A stretch of 64,000 bases of DNA. It comes from Cerasicoccus sp. TK19100. GTDB lineage: Bacteria; Verrucomicrobiota; Verrucomicrobiia; Opitutales; Cerasicoccaceae. The notes beneath the pieces are model-generated. The model searched no databases. It was not told where the DNA came from and worked only from the letters and a program-made list of their open reading frames with translations. Within the stretch, counting starts at the first letter, position 1; each line of letters starts with the position of its first letter. Position numbers and translations under genes: made by a program. The stretch covers positions 372,001 to 436,000 of the forward strand of contig NZ_JAPWDU010000006.1 in assembly GCF_027257155.1 (NCBI RefSeq), read 5' to 3'. Positions 1 to 64,000 of this stretch are shown here, one piece after another.

Positions 1-1
1 C

Positions 2-778
2 ACCGGCCATGAGGCGATGGAGTACGAGAAGATCACCGCCGAAGTGAAGCCGTTTTACATGAATACCGCACCGCCCGTGGCGACCTTGGCCGAAGGTGGC
101 TTTGCCGACGAGCCGTCGTTTGTCGATAACTTTGACCCCGGCTGGCCGAACAAAAGCGCTTGGCGCGTAGCGAGCTGGGAACAAAACGGCACCCTGATGA
201 GCCCCGAGCGCTGCTACGTCGACGATTCCGGAAACCTCGTGCAAACGATCCTCAAGGGCGGCCCTCCTTACTTGGGCGGCTCCCTGCAGAGTGCGCGTGA
301 ATTCGGCTATGGTCGCTGGGTGGCTCGCCTGAAGCCCACCGATGTTCCCGGCGCGCTCAATAGCATGTTCACGAAGGATTGGGACGATCTGACCACCGAG
401 AAACCAGACAACGACGGCACCGGCTTCGAGATCGATATCGAGCTGCTCTCTTACACCTTTGGCAAGGACAAGGGCGCGGTCCACCTCGCGATCCATGCCA
501 AGGGTTTTGACAATTACCTCAGCATCAACCCGACCCTGGATTTCAACCCCTCGGACGACTACCACGAGTGGGGCTTCGACGTGCTGCCCGACCGCATCAT
601 CTGGCACATCGACGGCAAGTTCCTGCACGAGTGGAAATACACCAAGGAGGTCTACGCCAACGAGGGCTACGAGATGTTCTTCAACTCCTGGACGATGCCC
701 AAGTGGATCCACGGCCCCACCCAGGAAGACGCAGACTACCACATCGACTGGGTGAAGTTCTACCCGCTGAAAAAGTAG
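2..778 (+). CDS. Glycoside hydrolase family 16 (beta-glucanase/agarase-type), C-terminal part
   Basis: The reading frame is open to the window edge, so the 5' end is missing; the first in-window ATG is at 17. Numbering from that ATG, residues about 35-250 form a GH16 jelly roll with the catalytic signature E138-I-D140-I-E142 (nucleophile, assisting Asp, acid/base) inside GTGFEIDIELLSY, followed by the typical YHEWGFDVLPDRIIWHIDGK stretch. GH16 enzymes cleave beta-1,3/1,4-glucans or galactans with retention of configuration and are normally exported; the signal peptide would lie upstream. The exact substrate (laminarin, agar, carrageenan, porphyran) cannot be read from this fragment. The gene ends convergently with the TIR-like gene, 57 bp away, with no clear terminator between them. 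Confidence 0.9.
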   Translation, partial: TGHEAMEYEKITAEVKPFYMNTAPPVATLAEGGFADEPSFVDNFDPGWPNKSAWRVASWEQNGTLMSPERCYVDDSGNLVQTILKGGPPYLGGSLQSAREFGYGRWVARLKPTDVPGALNSMFTKDWDDLTTEKPDNDGTGFEIDIELLSYTFGKDKGAVHLAIHAKGFDNYLSINPTLDFNPSDDYHEWGFDVLPDRIIWHIDGKFLHEWKYTKEVYANEGYEMFFNSWTMPKWIHGPTQEDADYHIDWVKFYPLKK

Positions 779-835
779 CGCGATTCGTATTTCCTGCGCA
801 TTTGGGACGTTGTCCAGAAGCGTTTTATTGTAATT

Positions 836-1753
836 TTATACTACGATAACAGCAGTTGTTGAATCAATACTGCCGGTTAATTCCACTTTAATTCGGAATA
901 GCCTAATCGGAAACCCAAAGGCAAATGCTTCAAATGTTAGTTCATAACTTCCAATGCCCCTAATAATCGGCATTCGAGGCACAACGTCGAGATGGCTATT
1001 GAGAAATACTTCGCATTGGTTTTCAAGGTTCACCGCCAAGAGATCGACGCTTCCTTCAGAAACAGGGAAAATTGCTTGAGCGTATGAGCTGCCTGATCCA
1101 GTAACCTTTAAAGGACTTCTATCTGGCGACTCCGTTGATGAGCCGTCTGAAATATTTTTGATATGCGCCAAGCGAACGCTTGCATCGGATGCTCCAATAT
1201 CACTTCTTGGATTCTTGATCTTCGCATATAATACTCGGACCAAGCGATTTCCGGTGTGATCACCATAGCGCACATTTGGTCCCCATTCGACCTTTTCCAG
1301 TCGGAGGTGACGAGAATAACTACTGCTCCATCGAGCATCAACAATTGCTTGCTTTACGATTCCAAGCACCTCGTCAGGACGCTCAAACTCAGGCGTATTG
1401 CATACAATGAAATCAAGGACACCCTCCTTTTTTGTCGTCTTCTGATTGATTACCAAGAGTTTTTCGAATCCGAGAGCGTAAGCAACTGCCAACTCTTGGT
1501 TCGTGTAAACTGAACCTCGGTTGAATTCTCCCGAAGCTCCAATAACTTTTTCTCTCTGGAAATTGATAAAGAGATAAATATCCGAACTCTTAAGTTCTCC
1601 GATGATTCCGGCGTTTAAATCGCATATGCTTTGAACCTTGATCGCGACATATGGCTCATAGCCTTCAGATTGCAGCCAAGAGGCAACTTCTTCTGAGACC
1701 TTTCGTTCATCGGCTGATGCCTGGCCGCAACTAATAAAGACTTTAGCTTTCAT
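836..1753 (-). CDS. TIR-like domain protein with C-terminal beta-rich domain
   Basis: Residues 1-140 look like a TIR/TIR-like nucleotide-binding fold: a first beta strand AKVFISCG, a predicted alternating alpha/beta pattern, the strand DIYLFINF, and a helix YTNQELAVAYALG placing Glu87 where TIR NADases carry their catalytic glutamate. Residues about 150-305 appear beta-rich and match no family I recognise. I chose the ATG at 1753 (MKAKVF) over a GTG at 1762 because the strand normally starts within a few residues. TIR proteins in bacteria often cleave NAD+ in antiphage defence; whether this one does is inference. It is downstream of the 145-aa gene on the same strand, with an inverted repeat in the 76-bp spacer. 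Lower GC and longer A/T runs than the neighbours suggest acquisition. Confidence 0.6.
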   Translation of the reverse strand: MKAKVFISCGQASADERKVSEEVASWLQSEGYEPYVAIKVQSICDLNAGIIGELKSSDIYLFINFQREKVIGASGEFNRGSVYTNQELAVAYALGFEKLLVINQKTTKKEGVLDFIVCNTPEFERPDEVLGIVKQAIVDARWSSSYSRHLRLEKVEWGPNVRYGDHTGNRLVRVLYAKIKNPRSDIGASDASVRLAHIKNISDGSSTESPDRSPLKVTGSGSSYAQAIFPVSEGSVDLLAVNLENQCEVFLNSHLDVVPRMPIIRGIGSYELTFEAFAFGFPIRLFRIKVELTGSIDSTTAVIVV

Positions 1754-1772
1754 TTTTTGCACAACCTAGAGA

Positions 1773-1826
<54 letters not shown>

Positions 1827-1829
1827 AGA

Positions 1830-2267
1830 TTATTTGCTTTCTAGGTATTCGATCTTGCACTTGGTCTCGCTGGATAGCCCAAACTCAATGAACTCATCAG
1901 TGCTATCAAAGAGTATTGCCTTCCGCTTTTCGATCTCATCGATAAATATTCTCTTATACCCATTTTTCTTCGTTCCTGTTGTGAAAGTCGTTGAGGTTGG
2001 GCTGCTGGCTAACATATCGCCAACTAGGTTGAAGGCTTCCATGCGCATGATAAAATCAGTTCTTATAGTGTCTACGTCACCAAGCGAGACGAAGAACTGA
2101 TTTAGCTTTCCGAGGTCATTATATATTCCGATTTTTGTTCCGTATTCCACGACTTCAACAGTTCCCCGTTTGATATGGACTGTTTTTTGAGCTTCTTCAA
2201 CGATCGGAGAGATCGCACCGAGCTTTAGTGCATCCTGCAAGTCTTCGAGTTGTAATGTGAGTTTCAT
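1830..2267 (-). CDS. Hypothetical protein, 145 aa, upstream partner of the TIR-like gene
   Basis: I do not recognise the family. The 145-residue protein begins MKLTLQLEDLQDALKLGA, has no signal peptide or membrane segment, contains an internal T/S-rich turn (SSPTSTTFTTGTKKNG, about residues 88-103) and ends in a charged region. It appears to be a soluble mixed alpha/beta protein. It is the first gene of a two-gene unit with the TIR-like gene, read in the same direction with a 76-bp spacer. Its AT-rich base composition matches that partner and differs from the GC-rich rnr and GH16 genes on either side, which supports a jointly acquired cassette. A role as regulator, sensor or immunity partner is possible but unproven. 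Confidence 0.6.
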   Translation of the reverse strand: MKLTLQLEDLQDALKLGAISPIVEEAQKTVHIKRGTVEVVEYGTKIGIYNDLGKLNQFFVSLGDVDTIRTDFIMRMEAFNLVGDMLASSPTSTTFTTGTKKNGYKRIFIDEIEKRKAILFDSTDEFIEFGLSSETKCKIEYLESK

Positions 2268-2521
2268 AATTTTATTTCTGAACAGTATTATCGATCACAC
2301 CTCTAAACTTACGAACTGGCTGCATGCAGGGTGTGTTTCGTAGCGCGAGAGTGGCTGTAAAGGTCATGTTGGTCAAGGTTTGAACTTGTTATGAGCTGGT
2401 TTATCTTGGTTTTGTTTGGTTCTTCGGTTCGTGACTTGATGGTAATGATTGAGTAGCAGCTCATGGAACATAAACCGACGCCGTGCTGGTCAACGGAAAT
2501 TGCCTACTGCGGAGAATTAAA

Positions 2522-2728
2522 AACATAGCCACTGTTGTTGCTCTGACAATAGTGGCTATGTTGACGCAACAACAGTGGTTGTGTTGGGGAAACAACAGTA
2601 GTGGCTTTTTCAAAACACAGCATGCTGCTTTTTGAAAACATAGCATAGGGCTTTTTGAAAAAGCCCCAGTAGGCTTTTCGGAAAAGAAGCATAGGGCTTT
2701 TGCAAAACACAGCGTAGGGAAACGCTAT
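2522..2728. repeat. Tandem array A: nine drifting units with an exact 23-bp period
   Basis: The gene-free stretch 2268-2887 contains nine units whose anchors (AACATAG, AACAACAG, AACACAG, AAAGCCCC and similar) fall at 2522, 2545, 2568, 2591, 2614, 2637, 2660, 2683 and 2706, exactly 23 bp apart. Adjacent units resemble each other while distant ones differ. Several are internally palindromic, such as AAAAGCC/GGCTTTT in the unit at 2660 and CAGCATGCTG in the unit at 2614; the first two units are inverted relative to each other. Because 23 is not a multiple of three, the short open frames across it are not believable genes. Nothing else recognisable is present between 2268 and 2521. See array B at 54902-55090. 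Confidence 0.85.
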
Positions 2729-2737
2729 TTTGGCTCG

Positions 2738-2836
2738 GTTGCTTCCGTTGGCACCATGGCTTCAGTTGGTGCCGTTGCTATGGTTGCCTCCGTTGCTATG
2801 GTTGCCTCCGTTGCTTCGGTTGGCTGGAGTGTTTCC
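2738..2836. repeat. Nine-bp-period minisatellite downstream of rnr
   Basis: Eleven 9-bp units of the GTTGCTTCC/GTTGCTATG/GTTGCCTCC type run without a break, including two exact 18-bp copies at 2774-2791 and 2792-2809. The period is a multiple of three. On the minus strand it reads as Thr-Glu-Ala/Thr-Ile-Ala triplets in a frame that overlaps the end of rnr but is shifted relative to it. It directly follows array A and ends about 50 bp short of the rnr stop. Confidence 0.8.
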
Positions 2837-2887
2837 GTGGCCCGGTGCTGCGTTGGTGGGAGCGAGCAGGGGGTGGGCGAGGCGCGG

Positions 2888-5395
2888 CTACTTGTTGCGC
2901 TTGCGCTGGCCGCGGCCGCCGCTTTTGCCACCGGGACTGCTTTTGCCGCTAGGGTTGCGCTTACCTGCCTGACTGCTCTTGCCGCTGGAGCTACTTTTAC
3001 TGCCCTGGCTGCGGCCGCCTTGGCCCCGACTGCTTTGGCTACGGCTGCTTGAGCTGCGGCTGCCTTGGCTGCGGCCCCGGGGTGGGCCACCGCGGCCGCC
3101 GCGGCGGGGCTTGTCCTCGATTTGGTCGGTGAGGCGGAAGTCCATCTGGCGCTTGAAGCGGTCGATGCGTTCGATCACCACCTTGACGTTGTCGCCGACG
3201 CTGTAGCGCTTTTGCTGCTTGCGACCGAGCAAGGCTTGGCCGCCGTCGACGACGTGGTAAATGTCGTCCTGCAAGGTGGAAATGTGGACCATGCCGAAGG
3301 CCATCGTTTGCGTGAGCTCGATGAAGAGGCCGTGGTTGCGGGCGTCGGTAATGACGGCGTCGAACTCGTTTTTCTCGGGGCGCTCGGCCTCGCGCTCGAA
3401 GTATTCGAGGAGCTTGATCTTGTTCGACTCGCGCTCGGCTTCCTGGCTGTTGCGCTCGGTGATCGAGACGTGCTCGCCGAGGCGGTCGAGCTCGTTCTTG
3501 GCGTAGATTTTGGGCGGGCGCGAGGGGGCGCTGTCGTTGCCGGATTTGACCAGGTGAAAGTCAAAAATGCGGTGCACGATCAGGTCCGAGTAGCGGCGGA
3601 TCGGCGAGGTGAAATGCGCGTAAAATTGCTTGGCCAGGCCGTAGTGGCCGTCGGCTTCGGCGCGGTAGCAGGCCTGCTTGAGACTGCGCAAAAAGCTAAT
3701 GCGCAGCGTGTAGCCCTGCGGATGATCTTTGATCGCTTTGAGCAGCTTGGTGACTTCGCTGCGCTTGGTGAGGTCGCCGCATTTGATGCCCGCGATGGCC
3801 ATTTGCTGGCGGAGCTCATCAAGCTTCTCGGGCTCGGGCTCGTCGTGAACGCGGGACAGGTAAGGCAGCTGCGCGTGGGATAACTCTTTGGCGACGACTT
3901 CGTTGGCCAGGAGCATGTATTCCTCGATGAGCTGGTGGCTCTCGTCGTATTCGTGCTGGACGATTTTGTCCGCGTAGCCGTCCTCATCGACGTAGATTTT
4001 CACCTCGGGCATATCGAGCTCGAGGCTGCCTTTTTTAAAGCGATCGCGGCGCAGATTGGAGGCAACTTTCCACAGGGCGCGGACGCCCTTTTGCAGGTCT
4101 TCCAGCTCGTTGTCTTGCAGCTCGTTGAGCGCGCGGCCGGTGGAGCCGGTTTGGTGCGCGGCGGGCAGGGGCGTGGCGCGGATTTTCTCCAAGTCGCTTT
4201 GCTTGAGCAGCGCCAGGGCCTGGGCGTAGGTGAGGCGCTTGTTGGAGCGGATGACGGAATTGGAGAACGACTTTTTGCGCAGAGCGCCCTTGGCGTCGAA
4301 GTCCAGCCAGACCGTTTTCACGAGGCGGTCCTCGGCCTCGACGAGCGAGCAAATGCCGTTGGAGAGCGCGTGCGGGAGCATGGGGATCACGCAGCCGACG
4401 AGGTAGGTGGAGTTGCCGCGCTTCTGGGCCTCGCGGTCGAGCGGCGTGTTGTGCTTCACGTAGGCGGAGACGTCGGCAATGTGCACACCGATCTTCAGGC
4501 CACCGCCTTTTTTATACTCGATGGAAAGGGCGTCGTCGAAGTCCTTGGCGTCGTCCGGGTCGATGGTGAAGGTAAAGATCTTGCGCGCATCAAAGCGGTT
4601 GCCGATGTCGCTGTTGGTGACCTTGGGCGAGACTTCGAGCACCTGCTCGCTGACGGCCTGCGGGAACTCCGGGGAGAGGTCAAACTTGTGCAGCAACGCC
4701 TTGAACTCGGCACCCGGCTCGTGGGTCTGGCCGAGCACTTCGATGATTTCGCCCTCGGGGTTGAGGTGGCGCTGACGCCATTCGAGCATGCGCACAATGA
4801 CCTTGTCGTCCTCCTTGGGGCGCGGCAGAAAAGTTGCCTGTTCGGGCGGCGGCACGAGGATGTCCTGGATGATGCGCGGGTCGTCCGGGATGACATACCA
4901 GAACATGCGGGAGCGTTTCAGGGTGCCGGGAAAGGTCTCTCGCTTGCGCTGCAAAATGCGGATAACGCGGCCAAACTGCATGTTGTCAAACTGGCTGCGG
5001 CGGCGGTTGCCGCGGTCGCGTCCGTGGAAGCGTTTTTCAAAGTCATCCACGCGGACGAGGACCTTGTCGCCGTGCATGGCCAGGCCGGTGTCTTCGGCTT
5101 TTATCTCCAGGGGCTCACGGGTGGCCTGCCCGGGCTTTTGCTCGGGGAAGACGCGGGCGGAGCCGCTCTGGCGGAAACTGATGTCGCCGGCGACGAGGTC
5201 GGCGTCTTTGGGGAGGACAAAGCGGTCTTTCTTGACGCGGGCAATGACGCCTTCGTCGAGCAGTTTATGCAGGGTTCGGCGCAGTTGCTTGCGCTCGGTT
5301 TTGCGGAGCAGGAGGGCGTCAGACAGTTCGTCCTGGCGTAGCGGGGAATAATCTTTTTTCCCCAGTAATTCGATAATCGATTCTTCTAGAGCCAT
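2888..5395 (-). CDS. rnr: Ribonuclease R
   Basis: This 835-aa 3'-5' exoribonuclease of the RNase II/R family degrades structured RNA in mRNA turnover and rRNA quality control. An N-terminal winged-helix region (about 1-60) is followed by cold-shock-like domains and the RNB catalytic domain, whose signature DPDDAKDFDDA (279-289) supplies the Asp ligands for Mg2+. A C-terminal S1 domain lies at about 675-765, with the strand GMVHISTL near its start. The last 70 residues are a low-complexity Arg/Gly/Ser/Lys tail (GRGGPPRGRSQGSRSSSS), as in many RNase R proteins that engage structured RNA. The ATG at 5395 gives the standard N-terminus. The gene diverges from the sensor kinase at 5607. Confidence 0.95.
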   Translation of the reverse strand: MALEESIIELLGKKDYSPLRQDELSDALLLRKTERKQLRRTLHKLLDEGVIARVKKDRFVLPKDADLVAGDISFRQSGSARVFPEQKPGQATREPLEIKAEDTGLAMHGDKVLVRVDDFEKRFHGRDRGNRRRSQFDNMQFGRVIRILQRKRETFPGTLKRSRMFWYVIPDDPRIIQDILVPPPEQATFLPRPKEDDKVIVRMLEWRQRHLNPEGEIIEVLGQTHEPGAEFKALLHKFDLSPEFPQAVSEQVLEVSPKVTNSDIGNRFDARKIFTFTIDPDDAKDFDDALSIEYKKGGGLKIGVHIADVSAYVKHNTPLDREAQKRGNSTYLVGCVIPMLPHALSNGICSLVEAEDRLVKTVWLDFDAKGALRKKSFSNSVIRSNKRLTYAQALALLKQSDLEKIRATPLPAAHQTGSTGRALNELQDNELEDLQKGVRALWKVASNLRRDRFKKGSLELDMPEVKIYVDEDGYADKIVQHEYDESHQLIEEYMLLANEVVAKELSHAQLPYLSRVHDEPEPEKLDELRQQMAIAGIKCGDLTKRSEVTKLLKAIKDHPQGYTLRISFLRSLKQACYRAEADGHYGLAKQFYAHFTSPIRRYSDLIVHRIFDFHLVKSGNDSAPSRPPKIYAKNELDRLGEHVSITERNSQEAERESNKIKLLEYFEREAERPEKNEFDAVITDARNHGLFIELTQTMAFGMVHISTLQDDIYHVVDGGQALLGRKQQKRYSVGDNVKVVIERIDRFKRQMDFRLTDQIEDKPRRGGRGGPPRGRSQGSRSSSSRSQSSRGQGGRSQGSKSSSSGKSSQAGKRNPSGKSSPGGKSGGRGQRKRNK

Positions 5396-5550
5396 AGGTG
5401 GTTGTTCTTAACCATAGTCGTGATTGGCCCGCTGTAAACTGGATTAGGGAATGTTTTTCAGGCCATACCTGGACAGTGCGCGGGGAATAAGTATGCCGGG
5501 TGGCGGCTCTTCATCATGTGGGGTTTTCGGGTTGAGTGCGATGATAGGCG

Positions 5551-5579
5551 ATGGTAGAATTTACTTGAGTATCTACCAT
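5551..5579. promoter_or_regulatory. Inverted repeat in the rnr / sensor kinase divergent spacer
   Basis: Perfect 8-bp arms ATGGTAGA (5551-5558) and TCTACCAT (5572-5579), separated by 13 bp, lie 28 bp upstream of the sensor kinase start. The position and spacing suit a dimeric regulator operator. No regulator is identified. Confidence 0.4.
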
Positions 5580-5606
5580 TGTGGCCGATTGATAATAGGG
5601 TAAAGC

Positions 5607-7742
5607 ATGCGTTTTTTGATAGATAAATGCCTAATCGTTTGGCGGGGGTCGTTTTTAGTGACGACCTTGGTGTGCTTGTTGTGTTCGCCAGCGCTGCTCG
5701 CGCACGATGATGGCCCGCATGAAGAAAAGCGGCTGGAAAAAGTAACCGTGCAGCTCAAATGGCTGCATCAGTTTCAGTTTGCGGGTTTTTACACGGCCTT
5801 GGAAAAGGGCTATTATCGCGATGTCGGCTTGGACGTGGAGCTAATCGAGGGCGGCTCCCACGTGGACCCGGAGGACGTGGTGCTGCAAGGGCGGGCAGAC
5901 TTCGGCATCGGCACGCCGGAGGTGCTGCTGGCTTTTGCCGAGGGCAAGCCGGTGGTAGTGCTGGGCGTGATCTTCCAGCACTCGCCATATATGATTTTGA
6001 CCACGAAGGAATCCGGCCTCGGTGACGTGTCGGACCTCGTGGGCAAACGGGTCATGATCGAGCCGCAGGCCAGCGAAATTTACGCCTACCTCAAGCGCGA
6101 GCGTGTGCCGGCGGACTCGCTGAAGTATCTTCAGCACACCTCCGGGGTGGAGGAGCTGATCTCCGGTGAGGTCGATGCGATGTCGGCCTACTCGACGACT
6201 GAGCCTTACTTTTTGAAGGAGGCCGGGATTGACTATTTTTATTTCAGCCCGCGTTCGGGCGGAGTGGATTTTTATGGCGACTGTCTGTTTACGACAAAGT
6301 CGATGATCGAGGAACGCCCCAAACTGGTGGAACGTTTTTACGCGGCCACGTTGAAGGGCTGGCAGGATGCCATGGCGAATCCGGAGGAAGCCGTGGACCT
6401 GATCCTTGAAAAGTGGCCCACCAAGTCCTCTCGCGAGGCGTTGCTCTTCGAAGCGCAGGGCATGGCCGACCTGATGCACCCGGAGCTGATTCCGATCGGA
6501 TACATGTATGAAGGGCGCTGGGAGCACATTCGCGATACCTTTATTGAGCTGGGCATGCTCCGTGATGCGATCTCGCTGGATGGCTTTCTGTATCGGAAAA
6601 ACCTGAAGCCGGACCTGACCTGGTATTACATCAGCTCGGGCGCGGCGGTACTGCTGGCGGTAATTGCCTTCTGCGTGTTGTTTCCTTTGTGGCGGCTCAA
6701 CCGGCGTTTACGCAACGAGGTGAAGGAGCATGAGCGCACCAGTCTGCAACTGATTGAGGCCAAGGATGCGGCGGAGCGGGCCAACCGTGCCAAGCGTCAA
6801 TTCGTGGCACAGGTGAGCCATGACTTGCGCACGCCGTTGAACTGCATTCTGGGCTTCTCCGAACTGCTACTGGATGATGAAAAAGACATCGAGCGACGCG
6901 GTAGCCTGATGGCGATTCGCTCCGCCGGGAAGTCGCTGCTGCGGATGGTGGACGAGCTACTGCGGATCGACCAAATCGAATCGGGGCGCATCGCGATTGC
7001 GGCAATTGATTTCCTCATTGACGACGTGACCGACCCGTTGATGGAGCTACTGGAGTCCAGTGCGCGCGGCAAGGGCCTGATCCTGCTCAGTGTCATCCAG
7101 GCCCCTTTGGCGGGCGATATGGTGGGCGACCCGGAAAAGCTGCGGCAAATCCTGCTCAACCTGATGGGCAACGCGATCAAGTTTACGGAAGCGGGCGAGG
7201 TCACGCTGACGGTCTTGGCCGATGGCGATGGCATGGTGCGCTTCAAGGTGGAAGACTCCGGGCCCGGCATCCCGCCGGACATGTTGGATAGTATTTTTGA
7301 GCCTTTCGTGCGCGACGTTAAGCAGCGGCACAAAGAAGGTGCCGGGTTGGGGCTAGCCATTGTTAAACGCATGGCGAAGGCAATGGGTGGCGACGTGATC
7401 GCCACCAATACCGGTCACGGCGCGTTGTTTGAATTAACGCTCCCGTTGACCTCTTCCAAGAAAAAGGGCCTGTTCAAGGAGCTTGGCTTCGAGGAGCTGG
7501 CTGGCCAGCAAGTCGGCGTCGCGCTGGATGACTCGGCCTGGGCACAAGCGGTGCGGGGCAACCTTGCCAGCTTGGGCCTCCAGTTGCACGATGCGCATGA
7601 CGCAGCCGATTGTAGCTTTATCATTGCTGACAAACGCCAAATGCCGACCGATGCTTTTGAGCAACCGGTGGTCGCGCTGGAGCCGCATCATCCGGTGATG
7701 TCGCGTCGCATTCTGGGGCGTTACCTGTTGGCGGCGCGTTAG
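5607..7742 (+). CDS. Sensor histidine kinase with NMT1/THI5-like periplasmic binding domain
   Basis: The 711-aa protein starts with a signal anchor (about 12-32). It then carries a periplasmic solute-binding domain of the NMT1/THI5/SsuA type (about 45-320; VTVQLKWLHQFQFAGFYTA, GADFGIGTPEVLLA-like region), a transmembrane segment (about 337-362), a coiled linker, and a HisKA dimerisation domain with phospho-acceptor His405 in FVAQVSHDLRTPLN. An HATPase_c domain follows, with an N-box around 514-528 and G-boxes DSGPGIP and GAGLGLAIV. The last 100 residues resemble a degenerate receiver domain without a clear phospho-Asp. Such binding domains recognise pyrimidine, thiamine-precursor or sulfonate-like ligands; here the domain is fused to a kinase rather than an ABC transporter. 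No cognate response regulator is adjacent. Confidence 0.85.
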   Translation: MRFLIDKCLIVWRGSFLVTTLVCLLCSPALLAHDDGPHEEKRLEKVTVQLKWLHQFQFAGFYTALEKGYYRDVGLDVELIEGGSHVDPEDVVLQGRADFGIGTPEVLLAFAEGKPVVVLGVIFQHSPYMILTTKESGLGDVSDLVGKRVMIEPQASEIYAYLKRERVPADSLKYLQHTSGVEELISGEVDAMSAYSTTEPYFLKEAGIDYFYFSPRSGGVDFYGDCLFTTKSMIEERPKLVERFYAATLKGWQDAMANPEEAVDLILEKWPTKSSREALLFEAQGMADLMHPELIPIGYMYEGRWEHIRDTFIELGMLRDAISLDGFLYRKNLKPDLTWYYISSGAAVLLAVIAFCVLFPLWRLNRRLRNEVKEHERTSLQLIEAKDAAERANRAKRQFVAQVSHDLRTPLNCILGFSELLLDDEKDIERRGSLMAIRSAGKSLLRMVDELLRIDQIESGRIAIAAIDFLIDDVTDPLMELLESSARGKGLILLSVIQAPLAGDMVGDPEKLRQILLNLMGNAIKFTEAGEVTLTVLADGDGMVRFKVEDSGPGIPPDMLDSIFEPFVRDVKQRHKEGAGLGLAIVKRMAKAMGGDVIATNTGHGALFELTLPLTSSKKKGLFKELGFEELAGQQVGVALDDSAWAQAVRGNLASLGLQLHDAHDAADCSFIIADKRQMPTDAFEQPVVALEPHHPVMSRRILGRYLLAAR

Positions 7743-7793
7743 CGGGGACATATATCCTTGAAGCGCGGCGGCGTGGCACGCCATGCTGTGGAA

Positions 7794-8363
7794 ATGTCTA
7801 TCCCAGTCATCGTTACGGGCATTCTTGCATTGGCGGCCATCCTCGTGGCGGTGCGTCGCGGAGAGTGGAAACCGTTTATCATCGGCGCGGTGTTGCTGTA
7901 TGCGGCGGCCTTCATTTTGAAGGTGGGTCTGGAGCAGCAACAGCTCTGGTACGAGTCTGCGCATTGGAAAACTATTCCGGCAACGGTGGTGGACAGCACC
8001 AAGCAGAAGACCACGCGCAAAGTAAAGTCAGGGGACAGCTATCGGACCGAAGTTAGCTACCATTTTAAGGTTGCTTACGACTATACTGTGGATGGCATCG
8101 CCTACATCGGAGACCGCTACACGGTGGGTATGTATGAGAGTTCTGAAGCGGCGGTAGATGAGCTTGTGAAGCAATATCCGAAGGGTAAAACGATCGAGAT
8201 ACTGTATGATCCGGCGAACGCGTCTGAGAGCGCCATTACTAGGGGCAAAGTCAGCTCCAGTTGGTTGCTCTATGCCATTACGCTGGTGCCGGCGCTGTTT
8301 GGTGGCATGTTTATTTTTCGGACGATTCAGCAGGCTGGGATAACTGAACGCCAGCCTAGTTAA
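7794..8363 (+). CDS. DUF3592-type membrane protein
   Basis: From the ATG at 7794 the product has 189 residues; an in-frame TTG at 7758 would add 12 residues that look non-coding. Two N-terminal hydrophobic segments (MSIPVIVTGILALAAILVAV and a second around FIIGAVLLYAAAFILKVG) precede a soluble middle region. That region has the DUF3592 pattern WKTIPATVVDS...VSYHFKVAYDYTVDG and VKQYPKGKTIEILYDPANASES, and a final membrane segment follows near the C-terminus. DUF3592 proteins are small envelope proteins of unknown role. The start is 52 bp after the sensor kinase stop on the same strand, so co-transcription is likely. Confidence 0.8.
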   Translation: MSIPVIVTGILALAAILVAVRRGEWKPFIIGAVLLYAAAFILKVGLEQQQLWYESAHWKTIPATVVDSTKQKTTRKVKSGDSYRTEVSYHFKVAYDYTVDGIAYIGDRYTVGMYESSEAAVDELVKQYPKGKTIEILYDPANASESAITRGKVSSSWLLYAITLVPALFGGMFIFRTIQQAGITERQPS

Positions 8364-8498
8364 CGTTGAGTCTTACCAAGCAATCACGCTGGCTGCGTCT
8401 GGTGAATACTCTTCTTCGCCGGTCGTCTATTTGAATGACGTAAACCATCGACACTTCGGTGGGCTTGATTTGCGAGGCATTTCGCATAGCTTAGTGGG

Positions 8499-10136
8499 AT
8501 GCGTCGTGTTCTGCGAGTCATCTGGCTGATCGCGCTGTCGGTTGGCTTGCTGGCGGCGGTGGTGTTGTTTACCTTTCGCTGGTGGGTCACGTCGGCGGTG
8601 AATGCGATCCTGCCGCCGATCCTGGCGGAGGCACCACTGGAGTCTGCGAAGGTAGACATGCGTGAGGTTGGCCTGAACGCCTCGTTGATTGACATCCAGG
8701 AAATCAAGGCACCTGGCCTCAAGCTTACGGACACCGAGATCGAGGTCGACTACGCCGTGGGCCAACTACGACGGCAAAGCGTGGACACGGTCACCATTCG
8801 CCACTCGAATCTGTTTGTCGATCTGGATGCGCTACTCGGCCAAGCGGGCAAGGGGGCGGGCGGTTCTGCGCCAATGCAATTGCCGGAGCATTTTCCGCTG
8901 ATGCAGGTGCTGGTGCAGGGGGCCGACATCACCTTGAAAAAGGGCAACTGGCGACAGCAGTTTGCGGCGTCGGCGGATGTCAACTTTGCGCCGCGCACGA
9001 GTTTTGATCTGAGCTTGGAAGGCGAGGGCAAGCCGCTCGACCTGAGTGGGGTTGCGAACTTTGCATCGCAAAGTGGATCGGTAAAAGCCAGTTGGTCGCT
9101 GGAGGCATTGACCCATTGGCTAAAGCAAGCGCCAAGCCTGGGGCTCGCCTTGCCCGAGGTGATGAAAGACCTGACGCTGGCGGGCGACGCCTCACTTACC
9201 GCAACGGTCGGCAACGGCCAACCGCAATCCGTGCGCGCCTCAGCCAAGGCCTTGCCTTTGACGGTATCGGTCGCGGGTGCCGAGTTGCAATCCGACGCAG
9301 CGGAGGCTGCCGTTTACGGCCAGCTAGGCGAGTCCCTCAGCGCACGCATGTCGCTCAGCCCGGCGAGCTTGTCCTGGAGCGCGGGTGCCGGGCGGATCGA
9401 GGGTCTGCGTGGTGCCCTGGACCCGATATCGCTGCAACCGCTCGGCGTGTTTGCGCCGCAGACGCTTAGCTTTGATCAGTTTAGCCAAGGGGAATTATCC
9501 GCCAACGAAGGCCGCCTGACTTTTACTTATCAACCGGCGCGCGCACCGGAACTCGACGCGACGCTGGAAGCGAAAGCCTTCGATGGCCGCTTGACGATTA
9601 CCATCACCGGCAGTCCGTTGCCACCGCGTTCCCTGGTGATCAAAGTGCGCTTCGATGCGGTGAATCTGGAAGAGTTGGCTGCGCTGATGCCGGATTTCGA
9701 TGGGCGGATCATTGGCACGGTTTCGGGTGAGCTGGGCTTGCGTTTTGGCACTGAGATTGAAGGGCTGTTGCCGGGATACCTGGAGATGAAGCCTGGCACG
9801 ACCGGCCGTTTTCAATTTTACAAACAGGGCTGGGTTACGCAGGACCCGAACTTGAACCCCGTTGAGTTCGCCCAGGGCAAAGACGTCCTCACGCTACTGA
9901 AACAGCCCAACGGTGCCACGGTTTTGACGGAGCTCGCCATGCGGGATTTAAAGATGACCAAGTTTCGCCTGGACGTGACTGAGACCCAGCGGAGTGCTCC
10001 GGCAAAGGTGACTATTTCCCTCGAAGGCGAGGGCGAGGTAAAGGGCACAGCGGTGCCCGTTGTGCTCGATGTCCCCGTAACCGGGGACGTGATCGAGACG
10101 ATCAATCTCGTGTTAAAAATCCAGCAGCGTATGTAA
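8499..10136 (+). CDS. ydbH: YdbH-like AsmA-family inter-membrane bridge protein
   Basis: The 545-aa protein has one N-terminal membrane anchor (about 5-30, RVIWLIALSVGLLAAVVLF) and then a long, beta-rich periplasmic region. It ends in a DUF748/YdbH-type stretch (MPDFDGRIIGTVSGELGLRF...GLLPGYLEMKPGTTGRFQF). AsmA-like proteins such as E. coli YdbH, TamB and YhdP form hydrophobic beta-helical conduits that carry phospholipids from the inner to the outer membrane. E. coli YdbH is about 880 residues, so this one is clearly shorter. The assignment rests mainly on the order ydbH-ynbE-ydbL with the next two genes, which matches E. coli. Confidence 0.8.
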   Translation: MRRVLRVIWLIALSVGLLAAVVLFTFRWWVTSAVNAILPPILAEAPLESAKVDMREVGLNASLIDIQEIKAPGLKLTDTEIEVDYAVGQLRRQSVDTVTIRHSNLFVDLDALLGQAGKGAGGSAPMQLPEHFPLMQVLVQGADITLKKGNWRQQFAASADVNFAPRTSFDLSLEGEGKPLDLSGVANFASQSGSVKASWSLEALTHWLKQAPSLGLALPEVMKDLTLAGDASLTATVGNGQPQSVRASAKALPLTVSVAGAELQSDAAEAAVYGQLGESLSARMSLSPASLSWSAGAGRIEGLRGALDPISLQPLGVFAPQTLSFDQFSQGELSANEGRLTFTYQPARAPELDATLEAKAFDGRLTITITGSPLPPRSLVIKVRFDAVNLEELAALMPDFDGRIIGTVSGELGLRFGTEIEGLLPGYLEMKPGTTGRFQFYKQGWVTQDPNLNPVEFAQGKDVLTLLKQPNGATVLTELAMRDLKMTKFRLDVTETQRSAPAKVTISLEGEGEVKGTAVPVVLDVPVTGDVIETINLVLKIQQRM

Positions 10137-10187
10137 TTTGAGGTCACCGTAGTTGACGCCACGCATGCATGGGTTATCATTCAACGT

Positions 10188-10409
10188 ATGCTTAAACCAC
10201 ATTTTCTGGCGGCGATATTTTCGTTCGTTCTTTGCGGGTGCATCCAGACGGAGCACAAAGTCGAAACGCATCACAAGATCGATCCGATCCACATTACCGT
10301 CGATGTGAACCTGAAAGTGGAACGTGAGCTGGACGACTTCTTCGGCGATCTGGACCAGCAGTCATCGCTCATCACGGAGGACGCTTCCGAAGACGCCCGC
10401 GGTCAATAA
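10188..10409 (+). CDS. ynbE: YnbE-like outer-membrane lipoprotein
   Basis: This 73-aa precursor has a lipoprotein signal with a lipobox L-C-G-C18 (SFVLCGC). The mature part matches the YnbE pattern PIHITVDVNLKVERELDDFF followed by a short acidic tail. E. coli YnbE is about 60 residues and stacks by beta-strand augmentation onto the C-terminus of YdbH to complete a bridge to the outer membrane. The start ATG at 10188 lies 51 bp after ydbH. Its C-terminal end is 19 bp before the ydbL start. Confidence 0.85.
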   Translation: MLKPHFLAAIFSFVLCGCIQTEHKVETHHKIDPIHITVDVNLKVERELDDFFGDLDQQSSLITEDASEDARGQ

Positions 10410-10428
10410 CCCCAACGATTTTTCAGTC

Positions 10429-10797
10429 ATGAAACAGCAAGCAATTCTTGGATTTTTCCTTTCCCTCCTCTTCGCCATCACCGCACAAGCGGCCGACCTT
10501 GGCGCGATTAAAAAGTCGATGCAGGAGCGCCAACCACAGATTGAATCGCTCTGGTCACAGGGCCTGATCGGTGAGAATAACCAGGGTTACGTCGAAGCGC
10601 GTGGATCACTGAGCCCCGACCAAACGAAGCTCATTGCCGCGGAAAACGCCGACCGTAAAACCGTCTATGCGGCCATCGCTAAAAATGCCGGTGTGACGGT
10701 GGATAAAGTCGGCCAGCAGCGGGCCGCGCAAATATCCAAAGGTGCCGCCAACGGCTTGTGGCTCCAGGACGCCAAAGGCGCGTGGTATAAGAAGTAA
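10429..10797 (+). CDS. ydbL: YdbL family (DUF1318) periplasmic protein
   Basis: The 122-aa protein has a clean Sec signal peptide (cleavage after ITAQA) and a DUF1318 core: QGLIGENNQGYVEAR, then AAENADRKTVYAAIAKNAGV and the C-terminal GLWLQDAKGAWYKK, matching E. coli YdbL along its length. YdbL is thought to act as a periplasmic chaperone limiting YnbE self-assembly in the YdbH-YnbE system. The ATG at 10429 is chosen because an upstream frame extension runs through ynbE and has no signal peptide. This is the third gene of the operon. Confidence 0.88.
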   Translation: MKQQAILGFFLSLLFAITAQAADLGAIKKSMQERQPQIESLWSQGLIGENNQGYVEARGSLSPDQTKLIAAENADRKTVYAAIAKNAGVTVDKVGQQRAAQISKGAANGLWLQDAKGAWYKK

Positions 10798-10871
10798 TTG
10801 AGTGTGTCGGAATCTGCTGACATGCCGCTTCATTGAACGGGTTAGCCATGCATGTCGGGAATACATTCGAA

Positions 10872-10950
10872 TGTAGGGCTCGCGCTTGCGCGACGCCGCA
10901 ACCTGCTGGCTATGGGGCAATGGCGGCATCGCGCAAGCGCGAGCCCTACA
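10872..10950. repeat. REP-like hairpin, 22-bp perfect arms
   Basis: The arms 10872-10893 and 10929-10950 are perfect reverse complements, with core CTCGCGCTTGCGCG and a 35-base loop whose bases adjoining the arms are also partly complementary. It sits between ydbL and the convergent synthase gene. The GC-rich hairpin could end transcription from both sides, although there is no T-run; it looks like a dispersed palindromic element. Confidence 0.75.
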
Positions 10951-10978
10951 TCGTGAGGCAACGACTTGATGACGTCGC

Positions 10979-11905
10979 CTAACTCGCCAGTGAACGCAGC
11001 GCGATCGACAATTTGCGTGGCGTAGGCACATAGCATCGGCCAGCAAAGACGTCGCTATGCTTGCGCTCAATGGCACCAAGGATGCCGCCATAAACGCGGC
11101 TCATTAGCTTCACGCAAAAGCGTGAGCCGTCGCCGTCGAGGTAGGGCAATCCGGTTTCGCCAGCGCGGTAGTAGGCGCGCGCGCGGTCAATTTGCCAACG
11201 CATGAACTTTTGCCAACGTGGATCGTTGGCGTCTGGCGCGGCAAGAAAATCCCGGCTTAGATCAAACTGTTCCAGCTCTTCGCGGGGCAGGTAAATACGG
11301 TTGCGGGCAAAGTCTTCGGCGACGTCGCGCAGGATGTTCGTGAGCTGCATCGCGATGCCCATTTCGATCGCGCGCGGCACGCCTTCGATGTCCTTGAGGC
11401 CAAAGATGCGGCTCATGATCAGGCCGACGACGGATGCCACGTGGTAGCAGTAAAGTTCCAGCTCGGCCCAGTCGACGAACTCCACCGGCTTGCGGTCCCA
11501 GCAGCAGCCTTCCATGAGATCGACGTAAAAGCTCGTCGGCACGGCGTATTGGCGTGTGACCTCGGCAAAGGCGTGCGCGAAGGGCAGGTTACTTTTTCCG
11601 GCAAGCATCTTATCCAGCTCGGCTTGCAATGCGGCGAGATCTGGCTGCTCGGCGGGAGGCGTTTCGTCGATCACGTCGTCCACCCAGCGGCAGAATGCAT
11701 ACACTGCATAGGCGGCGCATTTCTTTTCGGCGGGTAGGGGAAAGGACGCGAAGAAGAAGCTCGTGGCGTGCTCGCGGGTGGATTCCTTGCACGCGGCCAA
11801 TGATGCCGCGAGCTCCGGCTTGCGGCTCCAGCCAACTTCCGGCCGGGGCGTCTCCCAGTCGGTCGGCAGTTTGCGGGTAATGGCTTCGCCTAGCGGTTTT
11901 AGCAT
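10979..11905 (-). CDS. Phytoene/squalene synthase family protein (trans-isoprenyl diphosphate synthase)
   Basis: The 308-aa protein joins two prenyl diphosphates head to head. The first Asp-rich motif is D76-D-V-I-D80 in YAFCRWVDDVIDE; the second is LTNILRD194-V-A-E-D198; both bind Mg2+-diphosphate. The conserved YCYHVASVVG block and the RNRIYLP segment are present, and the length matches CrtB and HpnD enzymes. Product identity (phytoene, dehydrosqualene or presqualene diphosphate) cannot be decided from motifs. No carotenoid or hopanoid gene is adjacent; the nearest CrtI-type enzyme in the window (60508-61989) is in an acyl-carrier context. The ATG at 11905 gives MLKPLGEAITRKLP. Confidence 0.85.
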   Translation of the reverse strand: MLKPLGEAITRKLPTDWETPRPEVGWSRKPELAASLAACKESTREHATSFFFASFPLPAEKKCAAYAVYAFCRWVDDVIDETPPAEQPDLAALQAELDKMLAGKSNLPFAHAFAEVTRQYAVPTSFYVDLMEGCCWDRKPVEFVDWAELELYCYHVASVVGLIMSRIFGLKDIEGVPRAIEMGIAMQLTNILRDVAEDFARNRIYLPREELEQFDLSRDFLAAPDANDPRWQKFMRWQIDRARAYYRAGETGLPYLDGDGSRFCVKLMSRVYGGILGAIERKHSDVFAGRCYVPTPRKLSIALRSLAS

Positions 11906-12027
11906 GCGTAGAGGAAATCGATAAGGCAGGGGCGGTTGCTCTCAACCGTCCGTTACTGTGCATAATGAAAATAGATTGTCCAACTGAATGAAACCGGAGG
12001 GCCGTGGCAACCGTCCTTACCCAATAA

Positions 12028-12055
12028 AATAGCCCGCTCAATTGAGCGGGCTATT
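12028..12055 (-). terminator. Terminator downstream of the DEAD-box helicase
   Basis: A perfect 28-bp palindrome (core AGCCCGCTCAATTGAGCGGGCT) is followed on the minus strand by TTTTATT. It lies 23 bp past the helicase stop. Confidence 0.8.
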
Positions 12056-12077
12056 GGAAAATGGGTGCTTTGGCTAA

Positions 12078-13436
12078 TTAGCCATTGGCTGCCGCGCTGC
12101 GTGGGCCGCGCTTGGCATGGAAGTTACGCTTGCCGCGTGGGCCGCCATTGCCGCGGAAACCACCGCCGCTTTTGCCACGGAAGCCGCCGCCACCGCCGCT
12201 GAAGCCGCCCTTGCCCTTGCGCTGGAAGCGCTTGCCTTGGCCGGGCTTGCCGCCGCTTTCGCGGCGGGACTCAACCTTGGGCTGGTGGAAGGGATGTGCG
12301 TCATGCGTCATGATCTGCTGCTTGATGAGACGCTCTACGGCACGAAGTTCGTTCATGTCGTTGCTCGTGCAGAAGGAGAGGGCCACACCCTCGGCACCGC
12401 CACGGGCTGTGCGACCGATGCGGTGTACGTAGGCTTCGGGTTCGTCGGGCAAATCGAAGTTCACGACCATGGTGATGTTCTTCACGTCGATGCCGCGAGC
12501 GGCGACGTCGGTTGCCACGAGGATGCCGACTTTGCCGCGGCGGAAGTTTTCCAGTGCGCGTTGGCGGGCACCTTGTGACTTGTTGCCGTGGATGGCCTCC
12601 GACTTGTGACCGGCGCGGGTCAGATGCTTGGCCAGACGGTCGGCACCGTGCTTGGTGCGGCTGAAGACGAGGGTCAAGTGGTCGCCCGGCTTTTCGCGCT
12701 GCTCGTCGAGCAAGCTTTCGAGCAGGAGCATCTTGTCGTCCTTGTCGACGAAGCACATGCGGTGGTCAACGGCGTCGGCCGTTTGCTTTTCCGGTGCGAT
12801 GCGGACTTCGGCCGGGTTGTCGAGAATCTCGTTGGCCAGATCGGTGACGTTCTTGGAGAACGTGGCCGAGAAGAACAACGACTGGCGCTCCACTGGGAGC
12901 TTATAGATGATCTTCTTGATGTCGTGAATGAAGCCCATGTCGAGCATGCGGTCGGCTTCGTCTAGCACGAAGAACTCTACGCCATCGAAGTTGAAATGGC
13001 CCTGCTCATAAAGGTCGAGCAGGCGGCCCGGAGTGGCCACCAGAATGTCCACGCCGCGGCGCAGCGCTTTGATCTGCGGAGCCGCGCCAACGCCACCATA
13101 GACGAGAGCCGTCGACAGGCGCAGGTGCTGACCGTAGGTTTCAAAACTCTTGCCGACTTGCACGGCGAGTTCACGGGTTGGGCACAGGATCAGTGCACGG
13201 AATTGCTTCTTGATCAGGCGCTGTGGGTTCTCGTGCAGTTGGTGCAGAATCGGCAGCGCGAAGGCGGCCGTTTTACCGGTGCCGGTTTGCGCGGAGCCAA
13301 GCAGGTCACGTCCTTCCAGCAGCGGCGGGATAGCCTGTGCTTGGATCGGTGACGGCGTGGTATATTGCTTTTCGCGCAAAGCGCGTTGCAGGGGCTCCGC
13401 CAGTGGCAGAGCCTCGAAGGAAGGCATTTCGCTCAT
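12078..13436 (-). CDS. rhlE: DEAD-box ATP-dependent RNA helicase, RhlE-like
   Basis: From the ATG at 13436 the product has 452 residues; an in-frame start at 13517 adds 27 residues unlike the family. It unwinds short RNA duplexes in ribosome assembly and RNA decay. Visible motifs are the Q motif TTPSPIQAQAIP (about 26-37), Walker A AQTGTGKT (49-56), DEAD (VLDEADRMLDMGF), SAT (FFSATFSKN), and motifs V/VI (VATDVAARGID, HRIGRTARGG). The last 70 residues form a Gly/Arg/Lys-rich RNA-binding tail (GGFSGGGGGFRGKSGG), similar in style to the RNase R tail in this window. A helicase and RNase R can act together on structured RNA, but the genes are not linked. Confidence 0.92.
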   Translation of the reverse strand: MSEMPSFEALPLAEPLQRALREKQYTTPSPIQAQAIPPLLEGRDLLGSAQTGTGKTAAFALPILHQLHENPQRLIKKQFRALILCPTRELAVQVGKSFETYGQHLRLSTALVYGGVGAAPQIKALRRGVDILVATPGRLLDLYEQGHFNFDGVEFFVLDEADRMLDMGFIHDIKKIIYKLPVERQSLFFSATFSKNVTDLANEILDNPAEVRIAPEKQTADAVDHRMCFVDKDDKMLLLESLLDEQREKPGDHLTLVFSRTKHGADRLAKHLTRAGHKSEAIHGNKSQGARQRALENFRRGKVGILVATDVAARGIDVKNITMVVNFDLPDEPEAYVHRIGRTARGGAEGVALSFCTSNDMNELRAVERLIKQQIMTHDAHPFHQPKVESRRESGGKPGQGKRFQRKGKGGFSGGGGGFRGKSGGGFRGNGGPRGKRNFHAKRGPRSAAANG

Positions 13437-13552
13437 ATAGGTCTGTATGCCCGCAGGCTGTGAAGCCGGAATTAAAGTGGCGGGCGCTCTCGATGAAGTG
13501 ATGTGAATCTGAAACAATCACTCATCGACGGAGACCGGTTCAGGAGCCAAAC

Positions 13553-13574
13553 GCCGCCTGAGGCGGCCGTTTTT
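13553..13574. terminator. GC-rich palindrome with T-run
   Basis: GCCGCCT-G-AGGCGGC (13553-13567) is followed by CGTTTTT on the plus strand. No plus-strand gene ends here. On the minus strand it is 70 bp past the zinc-ribbon gene with only a short T-run, so its role is unsure. Confidence 0.4.
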
Positions 13575-13645
13575 CGGGACAATCCCGGGTAGCTTGGGTC
13601 GCGACAATGGGCATTCGTGCGCCCTTGGCAAGCGAAATGTTTGGT

Positions 13646-13861
13646 CTATTTACGATTTTTAATCGGCAATTGCGCTCCACAAAACGGGCAGAAAGCAATT
13701 TCAACATAGGACGACCCGCCGTCGTGCATGATTAGCCCATAAGCGTTCTGTCGCTCTAAATGTATAATCGTCCGATCAGGACAATCGTAGGGATTAGGAT
13801 GCTCACTACAGTTGTGGCTTACCGCAGCATCCATCTCATCACAGCAGTGAGCCATCTTCAC
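13646..13861 (-). CDS. Small cysteine-rich protein, probable DUF6980 type
   Basis: The 71-aa protein has an N-terminal CC pair (MKMAHCCDEMDAAV), a CSEHPNPYDCPD segment, then GLIMHDGGSSYVEIAFCPFCG ending in a CPFCG zinc-knuckle. The spacing of cysteines suggests one structural zinc site. I recall a family named DUF6980 with the same CPDR...YGLIMHDGGSSY...CPWCG layout; its function is unknown. It is 34 bp downstream of the ArsC-like gene on the same strand. Confidence 0.75.
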   Translation of the reverse strand: MKMAHCCDEMDAAVSHNCSEHPNPYDCPDRTIIHLERQNAYGLIMHDGGSSYVEIAFCPFCGAQLPIKNRK

Positions 13862-13895
13862 TTTAATCTTTTTCCTTTAATTTTTAATCTCCCAT

Positions 13896-14249
13896 CTACC
13901 CGACTTGCGCCACCCACTCGGTTTCCTTAAAGCCGACCAGTGTCACGCCGTCGCCGATGAGGAACGGGCGTTTGACGAGGTTACCGGTCTGCTGAAGCCG
14001 GGCAAAGGCTTGATCGTTCGTCAGGTCGGAGAGCTCGTCTTTGATGCCGCTGGTGCGGTAGTCGCCACTGCTGGTGTTGAGCAGCTTCTTGATCTCGCCA
14101 TTGTAGGCATCGAGCATGGTCTGCAGCTCGGCAGGGGAGGGCGGTGTCTCGCGGATCGGCAGGCGCTCGTAGGTAACGCCATGTTCGTCCAGCCACTTGC
14201 GCGCCTTGCGGCAGGTGGAGCACTTGTCGTATTCGTAGAATTTGAGCAT
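13896..14249 (-). CDS. ArsC/Spx-family thioredoxin-fold reductase
   Basis: The 117-aa protein begins MLKFYEYDKCSTCRKARKWL, placing C10-S-T-C13 at the start of the first helix as in the Spx/ArsC/YffB superfamily. The rest (ETPPSPAELQTML, LNTSSGDYR, TGNLVKRPFLIGDGVTLVGF) follows the family over its full length, including the Arg-Pro turn KRPFLI. Members are glutaredoxin-linked arsenate reductases or proteins of unknown substrate. No ars genes are adjacent, so arsenate reduction should not be assumed. Confidence 0.85.
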   Translation of the reverse strand: MLKFYEYDKCSTCRKARKWLDEHGVTYERLPIRETPPSPAELQTMLDAYNGEIKKLLNTSSGDYRTSGIKDELSDLTNDQAFARLQQTGNLVKRPFLIGDGVTLVGFKETEWVAQVG

Positions 14250-14298
14250 GGAGAAGGGGGTTGGGTTTTAAATGGTGGCGGAGTGGCGGATGCTTGGC

Positions 14299-14388
14299 GG
14301 AACGCGAATTTCCACATTCGCCTACTATCTATCATACATGGTTCCAGTCACCATCAGCGCGTGATGCGAATGTGGAAATTCGCGTTCC
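14299..14388. repeat. Long hairpin, 23-bp perfect arms, with T6 on the plus strand
   Basis: Arms 14299-14321 and 14366-14388 are perfect complements (core CGCGAATTTCCACATTCG) separated by 44 bases. TTTTTT follows on the plus strand (14389-14394), yet both flanking genes (guaB and the ArsC-like gene) read on the minus strand. It may be an inserted palindromic element or the terminator of an unseen plus-strand transcript. Confidence 0.7.
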
Positions 14389-14402
14389 TTTTTTGGATCC
14401 GC

Positions 14403-15959
14403 CTACTCCTTGGTGGTTTTGACTTCGACGACGTCGTGGGGGGCGCTTTCGCGTTGGCCGGCGGGGGAGACGCGGATGTAGCGGGCGCGTTCCTTGTGCT
14501 CGGCGAGGTTGTTTGCGCCGAGGTAGCCCATGCCGCTTTGGAGGCCGCCGGTTAGCTGGTCGAGCACGGCGTCAACGCTACCGGATACTTCCTTAAGTGC
14601 TTCAATGCCCTCGGCCGCGATCTTGCGGTTCCTGTCTTTGCTGGCGTGGCCGTAGCGGGCGGCGCTACCGGCCTTCATGGCTTCGAGGCTGCCCATGCCG
14701 CGGTATTGTTTGTAAAGTTTGCCGTCGATTTCGAGGATCTGCCCCGGTGCCTCGCGGCAACCGGCGAGCAGGCTGCCGCACATGACGGCGTCTGCAAGGG
14801 TGAGGGCCTTAACGATGTCGCCGCTCTTGGTGATACCGCCGTCGGCGAGAATCTTCACGCCATATTTCTTGGCGGCCTGGCTGCACACGTAGAGCGCGGT
14901 GAGCTGGGGAATGCCGACGCCGGCGACGATGCGCGTCGTGCAAATGGAGCCCGGGCCCTGGCCGACCTTGATCGCGTTGGCACCTGCCTCAGCGAGGAAG
15001 CCCACGCCTTCGGCGCTGGTGACGTTGCCCGCGATGATCGTCAGGTCCTTGAATTCGCTTCGGATCAGGCGGATGGCCTGGCCGACGCCTTCGCTGTGGC
15101 CGTGGGCAGTGGAGATCGCCACGGCGTCGAGGCCTTCATTAACGAGGGCACCGACGTGGCCGATGATGCGGTCGCGGTCGAGGTCGCCCTCGCTGGTGCG
15201 CGGGGCGGATACGGCGGCACCGCACACGAGGCGGAATTCCTTGTCGCGCGCCGGTTTGACGTTGGCGCGTTGTTCGTCGTTGATGCGCTCGATGTCGCTC
15301 AGTGTGAACAGGCCGTGGAGGCGGTCCTGCTCATCGACGACGAGCAGCTTGTGAATGCCCAGATGGTCGTTGAAAAACTTATCCGCCGCCGCGATGGGGT
15401 CATCTTCGATGGTCTTGGTCGAGATGGTGTAAACATCACCGCGAGGCGTCATGGCCTCGATGACTTTGCGGTCGCGGTAGCGTTCCTTGACGACACGTCC
15501 GGGCAGAAGGCCGAGGAGCTTGCCGCTGTCTTCGACAACGGGGAAGGTGCTGAACTTATAGCCCTTTTCCTCGATGATTTCGAGGACGTCGGCAATGTAG
15601 GCGTCGGGGCCGATCTTGATCGGGTCCTGAATCAGGCCATGGATGTTATTTTTAACGCGGGCTACCTGCTTGATCTGCTCGCGCTCGCTCATGTTGTAGT
15701 GGATGAGCCCGAGGCCGCCGTTGGAGGCCATGGCGATGGCCATGGTGGCTTCGGTGACGGTGTCCATGTCCGACGATATGATGGGCAGGGACAAATGCAG
15801 GCCGTGGGAAAGCTCCACCTCAGTGACCGTGTTGCGCGGCAAAACGGCTGAGTGGCGGGTGGCCAGGGTTACGTCGTCATACGTGAGCGCGATGCCAGAA
15901 TTGGCGATAAAAAATTGTTCGGCGCTCTTGTAAAATGCTTGGTCGATGGATTCGCTCAT
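14403..15959 (-). CDS. guaB: IMP dehydrogenase, divergent
   Basis: This 518-aa enzyme converts IMP to XMP with NAD+, the committed step of GMP synthesis. It has a TIM barrel interrupted by a CBS pair (about 115-230), catalytic Cys340 in GPGSICTTR, the IMP-phosphate loop [21 protein letters not shown], and the flap dyad Arg435-Tyr436 in [10 protein letters not shown]. Two features are odd. The usual Asp of the DS(S/T)(H/A)GHS segment that contacts the NAD ribose is Ser283 ([12 protein letters not shown]). The VPYKG-type segment after EGIE is replaced by ALKEVSG (454-460). All other landmarks support IMPDH rather than GMP reductase. The gene diverges from menC across 73 bp. Confidence 0.9.
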
Positions 15960-16032
15960 GGCAATGTGTATTGCCGTTGGGAATTATGGGCTGGCGCCTA
16001 ACCTCGGCAAGTGAAAAGCTTCATTATTCTCC

Positions 16033-17073
16033 ATGACCCCTTTGTCGCCTGATCAGCATCTCCAATTCGAGTACCGTGGCTATCGTCGCCGGTTTCGAAA
16101 AGCGCTCAAAACAGCGCACGGAGAGTGGCCGGAGCGCGAGGGCGTGGTGATCCGCTTATCCATGGAAAACGGTCGCACCGGCTATGGCGAGATCGCGCCT
16201 ATTCCGTGGTTTTCCCCCGAGCTGGCGCGTCAACTGGCCAACCAGCCGCTCCCGGAGGCGCTGGGGCTGGATCGCATTGGCAAGGTTGTGCAGCCGACGA
16301 TTATTAAGGAGGTCGCCGAGCCCACGGTTCGCTGGGCCTTCGAGTGCGCAGTCACGCAACTGGTCGACCCGACTTTACCCGGCGTGCGTGTGCCGATTGC
16401 GGGTCTACTGCCCGCGGGCGAGGCTGCCGTCGGAACGCTTTCGCGGCAATTGGCCTCGGGACGCCGTGCCTACAAATGGAAGATCGGTGTGCTGCCCTGC
16501 GCCGACGAGCTGGCCTTGGCGAACCAATTAATGGCCAGTTTGCCCCGTGGTGTACGCCTGCGCTTTGACGCCAATTGCGGCCTGGGTGACGATGACTACG
16601 CTGCGTGGCTGAGCTGGTGCACGGCGCATCGTCACGTCGTGGATTACATTGAGCAGCCGCTGCCCGTAGGCCGGGAGCAGGAGATGTTTGACCGCGCGAA
16701 GGGCATGGATGTGCCCATTGCGCTGGATGAATCGATAGCCGGGGTGGAGTCGCTGATCCGCCTTGCCGGGCAGTTTCCGCAGGCGGTGCTGATCGTGAAA
16801 CCGTCGCTCTTGGGCTCCCGCGGGGAGTATTTACGCTGGCGGACCGGGCACCCGCGCAACCGGGTGGTGTATTCCACGGGTTTCGAGACGGCGATCGGCT
16901 TAAAGGCCGTTTGGGAACTCGCCGCGCTGGACTGGCCACCGCTGGCACCGGCGGGGCTCGACGCAAGCTCCGCCTTGGAAGAAGACGGCCTTTGCCCGCT
17001 GCGCATCGGCTGGGAACTGTGCAACGCCGACTGGCCCAATGGCCTGGAGCACGAGGTATGGGACAAGCTCTGA
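16033..17073 (+). CDS. menC: o-Succinylbenzoate synthase
   Basis: The 346-aa enolase-superfamily enzyme dehydrates SHCHC to o-succinylbenzoate in menaquinone synthesis. Catalytic Lys148 and Lys150 lie in RRAYKWKIGV. Metal ligands are Asp179 (RFDANCG), Glu207 (YIEQPL) and Asp232 (ALDESI), and Lys256 (VKPSLLG) is the opposite-face base. Family length is normal. It overlaps menE by 16 bp, so the two are translationally coupled. The other men genes are not in the window. Confidence 0.9.
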   Translation: MTPLSPDQHLQFEYRGYRRRFRKALKTAHGEWPEREGVVIRLSMENGRTGYGEIAPIPWFSPELARQLANQPLPEALGLDRIGKVVQPTIIKEVAEPTVRWAFECAVTQLVDPTLPGVRVPIAGLLPAGEAAVGTLSRQLASGRRAYKWKIGVLPCADELALANQLMASLPRGVRLRFDANCGLGDDDYAAWLSWCTAHRHVVDYIEQPLPVGREQEMFDRAKGMDVPIALDESIAGVESLIRLAGQFPQAVLIVKPSLLGSRGEYLRWRTGHPRNRVVYSTGFETAIGLKAVWELAALDWPPLAPAGLDASSALEEDGLCPLRIGWELCNADWPNGLEHEVWDKL

Positions 17074-18353
17074 GCCGATTGCAGGAACTGGTTACACGGC
17101 CATGGCTGGCTTGCCCTGAGCAGCAATCACATTTTGCCGAGGCCTATGCCGCCGCCGCGAAAAGGCTGGGCAACATCACTGCCGGTCCGGTGGTGATCGG
17201 CGATGCGGACCGCGTGCGTTTTTTGGCCTCGGCTTTTGCGGCCATCGAGCAGGGGCGGGCTGTCTTTTTGGCGAGTCCGGCTTGGGGCGCGCATGAATGG
17301 CGTCAGGCCGAGGCCTTGATTCCGCCCAGTGCCATTGTGTGGTCAAACAGCGCAGCGGCTGAGCGGACTTTTCACGGCAATTTCGGTGAGCCGGAGCCCG
17401 GCAGTATATTGATACCGACTGGTGGTACCGGCGGGCGCATCAAGTTTGCCGTGCATACGCTGGCAACGCTCATGGCCTCGGTCCGGGGCTATCAGGCGCA
17501 TTGGAGTGGCGGCGCGCTGAATGCCATTTGCCCACTACCGGTGTGTCACATTGGCGGGCTAATGCTGGCGCTGCGGACGGCCCTGACCGGTGGGCGGCTT
17601 TGGTTGTGCGATGCGCGCTTGGAGGAGACACCGCCGCCGGGGTTTGACTTGGGCTCCGCGCATTGCTCGGTGGTCGGGGCGCAGCTCAGGCGTGCGTTGG
17701 ACCAGGGCGGGCATTGGTTGTCCCAATGCCGTGCGGTGCTCGTCGGCGGAGGCCCCAGCGCGCCGGAGCTATTGAGAGACGCCTTCGAAGCGGGTATCCC
17801 CCTTTACACAGCTTACGGGCTGACCGAGGCCGCCGCCACGGTGGCGCTCAATCAAGTGTCGCCAGGGAGTGACCCTGCGGTGGGGGATGTATTGCCGCAC
17901 TGGCGCGTGGACGTCGCCGATGGGTTGATTCGCCTGCGGGGCGAGGCGCTGTTTCGCGGTTATTGGGGGCAGGCGATGCGCGTGGATGATTTCTGGGAGA
18001 CGGGTGATCGCGGCGAGTTGCTTGATGGCCAACTGAAAGTGTTGGGCCGGGCGGGGCGGTTTATCGTCACCGGTGGGCGCAAGGTAGACGCCGATCTGCT
18101 CGAAAAACGCCTGGGCTCATGGCCGGAAATTGACGCCGCGCTCGTGTTTGGCGCGCCGCACCGCGAGTGGGGTGAGGCGGTGACTGCGGTCGTGGTTTCT
18201 TCAAGCAGCGTGGCCGAGCTGGTTGCCAAGGCGAAGGAGGAGCTCATGCCCGAAATGCGGCCAAAGCAGTGGATCTGCGTTGAGGCAATTCCTCAAACCG
18301 AACACGGGAAACCGGACTGGCCGGCCATTTACTCTTTAATGAAGAGCACGTAG
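17058..18353 (+). CDS. menE: o-Succinylbenzoate-CoA ligase
   Basis: The ATG at 17058 sits inside the menC 3' end, with GGAG eight bases upstream, and gives a 431-aa ANL-superfamily enzyme that adenylates and thioesterifies OSB for menaquinone synthesis. The nucleotide loop reads IPTGGTGGRIKF (a variant of TSGTTGxPK); YGLTEAAATV is the A5 motif; TGDRGEL is A7; the A10 lysine lies in TEHGKPDWPAIY. The N-terminal part is shorter than in long-chain acyl-CoA ligases, as usual for MenE. Its 3' end overlaps the convergent small membrane gene by 25 bp. Confidence 0.88.
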   Translation: MGQALSRLQELVTRPWLACPEQQSHFAEAYAAAAKRLGNITAGPVVIGDADRVRFLASAFAAIEQGRAVFLASPAWGAHEWRQAEALIPPSAIVWSNSAAAERTFHGNFGEPEPGSILIPTGGTGGRIKFAVHTLATLMASVRGYQAHWSGGALNAICPLPVCHIGGLMLALRTALTGGRLWLCDARLEETPPPGFDLGSAHCSVVGAQLRRALDQGGHWLSQCRAVLVGGGPSAPELLRDAFEAGIPLYTAYGLTEAAATVALNQVSPGSDPAVGDVLPHWRVDVADGLIRLRGEALFRGYWGQAMRVDDFWETGDRGELLDGQLKVLGRAGRFIVTGGRKVDADLLEKRLGSWPEIDAALVFGAPHREWGEAVTAVVVSSSSVAELVAKAKEELMPEMRPKQWICVEAIPQTEHGKPDWPAIYSLMKST

Positions 18354-18571
18354 GCAATGCCCACGGCCGCCGCGACAAACATTAGGGCAAATACCTTGAG
18401 CACGACGAATCCAGTTTTGGAGATTTCCAAATCATTCACGCCTACGACCTTGCCAACGATGGTCTCCCACTTGCTGTGGCTCACAATAAGGAGTTGAACC
18501 CCGATCAGAAATAGGATCGTAGGGATGGCCACTTTGATCGACCAGATGATAATCGGGATGACTTGGTTCAT
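18329..18571 (-). CDS. Small two-helix membrane protein, hypothetical
   Basis: The 80-aa product has two predicted membrane helices (IPTILFLIGVQLLIV at about 16-31 and FVVLKVFALMFVAAAVGIAYVLF at about 55-77), separated by a soluble loop SKWETIVGKVVGVNDLEI. I do not recognise the family. It overlaps the end of menE tail to tail by 25 bp and is otherwise isolated. Confidence 0.6.
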   Translation of the reverse strand: MNQVIPIIIWSIKVAIPTILFLIGVQLLIVSHSKWETIVGKVVGVNDLEISKTGFVVLKVFALMFVAAAVGIAYVLFIKE

Positions 18572-18697
18572 TCGCGGGAAATATAAAGGCGCTAAGAACG
18601 TCTTAGGCTTGAGTCTAAGTCAAGGCCTTAAGAAACTCCTATCATCTAAGAATCGGCACTAAATGTGCCTTTCTAAAGCCAATTTCCTATTAATTTA

Positions 18698-19444
18698 ATG
18701 CCAAAAGAAAGCATCAGCGTCGTTATTCCGGCCCGATTGGAGTCCAGTCGCCTGCCGGGCAAGGTTTTGCTCGAACTGGGGGGTAAACCCATGTTGCAGT
18801 GTGTTTGGGAGCGGGCCATGGCCATGAAAACGCCCAACGAGGTCGTCATTGCGACGGATTCCGAGGTCGTGCTCACCCTCGCGCAGGAGTGGGGAGCCAC
18901 CGTGAAAATGACCCCCAAAGAATGCCCCAATGGCACCGCCCGCGCGGCTTGCCTGTTGGACGAACTTGCTGGTGACTTTATCATCAACCTACAGGGCGAT
19001 GAGCCTTTCATGGAGCCCGAACTGCTGGATGCGCTCGTCGAAACTCGTCGCAATGCCGGTGGCGATGTTGTCACCGCCGTGCGACCGATCACCGATGAGG
19101 CTGAGCTGTTCAATCCCAACGTGGTCAAGGTTGCTCGTGGTCGTGAAGCGCGGGCGCTGCTTTTTTCACGCACGACGATTCCCTTTGTGCGCGACGTCCC
19201 GCAAAGCGAGTGGCTGTCAGCGCGGAAATTCTGGGCGCATATCGGCGTTTATGGTTACACCCGCAAGGCGCTGGAGCAGTATTCATCGCTCGAAACCGGC
19301 GACTTGGAAACCTCCGAAAAGCTGGAACAGTTGCGCTTTTTGGAGCACGGTTTCGCGATCACGGTGGTCGAGACGGAATATCGCTCAATCGGCGTCGACA
19401 CGATGGAGGACCTTGAACGCGCCCGGAAGATGTTTGGGCAATAG
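18698..19444 (+). CDS. kdsB: 3-deoxy-manno-octulosonate cytidylyltransferase
   Basis: The 248-aa enzyme activates KDO as CMP-KDO for lipid A-core assembly. The nucleotide-binding N-terminus VVIPARLESSRLPGKVL, the catalytic block INLQGDEPFM and the C-terminal SIGVDTMEDLERARKM are all present, and length matches E. coli KdsB. Its presence shows a Gram-negative LPS-type outer membrane. A GC-rich hairpin with a T7 run follows about 150 bp downstream. Confidence 0.95.
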   Translation: MPKESISVVIPARLESSRLPGKVLLELGGKPMLQCVWERAMAMKTPNEVVIATDSEVVLTLAQEWGATVKMTPKECPNGTARAACLLDELAGDFIINLQGDEPFMEPELLDALVETRRNAGGDVVTAVRPITDEAELFNPNVVKVARGREARALLFSRTTIPFVRDVPQSEWLSARKFWAHIGVYGYTRKALEQYSSLETGDLETSEKLEQLRFLEHGFAITVVETEYRSIGVDTMEDLERARKMFGQ

Positions 19445-19492
19445 AATGACAGGGTTGGCATTCCGCTGCTGATTTTTGTTACAAGCCCTTAG

Positions 19493-19630
19493 CTCCCCTC
19501 CTTGGCAAGGAGTGGTGTCTGCGCTTGCGCTGACGGGGTGGTTCAAGCGTTGGCCATGGAGGAAATGGACCACCCCTGCCCGGCTTGTGAAGCCGTGCCT
19601 CCCCTCCTTGGCAAGGAGGGGAGTTTTTTT
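19493..19630. repeat. Composite palindromic element ending in a terminator hairpin
   Basis: Two direct copies of CTCCCCTCCTTGGCAAGGAG (19493-19512 and 19599-19618) flank a central hairpin with arms near GGGGTGG (19535-19541) and CCACCCC (19570-19576). The second copy extends to the palindrome CCCCTCCTTGGCAAGGAGGGG and is followed by seven T residues (to 19630), so it can terminate kdsB transcription. CCTCCTTGGCAAGGAGG-type palindromes are dispersed repeats in many genomes. Confidence 0.75.
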
Positions 19631-19657
19631 AATTCTTAATAGAATGCTAGGGTGGCG

Positions 19658-21067
19658 TCAGTTGCCCGGGAAAAAGCGCAGGGGGACGTCGGCCATGACG
19701 CCGTGGCCGAACTCGCCAGGGTGGTTGTTCCAATTGTGAAGCTGAGAGTAGGGCGGGATGCCGCGATGCTGGAGGTTGAGCCATTCGGCGTAGGTGTCGG
19801 CCAGCCCAACGCCGTGCTTGGTGGCGAGCTCGTGCTGCGCGGAGACGTAGTCCGGCCAACGGTCGGCGTGGCCACCAGGCTTCATCGGGTAGGGCTGCAT
19901 GCTGGTCATCAAAATGACTTCGATGTCGGCCTGACGCGCTGCCAAGACGATGTCCTCGATGTGCTGCTTGTATAGTTGATGATCCACCTTGGCGCGGCTG
20001 CCGTCGGACGGGCCGTCGGCGTCGTTGATGCCCATCATGATGATGAGTAGGTCCGGCTTGGCGGGCAGCACGGTTTGCTTGAGCGCTTGCAGGCCAAACT
20101 CCGTGCCTTTGCCGCCTTGCCAGGCCTTGATCTCGCTGATGTCGGCGTCTGGGTAGCGGGCTTTCAGCGTGTGCTGGAAACGCCCGCGCCAGTGCTTGGT
20201 GTCGTCGCTCCACCATTGGCCAGCCTCGGCACCGAGGGTCAGGCTGTCGCCCATGTAGGCGATGGAAACCGGTTCTCCCTTTTCCAGTTTGGCACGGGTC
20301 TGGGCGACGGCGTCCGGGTTGACCGGTGCCACGGGGTCCTGGGCGTCGATGGGTAAAATGAACTCCGCGTTCAGCGGCTCGTTGGCCGATTGCCAGGGGG
20401 CCAGGTAAACCCCGGCCAGCGGCGCGCAACCTTGGTTGGGCTCGGGCAGATACGGGCAGACAAAGCGCGACTTGCCCTCCTTGACGCTTACCTTGCCTTG
20501 GGTGTCGACTTGGATCAGGTCCAGGCGTTGCAGCACCTCTTGGTAGCGGACCTTGACCTTGCCCACGCCGGGTTGGCCAAGGCCGTTATCGAGATTAGCG
20601 ACCTGGCCGCTCAGCTCAAAAACACGGTAATCCTCACCCTGCACGAAGGTTTTCGCCCCGTCCTCAGACGTCACGACGATGCTGTCCAGCGGGTATTGTC
20701 GATAGGGCTGGCCGAGGATGAGCACGCCGTTTTCGTCGGAACGCGGGGCGTAGGTGATCGCGCCGTTTTTATTCTTCTTCGGGTTTTGCCCGGGCCAGGG
20801 CAGCCAGTTATCCCATGCGGGATTGTAGTTGTCCGGGGTCATGGCAGTGACCGATTTATTTTCCGACTTCTGCGGGGCAAGGGTAACGGTAGTCGGCTGG
20901 ACGGAGACGCTCTGGCCGTCAATTTCCACCGTGCCCGCGCTGACCTTGATCGTGAAAGGTTTACTGCCGGGCGTAACCTCCGGCAATGCGCCGAGTAGCG
21001 GGCCAGCGATTGCCAGCAGGGCGAAGCCCAAGGCGCAGGGGCGTGAAACGAGGAGGGGGATTCTCAT
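19658..21067 (-). CDS. Secreted SGNH/GDSL-type hydrolase
   Basis: The 469-aa precursor has a signal peptide (about 1-26), a 240-residue N-terminal beta-rich region of unknown family, and a C-terminal SGNH domain. Block I is YMGDS275LTLG; block II is GGKGTEFG; block III is IIMMGINDADG; block V is NNHPGEFGHGV with the catalytic His. SGNH enzymes deacylate carbohydrates or lipids; in Opitutia they are often carbohydrate esterases. The substrate cannot be told. It points toward kdsB and is divergent from the transporter at 21236. Confidence 0.85.
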   Translation of the reverse strand: MRIPLLVSRPCALGFALLAIAGPLLGALPEVTPGSKPFTIKVSAGTVEIDGQSVSVQPTTVTLAPQKSENKSVTAMTPDNYNPAWDNWLPWPGQNPKKNKNGAITYAPRSDENGVLILGQPYRQYPLDSIVVTSEDGAKTFVQGEDYRVFELSGQVANLDNGLGQPGVGKVKVRYQEVLQRLDLIQVDTQGKVSVKEGKSRFVCPYLPEPNQGCAPLAGVYLAPWQSANEPLNAEFILPIDAQDPVAPVNPDAVAQTRAKLEKGEPVSIAYMGDSLTLGAEAGQWWSDDTKHWRGRFQHTLKARYPDADISEIKAWQGGKGTEFGLQALKQTVLPAKPDLLIIMMGINDADGPSDGSRAKVDHQLYKQHIEDIVLAARQADIEVILMTSMQPYPMKPGGHADRWPDYVSAQHELATKHGVGLADTYAEWLNLQHRGIPPYSQLHNWNNHPGEFGHGVMADVPLRFFPGN

Positions 21068-21235
21068 GCAGCCAGCGTTAGATGATTCGTGTAATCAAGC
21101 AAGTCGAAATTCTTTGATCAATCAAGAGATTGTTAATTTTAATGGATGAACCGCCTCTTGACTCGTCATGAATTAGCATTGATTTTGTCTTATTCGCCAT
21201 TTGCTTATTTCTTTCCCCAAAAGCGATTCTCCTTC

Positions 21236-22762
21236 ATGTCTGATACTACTGACTCCGCCAGTTTGCGGCGCCGACTCGGCCTGATTGCCGGGCCTCTTGC
21301 ATTTTTCATTTTGCTCCTGATACCTACTCCCGAAGGCATGAGCGCCGACGGGCAAAAGGTGGCCGCGATTGCTGCGCTGATGGCGATCTGGTGGGTGACG
21401 GAGGCCATCCCAATTCCGGCGACGAGTTTGCTGCCGATTGCGCTTTTCCCGACGCTCAAGATTATGTCTGCTGCGGACGCCACCGCGCCCTTTGCCAACC
21501 ACTTGATTTTCCTCTTCATGGGCGGCTTCATGATCGCCATTGCGATGCAGCGCTGGAACCTGCACCGGCGGATCGCACTGCTGATTATTAAGCTCATCGG
21601 CTTTTCGCCAAGTCGTCTGGTGCTGGGTTTCATGGTGGCGACGGCGGTGCTTTCCGCCTTCGTTTCCAACACCGCGACCGCCGTGATGATGATGCCCATT
21701 GGCGTAGCGATCATTTCGCAGGCGACAGAGGAAATTGCCGCGCTCAAAATCGACGTCCCCGAGAAAGCCATGAACGCCTTTGGCATTAACCTGATGCTCG
21801 GCATCGCTTACGCGGCCTCGATTGGCGGCATCGCAACGATCATCGGCACCCCGCCGAACACCGTGCTCGCGAACTACCTGCAGTCAACTTACGGCTACGA
21901 GATTACCTTCGGCAAATGGCTGATGGTTGGCGGCCCGCTGGTGATCATTTTCATCCCACTCACCTGGCTTTGGCTGACGAAGGTCGCCAACTCAATGAAG
22001 GGCCTGGAGCTGCCCAATAGCGATGGCATCATCAAAGACGAGCTCGCCAAGCTCGGCGGCCTGAGCAAGGGCGAGCGCTACACCCTGATCGTCTTCGTAT
22101 TAACGGCGGTTGCTTGGATCGTGCGCGGCTTTTTGAACGATTTGCTGCCCCCTGAAATATATGAGCACATCAGCTTCGTCTCGGACTCCACCATCGCCAT
22201 GGCGGGCGCTATCGCGCTGTTCTGCATTCCGGTTGATTTGAAAAAATGTGAGTTCGTCCTGACTTGGGAAGCCGCAGCCAAGCTGCCCTGGGGCGTGCTG
22301 GTTTTGTTTGGCGGCGGTCTGTCGCTGGCGGCTGGTTTTAAGGAATCCGGACTGAGCGCATGGACGATCGATCAGGTGAGTTTCCTGCAGGGCATGCCGG
22401 TCATCGTGCTGATCTTTGGCCTGTGCCTGCTGGTGACCTTCCTGACCGAGCTGACCTCGAACACCGCCACGACCAACCTGCTGATGCCGGTCCTTGGTGG
22501 GGTGGCGATTGGCCTCGGCGAAAGTCCGCTGCTGCTGCTGGCTCCGGCGGCGATTTCGGCCTCATGCGCGTTCATGCTTCCGGTGGCGACACCGCCGAAT
22601 GCGATTGTGTTTGGCTCGGGCCGGTTGACGATCCCCGATATGATGAAGAGCGGTTTTGCGCTCAATGTGATGGGTGTGTTCCTGGTTACGACGCTCGTAT
22701 ATTTTATTCTGGTGCCGGTCTTTGGCATCGTCATCGGCGAGCTGCCTGAGTGGGTGAAATAA
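21236..22762 (+). CDS. SLC13/DASS-family sodium:dicarboxylate (or sulfate) symporter
   Basis: From the ATG at 21236 the protein has 508 residues and about 11-12 membrane helices. An upstream in-frame ATG (21146) would add 30 residues. Family landmarks are WWVTEAIPIPATSLLPIALFP near the N-terminus, SNTATAVMMMPI and the second repeat LTSNTATTNLLMPV (the two Ser-Asn-Thr sodium-site motifs), IIGTPPNTVLANY, and PVATPPNAIVFG. It imports dicarboxylates, citrate or sulfate with Na+. A 21-bp palindrome lies just after the stop. Confidence 0.92.
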   Translation: MSDTTDSASLRRRLGLIAGPLAFFILLLIPTPEGMSADGQKVAAIAALMAIWWVTEAIPIPATSLLPIALFPTLKIMSAADATAPFANHLIFLFMGGFMIAIAMQRWNLHRRIALLIIKLIGFSPSRLVLGFMVATAVLSAFVSNTATAVMMMPIGVAIISQATEEIAALKIDVPEKAMNAFGINLMLGIAYAASIGGIATIIGTPPNTVLANYLQSTYGYEITFGKWLMVGGPLVIIFIPLTWLWLTKVANSMKGLELPNSDGIIKDELAKLGGLSKGERYTLIVFVLTAVAWIVRGFLNDLLPPEIYEHISFVSDSTIAMAGAIALFCIPVDLKKCEFVLTWEAAAKLPWGVLVLFGGGLSLAAGFKESGLSAWTIDQVSFLQGMPVIVLIFGLCLLVTFLTELTSNTATTNLLMPVLGGVAIGLGESPLLLLAPAAISASCAFMLPVATPPNAIVFGSGRLTIPDMMKSGFALNVMGVFLVTTLVYFILVPVFGIVIGELPEWVK

Positions 22763-22767
22763 GTGTG

Positions 22768-22788
22768 TTACTTTGCAATGCAAAGTAA
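22768..22788. repeat. Palindrome with CTTTGCA-A-TGCAAAG core
   Basis: TTACTTTGCA-A-TGCAAAGTAA is a perfect 21-bp palindrome 5 bp past the transporter stop. The same core recurs at 30957-30975 (inside opgH) and, with one mismatch, at 36534-36554 (groES-groEL spacer). Confidence 0.7.
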
Positions 22789-22898
22789 GCAAGGCGGGCG
22801 GGTTCACCCAACTGCCACAATTCTGACACGGAATCGTTTCTTTTTTGAGTTTGCCAGTGCTTCGTCTGACCTGCGATTGGCAAGGGATGATCGCGTCA

Positions 22899-23903
22899 AT
22901 GTATCTTCGGGCGGCTGGCTTTGCCGTCGTGACTCTTTGCGCTTCGGCGGCTTCGCTAAGCGCGGCTCGCTTTGGCGACTTCCTTTATGAAACGCAATTT
23001 GGCGAGGCGATTATCACGGGCTACGATGGGGCCGACGGCAGTGTGGTGATCCCCGCAATGATCAACGGACAGGCGGTGACAGAGATCGCTTTGGCCGCAT
23101 TCTCGGGCCAGACGAACATCGTACAAATTCAATTGCCGGAGAGCCTGCTGTTCATTCGCGATGAGGCTTTTCAAAACTGCACGTCCTTGACCAATATCGC
23201 CATCCCGGCTGGAGTCATGGAAGTAGGGGAGGCTGCTTTTCGTGGTTGCACGAGCCTGAGTGAGGTAAAGATGGCAGAAGGCGTTTCGTTGCTGTTTGAG
23301 TCGGCTTTCGCGGATTGCGCTCTGGTGCGCGTGGCTTTGCCCGACAGTTTGCAATTCGTGGACCCCGATGTTTTTGCGGGCAATAGCGGACTGGCCGCCG
23401 TCTATTTCCTGGGGGATGCGCCCACCTTGAGCAGCGACTCGCTGGGTGCCGCAACCACGGCTTATTTTTTTGACGACGCGATCGGCTTTGCGAGTCCGAC
23501 TTGGGAGTACGCGACAGGCTCTACGATCAGCACAGTAAACCTCGGCCAGTCCGGCCGCGTTGCCACCTGGCTGTTGACGGATCACCTCGATGCAGCGGGC
23601 TTACTGGAGAATCCAGACGCGGCACCGCAACCGCCGGCATTGAGTTATGCGTTCAACCAGGCCCCGGGCAAGCCGTTGTTTTTCGACAGCTTTCTGGACA
23701 CCGACAGCAATGTTTTCGAGTTCACCTATTATGCGGGTCAGGATGGTGTAAGTTATCAACCGATGATTTCATCGGATTTAATTCGATGGGGCGATACTGG
23801 CGTTTCGGTTAGTCCGATGGACACTTCAGGCTTCCGCACCGCGACCGTCGATTACCACGGTGAGCCACTGTTTTTCAACGTGCAGGTTACGGTATCTCAG
23901 TAG
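22899..23903 (+). CDS. Exported LRR_5 (BspA-type) leucine-rich repeat protein
   Basis: From the ATG at 22899 the 334-aa product has a good signal peptide (MYLRAAGFAVVTLCASAASLSA), with AAGGGA about 11 bases upstream. An ATG at 22887 and a TTG at 22845 are alternatives. Residues about 35-160 carry BspA-like repeats such as ITEIALAAFSGQTNIVQIQLPES, IRDEAFQNCTSLTNIAIPA and VGEAAFRGCTSLSEVKMAEG. The C-terminal half is beta-rich, with an SSDLIRWGDTG segment also typical of verrucomicrobial secreted proteins. LRR_5 proteins are surface or secreted binding proteins; the ligand is unknown. Confidence 0.8.
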   Translation: MYLRAAGFAVVTLCASAASLSAARFGDFLYETQFGEAIITGYDGADGSVVIPAMINGQAVTEIALAAFSGQTNIVQIQLPESLLFIRDEAFQNCTSLTNIAIPAGVMEVGEAAFRGCTSLSEVKMAEGVSLLFESAFADCALVRVALPDSLQFVDPDVFAGNSGLAAVYFLGDAPTLSSDSLGAATTAYFFDDAIGFASPTWEYATGSTISTVNLGQSGRVATWLLTDHLDAAGLLENPDAAPQPPALSYAFNQAPGKPLFFDSFLDTDSNVFEFTYYAGQDGVSYQPMISSDLIRWGDTGVSVSPMDTSGFRTATVDYHGEPLFFNVQVTVSQ

Positions 23904-23969
23904 TGTTACGGCCTCGTTTCTAAGTCGTAATTTGTGACAATCGACCGCAATCCCTGATGGATAGAGGGA

Positions 23970-24016
23970 CTTCACAATCCCTTAACATTGCGTCACCGAA
24001 TCTTAACTGCGTCACG
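23970..24016 (+). promoter_or_regulatory. Putative Pho box upstream of the phosphohydrolase
   Basis: Heptamers CTTCACA (23970), CTTAACA (23981), CGTCACC (23991), CTTAACT (24002) and CGTCACG (24010) form direct repeats spaced 11, 10, 11 and 8 bases. The 7+4 layout matches PhoB-type boxes, and the gene 90 bp downstream encodes a 5'-nucleotidase-type enzyme, a normal phosphate-starvation target. The exact PhoB consensus of this lineage is not known to me. Confidence 0.4.
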
Positions 24017-24105
24017 CGCGTTGGGCGTTGACCGTGGCTGTTTAGGAGCCCTTTGAATACGGCGAAAAGTCAGACCGACTTTTTTTGAACGTAAATCCTA
24101 ACAGC

Positions 24106-27100
24106 ATGAAAATCCTCTCGACTGCACTATTTTCAGGCCTGTCTCTGGCAGCCCTGGGCGCGATGCCACCGATGTATGCGCAAGCCGCGGATTCTGCTTC
24201 GACGCTCACCATTAGCGCCGAAGACGGAATGACCGTTTTTGTCAACGACACTGGAGAAGCCTATGATCTCTCCGGCCTGACAATCGCCTTGGAGGGCATC
24301 TCCTCCGGCGTTCAGGGCGACTTCCAGATCGAAGAAACCACGATCATCATCACCCTGAGTGACGACAAGCCGGGCTTCACGTTCGGTGAAGGTTCCTCGC
24401 TGCCCGCCGGCGGCAAGATCGTGGTTCACTCCACGGGTGCCGTCTCTATCACCAGCGGCTACACAACGCTCGCTTACTCCGCAGGCAGCAAGTCCGCCAA
24501 GACGGGCTCGACTGGCGCACCGGTTAAGACTCCGCGTGTTGGCGCGACCTCTTACACGCTGCAAGTCCTGCACGCTTCCGACCTCGAAGGTGGCATCGAC
24601 GCTATCGGCCGTGCGCCGAACTTCGCGGCGCTTGCCCAGCACTTCGAAGAAAACCCCGGTAGCGCCGACGGCACGATGATCCTTTCCGCGGGTGACAACA
24701 TTATCCCCGGTCCGTTCTTTAGTGCCTCCAGTGACTTCTCACTTGAGGACGACCTGCGCGACGCCTACGAGTCCCTCTTTGGCATTTCCCTGACTGACGG
24801 TGTCGAAGGCAGCGAAATCGAAACCCGCAATGGTGCAATCGATATCACGATCATGAACATCGTTGGCTTCGATGCATCCGCCATCGGTAACCACGAGTTC
24901 GACCTCGGCTCCGAGACCCTGCGCGACCTGATCGAAGAAGAATTCGACAACGACCGCATCGACGATCCGTCCAACATCGTGGGCCCGGAAATCGAATGGC
25001 CCGGCACGACCTTCCCGTATCTTTCGGCCAACCTCGACTTCTCCGGTGACGCCGACTTGAGCGGCATCGTAACGAGCGACATCCTCGACGGCAACGCCTT
25101 CGCCTTCGATCCGGCAGACCTGAACAAGTTCCCGCAAAGCCAATACAACTCCACCAAGATTGGCAAAGCCGCGATCTTCTCCGTGAACGGTCAGAACGTC
25201 GGCATCGTCGGCGCGACGACTCAGCGCCTGAATGTCATTTCTTCGCCGTCCGGCACGGTTGTGGTTGGTGTTAATGACAACGACATGGCCTTGCTTGCCA
25301 CGCAGCTTCAGCCCGTCATTGACCAGGTGCTGCTCGGCCTCGACGGCATCGCAGAAACCGCTGACGACGTGAACAAGGTCATCCTCGTGACCCACCTTCA
25401 GCAAATCGCGTTGGAAGAGGACCTCGCCACCCGTCTGACGGATGTCGACGTGATTATCGCCGGTGGTTCGGACACGCTTCTGGCCGACGCCAACGACACG
25501 CTTCGCCCCGGTGATGTGGCCGACGATGTTTACCCGGTTCAAGTCACGGACATCAACGGTGACACCACACTGATCGTCAGCACCGACGGCGAATACAGCT
25601 ACCTTGGCCGCTTGAACGTGCCGTTCGACACCGACGGCTTGGTCGTGGTTAATGACCTCGATGACAGCATCAACGGCCCGGTTGCATCGACCGACGCCAT
25701 GGTGCAAAACCTCTGGGGTGACCTCACCGCTCCCTTCGCTGCTGGCACACGTGGTGGTCTCGTGAAGGCACTCGTCGACGAAGTCGAAGGCATCGTGCTG
25801 GCGCAAGATGGCAACATCTACGGCTACACCGCTGAATACCTGGTGGGTGACCGCGAGCTCGTCCGCACGCAGGAAACCAACCTCGGTAACCTCACCGCTG
25901 ACGCCAATCTTTGGAAGGCGCTACAAAGCGATCCGGAAGTCGTCATCTCCTTCAAGAACGGTGGCGGCATCCGCACCCCGATTGGCGTGGTTGACGGCAT
26001 CACCGGCGAGCTCCTTCCGCCGCAAGGCAACCCGGCAGCAAGCAAGCCGGTTGGCGCAATCTCCGAGCTGGACGTCGCCAACGTGCTGCGTTTCAACAAC
26101 GGCTTGGTGACCTTCACACTCTCCGGTCAGGACCTCCTTGAGGTGCTCGAGTATGCGGTTTCCCGCAGCTTCGCTGGCCGCACCGAAGGCCGCTTCCCAC
26201 AGATCAGCGGCATGCAGTTCTCCTACTATCCGGTGATCGATAGCAACGATAACGGCGAGTATGACGCCGGCATCGACACGCCGGCCATGATCCGCTCCAT
26301 CGCACTGATGGGCCTCAACGGTCGCGTAACCCGCGTCATCTATGACGACGGTGCCTTCGTGGACAGCGCTGCCACGGAAGAGTTCAAGATGGTTACCCTT
26401 AACTTCCTCGCTGGCGGTGGTGACGGTTATCCCTTCGCCGATCTGCAGAGTGACCTCGTCGACCTTGAGATCGGTGAAGTCGAAGCCCTTCAGGAATACC
26501 TGACCAGCAACTTCGGCACGGCAGGCCTCGCCTACAGCCAGCCGGAAATGGACCCGACTCAGGACGCCCGCATCCAGAACCTCGATGAGCGTTACGACTC
26601 CGTCGGCAACGACATCCCGGTTGCTCCGGCCGGTGCTCTGCGCCTGACTCCGGTGGCCACCTTTAATTCCGGTCTCTTTGATGAAGCCGGTGCCGAAATC
26701 GTCGCTTACCACGCAGGCACACAGCGCCTCTTCGTGGTTAGCAGCGCCGCCTCCGCCGCAGAGATCCGCGTCCTCGACGCCAGCAATCCGTCCAGCGGCG
26801 AGCTACCGCAGATCAACGCGATTGTCGCGCCTCAGCCAAACTTCGAGCCGAACAGCGTCGACACCTTCACCGGTGCCCTTGGTGACGCAGTGGCAATTGC
26901 CTGGTCCGACGAGTCCGGTGTTGCTGGCCGTGGTGTCGTGACGCTGCACAACCCGAGCACGCTGGCCATGATCGGTAGCCCGATCACCGTCGGCTTCCTG
27001 CCCGACATGCTCACCTTCACCGCCGATGGTAACCAGCTCGTCGTGGCCAACGAAGGTGAAATGGTTGGCTCTGACAATCCGGAAGGCTCCGTGTCGATCA

Positions 27101-28215
27101 TCGACTTCAGCGGCAGCTTCGCCGTGGCAACCCATACCGAAGTTACCTTCGATCGCTGGAATCGCCGCGAGGATGTTCTCCGCTCACGCGGTGTTCTGCT
27201 GACGCAAATTGACGCCGGCCTCGCCGAGAACGTGGCTCAAGACCTCGAGCCGGAATACGTGGCCATCTCGCCGGACGGTGAGACTGCCTGGGTTGGCCTG
27301 CAAGAAGCCAACGCGGTAGCCATCATCGACCTCAAGCGTTACGCAGTGCGCAATATCCTGCCGCTTGGCACGATCAACTACGGTATGATTCCGCTCGATG
27401 CCAGCGACCGCGACGAAGGCGAAGACGACGAGCCGATCAACGTCACCTTCGAGCCCGGCCTTTACGGTCTGCCCCAGCCCGACGCGATCGCGTTTGTCGA
27501 ATTCGAAGGCATGAGCTACCTGCTCACCGCCAACGAAGGTGACGCCCGCGACTTCGAAGAGCTCCGCTTCAAGGATATCGGCGACGCTGGTGAAACCACC
27601 TACGTCTTCGACCCAGCCGTTATTAGTACGCTGGCCCCGCTTCAGGAAAACGACCAACTCGGCCGCCTCGAAATCAACCTCGTGGCATCCGACCTCGATA
27701 AGGATGGCGACATCGATGTGCCGATGGTCTTCGGTGGCCGGTCCATGTCGGTTTACGAAGCCCCGGTTGTCGGTCGCTTCCGTCAGGTTGGTGGCACCAG
27801 CGCCAACGGCAACAACGACCTCGACGAGTTCACCGCGTCGATCTTCCCGAATGTCTTCCACTCCAACAACGACGACAACGACTCCCTCGAGTCGCGCTCG
27901 GACGCCAAGGGTGTGGAGCCGGAAGCATTAACCGTTGCCGAAATCGACGGCCAGACCTACGCGTTTCTCGGCCTCGAGCGCCAGAGCGCCATCATGATCT
28001 ACAATGTCACCGACCCGCGCACGCCTCAGTTCGTGGCCTACGTCAGCAACCGTAACTACATGGTTGACGCAGACACCGAAGAAGCAGGCGACCTCGGCCC
28101 GGAAGGCATCGAGTTCATCCCGGCGTCCGACTCCCCACTGGGCGTTCCGACCATCGCGGTTGCCAACGAAATCAGCGGCACGGTCACGCTCTACAGCATC
28201 GAGTCCGGCATCTAA
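24106..28215 (+). CDS. Giant exported 5'-nucleotidase/metallophosphatase with choice-of-anchor I domain
   Basis: From the ATG at 24106 the precursor has 1369 residues with a signal peptide (cleavage near MYAQA). A small N-terminal beta domain (about 30-140) is followed by a calcineurin-like UshA domain: LHASD159LEGG, SAGD197NIIPGPF and GN262H263EFDLG supply metal ligands. The 5'-nucleotidase C-terminal domain follows (TNLGNLTADANLW at about 590, GGGIRTP). From about residue 850 to the end lies a beta-propeller-like choice-of-anchor I/alkaline phosphatase-type region (VVANEGEMVG, TANEGDARDF, LGPEGIEFIP). It likely releases phosphate from nucleotides outside the cell. A hairpin separates it from the PEP-CTERM gene. 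Confidence 0.88.
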   Translation: MKILSTALFSGLSLAALGAMPPMYAQAADSASTLTISAEDGMTVFVNDTGEAYDLSGLTIALEGISSGVQGDFQIEETTIIITLSDDKPGFTFGEGSSLPAGGKIVVHSTGAVSITSGYTTLAYSAGSKSAKTGSTGAPVKTPRVGATSYTLQVLHASDLEGGIDAIGRAPNFAALAQHFEENPGSADGTMILSAGDNIIPGPFFSASSDFSLEDDLRDAYESLFGISLTDGVEGSEIETRNGAIDITIMNIVGFDASAIGNHEFDLGSETLRDLIEEEFDNDRIDDPSNIVGPEIEWPGTTFPYLSANLDFSGDADLSGIVTSDILDGNAFAFDPADLNKFPQSQYNSTKIGKAAIFSVNGQNVGIVGATTQRLNVISSPSGTVVVGVNDNDMALLATQLQPVIDQVLLGLDGIAETADDVNKVILVTHLQQIALEEDLATRLTDVDVIIAGGSDTLLADANDTLRPGDVADDVYPVQVTDINGDTTLIVSTDGEYSYLGRLNVPFDTDGLVVVNDLDDSINGPVASTDAMVQNLWGDLTAPFAAGTRGGLVKALVDEVEGIVLAQDGNIYGYTAEYLVGDRELVRTQETNLGNLTADANLWKALQSDPEVVISFKNGGGIRTPIGVVDGITGELLPPQGNPAASKPVGAISELDVANVLRFNNGLVTFTLSGQDLLEVLEYAVSRSFAGRTEGRFPQISGMQFSYYPVIDSNDNGEYDAGIDTPAMIRSIALMGLNGRVTRVIYDDGAFVDSAATEEFKMVTLNFLAGGGDGYPFADLQSDLVDLEIGEVEALQEYLTSNFGTAGLAYSQPEMDPTQDARIQNLDERYDSVGNDIPVAPAGALRLTPVATFNSGLFDEAGAEIVAYHAGTQRLFVVSSAASAAEIRVLDASNPSSGELPQINAIVAPQPNFEPNSVDTFTGALGDAVAIAWSDESGVAGRGVVTLHNPSTLAMIGSPITVGFLPDMLTFTADGNQLVVANEGEMVGSDNPEGSVSIIDFSGSFAVATHTEVTFDRWNRREDVLRSRGVLLTQIDAGLAENVAQDLEPEYVAISPDGETAWVGLQEANAVAIIDLKRYAVRNILPLGTINYGMIPLDASDRDEGEDDEPINVTFEPGLYGLPQPDAIAFVEFEGMSYLLTANEGDARDFEELRFKDIGDAGETTYVFDPAVISTLAPLQENDQLGRLEINLVASDLDKDGDIDVPMVFGGRSMSVYEAPVVGRFRQVGGTSANGNNDLDEFTASIFPNVFHSNNDDNDSLESRSDAKGVEPEALTVAEIDGQTYAFLGLERQSAIMIYNVTDPRTPQFVAYVSNRNYMVDADTEEAGDLGPEGIEFIPASDSPLGVPTIAVANEISGTVTLYSIESGI

Positions 28216-28231
28216 GCCAACCTTGTTTGAC

Positions 28232-28261
28232 GCGGGGTTGACGCCGATCCGTCGGCCCCGC
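28232..28261. terminator. GC-rich hairpin after the phosphohydrolase
   Basis: Arms 28232-28243 and 28250-28261 pair over 12 bp with two G-U pairs and a six-base loop. No U-run follows, so it may only attenuate read-through into the PEP-CTERM gene. Confidence 0.4.
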
Positions 28262-28296
28262 TTCCGACCTTTTAACCCAACAAAGTTTCCATCATT

Positions 28297-28836
28297 ATGA
28301 AAAACATCCTGTTACTTGCGTCGGCCGCCTTGGTCGCGCCTTTGGCCTCGGCCGGGATTATCACACTGGATCCGATTGCAGGAAGCTTCACCACTGGCCC
28401 CTTGGCTGGTATCGACATCAGCGGCTTCATCGTCGTCAACGACAACGGCGTCACTACCGGCACGGCGGACACCAATCCGCTGACCACCGGCGATGGTTCC
28501 ATCGATGATATGGGCTGGCAGTTCAATGCCGGCGGCCTGGTCTTCTTTGATCTGTTCGATGATCTCGACCCGTTCATCACCTTTGATATGGGGATGATCA
28601 CCGGCATCGATTACTTTGGCTCCAACTTGAACGGCGAGTTCCTGGACATCACCTATGATGCCTACCAGCCGGACCTCTCCAAGGCCATTGCGGTGCAGTT
28701 TGAAGACAGCAACGGTAACATCTCCACTGGCACGCTCGCGTTGCCGGTCAATGTGCCTGAGCCAACGACCTATGCGCTGATCGCCGGCTTTGGTGTCCTG
28801 ACGCTCGCTTACGTGCGTCGCCGCCGCCAAGCCTAA
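28297..28836 (+). CDS. PEP-CTERM sorted secreted protein
   Basis: The 179-aa precursor has a signal peptide (MKNILLLASAALVAPLASA) and a C-terminal sorting signal: VPEPTTYALIAGFGVLTLAY followed by VRRRRQA. That is the PEP motif, a transmembrane helix and a basic tail recognised by an exosortase. The mature 130 residues are acidic and Gly/Asp-rich (DLFDDLDPFITFDMG). No exosortase gene is in the window. It follows the giant phosphohydrolase by 81 bp on the same strand, so they may share a transcript. Confidence 0.9.
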   Translation: MKNILLLASAALVAPLASAGIITLDPIAGSFTTGPLAGIDISGFIVVNDNGVTTGTADTNPLTTGDGSIDDMGWQFNAGGLVFFDLFDDLDPFITFDMGMITGIDYFGSNLNGEFLDITYDAYQPDLSKAIAVQFEDSNGNISTGTLALPVNVPEPTTYALIAGFGVLTLAYVRRRRQA

Positions 28837-28865
28837 GCACTACGCAAACGCGTTTCCTTTCCAAG

Positions 28866-28893
28866 CCGCCCGGACCACGCCGGGCGGTTTTTT
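28866..28893 (+). terminator. Rho-independent terminator after the PEP-CTERM gene
   Basis: CCGCCCGG / CCGGGCGG arms (28866-28873, 28880-28887) with a short loop are followed by TTTTTT. Confidence 0.9.
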
Positions 28894-28911
28894 ATTAGGG
28901 CGAGTCTTTGC

Positions 28912-29178
28912 TCAACCAAACAAGTCGCTATGGCTACCAGTCCGCTCGAGAAACAACGACTCGCCATCTATCCGATAGATCAGAAGCCAATCGGGTTCGA
29001 TATGGCAATCGATCGAGCCCAGCCAATTTCCAGTTAAGGGATGTTCTCGGTAGCGGGGGTCCAAGGGGACGCCGGAAATTATTTTGCTAATCAGATCGGT
29101 GAGTTTGGATAGATCTTTCCCTCGTTTTCTCTGGCGCTTAACGTCTTTTTTAAATCTAGAAGTCTGATAGATTTCCAT
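28912..29178 (-). CDS. yafQ: YafQ-family mRNA interferase toxin
   Basis: The 88-aa RelE-superfamily toxin cleaves mRNA on the ribosome. Residues of the YafQ active site are visible: YREHPLTGNW (first His), IDCHIEPDWLLIYRI (His and Asp) and RTGSHSDLF (last His), all conserved with E. coli YafQ. The start overlaps the antitoxin stop by one base (TGATG), so translation is coupled. Confidence 0.92.
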   Translation of the reverse strand: MEIYQTSRFKKDVKRQRKRGKDLSKLTDLISKIISGVPLDPRYREHPLTGNWLGSIDCHIEPDWLLIYRIDGESLFLERTGSHSDLFG

Positions 29179-29444
29179 CAGTCGTCCCAGCTGCGCGCCA
29201 ATGCATCAACTGAATTAAAGCGCTCCAGATTTTTACCTTCTCGGGAGTCCCTTAGCGCCGCTTCTGTTTCCTTATTTGGAATTTTGACACTGAATGGTAG
29301 GCCTTTCTGGAGAGCTATTTGCGTATAAAACATACGTATCGCCTCCGTGGGCGTAACTCCTAGTTGGCTCAGAATACTCTCAGCCTTCTCCTTGATTTCA
29401 GGCTCGATGCGACTGTGAACCGCTGCGGTTTTCATGCTGCCCAT
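29178..29444 (-). CDS. dinJ: DinJ/RelB-family antitoxin
   Basis: The 88-aa protein has the ribbon-helix-helix N-terminus of RelB/DinJ antitoxins (AAVHSRIEPEIKEKAESIL, then LGVTPTEAIRMFYTQI) and a C-terminal tail that would wrap the toxin (RDSREGKNLERFNS). An internal ATG (29435) is an alternative start. It neutralises the adjacent YafQ and probably represses the operon through the palindrome at its start. Confidence 0.9.
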   Translation of the reverse strand: MGSMKTAAVHSRIEPEIKEKAESILSQLGVTPTEAIRMFYTQIALQKGLPFSVKIPNKETEAALRDSREGKNLERFNSVDALARSWDD

Positions 29445-29464
29445 TGTGTTACAAAAGCAACACA
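29445..29464. promoter_or_regulatory. Palindromic operator candidate of dinJ-yafQ
   Basis: TGTGTT (29445-29450) and AACACA (29459-29464) form perfect arms around an eight-base spacer directly upstream of the dinJ start. RHH antitoxins usually bind such a site to autorepress. Confidence 0.45.
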
Positions 29465-29530
29465 GGTCAATAGCATTCGTTAGTTAGCTCAGAACGAGGC
29501 CTTGGTTCGCGATGCGGTCGCTATCGTCAC

Positions 29531-31666
29531 TTAAGCCGCCGGTGTTTGCAGGTCCACGCGGAACATACTTTCGCGGTTGTAGCGGCTGAGGGCGAGGCGC
29601 CACCAGCTGGCGATTTTCTCAGTGGGGGCGTCCCAGAGTTCCTGGTGGAGCAGGCTCACGCTGGGCAGGTCGTAAAGCAGGCGTAGCTTGTCGTCGGCGG
29701 AGAGGGCGGGGGCACCTTCCGAGAGGAGCCGCTGACGCAGGGCCGCGAGGTCGTCGCGAATATCGTCGGGCTGGTGATCGCGTTCGCGCAGAAACTGCTG
29801 GTGCAGGGCGTTGAGGTAGGGGTCGACGATGACGCGGATCAGCCCGTAGTCGTCGGCCAGCTCGGGAATTGGTTTGGGCAGGCGCGGGGCTATGGCGAGC
29901 TTGTCGCGAAGCGTCTGCACTTCGGCGGGTGGGGCGATGTCTTCCGGGCTGAGCAACAGGCCACGATTAGCGATCCAATCGCCAACGGATTCGCGGCTAG
30001 TCCAGACGGTGATGAACGGTGCCAGCACCCAGCCAAAGAGCACGGGGGACATCCACCAAAACAGTGACGGCGCGATGTGCCAGGCGAGCAGGCCCCACAT
30101 GACGCCGATTAGCGTGCACGGGCCCTGGACGGCGAAGGCTTCGCGCCAACTGATGCCGTCACCCCCGCGGCGTTGCGAATTCCAGCTGACGCGCTGGCCC
30201 ATGAACAGCGCCGCGATAAACGAACTGTGAAACAGCATCAGCGACGGCGCGATGATGGTAAACATCGTCACTTCAAACAGTAGCGATGCGGCGGCCCGCG
30301 CCATGCCGCCAAACTTGCGGCGCTCTTCGGGCGATTTTAAAAATAGCACCAGAGGAAAGACCTTGGGCACGAGAATCAGCGCCATGGTTAAGAGGAAGAC
30401 GATCAGGCCCTGCGTGCTGGTGGACTCCGGGGTCAAAGGTAGCCATGATTCGTTGATAAACATCGTGAGCTGACTGTTCTCCCAACTGTAGAAAATCAGG
30501 GTAGTCAGCACGAGAAAGATGAGCCAGAGCGGGCCGGAAATGTAGCTCATGATGCCGTTGAGCATGTGCACGCGGTTGACCATCGGGATGCGGCCAAAGA
30601 GCATGATCCAGGTGTGCTGCAAGTTGCCCTGGCTCCAACGGCGGTCGCGCACGGCGAAGTCGATGATGCTGGGCGGCATTTCCTCGTAGGTGCCCTCGAA
30701 GTCATAGGCCAGCCAAACTTGCAGCCCGGCCTTGCGCATGAGCGCGGCTTCCACGAAGTCGTGGCTCATCACGCGGCCGCCGAGCGGACGTGCGCCGGGT
30801 AGCTCAGGGAGGTTGCAATAGCGAGTGAAGGCGTCGGTGCGGATGATGGCGTTGTGCCCCCAGTAGTTGCCTTCACTTTGTTGCCAGAAGTTCAGCCCCG
30901 CGCCGCCGATCATGCCCTGGAGCCGGTTGCCAAACTGCTGCAACCGCGCGAAGAGAGACTTTGCATTGCAAAGTCGGGGCATTGACTGGAGGATGCCGAG
31001 ATCGGGCGTGTGCTCCATGATACGCGTCATACGAATGAGCGTATCGGCGGTCATCAGGCTGTCGGCATCGTAGCAGATAAAGAAGTCGTAGGGCTTGCCC
31101 CAGCGGCGCAAAAAGTCGGCAACGTTGCCGGACTTTTGGTTCAGGTTGTCGCGGCGTTTGCGGTAAAAGATTTTGCCGTGGGCATTGAGCTTTTGCACGG
31201 TTTCAAGCCAGGCGGATTCCTCCTCGATCCAGTTGTTGGAGGCGGTGGTGTCACTGAGCATGAAGAACTCAAAATTCTCAATGACGCCCGCCTTTGTCAG
31301 CGCCTCGTAGGTGGTGGCGATGTTGGCGGCGACGCTTTGCGGATCCTCATTGTAGATGGGAAAGAGCAGGGCGGTGCGAGAGGTGAGCGGCTGGCCGTCG
31401 TAGAGTTTATCCAGCGCGGAAATCTTTAGCTGGTCGGTGCGCTTGAGCAGGCACACGAAGCCCGCGACGGCCTGCACGAAGCCAAAGGATAAGTTCGCGA
31501 AAAGAATGGCGAAGATTGCCAGCAGCACCCACTTGGCGTTGTTGTAGGGTACGCGCCAAAGCAGGTCGGCAAAAAGTAATACGCCGAGTAGCGTGGTCAC
31601 GGCGACGCCGGACATAAAGATCAACCGGCGGCTTTCGCTGATGCGTTTCCAGTCTTGTTGGTTCAT
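29531..31666 (-). CDS. opgH: Glucans biosynthesis glucosyltransferase H
   Basis: The 711-aa inner-membrane GT2 enzyme polymerises glucose from UDP-glucose into osmoregulated periplasmic glucan. Two N-terminal helices precede the cytosolic domain, with TALLFPIYNEDP, FICYDADSLMT (DxD), SHDFVEAALMRKAG and the RDRRWSQGN acceptor/processivity motif (QxxRW-like). Several C-terminal helices follow. Length is shorter than E. coli OpgH (847 aa), which has longer terminal tails. It is the last gene of the opgG-X-opgH operon. A perfect CTTTGCA palindrome (30957-30975) lies inside the coding sequence. Confidence 0.93.
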   Translation of the reverse strand: MNQQDWKRISESRRLIFMSGVAVTTLLGVLLFADLLWRVPYNNAKWVLLAIFAILFANLSFGFVQAVAGFVCLLKRTDQLKISALDKLYDGQPLTSRTALLFPIYNEDPQSVAANIATTYEALTKAGVIENFEFFMLSDTTASNNWIEEESAWLETVQKLNAHGKIFYRKRRDNLNQKSGNVADFLRRWGKPYDFFICYDADSLMTADTLIRMTRIMEHTPDLGILQSMPRLCNAKSLFARLQQFGNRLQGMIGGAGLNFWQQSEGNYWGHNAIIRTDAFTRYCNLPELPGARPLGGRVMSHDFVEAALMRKAGLQVWLAYDFEGTYEEMPPSIIDFAVRDRRWSQGNLQHTWIMLFGRIPMVNRVHMLNGIMSYISGPLWLIFLVLTTLIFYSWENSQLTMFINESWLPLTPESTSTQGLIVFLLTMALILVPKVFPLVLFLKSPEERRKFGGMARAAASLLFEVTMFTIIAPSLMLFHSSFIAALFMGQRVSWNSQRRGGDGISWREAFAVQGPCTLIGVMWGLLAWHIAPSLFWWMSPVLFGWVLAPFITVWTSRESVGDWIANRGLLLSPEDIAPPAEVQTLRDKLAIAPRLPKPIPELADDYGLIRVIVDPYLNALHQQFLRERDHQPDDIRDDLAALRQRLLSEGAPALSADDKLRLLYDLPSVSLLHQELWDAPTEKIASWWRLALSRYNRESMFRVDLQTPAA
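30957..30975. repeat. CTTTGCA palindrome inside opgH
   Basis: GACTTTGCA-T-TGCAAAGTC is a perfect 19-bp palindrome, in-frame within opgH (encodes LCNAKS). It shares the core of the palindromes at 22768-22788 and 36534-36554. Confidence 0.65.
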
Positions 31667-31667
31667 A

Positions 31668-32201
31668 CTAGCGGGCGGTGAAAACGATGAAGGCAGTCAG
31701 GCCACCCAGGATGCCAAGGAAGCCGGCGAAGCGTAGCTTGGGCCAGCGGTTGAGCATGGCGAGGGTGCTGTTGGTGGTTTCCTCAATGGAGCCAAAATTG
31801 ATCTGCGGCGCGCCCAGCGTGCTGCGTGACAGGGCGGGGCCGGTGGTAATCGCGGGCGGCAGCGGGTGGATCGCAAATTCCGCGCGTAGTGCTTCGGTCG
31901 ATTCGACTGCGGCTGGCCAGATCGTGTTGGCGTTGGCCTGGCGCAAGATCAGCACTGCCTGCGCGCGGCCTTGCGCGTTCTTGGGCAAGCCCGCGTGCTG
32001 GCGAATCGTTTCCACAATCTCGGCTTGGTGCTCGTTGAAGACGGCGCTGGCATGGGCCAACAGATTGTCTTCACCGCGTTGCGTCGCTTCGCGCAGTATG
32101 GCGTCGGTTACGGTGTATCGTACCGAAAGGTGGTCCACGCCATAGGCGCGTAGGCGATCACTGATCTGCCGAAAGACGGTTTCTCTGGTTGGATGCGACA
32201 T
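31668..32201 (-). CDS. Hypothetical tail-anchored protein between opgG and opgH
   Basis: From the ATG at 32201 (MSHPTRETVFRQISDRL) the product has 177-178 residues. The longer frame from 32402 overlaps opgG and lacks sensible composition. It appears mainly helical and ends in a single membrane segment (FAGFLGILGGLTAFIVF) with a short AR tail, so the bulk is probably cytosolic. I do not recognise the family. It overlaps opgG by 44 bp and is one base from opgH, so all three are co-translated. A role in OpgH assembly or regulation is inferred from position only. Confidence 0.75.
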   Translation of the reverse strand: MSHPTRETVFRQISDRLRAYGVDHLSVRYTVTDAILREATQRGEDNLLAHASAVFNEHQAEIVETIRQHAGLPKNAQGRAQAVLILRQANANTIWPAAVESTEALRAEFAIHPLPPAITTGPALSRSTLGAPQINFGSIEETTNSTLAMLNRWPKLRFAGFLGILGGLTAFIVFTAR

Positions 32202-33714
32202 GTTCGTTTGCCTTGATGGGTTGCCAGAGGTAGGTCCATTTTTCCGAAACGGGCTCGCCGTTTCGCATGAGGGTAAGCGCGAGATGGTGTGCCGTCTGGG
32301 TATTGCGGCTGAGATCGAAGTAAGCGCGGACGGAGTTCTCCGGCTTGTTATAGCGTAACTGGGGCTCGGTCTTGACGGGTGCGCCGTCGGCTTGGAAATC
32401 AATGGTCAGCTCACTCAGTTGCTCGGGCTTGAAGTCTTTGGGTGGTGAGAACTCGATGGCGAAGGAGGTCGACTGCGGGTCGAGCGTCTTTTGGCCGATG
32501 CGGGATTCAAGCACGTTGGCCAAGGCGCGGTTGGGCTCACTGCTGCGCCAGGACATGCGGTAGTTTAGGTCGTAAAACTGGCCATTGGCGGGCGGCTCGG
32601 CGGGTTTCCAGAAGGCGTTGATGTTGTCCTCGGTTTCGTCCGGCGTGGGCAACTCGACGAGGACAATTTCACCCTGTGGCCATTTGCCTTCGGGGGTAAC
32701 CCACACGCTGGGGCGGTTCTCGTAGTTGGCCTCCAGATCTTCGTAGGAGCCAAAGCGGCGGTCGCGCTGCAGCAGGCCAAAGCCGCGCAGCTGGTCCACA
32801 GGGAACGACTGGTGGGTGATGGTGGTCGGGTTTTTCAGCGGACGCCAGGTCCACTGCTTGCCGTTGGCGATGAGTAGGCCATCGGAGTCGTGGACCTCGG
32901 GGCGCCAGTCGTCGATGGGAAACTCACTGCTTTCGCCAAAGCAGAACATGCTCGTGAGTGGTGCGAAGTTGAGGCGGTCGGTGTCGCCAAGAGGCCAAAT
33001 GCGGCTGCGGACTTCCACCACGGTTTCGTCGCCGGGCGTCAGCGTAAATTCGTAGGCACCAGTCACGTTTTCGCCTTCGAGGAGGGCAAATACGATCAGT
33101 TTCTCCGCGTTGGGATCGGCGGGTTTTTTGAGCCAGATGCGGGTGAAGTGCGGGAACTGCTCGCCCTCTTTGCCGATGCCGACACCGAGTGCGCGCGAGG
33201 ACAGGCCGTAGCTGTTACCCTTGCCCAATGCGCGGAAATACGAGGCCCCTTGGAAGACGATCAGGTCGTCGCGCACTTGCGGCATGTTGAGCGGGTAGCG
33301 AATGCGCACGCCAGCGAAGCCGATGTTATCCGGTGCTTCGTTGGGCGAGAGGGTGGTGTCCTCGTAGTTGAAGAAGCCACGCTGGAACGGAATCTCCTGC
33401 ACGTGTGTGTCCGTCGTTTCAAAAACGAGGACGGGCTGATCGTAGATGTAGCCCGGGTGGAAAAACTCAATGATGTAGCGATAGTCCTGCCCAAGCCACA
33501 GCGCCTCGCTGTTGCGAAAGCGGAGGTTGCGGTAGTCATCGTAGGTTAAATTCCTGAGCGCGGGTGGGAGCGGTTCGGCGTCTTCACCGTAGGCAGCCTC
33601 GGCCTTCTGCTTCGCAAGATCACTCACGAAGTCCAAGTTCACGGAAACACGATCATACCCCTGCAACGTCAGGCAGGCCAATGACGCGCTGATAGCACAC
33701 AACAGCTTGTTCAT
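32158..33714 (-). CDS. opgG: Glucan biosynthesis protein G (periplasmic)
   Basis: From the ATG at 33714 the 518-aa precursor has a short signal peptide (MNKLLCAISASLACLTLQG). The MdoG fold follows: YDDYRNLRFRNSEALW near the N-terminus, GASYFRALGKGNSYGLSSRALGV in the middle, then DSDGLLIANG..WTWRPL and FGLLQRDRRFGSYEDLEA. OpgG shapes or branches periplasmic beta-glucans. It is the first gene of the operon with the tail-anchored protein and opgH. The start at 33738 would hide the signal peptide. Confidence 0.93.
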   Translation of the reverse strand: MNKLLCAISASLACLTLQGYDRVSVNLDFVSDLAKQKAEAAYGEDAEPLPPALRNLTYDDYRNLRFRNSEALWLGQDYRYIIEFFHPGYIYDQPVLVFETTDTHVQEIPFQRGFFNYEDTTLSPNEAPDNIGFAGVRIRYPLNMPQVRDDLIVFQGASYFRALGKGNSYGLSSRALGVGIGKEGEQFPHFTRIWLKKPADPNAEKLIVFALLEGENVTGAYEFTLTPGDETVVEVRSRIWPLGDTDRLNFAPLTSMFCFGESSEFPIDDWRPEVHDSDGLLIANGKQWTWRPLKNPTTITHQSFPVDQLRGFGLLQRDRRFGSYEDLEANYENRPSVWVTPEGKWPQGEIVLVELPTPDETEDNINAFWKPAEPPANGQFYDLNYRMSWRSSEPNRALANVLESRIGQKTLDPQSTSFAIEFSPPKDFKPEQLSELTIDFQADGAPVKTEPQLRYNKPENSVRAYFDLSRNTQTAHHLALTLMRNGEPVSEKWTYLWQPIKANEHVASNQRNRLSADQ

Positions 33715-33898
33715 ACGAATACGCACCTTGCAAGTCACCTGCCAACCTGGTGGGCTGACGAGGTTTCTGTGACTTAAGTAGCTGATTTAGAGTTAGTTAA
33801 TTAGCGATGCTAGTGGTGTTTTTACCGGTTGTTTAAAACAAGCTGATGCTTTTCTTGCACGACCGGCACAAATGGAATCAGGCAATCTGCAATGCCCG

Positions 33899-33935
33899 GC
33901 TCGCAATGATACATCGAAGGCCGTGCATTGCGAGC
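33899..33935. repeat. Short hairpin in the gap upstream of opgG
   Basis: Perfect 10-bp arms GCTCGCAATG (33899-33908) and CATTGCGAGC (33926-33935). It is the main structure in the gene-free 33715-34029 stretch apart from the terminator at 33977; no promoter could be fixed. Confidence 0.55.
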
Positions 33936-33976
33936 GGCCATGGTTGATTTTTCTGCTGTAACTGAAATGGGGGTTC

Positions 33977-34009
33977 AGAAAAAGCCCCCGGCGAAATGCC
34001 GGAGGCTTT
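33977..34009 (-). terminator. Terminator of the 34.0-34.4 kb small-gene pair
   Basis: AAAGCCCCCGGC / GCCGGAGGCTTT arms with a GAAAT loop. On the minus strand the stem is followed by TTTTTC, 21 bp past the 69-aa gene. Confidence 0.85.
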
Positions 34010-34029
34010 GAAAGAGTTGCGTTGATATA

Positions 34030-34239
34030 CTACCGCCTTGAATTTCCGATGCAATGTGCGCAATTATCATAGCCGTCATTGTGAGCGGCTGATAGGCTAT
34101 TGTATGGTCGATCATGACCATGGTCGATGATTGTATCAATCTGACAGCGAGTAGTTTCGCTATCTAGGTCGTGTACTTCCATCTCGTTGATATTGGCGAG
34201 ATAGCGCTCACCATTCATATTTCCGCGATATCGTCTCAT
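34030..34239 (-). CDS. Small protein with C-terminal CAHC motif
   Basis: The 69-aa product reads RRYRGNMNGERYLAN, then EVHDLDSETTRCQIDTII and ends YDNCAHCIGNSRR. I recall a widespread family of short proteins with EVHDLD.E...CQIDEI and a final NC.(W/H)C.GGS(T/K)R, of unknown function. The paired cysteines could bind a metal. It starts two bases after the stop of the next gene upstream, so the two are coupled. Confidence 0.7.
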   Translation of the reverse strand: MRRYRGNMNGERYLANINEMEVHDLDSETTRCQIDTIIDHGHDRPYNSLSAAHNDGYDNCAHCIGNSRR

Positions 34240-34241
34240 GG

Positions 34242-34430
34242 TTAACGCCCTCCTTTGTGTTTGGTGGCGTCAGCTAGTCGATAGCTCTCTCCGCGTTTGG
34301 GGGTCGGCGGCATTGGCTCGCCCTTTGTTACGGTGACCTCTGCACCAGATCGACCCCCACGTGAGCCGATACGTTCGTATTGGCCAGATCTAGGTGCGAT
34401 CTGGCCAGGTTTATACTGCTTATTGCTCAT
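34242..34430 (-). CDS. YjzC-like small protein
   Basis: The 62-aa product MSNKQYKPGQIAPRSGQYER followed by IGSRGG and VTVTKGEPMPPTPKRGESYRL is a YjzC-like protein. These are small, basic, mostly unstructured proteins found in many phyla with no known function. It has no signal peptide. It is the first gene of a two-gene unit with the CAHC protein. Confidence 0.75.
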   Translation of the reverse strand: MSNKQYKPGQIAPRSGQYERIGSRGGRSGAEVTVTKGEPMPPTPKRGESYRLADATKHKGGR

Positions 34431-34481
34431 TTTCTTTAGTGTTCAGACCCCGCAATGCCTGATTTTGACTTGATTTTATCA

Positions 34482-34573
34482 CTAAGAGAGCCAAGCTAAC
34501 TGCTTTCTACTCAAAAAGATCAGCTCTCTTAGAGTTCCTTTCCCGGCATGGTTCGTTCCATGCCGGGTTTTTT
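34482..34573 (+). ncRNA. Candidate small RNA with terminator
   Basis: A perfect 10-bp stem CTAAGAGAGC (34482-34491) / GCTCTCTTAG (34523-34532) with a 31-base loop is followed by a strong intrinsic terminator (CCCGGCATGG 34542-34551, CCATGCCGGG 34558-34567, then TTTTTT). Both read on the plus strand, but no plus-strand gene lies upstream. A TTGACT at 34466-34471 could be a -35 box; no clear -10 is seen. The rest of 34574-34756 is AT-rich with nothing recognisable. Confidence 0.4.
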
Positions 34574-34756
34574 GCGGACCATCATCTTGGGTTGAAAAGG
34601 TTCATTTTGTCAATGCTTCAAATAGAAAATGTTATTCACACTAGTCGCAAATTCTTGGACTATAAATTGTGAATTACTCTAATTTTAGCGTATTTAGTGT
34701 TAATGAATTTTTGTATATATACTAAATGTAGTGGTCTAATGCTTTTTACAGACTAA

Positions 34757-34787
34757 ATAAAAGGCACCTCCAATGTGGAGGTGCCTT
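34757..34787 (-). terminator. Terminator of the chaperone operon
   Basis: Perfect 12-bp arms AAGGCACCTCCA (34761-34772) and TGGAGGTGCCTT (34776-34787) with a three-base loop. On the minus strand the stem is followed by TTATTTAG, 39 bp after groEL. Confidence 0.88.
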
Positions 34788-34825
34788 GAAAACATTTAGC
34801 GATATTAATGCTGCGATTGGGCCAA

Positions 34826-36496
<1,671 letters not shown>

Positions 36497-36533
36497 TTAT
36501 GTTTTAAGAATGATTATGCTTTGTGTAGCAAAG

Positions 36534-36554
36534 TTGCTTTGCAATGCAGAGCAA
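36534..36554. repeat. Imperfect CTTTGCA palindrome in the groES-groEL spacer
   Basis: TTGCTTTGCA-A-TGCAGAGCAA has one mismatched pair. It is the third copy of the core seen at 22768 and 30957. Confidence 0.55.
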
Positions 36555-36866
36555 TTAGCCTTCAACGACGCCGAGGATGTCGTCTTCGCGAACGAGCGTG
36601 TAGGTCTCGTCTTCGAACTTAACCTCGGTGCCGCCGTATTTGGAAACGATCACGATGTCGCCAACCTTCACGTTGAAGGGCTGGGCCTTGCCGTTTTCGT
36701 CTTTGCCGCCGGTGCCCAAGGCAATGACCTTGGCTTCTTGCGGCTTTTCCTTGGCGGAATCAGGGATGATGATGCCACCCTTGACTTGTTCGTCGTCCAG
36801 CTTAACAGCCTGGATGAGTACACGGTCGCCGAGTGGCTTGATTTTCACTTTGGTTGCGGTTGCCAT
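36555..36866 (-). CDS. groES: Co-chaperonin GroES (10 kDa)
   Basis: The 103-aa protein caps GroEL. It has the [15 protein letters not shown]-terminus, [22 protein letters not shown] mobile-loop region, and [17 protein letters not shown]. It is 22 bp downstream of the 101-aa gene and upstream of groEL on the same strand. Confidence 0.97.
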
Positions 36867-36888
36867 AGTATTTTGAGTATGGGATTAT

Positions 36889-37194
36889 TTATTGTGATTT
36901 TTTTGGAAGGTAATCGTCCATATCGTCCGCTGGCTTTTCCGGGGCTGCCGGAGCAGCGGGTGCTTCAGCAGGTTGCTCGGGTTCGATATGCGCTTCGCCC
37001 ACCACGGTGAGCTTGACGGCATGATAGTCCGGCATGGATCGCTCCAACCCTACACCGATGACGCGGTCTTTGTTGAATGAAGCGACGAGCTTACCCTCGT
37101 TGTAAAGGGAGAGCATGTCGCTGGCCGGCGTCATCTTGTCAGCCTTTACCCGGAAGGTGCCGTGATCGGTAAAGACGAGGTGGTTTAGAGCCAT
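36889..37194 (-). CDS. Hypothetical protein between dnaK and groES
   Basis: The 101-aa soluble protein starts MALNHLVFTDHGTFRVKADK and has an N-terminal beta-rich part (about 1-70). It ends in a Pro/Ala/Glu-rich tail (EPEQPAEAPAAPAAPEKPAD) and KKSQ. I do not recognise a family. It is 101 bp after dnaK and 22 bp before groES on the same strand, so it is probably expressed with the chaperones. A role in the heat-shock response is inferred from position alone. Confidence 0.75.
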   Translation of the reverse strand: MALNHLVFTDHGTFRVKADKMTPASDMLSLYNEGKLVASFNKDRVIGVGLERSMPDYHAVKLTVVGEAHIEPEQPAEAPAAPAAPEKPADDMDDYLPKKSQ

Positions 37195-37295
37195 GGATAT
37201 GGAGTTTAAAAATTAAAGATTAAAAATTAAAGTTTCAGTCAGATGGATTGGTGACCTGTTACTTTAATTTTTAATCTGTTTACTTTAATTTTCGC

Positions 37296-39260
37296 CTACT
37301 TTTTGTCGTCGACCACTTCGAAGTCGGCGTCGACTACGTCGTCGTCGTCCTTGCCTGCGGCGGTTGGGTTGCCAGCGGTGGACTCAGCACCTGCGGCTTC
37401 GGCGGCAGCCTGTTGGGCAGCGGCCTGTTCCTCAGGCGACATGTTGGCATACATGTCCTGAGCGGCAGCGGCGAAGGCTTCCTGAAGCTTGTCGTGGGCG
37501 GCCTTGAGTTCGTCGGAAGAAGCTTCCTGGTTTTCTAGGACCTTCTTGGCGTCGGCAAGGGCGGATTCGATCGGGCCCTTCTTGTCAGCCGGGAGCTTTT
37601 CGCCAAGTTCCTTAAGCTGCTTTTCGCATTGGAAGACGAGGCCGTCGAGCTGGTTACGTGCTTCCACGCCAGCCTTGCGTTTCTTGTCTTCTTCGGCGTG
37701 GGCTTCGGCGTCGGCCTTGGCCTTTTCGACTTCTTCCTCGGAGAGACCGGTGCCACCGGTGATGGAAACCTTCTGCTCCTTGTTCGTGGCCTTGTCCTTA
37801 GCGCTCACGTGGAGGATGCCGTTGGAGTCGATGTCGAAAGTGACTTCGATCTGCGGCACGCCACGGGGTGCGGGCGGGATGCCATCGAGGCGGAAGTTGC
37901 CCAAAAGCTTGTTGTCGTTCGCCATCGAGCGTTCGCCTTGCAGTATCTTGATGTCCACCGCGTTCTGGTTGTCAGAATAGGTGGAGAAGACCTGAGACTT
38001 CTTGGTCGGAATTGTGGTGTTGCGCTCGATCATCGGTGTGGCGACGCCGCCTGCGGTTTCAATCGCGAGGGTCAGCGGGGTCACGTCGAGCAGGAGCACG
38101 TCCTTGACGTCGCCCTGAAGAACGCCGCCTTGGATGGAAGCGCCAATGGCGACCACTTCGTCCGGGTTCACGCCCTTGTGCGGCTCCTTGCCCGCGAGGC
38201 CCTTGGCGATCTCGATGATCTTGGGCATACGGGTCATACCACCGACGAGGACGAGGTCGTTGACTTCGCTCATGGAGACATCGGAGTCTTCGAGGCACTT
38301 CTTGAACGGCGCGATGGTGCGCTGGGCAAGGTCGTCCGTCAGTTGCTCAAGCTTGGAGCGACTGAGGGTGACGTTTAGGTGCTTCGGGCCGGTGTCGTCT
38401 GCGGTGATAAACGGCAGGTTAATGTCGGTCGATTGGCTGGAGGACAGGGCAATCTTGGCCTTCTCGGCTTCTTCCTTCAGGCGCTGCTTGGCCATCGGGT
38501 CAGAAAGAAGGTCGACGCTGCTGTCGTTCTGAGTTTTGAACTCGGCTGCGAGCCAGTTGATGAGGGCGCTGTCCCAGTTGTCGCCACCCAGGTGGGTGTC
38601 GCCATTGGTGGCCTTCACTTCGAAGACGCTGTCGGCGATTTCCAGAATGGAGATGTCGAACGTGCCGCCACCGAGGTCATACACGGCGATGGTTTCGTCG
38701 GACTTCTTGTCGAGGCCATAGGCGAGGGCAGCCGCGGTCGGTTCGTTGATGACGCGGAGCACTTCGAGGCCGGCGATCTTGCCAGCGTCCTTGGTGGCCT
38801 GACGTTCCGGGTTGTTAAAGTAAGCCGGGACGGTGATCACGGCCTGGGAAATGGTTTCACCCAGGTAAGCTTCGGCGTCAGCCTTGAGCTTGCCGAGGAT
38901 CATGGCAGAAATTTCCTCTGGAGCGTATTGCTTGGTCTCGCCCTGAACGGTGACTTCGATCTGTGCATCGCCGTTCTTGCCTTCCACTACCTTGTAGGGA
39001 AGGTGCTTGGCTTCCTCCTGAATTTCGGAGAACTTGCGACCAATGAGGCGCTTCGCCGAGAAAATGGTGTTGTTTGGGTTGGTGATGGCCTGGCGCTTCG
39101 CGGCCTGGCCGACAAGGCGCTCGCCGTTCTTTGCAAATGCAACCACGGATGGTGTGGTGCGCGCGCCTTCGCTATTTGGGATCACGACCGGTTCCCCGCC
39201 TTCCATGACGGCCATGCAGGAATTAGTCGTGCCTAAGTCGATGCCTAAAATTTTACTCAT
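37296..39260 (-). CDS. dnaK: Hsp70 chaperone DnaK
   Basis: The 654-aa protein has the [13 protein letters not shown] phosphate loop, [20 protein letters not shown], the [14 protein letters not shown] motif, [12 protein letters not shown], and the substrate domain [11 protein letters not shown]. It ends with an Ala/Gln-rich region and [16 protein letters not shown], the classic acidic tail. grpE and dnaJ are not adjacent. It is the first gene of a minus-strand block with the 101-aa gene, groES and groEL. Confidence 0.97.
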
Positions 39261-39383
39261 GCCGCTTCTAATGCAATCGCCGTGCCTTTAAACTGAATAG
39301 TTCGCAAAGTGCTTTCCTTCAGTGAAATATAAAAATAGTCTGCGTAAATGTCCCACTGGGCACCCGCCTTAGGTGGCGCAGTC

Positions 39384-39426
39384 TGTCACACCTGTCACAC
39401 CAGATGTGCGCCATGGCACAGTGACA
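39384..39426. promoter_or_regulatory. TGTCAC repeats between dnaK and the 39.5-kb gene
   Basis: Tandem TGTCACACC at 39384-39392 and 39393-39401 is followed by an inverted GTGACA near 39421. It lies in the divergent spacer and may be an operator. No CIRCE repeat is present. Confidence 0.3.
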
Positions 39427-39489
39427 TATTTGTGTTTTGGCCTAATTTCCGCTTGTATTCATGCATGCTAGTGGGTCTTATCACATAAA

Positions 39490-40929
39490 ATGGTTTCTCG
39501 ATTTTTCGTCTTTGTCTTCTTTTTTGCCACGGTTAGTGTGGTGGCTTACCACCCTGCGGACTTGGATCAAAATGCGCATATATCCGAGGCTGAGCTAGAC
39601 ACTTATTCGCTTATTTGGCGGCACGGACTGAACTGGCCAAATCCCTCAGGTCAGATGATCTCTGTTAATCAAGTCACCTTGGCCGCTAAGATCGTTTGGG
39701 ATTATGGCGGGTATTATGACCCAAATTCCTCTAGTTCCTCTGGTATTATGGTAATCGATTTTGGTGGACTAATTGAACCTTACTATTTGTATCAGCCTGC
39801 CCGCGTGAGAATCTTCTCGAATCCTCCAGGGCAATGGACTGCTTGCGCTTATGAGGAAATCCTGCCGGTGGGATACGGTGCCGAAGTTTACCAGGAAATT
39901 GCTCGTGGGGACCTTGAAGCCGTAGAGGATTATCGCGAAGATCTGAATTTAGCTGATATCACGATCACCCAGCTTAGTGGCCAGACTGTGGTACGCGCTG
40001 GACCTTTTAAGAAGGGCTATGCTCCGGTGCAGTACGCGCTTGTCTTAAATGACCGCGAATTGCCCACCAATGCGGATTTTCTTGGTTGGCAATCATACGA
40101 TGGGGTTGTGCGGTATACCAATTTTCGCCATATCCGTAATTCCATTCTCAGGGAGTATCCTTCTAAAAATGATTGGGGCGTATATGATGATTACGCCGAT
40201 ATTAGGATGCCTGATGTCGATCTGGCGGCCGATGAAAACAATGACGGCGTCTCTAATCTCCAGTCTTGGCTCGCGACTGGAAATCCAAGCAAATCATATG
40301 CTGGGTTTGAACCGCGCGTGATGCCGAGTTCCGAAGTAGACAACCATTCTGTGTCCATCGTTTTCTACCGTACGGTTGAGTCTAAATTTGTTGATGAATA
40401 CTTCCTCTGGAGTCCAAACATGAAGTATTGGATTGCTACTCCTGTCGATCATCTCGTGCGCAAACGGAGCTTGGATAAAGGTAGCGCCATGGCCTACAAA
40501 GCTATCATCAGCCGCAACACTGAGTCTGAAACTGCCTACTATCGAATGATGGCGCGTGAATATTTTCCCCGGACTTGGGTCCCCTCAACATATTCATATG
40601 TGACGCCTTATCGTCAGTTTCAGCAAGATTATCAGGGATCGCTAAGCAATATTCTACTTGTGCTGCTGAGCATCTCGAATGACCAGTTCGAAATGGAAGT
40701 TGCTGCGCCGAAGTCTGTGATGTTCGATGTAGAAGGTGTTAATATAGAAACCGTTAATGGCGACCCCGTCTCGCCTGAGCGCTATGTTAAAATATCTCCT
40801 TCGGGCAATGGACCAATCGTCGTTCGGCGTGAGAGCGATGAGGTAAGCGTAACTGGTGGCCCTTACACGCTGCAAATCGACAGTGGTAGTGTGAAGCAGT
40901 TTACGTTGCCAGTCGAACCCGCTCAATAG
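39490..40929 (+). CDS. Exported hypothetical protein with dockerin-like calcium motifs
   Basis: The 479-aa precursor has a signal peptide (MVSRFFVFVFFFATVSVVA) and then HPADLDQNAHISEAELDTY, an EF-hand/dockerin-like segment. A second Asp-rich calcium loop (LAADENNDGVSNLQSWLATGNP, about 248-269) resembles type-3/dockerin repeats linking domains in verrucomicrobial secreted proteins. The remainder is beta-rich and unrecognised. It stands alone between dnaK and the pseudogene. Lower GC than the flanking housekeeping genes suggests a different history. Confidence 0.7.
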   Translation: MVSRFFVFVFFFATVSVVAYHPADLDQNAHISEAELDTYSLIWRHGLNWPNPSGQMISVNQVTLAAKIVWDYGGYYDPNSSSSSGIMVIDFGGLIEPYYLYQPARVRIFSNPPGQWTACAYEEILPVGYGAEVYQEIARGDLEAVEDYREDLNLADITITQLSGQTVVRAGPFKKGYAPVQYALVLNDRELPTNADFLGWQSYDGVVRYTNFRHIRNSILREYPSKNDWGVYDDYADIRMPDVDLAADENNDGVSNLQSWLATGNPSKSYAGFEPRVMPSSEVDNHSVSIVFYRTVESKFVDEYFLWSPNMKYWIATPVDHLVRKRSLDKGSAMAYKAIISRNTESETAYYRMMAREYFPRTWVPSTYSYVTPYRQFQQDYQGSLSNILLVLLSISNDQFEMEVAAPKSVMFDVEGVNIETVNGDPVSPERYVKISPSGNGPIVVRRESDEVSVTGGPYTLQIDSGSVKQFTLPVEPAQ

Positions 40930-40990
40930 AGCCTATTTTGGCCTGAGGTCAGCTTGGCTACAGCTGTTTTCTGGCTCGCTTTGGCCCCTT

Positions 40991-41160
40991 ATGTCAGCCC
41001 AAGGTCGCGAGAAAAAGAAAGACTACGAGGCGCTGCAGTCGCCCTTCATGCGGATCCCGCAGATGAAGACGCCGTCGCAATGAGCTGGCTACCGGTCGGC
41101 TGGAGCTGGAAACCAAGGCCTTACAGTGTCGATCTGGAAGGGAGTAACCACGCCCACTGA
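40991..41160 (+). pseudogene. Degenerate duplicate of the helix-hairpin-helix gene at 41982
   Basis: The first 26 codons of a 30-codon frame (40991-41083) match the start of the 41982-42266 gene almost residue for residue (KKDYEALQSPFMRIPQMK). A small deletion then shifts the frame to a stop at 41081-41083. Weaker similarity continues to about 41150 (CTGGAAGGG versus TTGGAAGGG at the equivalent place). The intact copy lies 0.9 kb downstream, with the GT25 gene between them, so a local duplication or an insertion flanked by copies is likely. Confidence 0.7.
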
Positions 41161-41230
41161 GGGCGGCGTGACTCACAAATCCGCTTTAAGCTTTCTTTAT
41201 CATCCCTGTTTTGCAATGTATCCGAGTCAT

Positions 41231-41977
41231 ATGAGCGAGTTTCCTCCGGTAGTCGTGATCAACCTCGAACGTGCGCCCGATCGTCGTAAAATGATGGCGG
41301 AGCACCTCGACGCTATGGGGATTTCGCATCGATTTCTTGCCGCCGTGGATGGCAAGCAACTAACGCCCGAACAGCAAAAACAATACTCCCGGACCAAAAC
41401 CTTCGTGCGACTGAACCGAGATCTGCACCCGAATGAAATCGGCTGCGCGCACTCGCACATCAATGCCTGGCGTGAGGCAGCGGCAGCGGACCGCGAGGTG
41501 CTGATCATGGAGGACGATATCCGGCTCCATGATGATTTTCGCCGGGTTGTGGAAACGCGTGAACAATGGCTTCCTGCTGATTGGGACGTTGTCAATCTCG
41601 CCCATGACATCGCCAAACCAGTTGACTTAAAGCCGTGCCCGGTGGCGGACTTGTCCTACAAATCGGTTTGCTCGTTTGAGGGGGTGGTCGGCCGCGCTGC
41701 CTGTTATCTGGTTCACCCGGAGTCCGCCAAAAAACTGGTCGAGTGTGCCCTGCCAATTGCGATGCCGGCCGATGACATTTTAGGAGACGCCTCCGTGAAC
41801 GAACTGAACATTTACGGCATCGAGCCGAGAATCGCAACTTGGCGCGATGCGGAGGAATGCCCGTCAAATATCTGGGCTGGTGCCAAAATGGACAGCTTCA
41901 CCGAGGAGTCCCGCTCCAGTGGCGTAGGTTTGCTGATGCGCGTCTTCACCCGAATCCACCGGACATTTCGAAAATAA
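41231..41977 (+). CDS. Glycosyltransferase family 25 (LPS/LOS-type)
   Basis: From the ATG at 41231 (MSEFPPVVVINLERAPDRRK) the product has 248 residues and is a GT25 enzyme. Visible motifs are VVVINLERAPDRR at the start, GCAHSHINAWREA, and the acidic MEDDIRLHDDF motif, followed by ADDILGDASVNELNIYGIEP. GT25 members add galactose or other sugars to lipooligosaccharide core. The upstream extension from 41126 lies over pseudogene sequence. It ends 4 bp before the helix-hairpin-helix gene. Confidence 0.87.
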   Translation: MSEFPPVVVINLERAPDRRKMMAEHLDAMGISHRFLAAVDGKQLTPEQQKQYSRTKTFVRLNRDLHPNEIGCAHSHINAWREAAAADREVLIMEDDIRLHDDFRRVVETREQWLPADWDVVNLAHDIAKPVDLKPCPVADLSYKSVCSFEGVVGRAACYLVHPESAKKLVECALPIAMPADDILGDASVNELNIYGIEPRIATWRDAEECPSNIWAGAKMDSFTEESRSSGVGLLMRVFTRIHRTFRK

Positions 41978-41981
41978 CATT

Positions 41982-42266
41982 ATGGCTCAGGCTAATCGCG
42001 AACGGAAAAAAGACTACGAGGCACTGCAGTCGCCCTTCATGCGCATCCCGCAGATGAAGATCGACGTCGCACGCGGGCTGCTGAACATCGGCGTTACGCA
42101 GATTTACCACTTGGAAGGGCGCTCACCGGAGTCGCTCCTCGCCGAGATGGAAAAGGCCAAGGCCGAGCTGCGAGACGACGTCATTGCTTACCTGCGTATG
42201 GCCGTTTACTTCGCGGAAAACCAGCCACCCGACGCCAGCAAGCTCTACCCAACGGTGTGGATGTAG
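41982..42266 (+). CDS. Helix-hairpin-helix (Cdd1-like) protein
   Basis: The 94-aa protein has MKIDVARGLLNIGVTQIYHL, a helix-hairpin-helix-like segment, then GRSPESLLAEMEKAKAELRD and a C-terminal LRMAVYFAENQPPDASKLYP. This layout is like the Cdd1/pathogenicity-locus HhH family, small proteins of unknown function linked to DNA binding. It starts 4 bp after the GT25 stop. A broken copy lies at 40991-41160. Confidence 0.65.
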   Translation: MAQANRERKKDYEALQSPFMRIPQMKIDVARGLLNIGVTQIYHLEGRSPESLLAEMEKAKAELRDDVIAYLRMAVYFAENQPPDASKLYPTVWM

Positions 42267-42290
42267 TGAGCCGTGGTGCCTAACGAAGTA

Positions 42291-42311
42291 GCACAGGCAT
42301 CTTGCCTGTGC
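42291..42311. repeat. Palindrome GCACAGGCA-TCT-TGCCTGTGC
   Basis: Perfect 9-bp arms, with a second 12-bp palindrome GGCACCGGTGCC at 42343-42354, lie in the convergent gap before hisA. GCACAGGC-type hairpins are dispersed repeats in related phyla; no T-run is present. Confidence 0.6.
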
Positions 42312-42362
42312 CTAAATCGACGATTTATAAAAGCTGGAGTAGGGCACCGGTGCCACATCTCG

Positions 42363-43103
42363 CTAACCGCGCTTCACCGCTTTGGAGATATCCAGCGCGG
42401 CTTTCAGGTCGATGGCCTTTTCGTAGATCGCTTTGCCAATGATGACGCCGCTAAAGTTCGGGTAGCGGGGGGCCAGGTCGGCGTAGTGAATGACATCGTG
42501 GATGTCGGAAACGCCGCCTGAGGCGATGACGTTGCAGTCCACGGCGGACCACATTTCCTTCATGCCTTCGTAGTTCGGGCCGCGCATCATGCCGTCGGTG
42601 GCGATGTCGGTGTAAATGATGTGCTGGATGCCCGCAGCGGCGACTTCCTGCGCGAGCTTGATCGCAGGCATATCGGTGACGTCCACCCAGCCATGCACGG
42701 CCACCTTGCCCTCGCGGGCGTCGATGCCGACAGCCACCTTGTCGCCGAACTCCTTGGCCATTTGCTTAACGAAGTCCAGACTCTCGCAGGCGCGGGTGCC
42801 GACTACGACGCGGGACACGCCGCCGTCGATTGCATTGCGGATGTCCTCGATCGAGCGGATGCCGCCACCGAACTCCACCTTCAGGCCGAGTGCAGCAATT
42901 TGCTTGGCGGCTTCGATGTTGGCCGGCTTTCCGGTGAAGGCACCGTCGAGGTCGACGACGTGCACCCATTCGGAGCCGGCGGCCAGGAATTCCTTGGCCG
43001 GATCAACCGGGTTCTCGTAATACTCGGTCTCTTGATCGGCCAGGCCTTGGAGCAGGCGCACACAGTGGCCGTTCTTGATGTCGATTGCGGGGAGAATTGT
43101 CAT
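42363..43103 (-). CDS. hisA: Phosphoribosylformimino-AICAR ribotide isomerase
   Basis: The 246-aa TIM-barrel enzyme isomerises ProFAR to PRFAR in histidine synthesis. N-terminal ILPAIDIKNGHCVRLLQG contains the catalytic Asp8. Further blocks are VHVVDLDGAFTG, VEFGGGIRSIEDI, VVVGTRA, YTDIATDGMMRGPN (catalytic Asp and Thr) and IASGGVSD. Length is normal. No other his gene is in the window. Confidence 0.95.
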   Translation of the reverse strand: MTILPAIDIKNGHCVRLLQGLADQETEYYENPVDPAKEFLAAGSEWVHVVDLDGAFTGKPANIEAAKQIAALGLKVEFGGGIRSIEDIRNAIDGGVSRVVVGTRACESLDFVKQMAKEFGDKVAVGIDAREGKVAVHGWVDVTDMPAIKLAQEVAAAGIQHIIYTDIATDGMMRGPNYEGMKEMWSAVDCNVIASGGVSDIHDVIHYADLAPRYPNFSGVIIGKAIYEKAIDLKAALDISKAVKRG

Positions 43104-43168
43104 AAAACAACTATGAGAGCTCTTCCTCGTGGCTCAATCTATTCTTTTCGGGAAAATTCTGCCGGATA

Positions 43169-43359
43169 GACGTTTTTTTGAACAGAAGGAAGCAAAGGGA
43201 GCAAAGGCTGAAAGGCAGCTTATGAAAATCACGCGAAGCCCCAAAGACCCCAAGTTTCTTCACATACGAAATTCCTTTGGGTCTTTGGGGCTTGGCGTGA
43301 GAAAAAAACAGTGGAGTGGCTTTGCGCTCTTTGCTTCCTTCTGTTCAAAAAACTACGTC
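43169..43359. repeat. 191-bp imperfect palindrome (nested arms)
   Basis: The outer arms 43169-43207 and 43320-43359 match over about 38 bp with few differences (core GAACAGAAGGAAGCAAAG). Inner arms 43230-43251 and 43278-43300 (core GCCCCAAAGACCC) pair around a 26-base loop. The transcript could fold into one long hairpin. The flanks (43104-43168, 43360-43464) contain nothing recognised except a GACCTGAGCATGTCGAAGGTC-type motif near 43382. It resembles a dispersed palindromic element rather than a gene. Confidence 0.8.
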
Positions 43360-43464
43360 CTGCCAGCTTTCCGTTCTTTCCTGACCTGAGCATGTCGAAG
43401 GTCCGATCTTTCTGTTAAAAATTTTCAGTTGGTTTCGTTCGCGACTTCGATTAGCACTGATTTC

Positions 43465-44568
43465 ATGCCGAAGAAAAAAGCGAAAACCACGAAAAAGAAA
43501 ACTGATACCTTCACCCCGCCGGAATTTTTGGTCGACCTGCTGACTGCGCGTTCGCCGTCCGGATTTGAGCAAGAGGCTCAGGCCGTGCTGGCCAAGCACG
43601 TCGAGCCCGTGGCCGAGATTTTTGAAAAGGATGCCCTTGGCAACCGCTACGCGACGATCAACCCTGAGGGCGACCCCGTCCTCATGCTCGCCGGCCACAT
43701 GGACGAGCTGGGCCTCATGGTGAAATATGTCGATGACAACGGCTTCGTTTATTTTGACCCGATTGGCGGCCATGACCCGATCATGATCTCCGGTCGCCGC
43801 GTTACCATCATGACGAAAAACGGCGACGTAAAGGGCGTCACCGGTAAGCGCGCCATCCACCTGATGTCTTCGGAGGATCGCAAGAAGGTGCCCGAGTTTC
43901 ACGACATGTGGATCGACATTGGTGCCAAGTCCCGGGACGAGGCGCTGGAGCGTATTTCCATCGGCGACCCGATGGTTTACGACATGGGCTTTGAGCTGAT
44001 TCATGGCACCGTCGGCACGGCGCGCGCGTTCGACGACAAGTCGGGCTGCTACGTGGTCAACGAAACGCTCCGTCGCCTGGCGAAGTCTAAGAAAAAGCTG
44101 GCGGCCAAGGTGGTCGCGGTTTCGACGACGCAGGAAGAAATCGGCACCCGCGGCGCGACCACATCTTCCTACAAAGTGAACCCGCACCTCGGCATCGCGG
44201 TGGACGTCGGCCACGCCACCGACCATCCGGATTGCGATCCGCGCAAGCACGGTAAGCAAGTGCAGGGTGGGGGCCCAATCATTGGCCGCGGTCCGAACAT
44301 CAGCCCGTTCATTTTCGAGCGTCTGGTGGAGGTTGCCGAGAAGAATAAAATTCCGTATCAACTCGAGTCCGAGCCCAAGCCGACGCCAACCGACGCCCGC
44401 GCGATTCAGATGGCCCGCGAAGGTGTGGCCGCATCGATCATTTCGATCCCGCTGCGCTACATGCACACGCCGAGCGAAGTCGTCGATCTACAGGACATCG
44501 AATACACCGTCCAACTGCTCGTCGCTTTCGCCGAAAGCCTCAAGAAGGGCGAACACGGCATCTGGTAG
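43465..44568 (+). CDS. M42-family metallo-aminopeptidase
   Basis: From the ATG at 43465 the 367-aa product starts with a Lys-rich stretch (MPKKKAKTTKKKTDTF) followed by an M42/M20-like peptidase fold. Metal and catalytic residues are visible: LAGHMDELG (His, Asp), FDDKSG (bridging Asp), STTQEEIGTRGA (catalytic Glu pair), VDVGHATDHP (Asp) and RYMHTPSEVVDLQD (His). M42 enzymes are cytosolic dodecameric aminopeptidases that trim peptides, though some relatives are glucanase-like or deblocking. The gene ends with a strong terminator. Confidence 0.92.
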   Translation: MPKKKAKTTKKKTDTFTPPEFLVDLLTARSPSGFEQEAQAVLAKHVEPVAEIFEKDALGNRYATINPEGDPVLMLAGHMDELGLMVKYVDDNGFVYFDPIGGHDPIMISGRRVTIMTKNGDVKGVTGKRAIHLMSSEDRKKVPEFHDMWIDIGAKSRDEALERISIGDPMVYDMGFELIHGTVGTARAFDDKSGCYVVNETLRRLAKSKKKLAAKVVAVSTTQEEIGTRGATTSSYKVNPHLGIAVDVGHATDHPDCDPRKHGKQVQGGGPIIGRGPNISPFIFERLVEVAEKNKIPYQLESEPKPTPTDARAIQMAREGVAASIISIPLRYMHTPSEVVDLQDIEYTVQLLVAFAESLKKGEHGIW

Positions 44569-44618
44569 GCAGCGTGCCGCTGCACTCTTAGATTTGCGCA
44601 TGGCGCAAATGATTTTCG

Positions 44619-44654
44619 CGGCTGGCTTCACTGAGTGGAGTCAGCCGTTTTTTT
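44619..44654 (+). terminator. Terminator after the M42 peptidase
   Basis: The GC-rich stem CGGCTGGCTTCAC...GTGGAGTCAGCCG (44619-44647) is followed by TTTTTTT. A second small palindrome ATTTGCGC-ATG-GCGCAAAT lies at 44592-44610. Confidence 0.85.
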
Positions 44655-46260
44655 ATTCGCTGACCGCGCGCCAGCGGACGTCTTCGAAAGTCGTCGGGCT
44701 TTGATAAGAGCCGATGGCGAGCGAGCAGGTATCCGTGGTAGGCGACCATTCCCAGGGAAACACCACGTCCAGTCGGCGGCCTTCGATCAGCGTGCGGATG
44801 TATTCCTGACCATCGATGAACACGGTAACGGCTTCAGGTCGCACCTGCACGAGCAGCGTGTATTTCGTGCCGTTGTTGAGGGGGAAGATGAAGTTTGGCC
44901 CATTCCGCAGATCGACGCCGTTGAGGCTTTGCACGCCGGACAAATGATCGTCCCAGCCATCGACATCCACTGAGCCCACGCTGCCATTGGCGGCGAAGAA
45001 AAGCGCAATCGAATAGCGGCCCGACATCCGGGTAAACTCCAGCTCCACGTCGTAGGCGGCGGGCATGGACTGCCTCAGCGCCAGGATCGCGATGTCGCCA
45101 TTGCTCTCGGCATAGCCGTTGCCGAGTTGCCAATGTCCGGAAACCAGACGCTGGTCCGGGTTGTTGTTGTTGAGCAATGGCTGCCATGGTCCGACTTCAG
45201 GCGAGGCAGGCGCTGGCGCGGGTTCGATCGAGCGTGCTGGGGCTGATGCTTCGGGCGTGATTCGGGCGCTTGGTTGAGCCGGGGCAGCCTCGACGGTTGG
45301 CGCCTTCGGCTTCGACCAAATCGCAAACACCAAACCGCAGATCAGGGCAATCACTGCAAGGGCAATTAGACGACCGAACTTAATCGGTTGGCCCGACTTT
45401 GCCGTCAACGCCGTGGCAAATGCTTCAGCGGATTGCGGCCGCTGGGCTGGGTCGGGGCGGAGTGCAGCCATGATCAGCTGACTGGTCGCTTTGGGGATAT
45501 CCGGCCGCGCTTCATGGGGCGGCGCAAAACTGCCGCGTGGAACCTTGCCAGTCAGCAATTCGTAGCCGATGACGCCCAGAGAATAGAGATCGCTGCGCAG
45601 ATCGCAGTCCGCGTTATACAAGACCTCCGGCGCCATGTAGTCGACGGTGCCAACGGTGGAGCCGGTATGCGTCAGCCGCGTGGTCTGCTGGTCCATGGGC
45701 AGGGCCAGCCCGAAGTCCGTCACCTGCGCATGGCCATCCTGGGAAAGCAGCACGTTTTCCGGTTTGATGTCGCGATGGGCGACGCCGGCGGCATGCGCGG
45801 CGGAGAGGGCCTGGGCAATTTCCCGCAGCCATTGAATTCCGTTCTCGAGCGGGACGCCTTGCTTGTGCTGGTCGATCTGATCGCGCAGATTGCCGCCCGC
45901 AACATACGCCATGACGATGGTTGCCGAGTAGTCGCTGGTCCGCTCGAAGTGGTGAACCGTCACAATGTTGGGATGGCTCAACCGCGCCATGATCCGCGCC
46001 TCGCGCTCCAGGCGCTCCAGGATCGCCGGGTCGGCGTCCGCGTTGATCATGACTTGCTTGATCGCGACTTGTCGGTCGAGGCTTTGTTGGTTCGCCAGGA
46101 AAACCACGCCCATGCCGCCGCGCCCGATTTCGCGAATGATTTCATAGCCCGGTAACTCGGGCAACGTCGGCGCCGGCGCCGCGCCCTGGCCAATGAGCTT
46201 GGCGGGGTCCAGCCCGGCTAGGTGGGCGTGCGGCGATCGCTTGCGTTCGGGGTTACTCAT
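44653..46260 (-). CDS. Membrane-anchored Ser/Thr protein kinase with LamG-like sensor domain
   Basis: From the ATG at 46260 the product has 535 residues. The Hanks-type kinase domain (about 39-290) has IGRGGMGVV (45-53), Lys68 in VAIKQV, HRD164IKPEN and DFG (182-184). A single membrane helix (297-315) is followed by a Pro/Ala-rich linker and an extracytoplasmic domain (about 355-535) of the concanavalin-A/DUF1080-LamG type (GHWQLGNGYAESNGDIAIL). It lies 10 bp after the ECF sigma factor, a pairing known in Planctomycetes and Verrucomicrobia in which the kinase controls the sigma factor. The ligand is probably a polysaccharide, by inference. Confidence 0.9.
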   Translation of the reverse strand: MSNPERKRSPHAHLAGLDPAKLIGQGAAPAPTLPELPGYEIIREIGRGGMGVVFLANQQSLDRQVAIKQVMINADADPAILERLEREARIMARLSHPNIVTVHHFERTSDYSATIVMAYVAGGNLRDQIDQHKQGVPLENGIQWLREIAQALSAAHAAGVAHRDIKPENVLLSQDGHAQVTDFGLALPMDQQTTRLTHTGSTVGTVDYMAPEVLYNADCDLRSDLYSLGVIGYELLTGKVPRGSFAPPHEARPDIPKATSQLIMAALRPDPAQRPQSAEAFATALTAKSGQPIKFGRLIALAVIALICGLVFAIWSKPKAPTVEAAPAQPSARITPEASAPARSIEPAPAPASPEVGPWQPLLNNNNPDQRLVSGHWQLGNGYAESNGDIAILALRQSMPAAYDVELEFTRMSGRYSIALFFAANGSVGSVDVDGWDDHLSGVQSLNGVDLRNGPNFIFPLNNGTKYTLLVQVRPEAVTVFIDGQEYIRTLIEGRRLDVVFPWEWSPTTDTCSLAIGSYQSPTTFEDVRWRAVSE

Positions 46261-46270
46261 GCGGGGGAAG

Positions 46271-47002
46271 TTAGTGGAGGCTCCGCAGGACCTGGGCGAG
46301 GTATTCGATCTCCTCATCGGCGTCGAATCCTTCCGGCTGCCCGATGGTCACCTCGGCTCGCAGCAGTTCGCGGAATTTGGCGCGCATGCGGTGCACGGCA
46401 ATTTTAAAACTGCCCTCAGTCATCTTCAGCGGCTCGCCGGCCATGGCGTATTCTTCTGCGCTGCCTTCCTCGTTGAGAAAGCGCTTCATCGCCTCAAATT
46501 GATCACCCTTGCCGCGGTCGGCGTAGCTCAGCTCGAGTTTGGCGACCGCGTGGTTGAGCATCGTCAGCGCCCACTGGCGGTCGTAGAGGTGCTCGTCGCT
46601 TTCGCCTTCGATCTGCTGGTCCACATAGAAATTCTCCGCTTCCTCTCCGTCGAACGAAATGACTTTTCCGCCGCCCCGGCGCTCGGCGAGGTTTTTCTTC
46701 CGTTCGTCGTTGATGTGGCGATTGAGGATGGTCAGCAGGTAGGTGCGCAGCTTGCCGCGCTCGGCGTCGGCGTGATCGAGCAGCCGCTTTTCAATGACTT
46801 TTTGGAAAAAGCCCTGCACCATGTCTTCGGCGTCGGAGGCAGGCAAACCCTTGCGGCGGCACCACGCGTAAAGGGGAAACCAGTAGTCCTGGCAAAAGTC
46901 TTCCAGTGCCCGGCTGGCTTCCGGTCCTTCGCCACGCGCGCGCAGCACCATGCTCCAGCGCGTGGTGCGAAACTTCCGCATGTTGGCGTCGCTATCGGGC
47001 AT
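46271..47002 (-). CDS. ECF-type RNA polymerase sigma factor
   Basis: The 243-aa protein is a sigma-70 family member with region 2 (LEDFCQDYWFPLYAWCRRKG, DAEDMVQGFFQKVIEK), an extended middle segment, and region 4 (HAVAKLEL, MTEGSFKIAVHRMRAKFRELL). The extension between regions 2 and 4 and the linked kinase place it with kinase-associated ECF groups rather than anti-sigma-controlled ones. It diverges from the giant cytochrome gene at 47081 across 78 bp, so that gene is a candidate target. Confidence 0.88.
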   Translation of the reverse strand: MPDSDANMRKFRTTRWSMVLRARGEGPEASRALEDFCQDYWFPLYAWCRRKGLPASDAEDMVQGFFQKVIEKRLLDHADAERGKLRTYLLTILNRHINDERKKNLAERRGGGKVISFDGEEAENFYVDQQIEGESDEHLYDRQWALTMLNHAVAKLELSYADRGKGDQFEAMKRFLNEEGSAEEYAMAGEPLKMTEGSFKIAVHRMRAKFRELLRAEVTIGQPEGFDADEEIEYLAQVLRSLH

Positions 47003-47080
47003 TTAAGCGTCTCAAATTAAAAATCGCATTTTCTGTACGTTTTTTCGTAACCGGGCTTCAGGAAATTCCAATATAGATAT

Positions 47081-50000
47081 GTGAAGAAACTCAGAACTGC
47101 TCTTAATTTTACATCTTTTACATTTTCGCTACTCATCGCCGCTACGGTGGGAGCGCAGGTTCCAGATGTCACGCCAGCCTTTCCGACGAACATCACGGGC
47201 ACGCCGGGCACGCTCCTGTACCGCCAGATCGGGCTCAACCGTGTCACGAATATTGCGTATCACAATGGCTTCATCTATACGCATGAAGTTGGCGGTGGCA
47301 ACCCTCGTCGCTGGTTGTTTACAGACATTAACGATCCTTCGACATTTACGATTCAGCAAACCGGCGCGGGCGTGGGGCCTTTCGCAGACCACGGCACGCA
47401 TGGCCATTTTAAGGTCGGCGACTGGCTCGGCGGGCAGTTCGGCATGGAGATTCGCCGCCAGAGTGACGGCGTGAACGTCCTGCAATCGATGCCTGGTTTC
47501 GTCTACCTGGACAACACCGTCCTGCAGCCAGGCGACGGCATTTCGCGCATGTATTATCCGTGGGGCACGCCGTTTAACTGGATTCAATACGAGGCCTCGG
47601 TCGGCAATGGTTTTCTTTACCGCAATACGGATAAACTGATCGAATGGCCGGCGCTGGCGCAGCATGGCGTCGCGGGAAACTCGATCCTGCTGGGCAACCT
47701 GCTGCTCATCACCTCGGACGAGTCCGATATGGGCATCCTGGCCTACGATATTTCGCCGGTCTTCGAAACGCCGGCGCAGCCGCCGGTGCTGCTCGATAAG
47801 TTGTCCGGCGCCCTCGGTTCTTATATTGTCTCCCCCTGGGAGCACTACCTGGTGCTCGGACGTCGTTCGGGGCTGGTGGACATCGTCGACTTCAGTGACC
47901 CGACCAATCTTCAGCACGTGACGACCATCGACTGTTCCGGCGATCCGTCGCAGGATCTGAACAACGGCCTCGGCTACATTCAGTGTCAGGACAACTACGT
48001 GTTTCTCGACCGACATAAGATCGACATGGACACCTTTACGCCGGTCCTGGAGTTCGATGAAGTCGGCAATGACCGCCCGGCTGGCAGCATTGGCGGGCAG
48101 CTCGACACCAGCCAGCGCATGCTGCCGGTGGGTAACCTGCTCATTACCGGCGGCTACAGCGTCAGCGGCGCCGACGGTGTGGGCGTGTGGATTCACGACT
48201 CAGCGCCGGACACGAATCCGCCCTACGTGGGCTACCATGTGCCGCGCCCGGGGCAGACAAATTTCCCGCTCGGCGCGCCGATTAGTCTGCTGATTCACGA
48301 GACGCTGGAGTCCTACACGATCGTCAATGGCGAGTCGGTGATCCTGCGCCCGCTGGGCGGCGAACCGGTCGACGCTATTGTCAGCTTTTCTTACGACGAC
48401 GTGCTCACCATCACGCCCGACGAATACCTGCTGCCCGACACGACCTACGAAGTGGAAATCGTTGCGGGCGGCATTAAGGACGTTTCGGGCAACGGCATCC
48501 TGCCGTACACCTTTACCTTTTCAACGGGCCTGGGGGTCGCGGGCGGCAACGCATCACCCGTCATCGCGAACTTCGACGCCTCGCCTTCGCCCGCGATACC
48601 TGGCAGCGAAGTAACGCTCACCGCGACGGCAACGGACGCCGATCTGGACGACATCGAATACCGCTTCGTGTTCGGCGATGGCGGCGCTGTGCGCGATTGG
48701 GATCCGTCACCCAGCGCCAGCCATGTCTATGCGGACGCCGGTCATTACGGCGTCAAGGTGCAGGTGCGCGACGTGCGCACCGGCACGCCACTGTCGACTG
48801 TTTCCGAAACCGGCACCGTGACGATTGCGCCAAACGCGCCCGCGACGATGCCGACGCACTCATCGCCCATTGCGCTGGATGATGTGTTCCACCAACTGTG
48901 GGTCGTGAACCCGGACAATAATTCGGTCAGCATTATTGATCCGGATGCGCGCACGCTCACGGAAGAGATCAATTTAAACACGCTGCTCGGTTTGGGCGGC
49001 AGCATCGATCCGCGCAATGTGGCAATCGATGGCGCCGGCAATGCATGGGTGACCTGCCGCGACGCCAATTGCGTGGTGGTGCTTGATTCCACTGGCGCAC
49101 CGGTTGACGAAATCTTCTACGACTACGGTTACACGCCCATGGGGGTCGCGATCACGCCCGATGGCGCCACCGCATTTGTCACGCTGGAAGGCTCCGGCGA
49201 ACTGCGCCGCTACGATGCCGCGACGCGCGCCGAAACCGGCAGCCTCGTCCTCGGCCCAATGCCGCGGGCAATGGCGATTACCGCGGATGGCGCGAGCGTG
49301 TTCGTGACGCGCTTTATCTCCGAGGAAAGCCACGGCGAAATCTGGGAAGTGGACGCCGCTGCCATGACGCTTGCCGATACGATCAACTTGCACCGCGACC
49401 GCACGCCGGATGGCGCATCGGGCGGACGCGGCGTGCCGAACTACCTCAGCAGCATCAGGATCTCGCCCTTGGGCGACTACGCCTACTACACCGCGGTGAA
49501 GGCGAACACTCAGCGCGGTCTTTATTTCGACCAAGGCGCCAATACCAACAACCCGCTCGACGCCGACAACACGGTGCGTTCCATCGTGGGCCGCATTAAT
49601 CTGTCGAACAACAGCGAACCGTTCATCAGCACAGCGGAAAACTACCGTGTCGACATCGACAACAGCGACTCGCCAACGAGCATTATTTTCTCTCCGCGCG
49701 GCGACTACTTTTTCGTCGCGTTGCAGGGCAACAATCACTTCGCGGTGTTCGACGATTTGCTGGTGCGCGAGTTCCCCCGCGCGCCGACCTCGAAAACTTC
49801 GAAGGGCCGCTTCGCCACCGGTCTCGCGCCGCAGGGCCTGGTGTTCGATCCAGTGACGAGCCGAATCTTCAGCACGGACTTCATGGGCCGCACGGTGACG
49901 TCGCATGACTTGGAAGATTTCCTCAGCTTTGGCTCGCGCGCCACCAATCGCGTGGCAATTCCGAAGATTGCCAGCGAGGCGCTGGCGCCGGATGTCCTGC

Positions 50001-52894
50001 TCGGCAAGCAGCTCTTTTACAATGCGGCGGATGGGAGCGGCTTGACCTCGCTGCCCGACATGAGTCTGGAAGGTTACATCTCCTGCGCGAGTTGCCACGT
50101 GGACGGCTCGCATGACGGGCGCACCTGGGACTTTACGCAGCGCGGCGAAGGCCTGCGCAACACCACTGACTTACGCGGTCGTTTGGGCATGGGCCACGGC
50201 AATGTTCACTGGACAGGCAACTTCGACGAGATCCAGGATTTCATCCTCGATATCGTCAATGAGTTTGGCGGCGGCGAAGGCTTGCTGCCGGAGGGCGAGT
50301 CGCCGTATCCATCGCTGGGCGCGTCCAATGCCGGGCGCACCGCCGAGCTCGACGCGCTCGCGGCTTACGTGAGTTCGCTGGGCAATGAAACCTTGCCGCG
50401 CAGCCCGTATCGCAACCCCTATGGCACGCTGCGCTCAGCGGCGCTGCGCGGGCAGCAAGTATTCAACGACTTGAATTGCGTGAGCTGCCACACCGGCGCC
50501 GACCGCACCGATAGCACGGTGGGCGTGGCGAACTTGCACGATGTCGGCACGCTGCGCACGAGCTCGGGCCAACGTCTCGGCGGCGCCTTGACCGGCATCG
50601 ATACGCCGACGTTGAACGGGCTGTGGACCACGGCGCCTTACTTCCACGATGGCTCCGCGCACACGCTCGATGAAGTGTTCCGCGTGGCGGGTGGCGACAT
50701 CTACCAGGCCGAAAACGGAACGCGCAGTGGCGGCGCCTACCTGCCGGGCGGCCCGCGCATCAATGAAGACAGCTCCATCCATGGGCAGATGGTTTACATC
50801 AGTAATGGCCAAAGCGTGACCTTTGAGAATGTCGACGGTGGCGCCGGCGGATTGGGTGATTTGGAGCTACGCTGGATGATTTCGTTTTATGGATCGCCGG
50901 GCACGGTCACGGCCACGGTGAACGGCGTGGCTTACAACGCCACCGCCCAGCGGCCATTGGGTTTTGAGTCGTCGATGAACCACTGGTTCCGCCTGCGTAT
51001 GGAAGATGTGATGCTGACTGCTGGCGCCTCGAACACGATTGTCGTGACCTGCACTGGCAATGAAAACGGCTTTGACGACATGACCGTCAGCACGGCTGAT
51101 GACCGCGCCGCCGCGACTCACCGCAGCGCGCTCGCACTGGACGAGGAAGACTACGAAGCGCTGGTCCAGTTCCTCTTGCAGATCGACGGCAGCGGGAACG
51201 TCCAGCCGGCGAATCCGACGGCAGTTATCACGAGTGTGCAGGGCAATCAGTCGATGTTGCCTTACGCGGAGTTCGATATCGTATTTTCCGAACCGGTGAC
51301 GGGCTTCGATTACGAAGACCTGCTCATCACCGACAACGCGGCGTCGACCATGGCCGGCTTTTACGCAATCGAAGAGGGCGTGCATTATCGCTTGCGCTTG
51401 TCGGGCTTTACGCAGGACGGGACGATCACCGTCGAGCTGCCGGCCGGCAGCGCACACGCCGAAGACGACAGTCTGCCGAACCTGGTGGCCGAGCTGGATC
51501 AACTGGTGCATGTGATGGCGGACGACATCGCGCTGCTGTCCGATGAGTTTGACGACCCGACGAGCATCGCGAACTGGCAGCGTAATTACATCGTCGAAGG
51601 CTGGGGCGAGGGCGCCAATAAACTCGAAACGTGGGACGTCGATGTTTCGCGCGATGGCCACATGCGCGTCATGCCTTACACCAGTGTTTGGTTTCAGAAT
51701 TGGACGGGCGCTTATGCCTTTAAGGAAATCACCGGCGACTTCGTGGTAACGATGCGCTTGGAGGTCAACCGCCGCAACGGGCTCGCGGGGCGGCCAACGT
51801 CCAATTATAGCTTGGCGGGGATCATGGTGCGGACGCCTCGTGGCATCAGCAGCGCGGCGCCCACGCCGGACCCGGGCCCGAACGTTGTGCTCCCATGGCC
51901 TGCGCCGGGTGAAGGGCAGCCGAATCACTACACAACCGATTGGAATCGCGGCACGGAAAATTACATTTTCCTGTCCTGGGGCCATACCTCGCCAACGTTT
52001 GCGCCCGACGCGAGCCGCTGGTCCTGCGAAGTGAAGACCACCATCGACAGCGGCTCCACGCTCTATGGCTCGCAAAACGGCGTGCCCGTGGGCCACAACG
52101 AGGCGACCCTGCAAATCATCCGTCGCGGTTCGACCTTCCTGCTGCTGCGCCGTCATGGCGACGGCCCGTGGATCATCGAAAATCGTTTTGTCCGCAACGA
52201 CATGCCGGAAACTCTCCAAGTCGGCCTGACCACCTACACCGACTGGGCAACCGCGAACACGCTGGAGGAATATCATCACAATCGCACGGTCATCACCGGC
52301 GGCAACCCCGACGTCGTGGCCGATGTGGATTACTTCCGCGTGCATCGTCCGAACCCGGCCATCACCGAAGAAATGCTGGCGGCGGTGACCACGACCGGTC
52401 AGTGGGGCAACCTCAGCTCGCTGACGCCAACCGCGCTCAACGGCCTGCTCGGCAGCAACTCCGACTATCCGGCGGATGGCGAAAGCTACGCGGTTTGGTT
52501 GGCGCGGCAGTTCACGCCGGAGCAATTGGCCGACCCGGAGGTCTTTCCGACACCACTCGAACACAGCGCAACGGAAGTGCCCGGCTTGCTGGGCTACCTG
52601 ACGACTGGTGAGATGATCGACCGCCCGCTCGCGCCCTTGACCCTGAGCCTCGTGGGCGGTGTGCCGCAGATTGAGTTGCATCGCAACGCCATGGCCCGCG
52701 GCTACCGCTGGACCGTCGAGGCCAGCGACGACTTCACGATGTGGGAAACCCTCGCCGAGTCGATCAACGGCGCGGCACCCACCGGCCCTGGCTTCGTCAG
52801 CGAAGACCCCGGCGCGATCCGCATGGTCTACCTCGAAGACTCAACCGACTGGACCTCGCCACGCTTCTACCGACTGAATGTGGAGCCGGAGTAG
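47081..52894 (+). CDS. Giant exported multidomain dihaem cytochrome c / beta-propeller protein
   Basis: The 1937-aa precursor has a signal peptide (cleavage near VGAQ). It has a first beta-propeller-like region (about 40-360), an Ig-like Big_5 domain (about 380-485), a PKD domain (about 490-595, FVFGDGGA...HVYADAGHYG), and a YVTN-type beta-propeller (about 600-960). Next is a di-haem cytochrome c peroxidase/MauG-like module with haem motifs C1002-A-S-C-H1006 and C1133-V-S-C-H1137. CBM- and Ig-like domains follow (about 1210-1480), then a DUF1349/LamG-like domain and a C-terminal immunoglobulin-like region. It probably acts in extracellular redox or polymer oxidation. The divergent sigma-kinase pair may control it. 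Confidence 0.85.
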   Translation: MKKLRTALNFTSFTFSLLIAATVGAQVPDVTPAFPTNITGTPGTLLYRQIGLNRVTNIAYHNGFIYTHEVGGGNPRRWLFTDINDPSTFTIQQTGAGVGPFADHGTHGHFKVGDWLGGQFGMEIRRQSDGVNVLQSMPGFVYLDNTVLQPGDGISRMYYPWGTPFNWIQYEASVGNGFLYRNTDKLIEWPALAQHGVAGNSILLGNLLLITSDESDMGILAYDISPVFETPAQPPVLLDKLSGALGSYIVSPWEHYLVLGRRSGLVDIVDFSDPTNLQHVTTIDCSGDPSQDLNNGLGYIQCQDNYVFLDRHKIDMDTFTPVLEFDEVGNDRPAGSIGGQLDTSQRMLPVGNLLITGGYSVSGADGVGVWIHDSAPDTNPPYVGYHVPRPGQTNFPLGAPISLLIHETLESYTIVNGESVILRPLGGEPVDAIVSFSYDDVLTITPDEYLLPDTTYEVEIVAGGIKDVSGNGILPYTFTFSTGLGVAGGNASPVIANFDASPSPAIPGSEVTLTATATDADLDDIEYRFVFGDGGAVRDWDPSPSASHVYADAGHYGVKVQVRDVRTGTPLSTVSETGTVTIAPNAPATMPTHSSPIALDDVFHQLWVVNPDNNSVSIIDPDARTLTEEINLNTLLGLGGSIDPRNVAIDGAGNAWVTCRDANCVVVLDSTGAPVDEIFYDYGYTPMGVAITPDGATAFVTLEGSGELRRYDAATRAETGSLVLGPMPRAMAITADGASVFVTRFISEESHGEIWEVDAAAMTLADTINLHRDRTPDGASGGRGVPNYLSSIRISPLGDYAYYTAVKANTQRGLYFDQGANTNNPLDADNTVRSIVGRINLSNNSEPFISTAENYRVDIDNSDSPTSIIFSPRGDYFFVALQGNNHFAVFDDLLVREFPRAPTSKTSKGRFATGLAPQGLVFDPVTSRIFSTDFMGRTVTSHDLEDFLSFGSRATNRVAIPKIASEALAPDVLLGKQLFYNAADGSGLTSLPDMSLEGYISCASCHVDGSHDGRTWDFTQRGEGLRNTTDLRGRLGMGHGNVHWTGNFDEIQDFILDIVNEFGGGEGLLPEGESPYPSLGASNAGRTAELDALAAYVSSLGNETLPRSPYRNPYGTLRSAALRGQQVFNDLNCVSCHTGADRTDSTVGVANLHDVGTLRTSSGQRLGGALTGIDTPTLNGLWTTAPYFHDGSAHTLDEVFRVAGGDIYQAENGTRSGGAYLPGGPRINEDSSIHGQMVYISNGQSVTFENVDGGAGGLGDLELRWMISFYGSPGTVTATVNGVAYNATAQRPLGFESSMNHWFRLRMEDVMLTAGASNTIVVTCTGNENGFDDMTVSTADDRAAATHRSALALDEEDYEALVQFLLQIDGSGNVQPANPTAVITSVQGNQSMLPYAEFDIVFSEPVTGFDYEDLLITDNAASTMAGFYAIEEGVHYRLRLSGFTQDGTITVELPAGSAHAEDDSLPNLVAELDQLVHVMADDIALLSDEFDDPTSIANWQRNYIVEGWGEGANKLETWDVDVSRDGHMRVMPYTSVWFQNWTGAYAFKEITGDFVVTMRLEVNRRNGLAGRPTSNYSLAGIMVRTPRGISSAAPTPDPGPNVVLPWPAPGEGQPNHYTTDWNRGTENYIFLSWGHTSPTFAPDASRWSCEVKTTIDSGSTLYGSQNGVPVGHNEATLQIIRRGSTFLLLRRHGDGPWIIENRFVRNDMPETLQVGLTTYTDWATANTLEEYHHNRTVITGGNPDVVADVDYFRVHRPNPAITEEMLAAVTTTGQWGNLSSLTPTALNGLLGSNSDYPADGESYAVWLARQFTPEQLADPEVFPTPLEHSATEVPGLLGYLTTGEMIDRPLAPLTLSLVGGVPQIELHRNAMARGYRWTVEASDDFTMWETLAESINGAAPTGPGFVSEDPGAIRMVYLEDSTDWTSPRFYRLNVEPE

Positions 52895-52919
52895 TTGGCA
52901 AACACTTCCTAGATGGAAG

Positions 52920-53417
52920 CTAATTATCGGGATTTGCCTGTAACGCGGCGAACGCTTTGATCGGGAACGCATTCTTCTGCGTGCATTGCGGGATTTCGTT
53001 CAGCTTCGCCGCCAAGTCGAAAGGAGTGAGATCTTCCCGTGATAAGTTCCATTTCGCATTTCGAACCAGATCCACCATGATACCGCTTAGCTGGCGATTG
53101 CCCACTTTTGAGAAATGAACCGGGCTTAAATTGGGCACCATCAAAGACTCGAATACGAACTCAAATCCATTCTCGTACAGGCAATCTCGGATCGCTTCAT
53201 TGGCTTGCTTGATAAACGCGTCATCATCGTTCACGCCCTTGCCGTAGAATGCCGCTGAAAGCATGCTCTTAGTATGCGTGAGCAGAATGTAGCCCGTTCG
53301 ATTGGAGGTAAAGTAGTCCGCCGCCCAATCGCAAAAGTGGTTGGGGTTCGGTTCCAGTGTGCTCTCTGGCTTTTCATAAATTTTCTTCGCCAGTTTATGA
53401 GTGAGTCGATAGATCAT
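52920..53417 (-). CDS. Hypothetical DUF6933-like protein
   Basis: From the ATG at 53417 the 165-aa product starts MIYRLTHKLAKKIYEKPEST, has NHFCDWAADYFTSNRTGYIL and LLTHTKSMLSAAFYGKGVND, and ends in a helix-rich stretch. The layout (start, then a sentence-long tract reading lTNtks-l-v) is like proteins I recall as DUF6933, with no known function. The upstream extension from 53570 overlaps the wHTH gene and is not used. It is the last gene of a three-gene minus-strand cassette, 20 bp after the wHTH gene. Confidence 0.65.
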   Translation of the reverse strand: MIYRLTHKLAKKIYEKPESTLEPNPNHFCDWAADYFTSNRTGYILLTHTKSMLSAAFYGKGVNDDDAFIKQANEAIRDCLYENGFEFVFESLMVPNLSPVHFSKVGNRQLSGIMVDLVRNAKWNLSREDLTPFDLAAKLNEIPQCTQKNAFPIKAFAALQANPDN

Positions 53418-53436
53418 GCGCTGGTATTGAAATGTA

Positions 53437-54201
53437 TTAGTCGAGATCGGGGATCGCCTCTCGATCAACCAGTAGTTGAATCGAGCGCGCTTGACCCGGT
53501 GTGCGCTTGAGGTATCCGCCGGTTTCCAGCCGTTGCAGCATTTCACGGACGGTAGGCGCGGTGACTTCAAAATAGTCCTGCAAGTCTTTCTCGGCGGGAG
53601 CCTTGCGCTGGACCTTTATGTAATAATAAATGAAGGCGAGGTATTGGCCGTGCTTGTCGGTCAAAATAGCTTGTTGCGATGTAGCGGGTTTCTTCTTCGC
53701 CTTCGGCGCTTGCTTGGCGTCGTCCAAGCTCCAGATGAGCGCGCCGGATTTTTTTGCTTTTTGATAATCGGCGCGGAATGATTTGCTGTAGTTTTTGCCG
53801 AGGAGCACGGAGGTTGGCCTGAGCAGGCCATCGCATATCATGTGCCCGGCAAATGGGATCAAACACGTCTCCACCAGACTGTCGTATGCCAGCATTTCCT
53901 CCAGAGGAGTCGTCAGGGACTGAGCCGCATAGCATTGGCCTGATTCCATGTGGAGAAACGCGTCATGGTCGCGATAGGTTTTCAAATAGCAAAACTGTCC
54001 CCGCACGGCTTTTATGATAGCCGCCACCATCTCGTCGTCTTCGAATGCCGCCAATTCCGCTTGATTGAGCGTTGGCAACTGGGCGTGCATCTCATCTCGC
54101 GCGTCGACCCATTCCTCTAATGAGGCAGGGTTCTCGCTAAATTCTGATAGGAGGGCTTTGTAGCGGGTCAGGAATTCTACGGCAATCTCGGGTGAGATCA
54201 T
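53437..54201 (-). CDS. Hypothetical protein with C-terminal LexA-type winged helix
   Basis: The 254-aa protein has an unrecognised N-terminal half (helical, with SLVETCLIPFAGHMICDGLL). Its C-terminal region (about 182-254) resembles the LexA DNA-binding winged helix: HGQYLAFIYYYIKVQRKAPA, then EKDLQDYFEVTAPTVREMLQ and RLETGGYLKRTPGQARSIQL. It may be a regulator in which the N-terminal half senses a signal. It is 5 bp after the 109-aa gene stop and 20 bp before the DUF6933-like gene. Confidence 0.7.
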   Translation of the reverse strand: MISPEIAVEFLTRYKALLSEFSENPASLEEWVDARDEMHAQLPTLNQAELAAFEDDEMVAAIIKAVRGQFCYLKTYRDHDAFLHMESGQCYAAQSLTTPLEEMLAYDSLVETCLIPFAGHMICDGLLRPTSVLLGKNYSKSFRADYQKAKKSGALIWSLDDAKQAPKAKKKPATSQQAILTDKHGQYLAFIYYYIKVQRKAPAEKDLQDYFEVTAPTVREMLQRLETGGYLKRTPGQARSIQLLVDREAIPDLD

Positions 54202-54206
54202 CAGTT

Positions 54207-54536
54207 TTAGCTAAATTGGTGAATGATGCGCTTGAGGTAATTCACGAGACCTTCGCTGAAGCCGTCCAGGTCTTCCTCGGTGAGCATGCCGAGGGTGCAC
54301 ATGCCAATGAGGTTCTCAGTCATGCAGGAACGCGAACGTTGGCCGAGCGCGTTCTCCAGTTTTTTCGCCTCACGCTCCATGGACTCAACCGTGCTCCAGA
54401 AGCACTCGGTCGGGCTTTTTGCCGCCTCCGTTAGCTGGCGGGCGAATTCGGCATTACGCTTGGCTAGGTATCGATCACGCAGCGGGTCGACGATGGCGCA
54501 GTAGTGTTTCCAATCAGATTCTTTGGGCTTGGGCAT
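54207..54536 (-). CDS. Hypothetical 109-aa protein
   Basis: I do not recognise it. The soluble, highly charged, largely helical protein starts MPKPKESDWKHYCAIVDPLR and ends SEGLVNYLKRIIHQFS. It has no membrane segment or metal motif. It is the first gene of the three-gene minus-strand cassette; the wHTH gene follows 5 bp later. Upstream lie the MITE-like element and array B. Confidence 0.6.
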   Translation of the reverse strand: MPKPKESDWKHYCAIVDPLRDRYLAKRNAEFARQLTEAAKSPTECFWSTVESMEREAKKLENALGQRSRSCMTENLIGMCTLGMLTEEDLDGFSEGLVNYLKRIIHQFS

Positions 54537-54625
54537 GGCTAATTAGAGTGGGTGAAGATCGCTTCAACTTTTCTGCCATTCAAAGTAAGGGTGCTGCAAG
54601 GTTCAAGATGGTTCCGTAAACTACT

Positions 54626-54899
54626 CTAGAGCATTTTTCATCTAAATTGGCCGATCAGGCCGCAGTGATTTTTCGTGTCCAGCAAGGCGGCTTAAGCGTA
54701 GCGCACTGGAAGTGCGTGAGCGAAAAGCCAACGAAGCTGACGCGGAAAAACGCTCGGTTACAGGCTTGGGGCCAGATTGGAAGGTCGCGGCGTTGGCATA
54801 TCAATCACGGGCTTCCAGCCCGCTCAATCAATGCCGCCTTGCGCTGCTTCCAATCTCTTCCCCACCTGATTCGGCCAAGTTAGATGAAAAGTGCTCTAG
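54626..54899. mobile_element. MITE-like element, 274 bp, no transposase
   Basis: Terminal inverted repeats 54626-54658 and 54866-54899 (start CTAGAGCA.TTTTCATCTAA) match over 33 bp with two substitutions and one indel. Similarity continues inward to GCAAGGCGGC (54682-54691 and its complement from 54833). TA occurs at both outer ends, as in TA-targeting IS630/Tc1-mariner elements. The interior has no gene. The right end abuts array B. Confidence 0.75.
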
Positions 54900-54901
54900 T
54901 T

Positions 54902-55090
54902 CCATGTATGCCCGAACTACGACCGAGCGTGTGCTCAACATACGCCCGTGTGTTAGACCAACATACGCCCGAATATCAGGGCAACACAGGTAGCTGTTTT
55001 TATTGAAGCGTCGGCGACACTTCGGCTGAGCGTCGGCGATGCTTCGTTGAACAGTCGGCGACGCTTGGACCTACGGTCGCCGATACTTAG
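54902..55090. repeat. Tandem array B: 22-23-bp-period dyad units
   Basis: Units anchored at AACATACGCCCG (54937 and 54960), AACACAGG (54983) and AAGCGTCGG (55006) are exactly 23 bp apart. Three more GTCGGCGA/GTCGCCGA units follow at 22-bp steps, with degenerate units before 54937. Many units are dyads with changed arms: AACATAC/GTGTGTT, AACACAG/CTGTTTT, GAAGCGTC/GACACTTC. The unit at 54983 closely resembles the unit at 2614 in array A. The gap 55091-55231 contains nothing else recognisable. Confidence 0.8.
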
Positions 55091-55231
55091 TGAGCCCTAC
55101 TCGGCTCATTGCGACGCCAGAGCTGTCTGGCGCGATGCGGCTGCGAGGATGTTTTAAAGCGCGCATGATGGAAATTATTATGCCCATTCGCCGCCCCGGA
55201 CGCAAGCATTCGCGCGCAGAAAGCGACGATT

Positions 55232-55972
55232 TTAGGCTCTAACTGCGTCGATCACCAGCGCGAGGGGATGCTTCAGCAAGGTATCCCAATAGCCGGGCGC
55301 GAACTCACCGAGGCGCGATTCGTCGATAATGGGGTTGATCAGTTGGACGTCTTTAAAGCCGGCGCGTTCGAGGGCGGCGCGGTATTCCTCGTTGGGGATG
55401 TAATAGTTTTCGATGCGGAATTCGCCATCGCTCGAAGGAAACACAAAGACGATCTTGGCGCCGATTTGCGCCTCGTCCTCCAGTTCGATTTTCGAGCCGT
55501 ATTCCGCATAAACATCCTGCGGGTAGTGGTAGATATTGTTGTTCGTCGTGATCGTCACGAAACGGCCGCCGGGCTTCACGTGGCGCGCAATGCCGCGGCA
55601 GTAGGCATCGAGCTCGTCGATGGTGCGCGTGTAGGGCAGGAGGTAGGCGCTCATGGCGAGATCGTAGTCGAGCTGCGGGCCCTCCGCGGTGGCGTCCGCA
55701 ACCTGGTAATCGATGCCGAGCGGCTGGCGTTGCTCTTCGGCGCGCGCGAGCTTGATCTGCTCTTCAGAAATATCCACGCCCAGCATTGAGGCCGGCCCTC
55801 TCGCCATGACCTTGCGCGTGTAGTGCCCGGAGCCGCATGCGAGGTCGACGACCTTCAAGCCCGTCACATCGCCAATCTGCCCGATGAAGGAAGGCTCCTC
55901 GATCATGTAGCGCCACGGGTCCTGCTTGGCTTCCACGTATTGCTTGGCGATCTGGTTGTAATCGGTCGACAT
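55232..55972 (-). CDS. Class I SAM-dependent methyltransferase
   Basis: The 246-aa protein has the Rossmann methyltransferase motif I VVDLACGSGHYTRKV, motif II region MLGVDISEEQIKLARAEE, and post-motif strands (YDLAMSAYLLPYTRTIDEL, HVKPGGRFVTITTN). The C-terminal part (YYIPNEEYRAALERAGFKDV) is typical of small-molecule methyltransferases. The substrate is unknown. It is 49 bp past the smc stop on the same strand. Confidence 0.88.
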   Translation of the reverse strand: MSTDYNQIAKQYVEAKQDPWRYMIEEPSFIGQIGDVTGLKVVDLACGSGHYTRKVMARGPASMLGVDISEEQIKLARAEEQRQPLGIDYQVADATAEGPQLDYDLAMSAYLLPYTRTIDELDAYCRGIARHVKPGGRFVTITTNNNIYHYPQDVYAEYGSKIELEDEAQIGAKIVFVFPSSDGEFRIENYYIPNEEYRAALERAGFKDVQLINPIIDESRLGEFAPGYWDTLLKHPLALVIDAVRA

Positions 55973-56021
55973 GAAGCGAAAGTTAGGTGCCAGTCTGGTC
56001 TTGCTGAGGCGTTCCCTTGGC

Positions 56022-59000
56022 TTAGCCCACCACGCCGGCGGACTCGAGCTCGATCGGGGTGTCGTCGTCTTCGGTGACGAGGTCGCCGCCCTTCTTGTTG
56101 AAGCGCATGGAGACGAGCTTCGTGACGCCGCGCTCTTGCATCGTGACGCCGTAGATCGCGTTGGCTGTGGAGACGGTGCGCTTGTTGTGCGTGACGATGA
56201 GGAACTGCGAATACTTCACGAACTCCTGCACCATGCTGGTGAAGCGGCCGATGTTCACGTCGTCCAGCGGCGCGTCCAGCTCGTCCAGCACGGCGAAGGG
56301 GCTGGGCTTGACCATGTAGATCGCGAACAGGAGGCCCACGGCGGTCATCGTGCGCTGGCCACCGGAGAGCAGCGAAAGGCTGCGCAGCTTGGTGCCCGGA
56401 GGGCGCGCGGTGATCTCGATGCCGGAGTCGAGCACGTCCTCGGCCTCGACGAGGGCGAGGTCCGCCTGGCCGCCATTGAAGAGCTTCGTGAACGTGAAAA
56501 TGAAGTTTTTGCGGATCTGCTCGAAGGTGTCCTGGAAGAGCTTTTGCGAGGTTTCGTTGATCTCGTCGATGGCCTTCAGCAGCTCATCCTTGGAGTTCCA
56601 GAGGTCGTCGCTTTGCGTCTTGAGGAAGTCGTAGCGCTCGCGCTCGTCGGCGTATTCCTCGATGGCCACGAGGTTGACGGCACCGAGGCTGTTGATACGG
56701 CTGCGCAGGTATTTAATCTCCTTGTCGAGCTCGGGCCAGTCGGTCTCGTCCATCGCGGCGAGGTCTTCTTCGGTCGGGTCGCCGCGGTCGTTCTTCACCT
56801 TGGGGCGCAGCTCGCCGTCGTCGTCCTCATCGAGCTCGTCGAGCTGGACCTTGGTCTCAAATTCCTCATCGGCCTTCCAGAGCTCCTGCTTCCAATCGAT
56901 GTCGTCGATCTCGCGGTCGTATTCCGCCATGATCTTGTCTGACAAAAAGCTGGACTGCGAACGCTCTTCAGCGAGCTTCACATCATATTGGTTGAGCTGG
57001 GTTTCCTGCTCGCGCTGCTGGGAGCGGGCCTGGCCCAAGTGGTTTTCCAGCTCGGCAATCTGGCGCTCCAGCTCACCGGATTTCTGGCGCAGGCCGTTTA
57101 AATTGGTCGAGGTCGATTCGAGCGTTTTGTCCAGCTCGGCGGCGCGCTCACGGTTTTCCATGATGTCGGCCTTGAGCGAGGCGAGCTGCTCGGTGAGGTT
57201 GTCGATCTCTTGCCGGCGGCGGAGGATGCGGGTGTTGATCTCGTTGCGCTGTGCCTCGGCATCGCGCAGGCCCTGCTCATAAAGTTCGAGGCGCTGCTTC
57301 TTCTCGGCAAGGTCGAGGCGGACTTCGGCCAAGCCGTCCTTGTGGGCGTCGCGCTCGTTCATGAGGCGCTTGATGGACTCCTCGGCCTGGGAAATCTCGG
57401 CCTTACCTTCCTCAATGGCTTGCTCGGCACCGGCCATTTCCTCGCGCGCTTTGTTGAGGCGGTCTTCAGCGGTCAGGCGGCTTTCTTCGAGGTCGGCGAG
57501 CTGGCGCTCCTGGCGGGTGACGTTCTGTGAAGTCTCTTGCAGGTTAGCCTGCACGGAGCGGGCGTCGGCCTTGAGGCTGGAGAGTTCGCTGGCAATTTCG
57601 TTCTGCCGCGCGCGCTTTTCTTCGACGGTGGTCTCCGCCGTTTCCATGTCGGCATTGAGCTGCAGGGCGCGCTCGTTGAGCTGCGTGAGCTTCTCGTTGT
57701 CGATCTCGATCTGCGCCTTAAACTTGCGGATATTCTGCTCGCGCTTGAGGAAACTGTCGTCCTTGCCCTTCTTGTTGTAGCCGCCGTAAACGAGGCCTCG
57801 GTGGTCGACGAGTTCGTTATTCTTCGTCGCGACAAACAGGAAGTTAAAGCCCGGGTTGGTCTTCCAGTATTCGAGGAAATCGTCGAGCGTATCGACGAAG
57901 AAACAGCCCTGGAAAAAGTCGTGCACGAGGTCTTTAAACTCCGCTTTCTTCGGCTTGATGACTTTCTCTGCCGGAATGATCCAGCTGGGCAGCGACTCGT
58001 TTTCGTAGATGTCGGTGCGGATGCCGACCTGTAACACCGCGCGGCCCACGCGTTCGTCTTCGAGCTTGCGGAGGATCGGCAGGGCGAGGTCGTAGTTGTC
58101 TAAATAAATCGATTCGGCGGAGCTGGAGAGCAGCGTTTCGAGCGCGGTTGTGTAAGCGTCATCGGCTTCCACCACGGCGGACAGCGGGCGGAATTTATCC
58201 TTCGGCGCGAGCTCGCCGAGCTGGCCTTGCAGGATGGCTTTCGCACCAGCGGAGAAGCCCTCGAAGCGCTGTTGCAGCGCCTCCAGCGTGGAGAGCTGGG
58301 CCTGGCCGCGGGCAACCTCGCGGTCGCAGTCGGAAATGTCTTTTTGCAGGTTGCGGAACTCCTCACGCAGACGCTGGGTCTCGGCGCGGGCGGCCTCAAC
58401 GCCTTCTGCGGCTTCGGCTGCTTCCTGCTCGCGACGGGCCTGGGCGGAGGCGATGTCTTCCGCGCGCTGTTCGAGCACCTGCTTCTGGTCCTTCAGCTCG
58501 TGGAGGGTGTCGCCGAGGCCGGCGTGCTTGACCTGAAAACTCTTGAGGTCGACTTCGAGCGTGGTCGTCTGCTGGCGCAGTCGGGTGATGGCACCTTCGC
58601 GGACAAGCAGCTGTTGCTTGGCCTGGCTGAGCGTGCGCTCGTGGCCGTTGAGCTCCGTCAGGATGCGTTCGAATTCCTGGTTTTTGCCGCGGAAAATTTC
58701 GTCAGAGGAATCCACCAATGCCTGGGCCTCGGCCTTGCTCTCGGCGGCGGTTTGGGCCTTGGCACCGAGCTCTTCGATCTGGCGTTCGAGGCCGGTGACT
58801 TCCTCCTTCAGGTTCTCGATGCGTTCGGCGACGTCGCGTTCGCGGATGGTGGCAAACTCGGCCTGGGACTCGGCGTTTTCCTTCTCGCTGCGGAGGTCAA
58901 ATACGGTCTGTTGCGCCTCCTGCAGGGTGGTGGTCAGCTCCTTGCGTTCGCCGCGGCGGCGCTCCAGTGAGCCTTCCTCCATCTTGAGCTTTTCATCGGC

Positions 59001-59771
59001 CTGCTCGACGATCACGCGGAGGCCGCTGGCTTTCTCCGACAGCTCGGCAATAATCGCGCCGCGCTTAGCGTAGAAGTGGGCGTTGTAGGCGAGGTCGAGG
59101 TGGGTCAGGCGGTGCTTGAAGCGCTGGTAGCGGAGTGCCTTGGACGCCTGGCGCTTCAGTGAGCCGATCTTGCGGCTCACCTCGTCAATGACGTCGGTGA
59201 CGCGGGCCAAATTCTGGTCAACGAGGGCCAGCTTGTTGAGGGCTTCCTTACGGTCGGCTTTGTATTTGGTGATGCCGGCGGCTTCTTCGAAAATTGTGCG
59301 GCGCTCCTGCGGGTTGGACGACAGAATCTGGTCGATTTGCCCCTGCATCATGAAGGAGTAACTCGCGCGGCCGACGCCGGTGTCCATGAACAGGTTGTGG
59401 ATGTCCTTCAGGCGGCAGCGTTTGCCGTTGAGAAAATAGTCCGAGCCGCCATCACGGTCGACCTTACGGGTGATTTCGACCTCGTTAAAATTCGTGCCCA
59501 GCTCGGACTCGCAGTCGGTAAAAGTCAGCGAAACTTCACAGGAGGGCAGGGGCTTGCGCTTGTCCGTGCCCTGAAAGATGACGTCGTGCATCTTCGAGCC
59601 GCGCAGGGCCTTGGCGCTTTGTTCCCCCAGCACCCAGCGGCACGCATCGACGATGTTGCTTTTGCCGCAGCCATTGGGGCCTACAATACACGTCACGCCT
59701 GGATCGAGCCGGACGACGGTCCGGTCAGCGAAGCTCTTAAATCCATTGATGACGATTTCTTTGAGGAACAT
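56022..59771 (-). CDS. smc: Chromosome segregation protein SMC
   Basis: From the ATG at 59771 (MFLKEIVINGFKSFADRTVV) the product has 1249 residues. An N-terminal ATPase head with GPNGCGKSNIVDA (31-43) is followed by a coiled coil, a hinge (about 510-690; FSAGAKAILQGQLGELAPKD) and a second coiled coil. The C-terminal head has LSGGQRTMTAVGLLFAIY and VLDELDAPLDDVN. SMC with ScpA/B organises and segregates the chromosome. The start at 59936 would lie in the TTCGAA repeats and is rejected. Slightly longer than B. subtilis SMC (1186 aa). Confidence 0.95.
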   Translation of the reverse strand: MFLKEIVINGFKSFADRTVVRLDPGVTCIVGPNGCGKSNIVDACRWVLGEQSAKALRGSKMHDVIFQGTDKRKPLPSCEVSLTFTDCESELGTNFNEVEITRKVDRDGGSDYFLNGKRCRLKDIHNLFMDTGVGRASYSFMMQGQIDQILSSNPQERRTIFEEAAGITKYKADRKEALNKLALVDQNLARVTDVIDEVSRKIGSLKRQASKALRYQRFKHRLTHLDLAYNAHFYAKRGAIIAELSEKASGLRVIVEQADEKLKMEEGSLERRRGERKELTTTLQEAQQTVFDLRSEKENAESQAEFATIRERDVAERIENLKEEVTGLERQIEELGAKAQTAAESKAEAQALVDSSDEIFRGKNQEFERILTELNGHERTLSQAKQQLLVREGAITRLRQQTTTLEVDLKSFQVKHAGLGDTLHELKDQKQVLEQRAEDIASAQARREQEAAEAAEGVEAARAETQRLREEFRNLQKDISDCDREVARGQAQLSTLEALQQRFEGFSAGAKAILQGQLGELAPKDKFRPLSAVVEADDAYTTALETLLSSSAESIYLDNYDLALPILRKLEDERVGRAVLQVGIRTDIYENESLPSWIIPAEKVIKPKKAEFKDLVHDFFQGCFFVDTLDDFLEYWKTNPGFNFLFVATKNNELVDHRGLVYGGYNKKGKDDSFLKREQNIRKFKAQIEIDNEKLTQLNERALQLNADMETAETTVEEKRARQNEIASELSSLKADARSVQANLQETSQNVTRQERQLADLEESRLTAEDRLNKAREEMAGAEQAIEEGKAEISQAEESIKRLMNERDAHKDGLAEVRLDLAEKKQRLELYEQGLRDAEAQRNEINTRILRRRQEIDNLTEQLASLKADIMENRERAAELDKTLESTSTNLNGLRQKSGELERQIAELENHLGQARSQQREQETQLNQYDVKLAEERSQSSFLSDKIMAEYDREIDDIDWKQELWKADEEFETKVQLDELDEDDDGELRPKVKNDRGDPTEEDLAAMDETDWPELDKEIKYLRSRINSLGAVNLVAIEEYADERERYDFLKTQSDDLWNSKDELLKAIDEINETSQKLFQDTFEQIRKNFIFTFTKLFNGGQADLALVEAEDVLDSGIEITARPPGTKLRSLSLLSGGQRTMTAVGLLFAIYMVKPSPFAVLDELDAPLDDVNIGRFTSMVQEFVKYSQFLIVTHNKRTVSTANAIYGVTMQERGVTKLVSMRFNKKGGDLVTEDDDTPIELESAGVVG

Positions 59772-59782
59772 AGGCGTGGGAA

Positions 59783-59870
59783 CGTTCGAAAGGTTCGGAA
59801 AGTTCGAAGGTTTGGATGTTCGAAAAGTTCGAAGGTTTGGATGTTGGAAGGTTCGAAGGTTTCGAATGGT
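59783..59870. repeat. TTCGAA tandem repeats upstream of smc
   Basis: AGTTCGAAGGTTTGGATGTT recurs at 59801 and 59826, with a variant at 59850 (24-25-bp period) and a shorter copy at 59783. Each unit has a TTCGAA palindrome. It lies in the smc leader; the effect on transcription is unknown. Confidence 0.75.
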
Positions 59871-60028
59871 TGTCGCCGAGTGGCTTGGAGCGACTTTTAA
59901 GCCTGCCGAAATTAGACTGCGTGTTCCGAGCGGCAACGTTTATTTATTAACAACGCCCGGGGAATAAAATGGGGGTAAGTCGGTCGGTTTCTCTTCACTT
60001 TGCTTCTGATGTGAAGCAGAATTAAGGC

Positions 60029-60511
60029 ATGAAAGCCGAAAGTGGTATCAATCCGTGCAAAAAGATTACCTGGCAAGAGCGCTATGCTTGCTGGATGCTG
60101 AAACCGAAGTTCGGTGAGAAGTGGTTCGAGAAGTATCTCGGAAGAAACTGGGTATGGTGGTTCGCCGGTTTTACGGGGATTTTGATGTTTGGCGCATTAG
60201 CTTATATGGGGATTAAGCTGCTGCCATTTGAGAATCGTCACGTGCCACCAGAGGTTAATGTTGAGGAACTTACAGAGTCTGAGCTTGAGCTGATAGGACC
60301 GTATGTCTGGGCTTATGAATTCGAGAAACTGCGATCTACGATGCATGCCAACCTGCTTCGCGGCATCCTGCTTGGCGGTGGTATTGGGGCGTTAATCTTT
60401 TACCCAATATCGGCTCTAGTGCATGAGGAGCGTAAAGGCTACCGGCAGATTATTTCTCGGCTGGAGAGCGAGCTAGAGGAAGCGCGCCAAATTGCTGAAG
60501 GGGGCGATTAA
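60029..60511 (+). CDS. Two-helix membrane protein, hypothetical
   Basis: The 160-aa product has an N-terminal cytosolic part (MKAESGINPCKKITWQERYA), a membrane helix at about 44-65 (VWWFAGFTGILMFGALAYMGIKLL), a loop with ELTESELELIGPYVWAYEFE, a second helix near 112-130 (LLRGILLGGGIGALIFYPISAL) and a charged C-terminal coil. I do not recognise the family. AAGG lies about 6 bp before the start. It is divergent from smc and overlaps the end of the oxidoreductase tail to tail by 4 bp. Confidence 0.7.
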   Translation: MKAESGINPCKKITWQERYACWMLKPKFGEKWFEKYLGRNWVWWFAGFTGILMFGALAYMGIKLLPFENRHVPPEVNVEELTESELELIGPYVWAYEFEKLRSTMHANLLRGILLGGGIGALIFYPISALVHEERKGYRQIISRLESELEEARQIAEGGD

Positions 60512-61989
60512 CCCGCTCCCAGCACGTGCAAATTCGCCATGCTGATACCGCTGAGCATGGCACCGGTGATGCCCAAGAAGCCTTGGTCGGTGCCGCAGAG
60601 GAAGAGGTTGTCCAGGTGGGTGCGGCCGGTTTTTACCTTGTTGGGGGCACCGTACACCGCGCCGCTCAGGTGACCGGTGAACTTCGTAATCGTCAGCGGG
60701 GTAAACATGTCTTTGGCGACGGTGTATTCGTTGAGCACGAGGCGGGCCTGGGCCTTGTGGGCGACCATGGGGGGCGTGGTGTGCTCTTTGTCGCGGACGC
60801 GGGGCATCGGCAAAAAGTCGAGTGCGCGGCGTTGCAGCGTTTCATACCACTGATCTTTGGCGTCCACGTATTCCTCGTCGTTGAGGCTGACCCAGCGGTC
60901 GTAATTGGCCAGGGCGGTGACGCGTAGAAAGCCCTCTTCGAGCTGGCGGTCATCGCTGTAGCGGTAGTTGTTCGGGAAGCAAATGACCCCGCTCCGGGCG
61001 TCGACGAGGTCCTTGGGGCGGCGGTAGTCGAAGTGCTCGCTGTTGTTGAAAAAGATGATGGTGTCGTTCCAACCGAGGGAGTGCGGCTGCTTTTTGAGCA
61101 CGGTAATCGTCTCCACGAACGAGAGGGCACCGGTGTTGTCGCGCCCGGCGTCGCCAGGCTGGTCGCTGCACAGGCGCAGTGTCTCGGCGTAGCCGATGGA
61201 GGAGATGATTTTATCGGCGGTGATCTCTGATCCGTCGTCGAGGATGACGCGGCTGGCGTGGCCGTTTTCGGTAATGATCTCGCGGACGCCGCACTTCATT
61301 TTGCGTTCGCCGCCGAGCTCGCGGTATTTGGCCAGGAGGGCGCGGATGATGACGCGAACGCCGTCGAACGGTCGGGCAAAGCCCTCCAGGAACAGTGCCT
61401 TGAACAGAATGACGAACTGCGAGAAATCGAGGTCGTTCTCCCGCGCACTGCCGTAGTAGCAGACGGGGATCATCAGCATGTTGACCAATGAGTCGTCCGT
61501 GATGAACTCCCGTAATACGGCGACGGCGGACTGCTCCTCGATGTCGAGCGCGGTTTCATTAAAGGCCTTCAGGTGTTCGACCAGGCGGCGGAATCCGTCG
61601 ATCTGCTCCGGGAAAATTTGGGCGACTTCGCTCTCGAACAGGGCAAAGTCGTTGCTGAACTTTAGCGAGTAGCCGGGGATGACGATGCGGCTGCCGTTTT
61701 GCTCGGAGAGGTCCAGCTGGTCGCGATCGAGGCGCAGCTGGCGGAGGATTTTGACCAACGGCAGGCGCTTGGCCCCGGGTGGGGCGTAGTTGGTCATGGC
61801 GTGGAGGCCCACGTCATACTTGCGCCCAGCAATGCTGTAAAATGAGTTCAGGCCGCCCGGCGCATTATGGCGCTCCACGATGAGGACGCGCTTGTCGAAC
61901 ATGGCGAGCCGTATGGCGGCAGCGAGGCCGGACATACCGGCACCGATCACGAGGCAATCGTAGTGCGCGCCACTTAGCTCACTATTCAT
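60508..61989 (-). CDS. CrtI/phytoene desaturase-like FAD-dependent oxidoreductase
   Basis: The 493-aa protein has the FAD dinucleotide fold GAGMSGLAAAIRL (16-28) and VLIVERHNAPGG, a long substrate region, and the C-terminal FAD signature LFLCGTDQGFLGITGAMLSG. It belongs to the CrtI/retinol-saturase oxidoreductase family. It is the third gene of an operon with a ketosynthase and an acyl carrier protein, 41 bp after the ACP. That pairing suggests an acyl-ACP or polyene substrate rather than a free carotenoid. Confidence 0.85.
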   Translation of the reverse strand: MNSELSGAHYDCLVIGAGMSGLAAAIRLAMFDKRVLIVERHNAPGGLNSFYSIAGRKYDVGLHAMTNYAPPGAKRLPLVKILRQLRLDRDQLDLSEQNGSRIVIPGYSLKFSNDFALFESEVAQIFPEQIDGFRRLVEHLKAFNETALDIEEQSAVAVLREFITDDSLVNMLMIPVCYYGSARENDLDFSQFVILFKALFLEGFARPFDGVRVIIRALLAKYRELGGERKMKCGVREIITENGHASRVILDDGSEITADKIISSIGYAETLRLCSDQPGDAGRDNTGALSFVETITVLKKQPHSLGWNDTIIFFNNSEHFDYRRPKDLVDARSGVICFPNNYRYSDDRQLEEGFLRVTALANYDRWVSLNDEEYVDAKDQWYETLQRRALDFLPMPRVRDKEHTTPPMVAHKAQARLVLNEYTVAKDMFTPLTITKFTGHLSGAVYGAPNKVKTGRTHLDNLFLCGTDQGFLGITGAMLSGISMANLHVLGAG

Positions 61990-62030
61990 AGAAGCGGGGT
62001 TGCCCGGGCAGGGCGGTGAATAGCCGGCGT

Positions 62031-62291
62031 TTAGGCGCTGGCTTTGGCCTCAAACTTGGGCAAAAGGTAGTTTCCGCAACTCTCGAGCGAGGCCAGCTCG
62101 GGATAGTCGTCTTCCGGCACTTCGATGCCATGCTGCTTGCGCAGCTCCATCACGATATCGAGGAAATCCATGGAGTCCAGATCGAGCTGGTCGCGGAGGC
62201 GTACCTCGGGCTTGATGTCGCTGAGGTCCTCGTCGGGCGCAATCTCGGCGATAATGTCCAGCACAATCTGCTTTACGTCGTCTTTGGTCAT
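62031..62291 (-). CDS. Acyl carrier protein
   Basis: The 86-aa protein carries the phosphopantetheine site DLDS40MDFLDI and a helix LRKQHGIEVPEDDYPELASL. It is distinct in sequence from a housekeeping AcpP (the DSL motif reads DSM), so it is probably dedicated to the neighbouring ketosynthase. It is 30 bp after the KS and 41 bp before the oxidoreductase. Confidence 0.9.
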   Translation of the reverse strand: MTKDDVKQIVLDIIAEIAPDEDLSDIKPEVRLRDQLDLDSMDFLDIVMELRKQHGIEVPEDDYPELASLESCGNYLLPKFEAKASA

Positions 62292-62321
62292 TGGATGGAT
62301 AAACTAATATATGGTAGCGGA

Positions 62322-63566
62322 TCAGTCAACGAACCGCTTTACAATCAAGGCAGAATTAATTCCGAGCATACCGAAAGAGTTGTTCAGGATTGTGTCAACC
62401 TTTTCAACGGATTTTGGCTCGTTGAGGACGAGGTTGTCCATCGCACACTCCGGGTCCAGATCGGTTACGTTAATCGTGGGATGGACTTGGTTGTCGTTGA
62501 AGCTGGGCAAATTGCCTGCCAGTTCAAGCGCTCCGGCGGCACCCATAGCGTGCCCGATAAAGCTCTTCGTGTTGTTTACGTAAGTCGTTGGGCAGTCGGC
62601 AAATACCTCGCGCACGGCCTTGATCTCCTGGATGTCGCCGAGCGGTGTGGCGGTGGCGTGCGTGCTGACGATATCGATGTCCTGCGGGGTGATGCCAGCG
62701 CGTTTGATCGCGGCGCGCATGCACTGGGCCTGACGCTCGGGATTGGGCAACACGGCGTCCGTCGCATCGGAATTAATGTGCCAGCCGACGATTTCGCAAA
62801 TGATATTCGCGCCGCGGGCTTGCGCATCACTCAGGCGCTCAAGGACATACACCGCGCCGCCTTCGGAGACGACGATACCGTTGCGGGATTTGTCAAACGG
62901 GCGGGAGGCCATGTTGGGGTCCTCGTGTTCGCCAAGTGCGCCCTGGCTCTTGAAGCCTGCGAAAATGCCAAATGTGTGGATGGACTCGCTGACGCCGCCC
63001 GCCAGTGCGAGGTCGACCTCGCCCAGCATGAGCATCTGCGCGCCCTGGATGAGGCCGGCGTTGCCCGCCGCGCAAGCCGCGCCAATGGTGTAGTGCGGTC
63101 CGTGGATGCCCATGTTCATGGTTACCTCGCCCGCCGGGTTGTTGGCCACGGTGCGCGGGTTGTGGTGATGCGTCCAGTACTTGGTGTCGTAGTCGAACTG
63201 CGAAATATTATAGACCTCGTTTTCGGTCTCGACGTTACCGTGCTCAGTGGTGCCGATGTAAACGCCGACGCGGGCCTTGTCGACGTCGTCCCAGTCGAGG
63301 CCGGAGTCTGCCACCGCTTCGCGCGAACAGTAAATGGCGATGGAGCCGGCGCGAGTGCCGTTGCGGACTTCCTTGCGCTTTTGGTATTTCTGCGGGTCGT
63401 AGTCGCAGACGCCGGCGTTAACCTCGCCCATGTAGCGCATAGGGATGCGCTGCACACGGGCCTTGCCGGCGAGCAGGTTGGCGCGGTATTCGGACAGGCT
63501 GTTGCCATTCGGCGAGGTGAGGCCGAGTCCGGTGATGACGATGCGCTGGGTGGGGTCGCGTTCCAT
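62322..63566 (-). CDS. FabF-like beta-ketoacyl-ACP synthase
   Basis: The 414-aa KS condenses acyl-ACP with malonyl-ACP. The Cys-His-His triad is visible: GAAC165AAGN, THATAT (His303) and KSFIGH339AMGAAG. Extra residues (THHHNPRTVANNPAGEVTMN) lie near the dimer interface. Because it is paired with a specialised ACP and a CrtI-like enzyme rather than with fabG/fabI, it probably makes a non-housekeeping acyl chain. It is the first gene of the operon; a T-run terminator of the next gene lies 5' of it. Confidence 0.92.
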   Translation of the reverse strand: MERDPTQRIVITGLGLTSPNGNSLSEYRANLLAGKARVQRIPMRYMGEVNAGVCDYDPQKYQKRKEVRNGTRAGSIAIYCSREAVADSGLDWDDVDKARVGVYIGTTEHGNVETENEVYNISQFDYDTKYWTHHHNPRTVANNPAGEVTMNMGIHGPHYTIGAACAAGNAGLIQGAQMLMLGEVDLALAGGVSESIHTFGIFAGFKSQGALGEHEDPNMASRPFDKSRNGIVVSEGGAVYVLERLSDAQARGANIICEIVGWHINSDATDAVLPNPERQAQCMRAAIKRAGITPQDIDIVSTHATATPLGDIQEIKAVREVFADCPTTYVNNTKSFIGHAMGAAGALELAGNLPSFNDNQVHPTINVTDLDPECAMDNLVLNEPKSVEKVDTILNNSFGMLGINSALIVKRFVD

Positions 63567-63671
63567 GGGTGCTTCAGAAAAACAATCTAGGCTTACGGCT
63601 TAGTCGAGCCGCGGAAAGAAAAAAATGGCCCTCTACGTCGGTCGAGGGCGTGCAAACGTGGCTAATTTGAT

Positions 63672-63703
63672 CAAAAAACGCTGCCAGGATGGGTCTGGCA
63701 GCG
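63672..63703 (-). terminator. Terminator of the right-edge gene
   Basis: CGCTGCCAG (63679-63687) and CTGGCAGCG (63695-63703) form the stem. On the minus strand it is followed by TTTTTTGA, 29 bp past the stop at 63732. Confidence 0.88.
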
Positions 63704-63731
63704 CTTGGGGAAAAAGGTGCTCGTGCCGCAA

Positions 63732-64000
63732 TCAAGGCACGGTGGCGCGGGCCTGCACGGCGCTAAAGCCGGGGCTGAAGGTGATATTGGCCACCCACAC
63801 CGCGCTGGAGAAATCGCCCGAGACATAAGTGGCGTCGACCCAGCTGGCGGCACCGTATTTGTGTACCACACGGACTTGCACGACGCCGGAAATGGGGAAA
63901 TCCACCGTTTGCAGCGCCACCTGGACTGGGCCGTTGTTCTCGATGCTCACGTCGGCGCTCGCTTGCAGGGGGGACTCCGGGTCGCTGGGCGCGGCGGCAC
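63732..64000 (-). CDS. C-terminal fragment of an unidentified protein
   Basis: The reading frame is open to the window edge, so only the last 89 residues are seen, ending SPGFSAVQARATVP. The segment appears to be alternating beta strands (VQVALQTVDFPISGVVQVRV, VHKYGAASWVDATYVSGDF), as in secreted Ig- or fibronectin-like domains. A Pro/Ser-rich stretch (APSDPESPLQAS) precedes it. The family cannot be named. It terminates 0.17 kb before the KS gene. Confidence 0.6.
   Translation of the reverse strand, partial: AAAPSDPESPLQASADVSIENNGPVQVALQTVDFPISGVVQVRVVHKYGAASWVDATYVSGDFSSAVWVANITFSPGFSAVQARATVP

Follow-up and report, generated by a model that had tools for sequence, protein, structure and literature searches.

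Several kinds of known element come close to the sequences described here. The BOX elements of Streptococcus pneumoniae are modular interspersed repeats with a variable number of an inner unit, and we know of no link between them and integrons. REP and BIME elements are short intergenic palindromes that occur in many copies, often as mosaics behind genes; a tetranucleotide of the GTAG type precedes each REP palindrome (PMC8266576). Two-fold or hairpin sites are also found in integrons. Their attC sites vary in sequence and keep their structure, attI sites have been little characterised except in class 1 integrons, and CALIN and In0 are the terms for integron pieces that have no adjoining integrase (PMC9024848).

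In this study, we followed up an array of tandem dyads (array B) and its sister array (array A) in the window, the whole 64-kb stretch of DNA, from a marine Cerasicoccus, that was analysed. The arrays are modular like BOX elements, from which they differ in sequence and unit length. They resemble REP/BIME elements in being short, intergenic, palindromic and numerous, but their 22-23-bp units run head to tail. Like attC and attI they consist of two-fold or hairpin sites; however, an attC is one hairpin behind a cassette, whereas the arrays are tandem and the leader or integrase separates them from the cassettes. Compared with CALIN and In0, the loci described here are attI-like leaders with one or a few genes, scattered over one chromosome and mostly adjoined by an array. 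Judging by titles and abstract openings, we found no paper on such arrays at integrons or in Cerasicoccus.

Anatomy and copies of the arrays

The initial annotation placed anchors of array B at 54937, 54960, 54983 and 55006, exactly 23 bp apart and then continuing at 22 bp. This spacing was borne out, with the anchor words AACATACG at the first two positions, AACACAGG at 54983 and AAGCGTCG at 55006. The dyads exceed chance by both scores that we applied. The alternating-dyad score reached 47.2 at array A and 46.6 at array B, compared with 41.0 at the best other place in the window and a top maximum of 45.4 over 200 shuffles of the whole 64 kb. In a second score, which looks for four dyads at 21.5-24 bp spacing, array B was reached by 0/200 local shuffles and array A by 1/200. 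Of the complementary arm pairs listed in the annotation, AACACAG/CTGTTTT of the 54983 unit is complementary in part only. The assignment of arrays A and B to the same family holds for architecture and position; their sequence likeness is slight, the best match being 35 bp at 83% (E 1.5e-5), and this is the only pair of array families compared formally. The features of both loci are given in Table 1.

Table 1. Features at the array A and array B loci (window coordinates)
Feature	Position	Strand	Basis
Cassette gene 2, GC 0.44, no Pfam or PADLOC hit	836..1762	-	
attC-like site between two cassette genes, arm score 8/8	1760..1826	-	
Cassette gene 1, GC 0.42, no Pfam hit	1830..2267	-	
Integron leader adjoining array A, TTGAC box and attI-like end (AATACTGTTC)	2283..2479	-	
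Array A, sister array of array B	2515..2740	+	blastn copies, dyad score
RNB-domain (RNase R-type) gene, 3' end toward array A	2888..5395	-	
Outer-side gene trio at array B: one with a winged-helix-type DNA-binding domain, one with DUF6933, one without a Pfam hit	52920..54536	-	
MITE-like insertion outward of array B; inverted ends of 29 nt with 93% complementarity, CTAG at each end	54626..54899	.	
Array B outer (variable) part, four 23-bp units	54913..55004	+	arm covariation across copies
Array B core, four 22-23-bp units	55005..55089	+	conserved among 20 copies
Methyltransferase-type gene, 3' end toward array B	55232..55972	-	gene call

Two side observations concern these loci. A C. maritimus locus contains a match of 274 bp (95%) to the MITE-like element beside array B, and a 9/18-bp tandem repeat (GTTGCTTCGGTTGGC type) adjoins array A at window positions 2730-2825 and recurs in a few other A copies.

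The annotation had made its case depend on further copies in the genome (5.07 Mb in 13 contigs), and these exist: blastn found 20 B loci (E <= 2.2e-8) and 27 A loci (E <= 2.9e-7). Among 54 genomes, family B turned up in the window genome and in each of the other three from Cerasicoccus, with 15 rows (14 loci), 3 rows and 1 row, and was absent from the remaining 50, which belong to the same family and order. Two of these other three Cerasicoccus genomes also contained family A, with 14 and 5 rows, and it was absent from six genomes of three other genera of the same family. An exact B pattern, searched in one genome per species for 84,980 species (a collection that may omit the window's own species), matched C. 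frondis at eight places and C. maritimus at one, and viral contigs held no exact match to one B pattern. Thus, among the genomes searched, families A and B are confined to the genus Cerasicoccus.

Across the copies, the usual distance from one dyad centre to the next is 11-11.5 bp, so that half-sites alternate in direction. The 27 A arrays contain 263 dyads vs 130 in shuffles, and the 20 B arrays 174 vs 97. Copies of B share a four-unit core with about three or four variable 23-bp units on its outer side, and often have a further conserved end, CCGACTTTTCATGCTGAAAGTATGCC, which the window copy lacks. Copies of A differ in length by whole 23-bp steps, and their arms are drawn from a limited set of words, which changes from species to species in both orientations alike. 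The same plan recurs beyond these two families: arrays A, B, E, F, H and I are visibly different in sequence and share the 22-23-bp layout, I, F, H and E score above all 200 of their 200 shuffles, and in family I the palindromes are exactly 23 bp apart at 16/16 loci. Since the families retain this plan despite their different sequences, it is probably the symmetry and the spacing that are read.

Covariation of the dyad arms

Arm pairs had been described as differing between units while staying complementary, which was taken to suggest selection for a hairpin or two-fold protein site. Such compensatory change is present in the outer units of family B and at one pair in family I, is absent from family A, and is not clear in the B core. 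Over the outer units of 29 B arrays from two species, we counted 446 Watson-Crick pairs vs 365.5 (sd 13.4) after redealing the 3' arms within each unit position, with the relatedness of copies left unweighted. In the 20 arrays of the window genome alone, the figures were 3.86 vs 3.10 pairs per 8, a value reached by 0/1000 shuffles. Taken singly in this genome, units -3 and -2 covary clearly (0 and 7 of 2000 shuffles reach the observed value), unit -4 weakly (37) and unit -1 not clearly (235). The arms of the B core scarcely vary between copies; here the observed values were reached by 238 and 257 of 2000 shuffles, and by 280 and 40 of 2000 once C. frondis was added. In family I, one pair comprises 40 T-A, 14 C-G, 3 T-G, 7 C-A and 2 others (Fisher p 1e-6). 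Within-unit covariation was not found in family A, either among 182 units (5.14 vs 5.12 shuffled) or among 92 units of C. frondis (5.38 vs 5.39).

The mismatches bear on the level at which the arms are read. In the outer units of B both kinds are depleted (G-T 55 vs 70.5 expected, A-C 80 vs 92.5), and the covariation tolerating G-U pairs that marks structured RNA was not found there. Because there is no preference for G-U in B, a DNA dyad fits better than an RNA hairpin, and the mismatch pattern of this family favours DNA over RNA. Family A leans weakly the other way, with 120 A-C vs 88 G-T mismatches on the plus strand.

Integron leaders, integrases and the outer side

The integron setting of the arrays was unexpected and is not part of the initial annotation. 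Read on the minus strand, the array A locus runs from the RNB-domain gene through array A, the leader, cassette gene 1 and the attC-like site to cassette gene 2, beyond which lies the 3' end of a plus-strand gene. No integrase gene was found between array A and its cassettes, and the locus looks like an integron without an integrase. As in integrons, an attC-like site separates the cassette genes, and it has the full score of our detector, for which score-8 hits arise once per 2.24 million shuffled strand-bases and which was tuned on six sites including this one. At the array loci, the detector gave score 8 at three places, all on the outer side and in sense; at score 7, three hits were outer and in sense (one of them doubtful), two inner and in sense, and two antisense.

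The leader, with a promoter-like TTGAC box and an end like AATACTGTTC, sits between array and cassette gene and resembles the sequence upstream of the first C. maritimus cassette. The array A leader belongs to type 1, which was not seen adjoining an integrase; types 2 and 3 sit upstream of integrases. This leader is one of the seeds of its model, and it was also recovered by a search from another locus. Leader models matched on the outer side of 17/47 A and B arrays, within 1.6 kb, and on the inner side of none (0/47); by type these were 12, 3 and 2, the match at A132 being weak. In three other Cerasicoccus genomes, the leader was on the outer side of 6/36 arrays and the inner side of 0/36. 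One further A/B array adjoins broken integrase pieces, and at 29/47 neither a leader nor an integrase was detected. Array B is among the latter, as the three leader models found none beside it.

Ten of the 17 leaders at A/B arrays were model seeds, so that genome-wide leader searches are the better test. Searches with three leaders, query loci left out, yielded 23 further loci, 18 of them with a clear array, 4 with a weak one or a relic, and 1 with none. By simple arithmetic, 47 stretches of 400 bp make up 0.4% of the genome. A leader picked at an array led to 11 further loci: eight A or B arrays, one array of another sequence (D; 11/200 shuffles reach it), one doubtful relic (85/200) and one C. 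frondis leader without an array (199/200). The leader of the C. frondis integrase led to three further loci, with arrays A, A and I, and that of the C. maritimus integrase to nine, namely five B, one F and one H (0/200 each), one weak array G (29/200) and one relic. We considered whether array and leader form a single mobile unit. This idea found no support, as leader types 1 and 2 each occur with both A and B arrays, type 3 with arrays of A, B and I, and by eye the spacer that separates array from leader did not look conserved.

Arrays also adjoin integrases themselves. In C. frondis a TIGR02249 match over cut-off lies about 80-150 bp from a B array, and in the window genome this integrase model gives broken, below-cut-off pieces at two places, one adjoining array L016 of family B and the other, on contig C5, some 90 bp away from an array of family I. 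Arrays at integrases thus belong to B (window genome and C. frondis), I (window genome), and E together with an A-like array (C. maritimus). In 4/5 integrase loci seen the array lies beyond the integrase 3' end, and array E in this position in C. maritimus was reached by 0/200 shuffles. Genome G002 has an integrase with a single internal stop and no recognised array adjoining it, and no match to A or B arrays was obtained at the integrase loci of G010 and G011, which represent two further families of the order. Separately, the AT-rich spacer past the G010 integrase (L221:1389-1526) has an alternating-dyad score of 44.4 at L221:1446, with shuffles that are not composition-matched. The C. maritimus integron itself (L220:180-3434) has a row of six cassette genes that are low in GC, have typical attC sites and read divergently from the integrase gene.

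With the conserved array end drawn to the right and the right-hand gene scored, this gene has its 3' end toward the array at 36/46 loci (B 15/20, A 21/26), one further A locus having no gene there. Same-strand contexts were split 18 to 6, with 18 convergent and 3 divergent, and two loci had no gene on one side; genes were called by a simple hexamer model that misses atypical ones. The outer side is lower in GC at 35/47 arrays, two loci with missing right-hand sequence being scored as contrary. Outer reading frames with GC < 0.53 occur at 31/47 arrays, and in 26/31 the nearest reads away from the array. Among the outer low-GC proteins, 7/25 scanned pass the Pfam cut-off (CAP12/PCTIR TIR, AbiGi, BRO-N, acyltransferase, beta-lactamase-fold, BRCT and DUF6985), and 2/10 gave strong PADLOC matches. 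Defence-like, cassette-type genes adjoin arrays at L140:4435-5352 and L121:4535-5281 (CAP12/PCTIR TIR, PADLOC PDC-S35, and AbiGi).

Comparison with sister species shows conserved arrays beside differing outer stretches. At B114, B119, B123, B126 and B128, the host gene and genes farther out have conserved counterparts in C. frondis or C. maritimus, and the stretch between them differs. Conservation at B116 and B118 covers both flanks and extends as far as the array or across it, with no exchanged stretch. For 27/47 loci there was no counterpart in the sister-species stretches compared. In the pairs L014/L058, L010/L046 and L019/L033 the likeness stops at the outer end of the array, in L007/L040 the C. 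maritimus locus has lost most of the array, and the two flanks of L002 are found at two different C. frondis arrays. No common motif was seen by eye at the far junction of the exchanged stretches in six comparisons.

What the arrays may be

Our leading reading, which remains tentative at a probability of about 0.4, is that these are DNA-level arrays of two-fold sites bordering integron platforms. Array B would be one member of a Cerasicoccus superfamily of DNA elements, with two-fold sites of approximately 16-18 bp recurring every 22-23 bp. Such arrays follow a host gene at its 3' end, and a sizeable share of them adjoin an integron leader or integrase on one fixed side. The tandem sites would most likely be bound by a putative dimeric protein that occupies them together or, less likely, by a factor that recognises extruded hairpins. 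We infer that the array may act as a border, separating the host gene from the cassette promoter and staying put while cassettes turn over alongside. Counting against this reading are the 29/47 arrays with no detected leader or integrase, array B included, the lack of within-unit covariation in family A, the conservation of both flanks at B116 and B118, and the G002 integrase and the C. frondis leader that lack a recognised array.

The main rival reading, nearly as probable, takes the arrays for interspersed repeats of a modular kind, selfish or neutral like BIME or BOX elements, lodged in tolerated gaps behind genes where integrons settle as well and so become their neighbours. The many arrays without a detected integron (29/47), the excess of convergent over divergent contexts, the whole-unit length steps of A and the split flanks of L002, as after recombination between copies, all agree with this. 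However, the fixed side and direction of the leaders (17 outer, 0 inner), their short distances and the 18/23 leader loci with a clear array exceed what a mere preference for gaps would give, and for family B neither a transposase nor fixed ends were found. A REP/RAYT origin was prompted by an RTAG motif in part of the family A units and by eight Y1 transposase matches, two of which lie close to an A array, at distances of up to about 0.8 and 2.8 kb. It was set aside because B and I lack the tetranucleotide and most transposase flanks match other repeats. Between one Y1 transposase gene and a family-A array there is a different tandem repeat of about 30 bp (AAGGCTGGNGTAGNATAGG type, L090:1540-1960).

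A role as RNA hairpins that terminate or stabilise transcripts, with each array transcribed as the 3' end of its neighbour gene, seems improbable, even though the right-hand gene usually ends toward the conserved end, folding z-scores on the gene-sense strand are -4.88 for A and -2.53 for B, and the A-C excess in A is what gene-sense wobble would give. Alternating inverted repeats by themselves raise folding scores, terminator-like matches are near the shuffled mean (2 vs 1.5, 3 vs 1.6), Rfam gave four matches up to E 1 at 13 loci with none at threshold, and both mismatch kinds are depleted in the outer units of B. We hold it similarly improbable that mutation alone made the arrays, with template switching perfecting quasi-palindromes, slippage adding 23-bp units and arms covarying without selection. 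Whole-unit gains and losses and the identical word changes in both orientations between species would follow from it, but one 22-23-bp plan in different sequences and the siting beside integrons are left unexplained. Finally, arrays adjoin leaders and integrases, and units of A and outer units of B often start with AAC and finish with GTT, as if they were integron recombination sites (attC or attI) themselves. This is very improbable: E, F, H and I units lack these ends, the attI-like end sits in the leader between array and cassette, and the typical attC of the genus looks different. An attC is a single hairpin with AAC/GTT core boxes at a cassette 3' end, whereas the arrays consist of 4 to 8 or more tandem dyads at the opposite end, with attC-like sites separate from them; the attC idea was dropped on seeing the real attC sites of C. 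maritimus.

An extension of the border reading, doubtful as it stands, would be a distributed integron, in which Cerasicoccus keeps one or two integrase genes (those of the window genome being broken) along with some twenty dispersed attI-like platforms, the majority with an array at the boundary. The arrays would then represent a novel class of site at integron platforms, a border or a point of recruitment recognised by its structure, possibly by the integrase, an enzyme that already recognises attC by shape.

The arrays offer a case in which a dyad plan is retained under sequence change. Cerasicoccus, as a genus with numerous scattered attI-like platforms, the majority behind one kind of array, would make it testable what fixes an integron in place.
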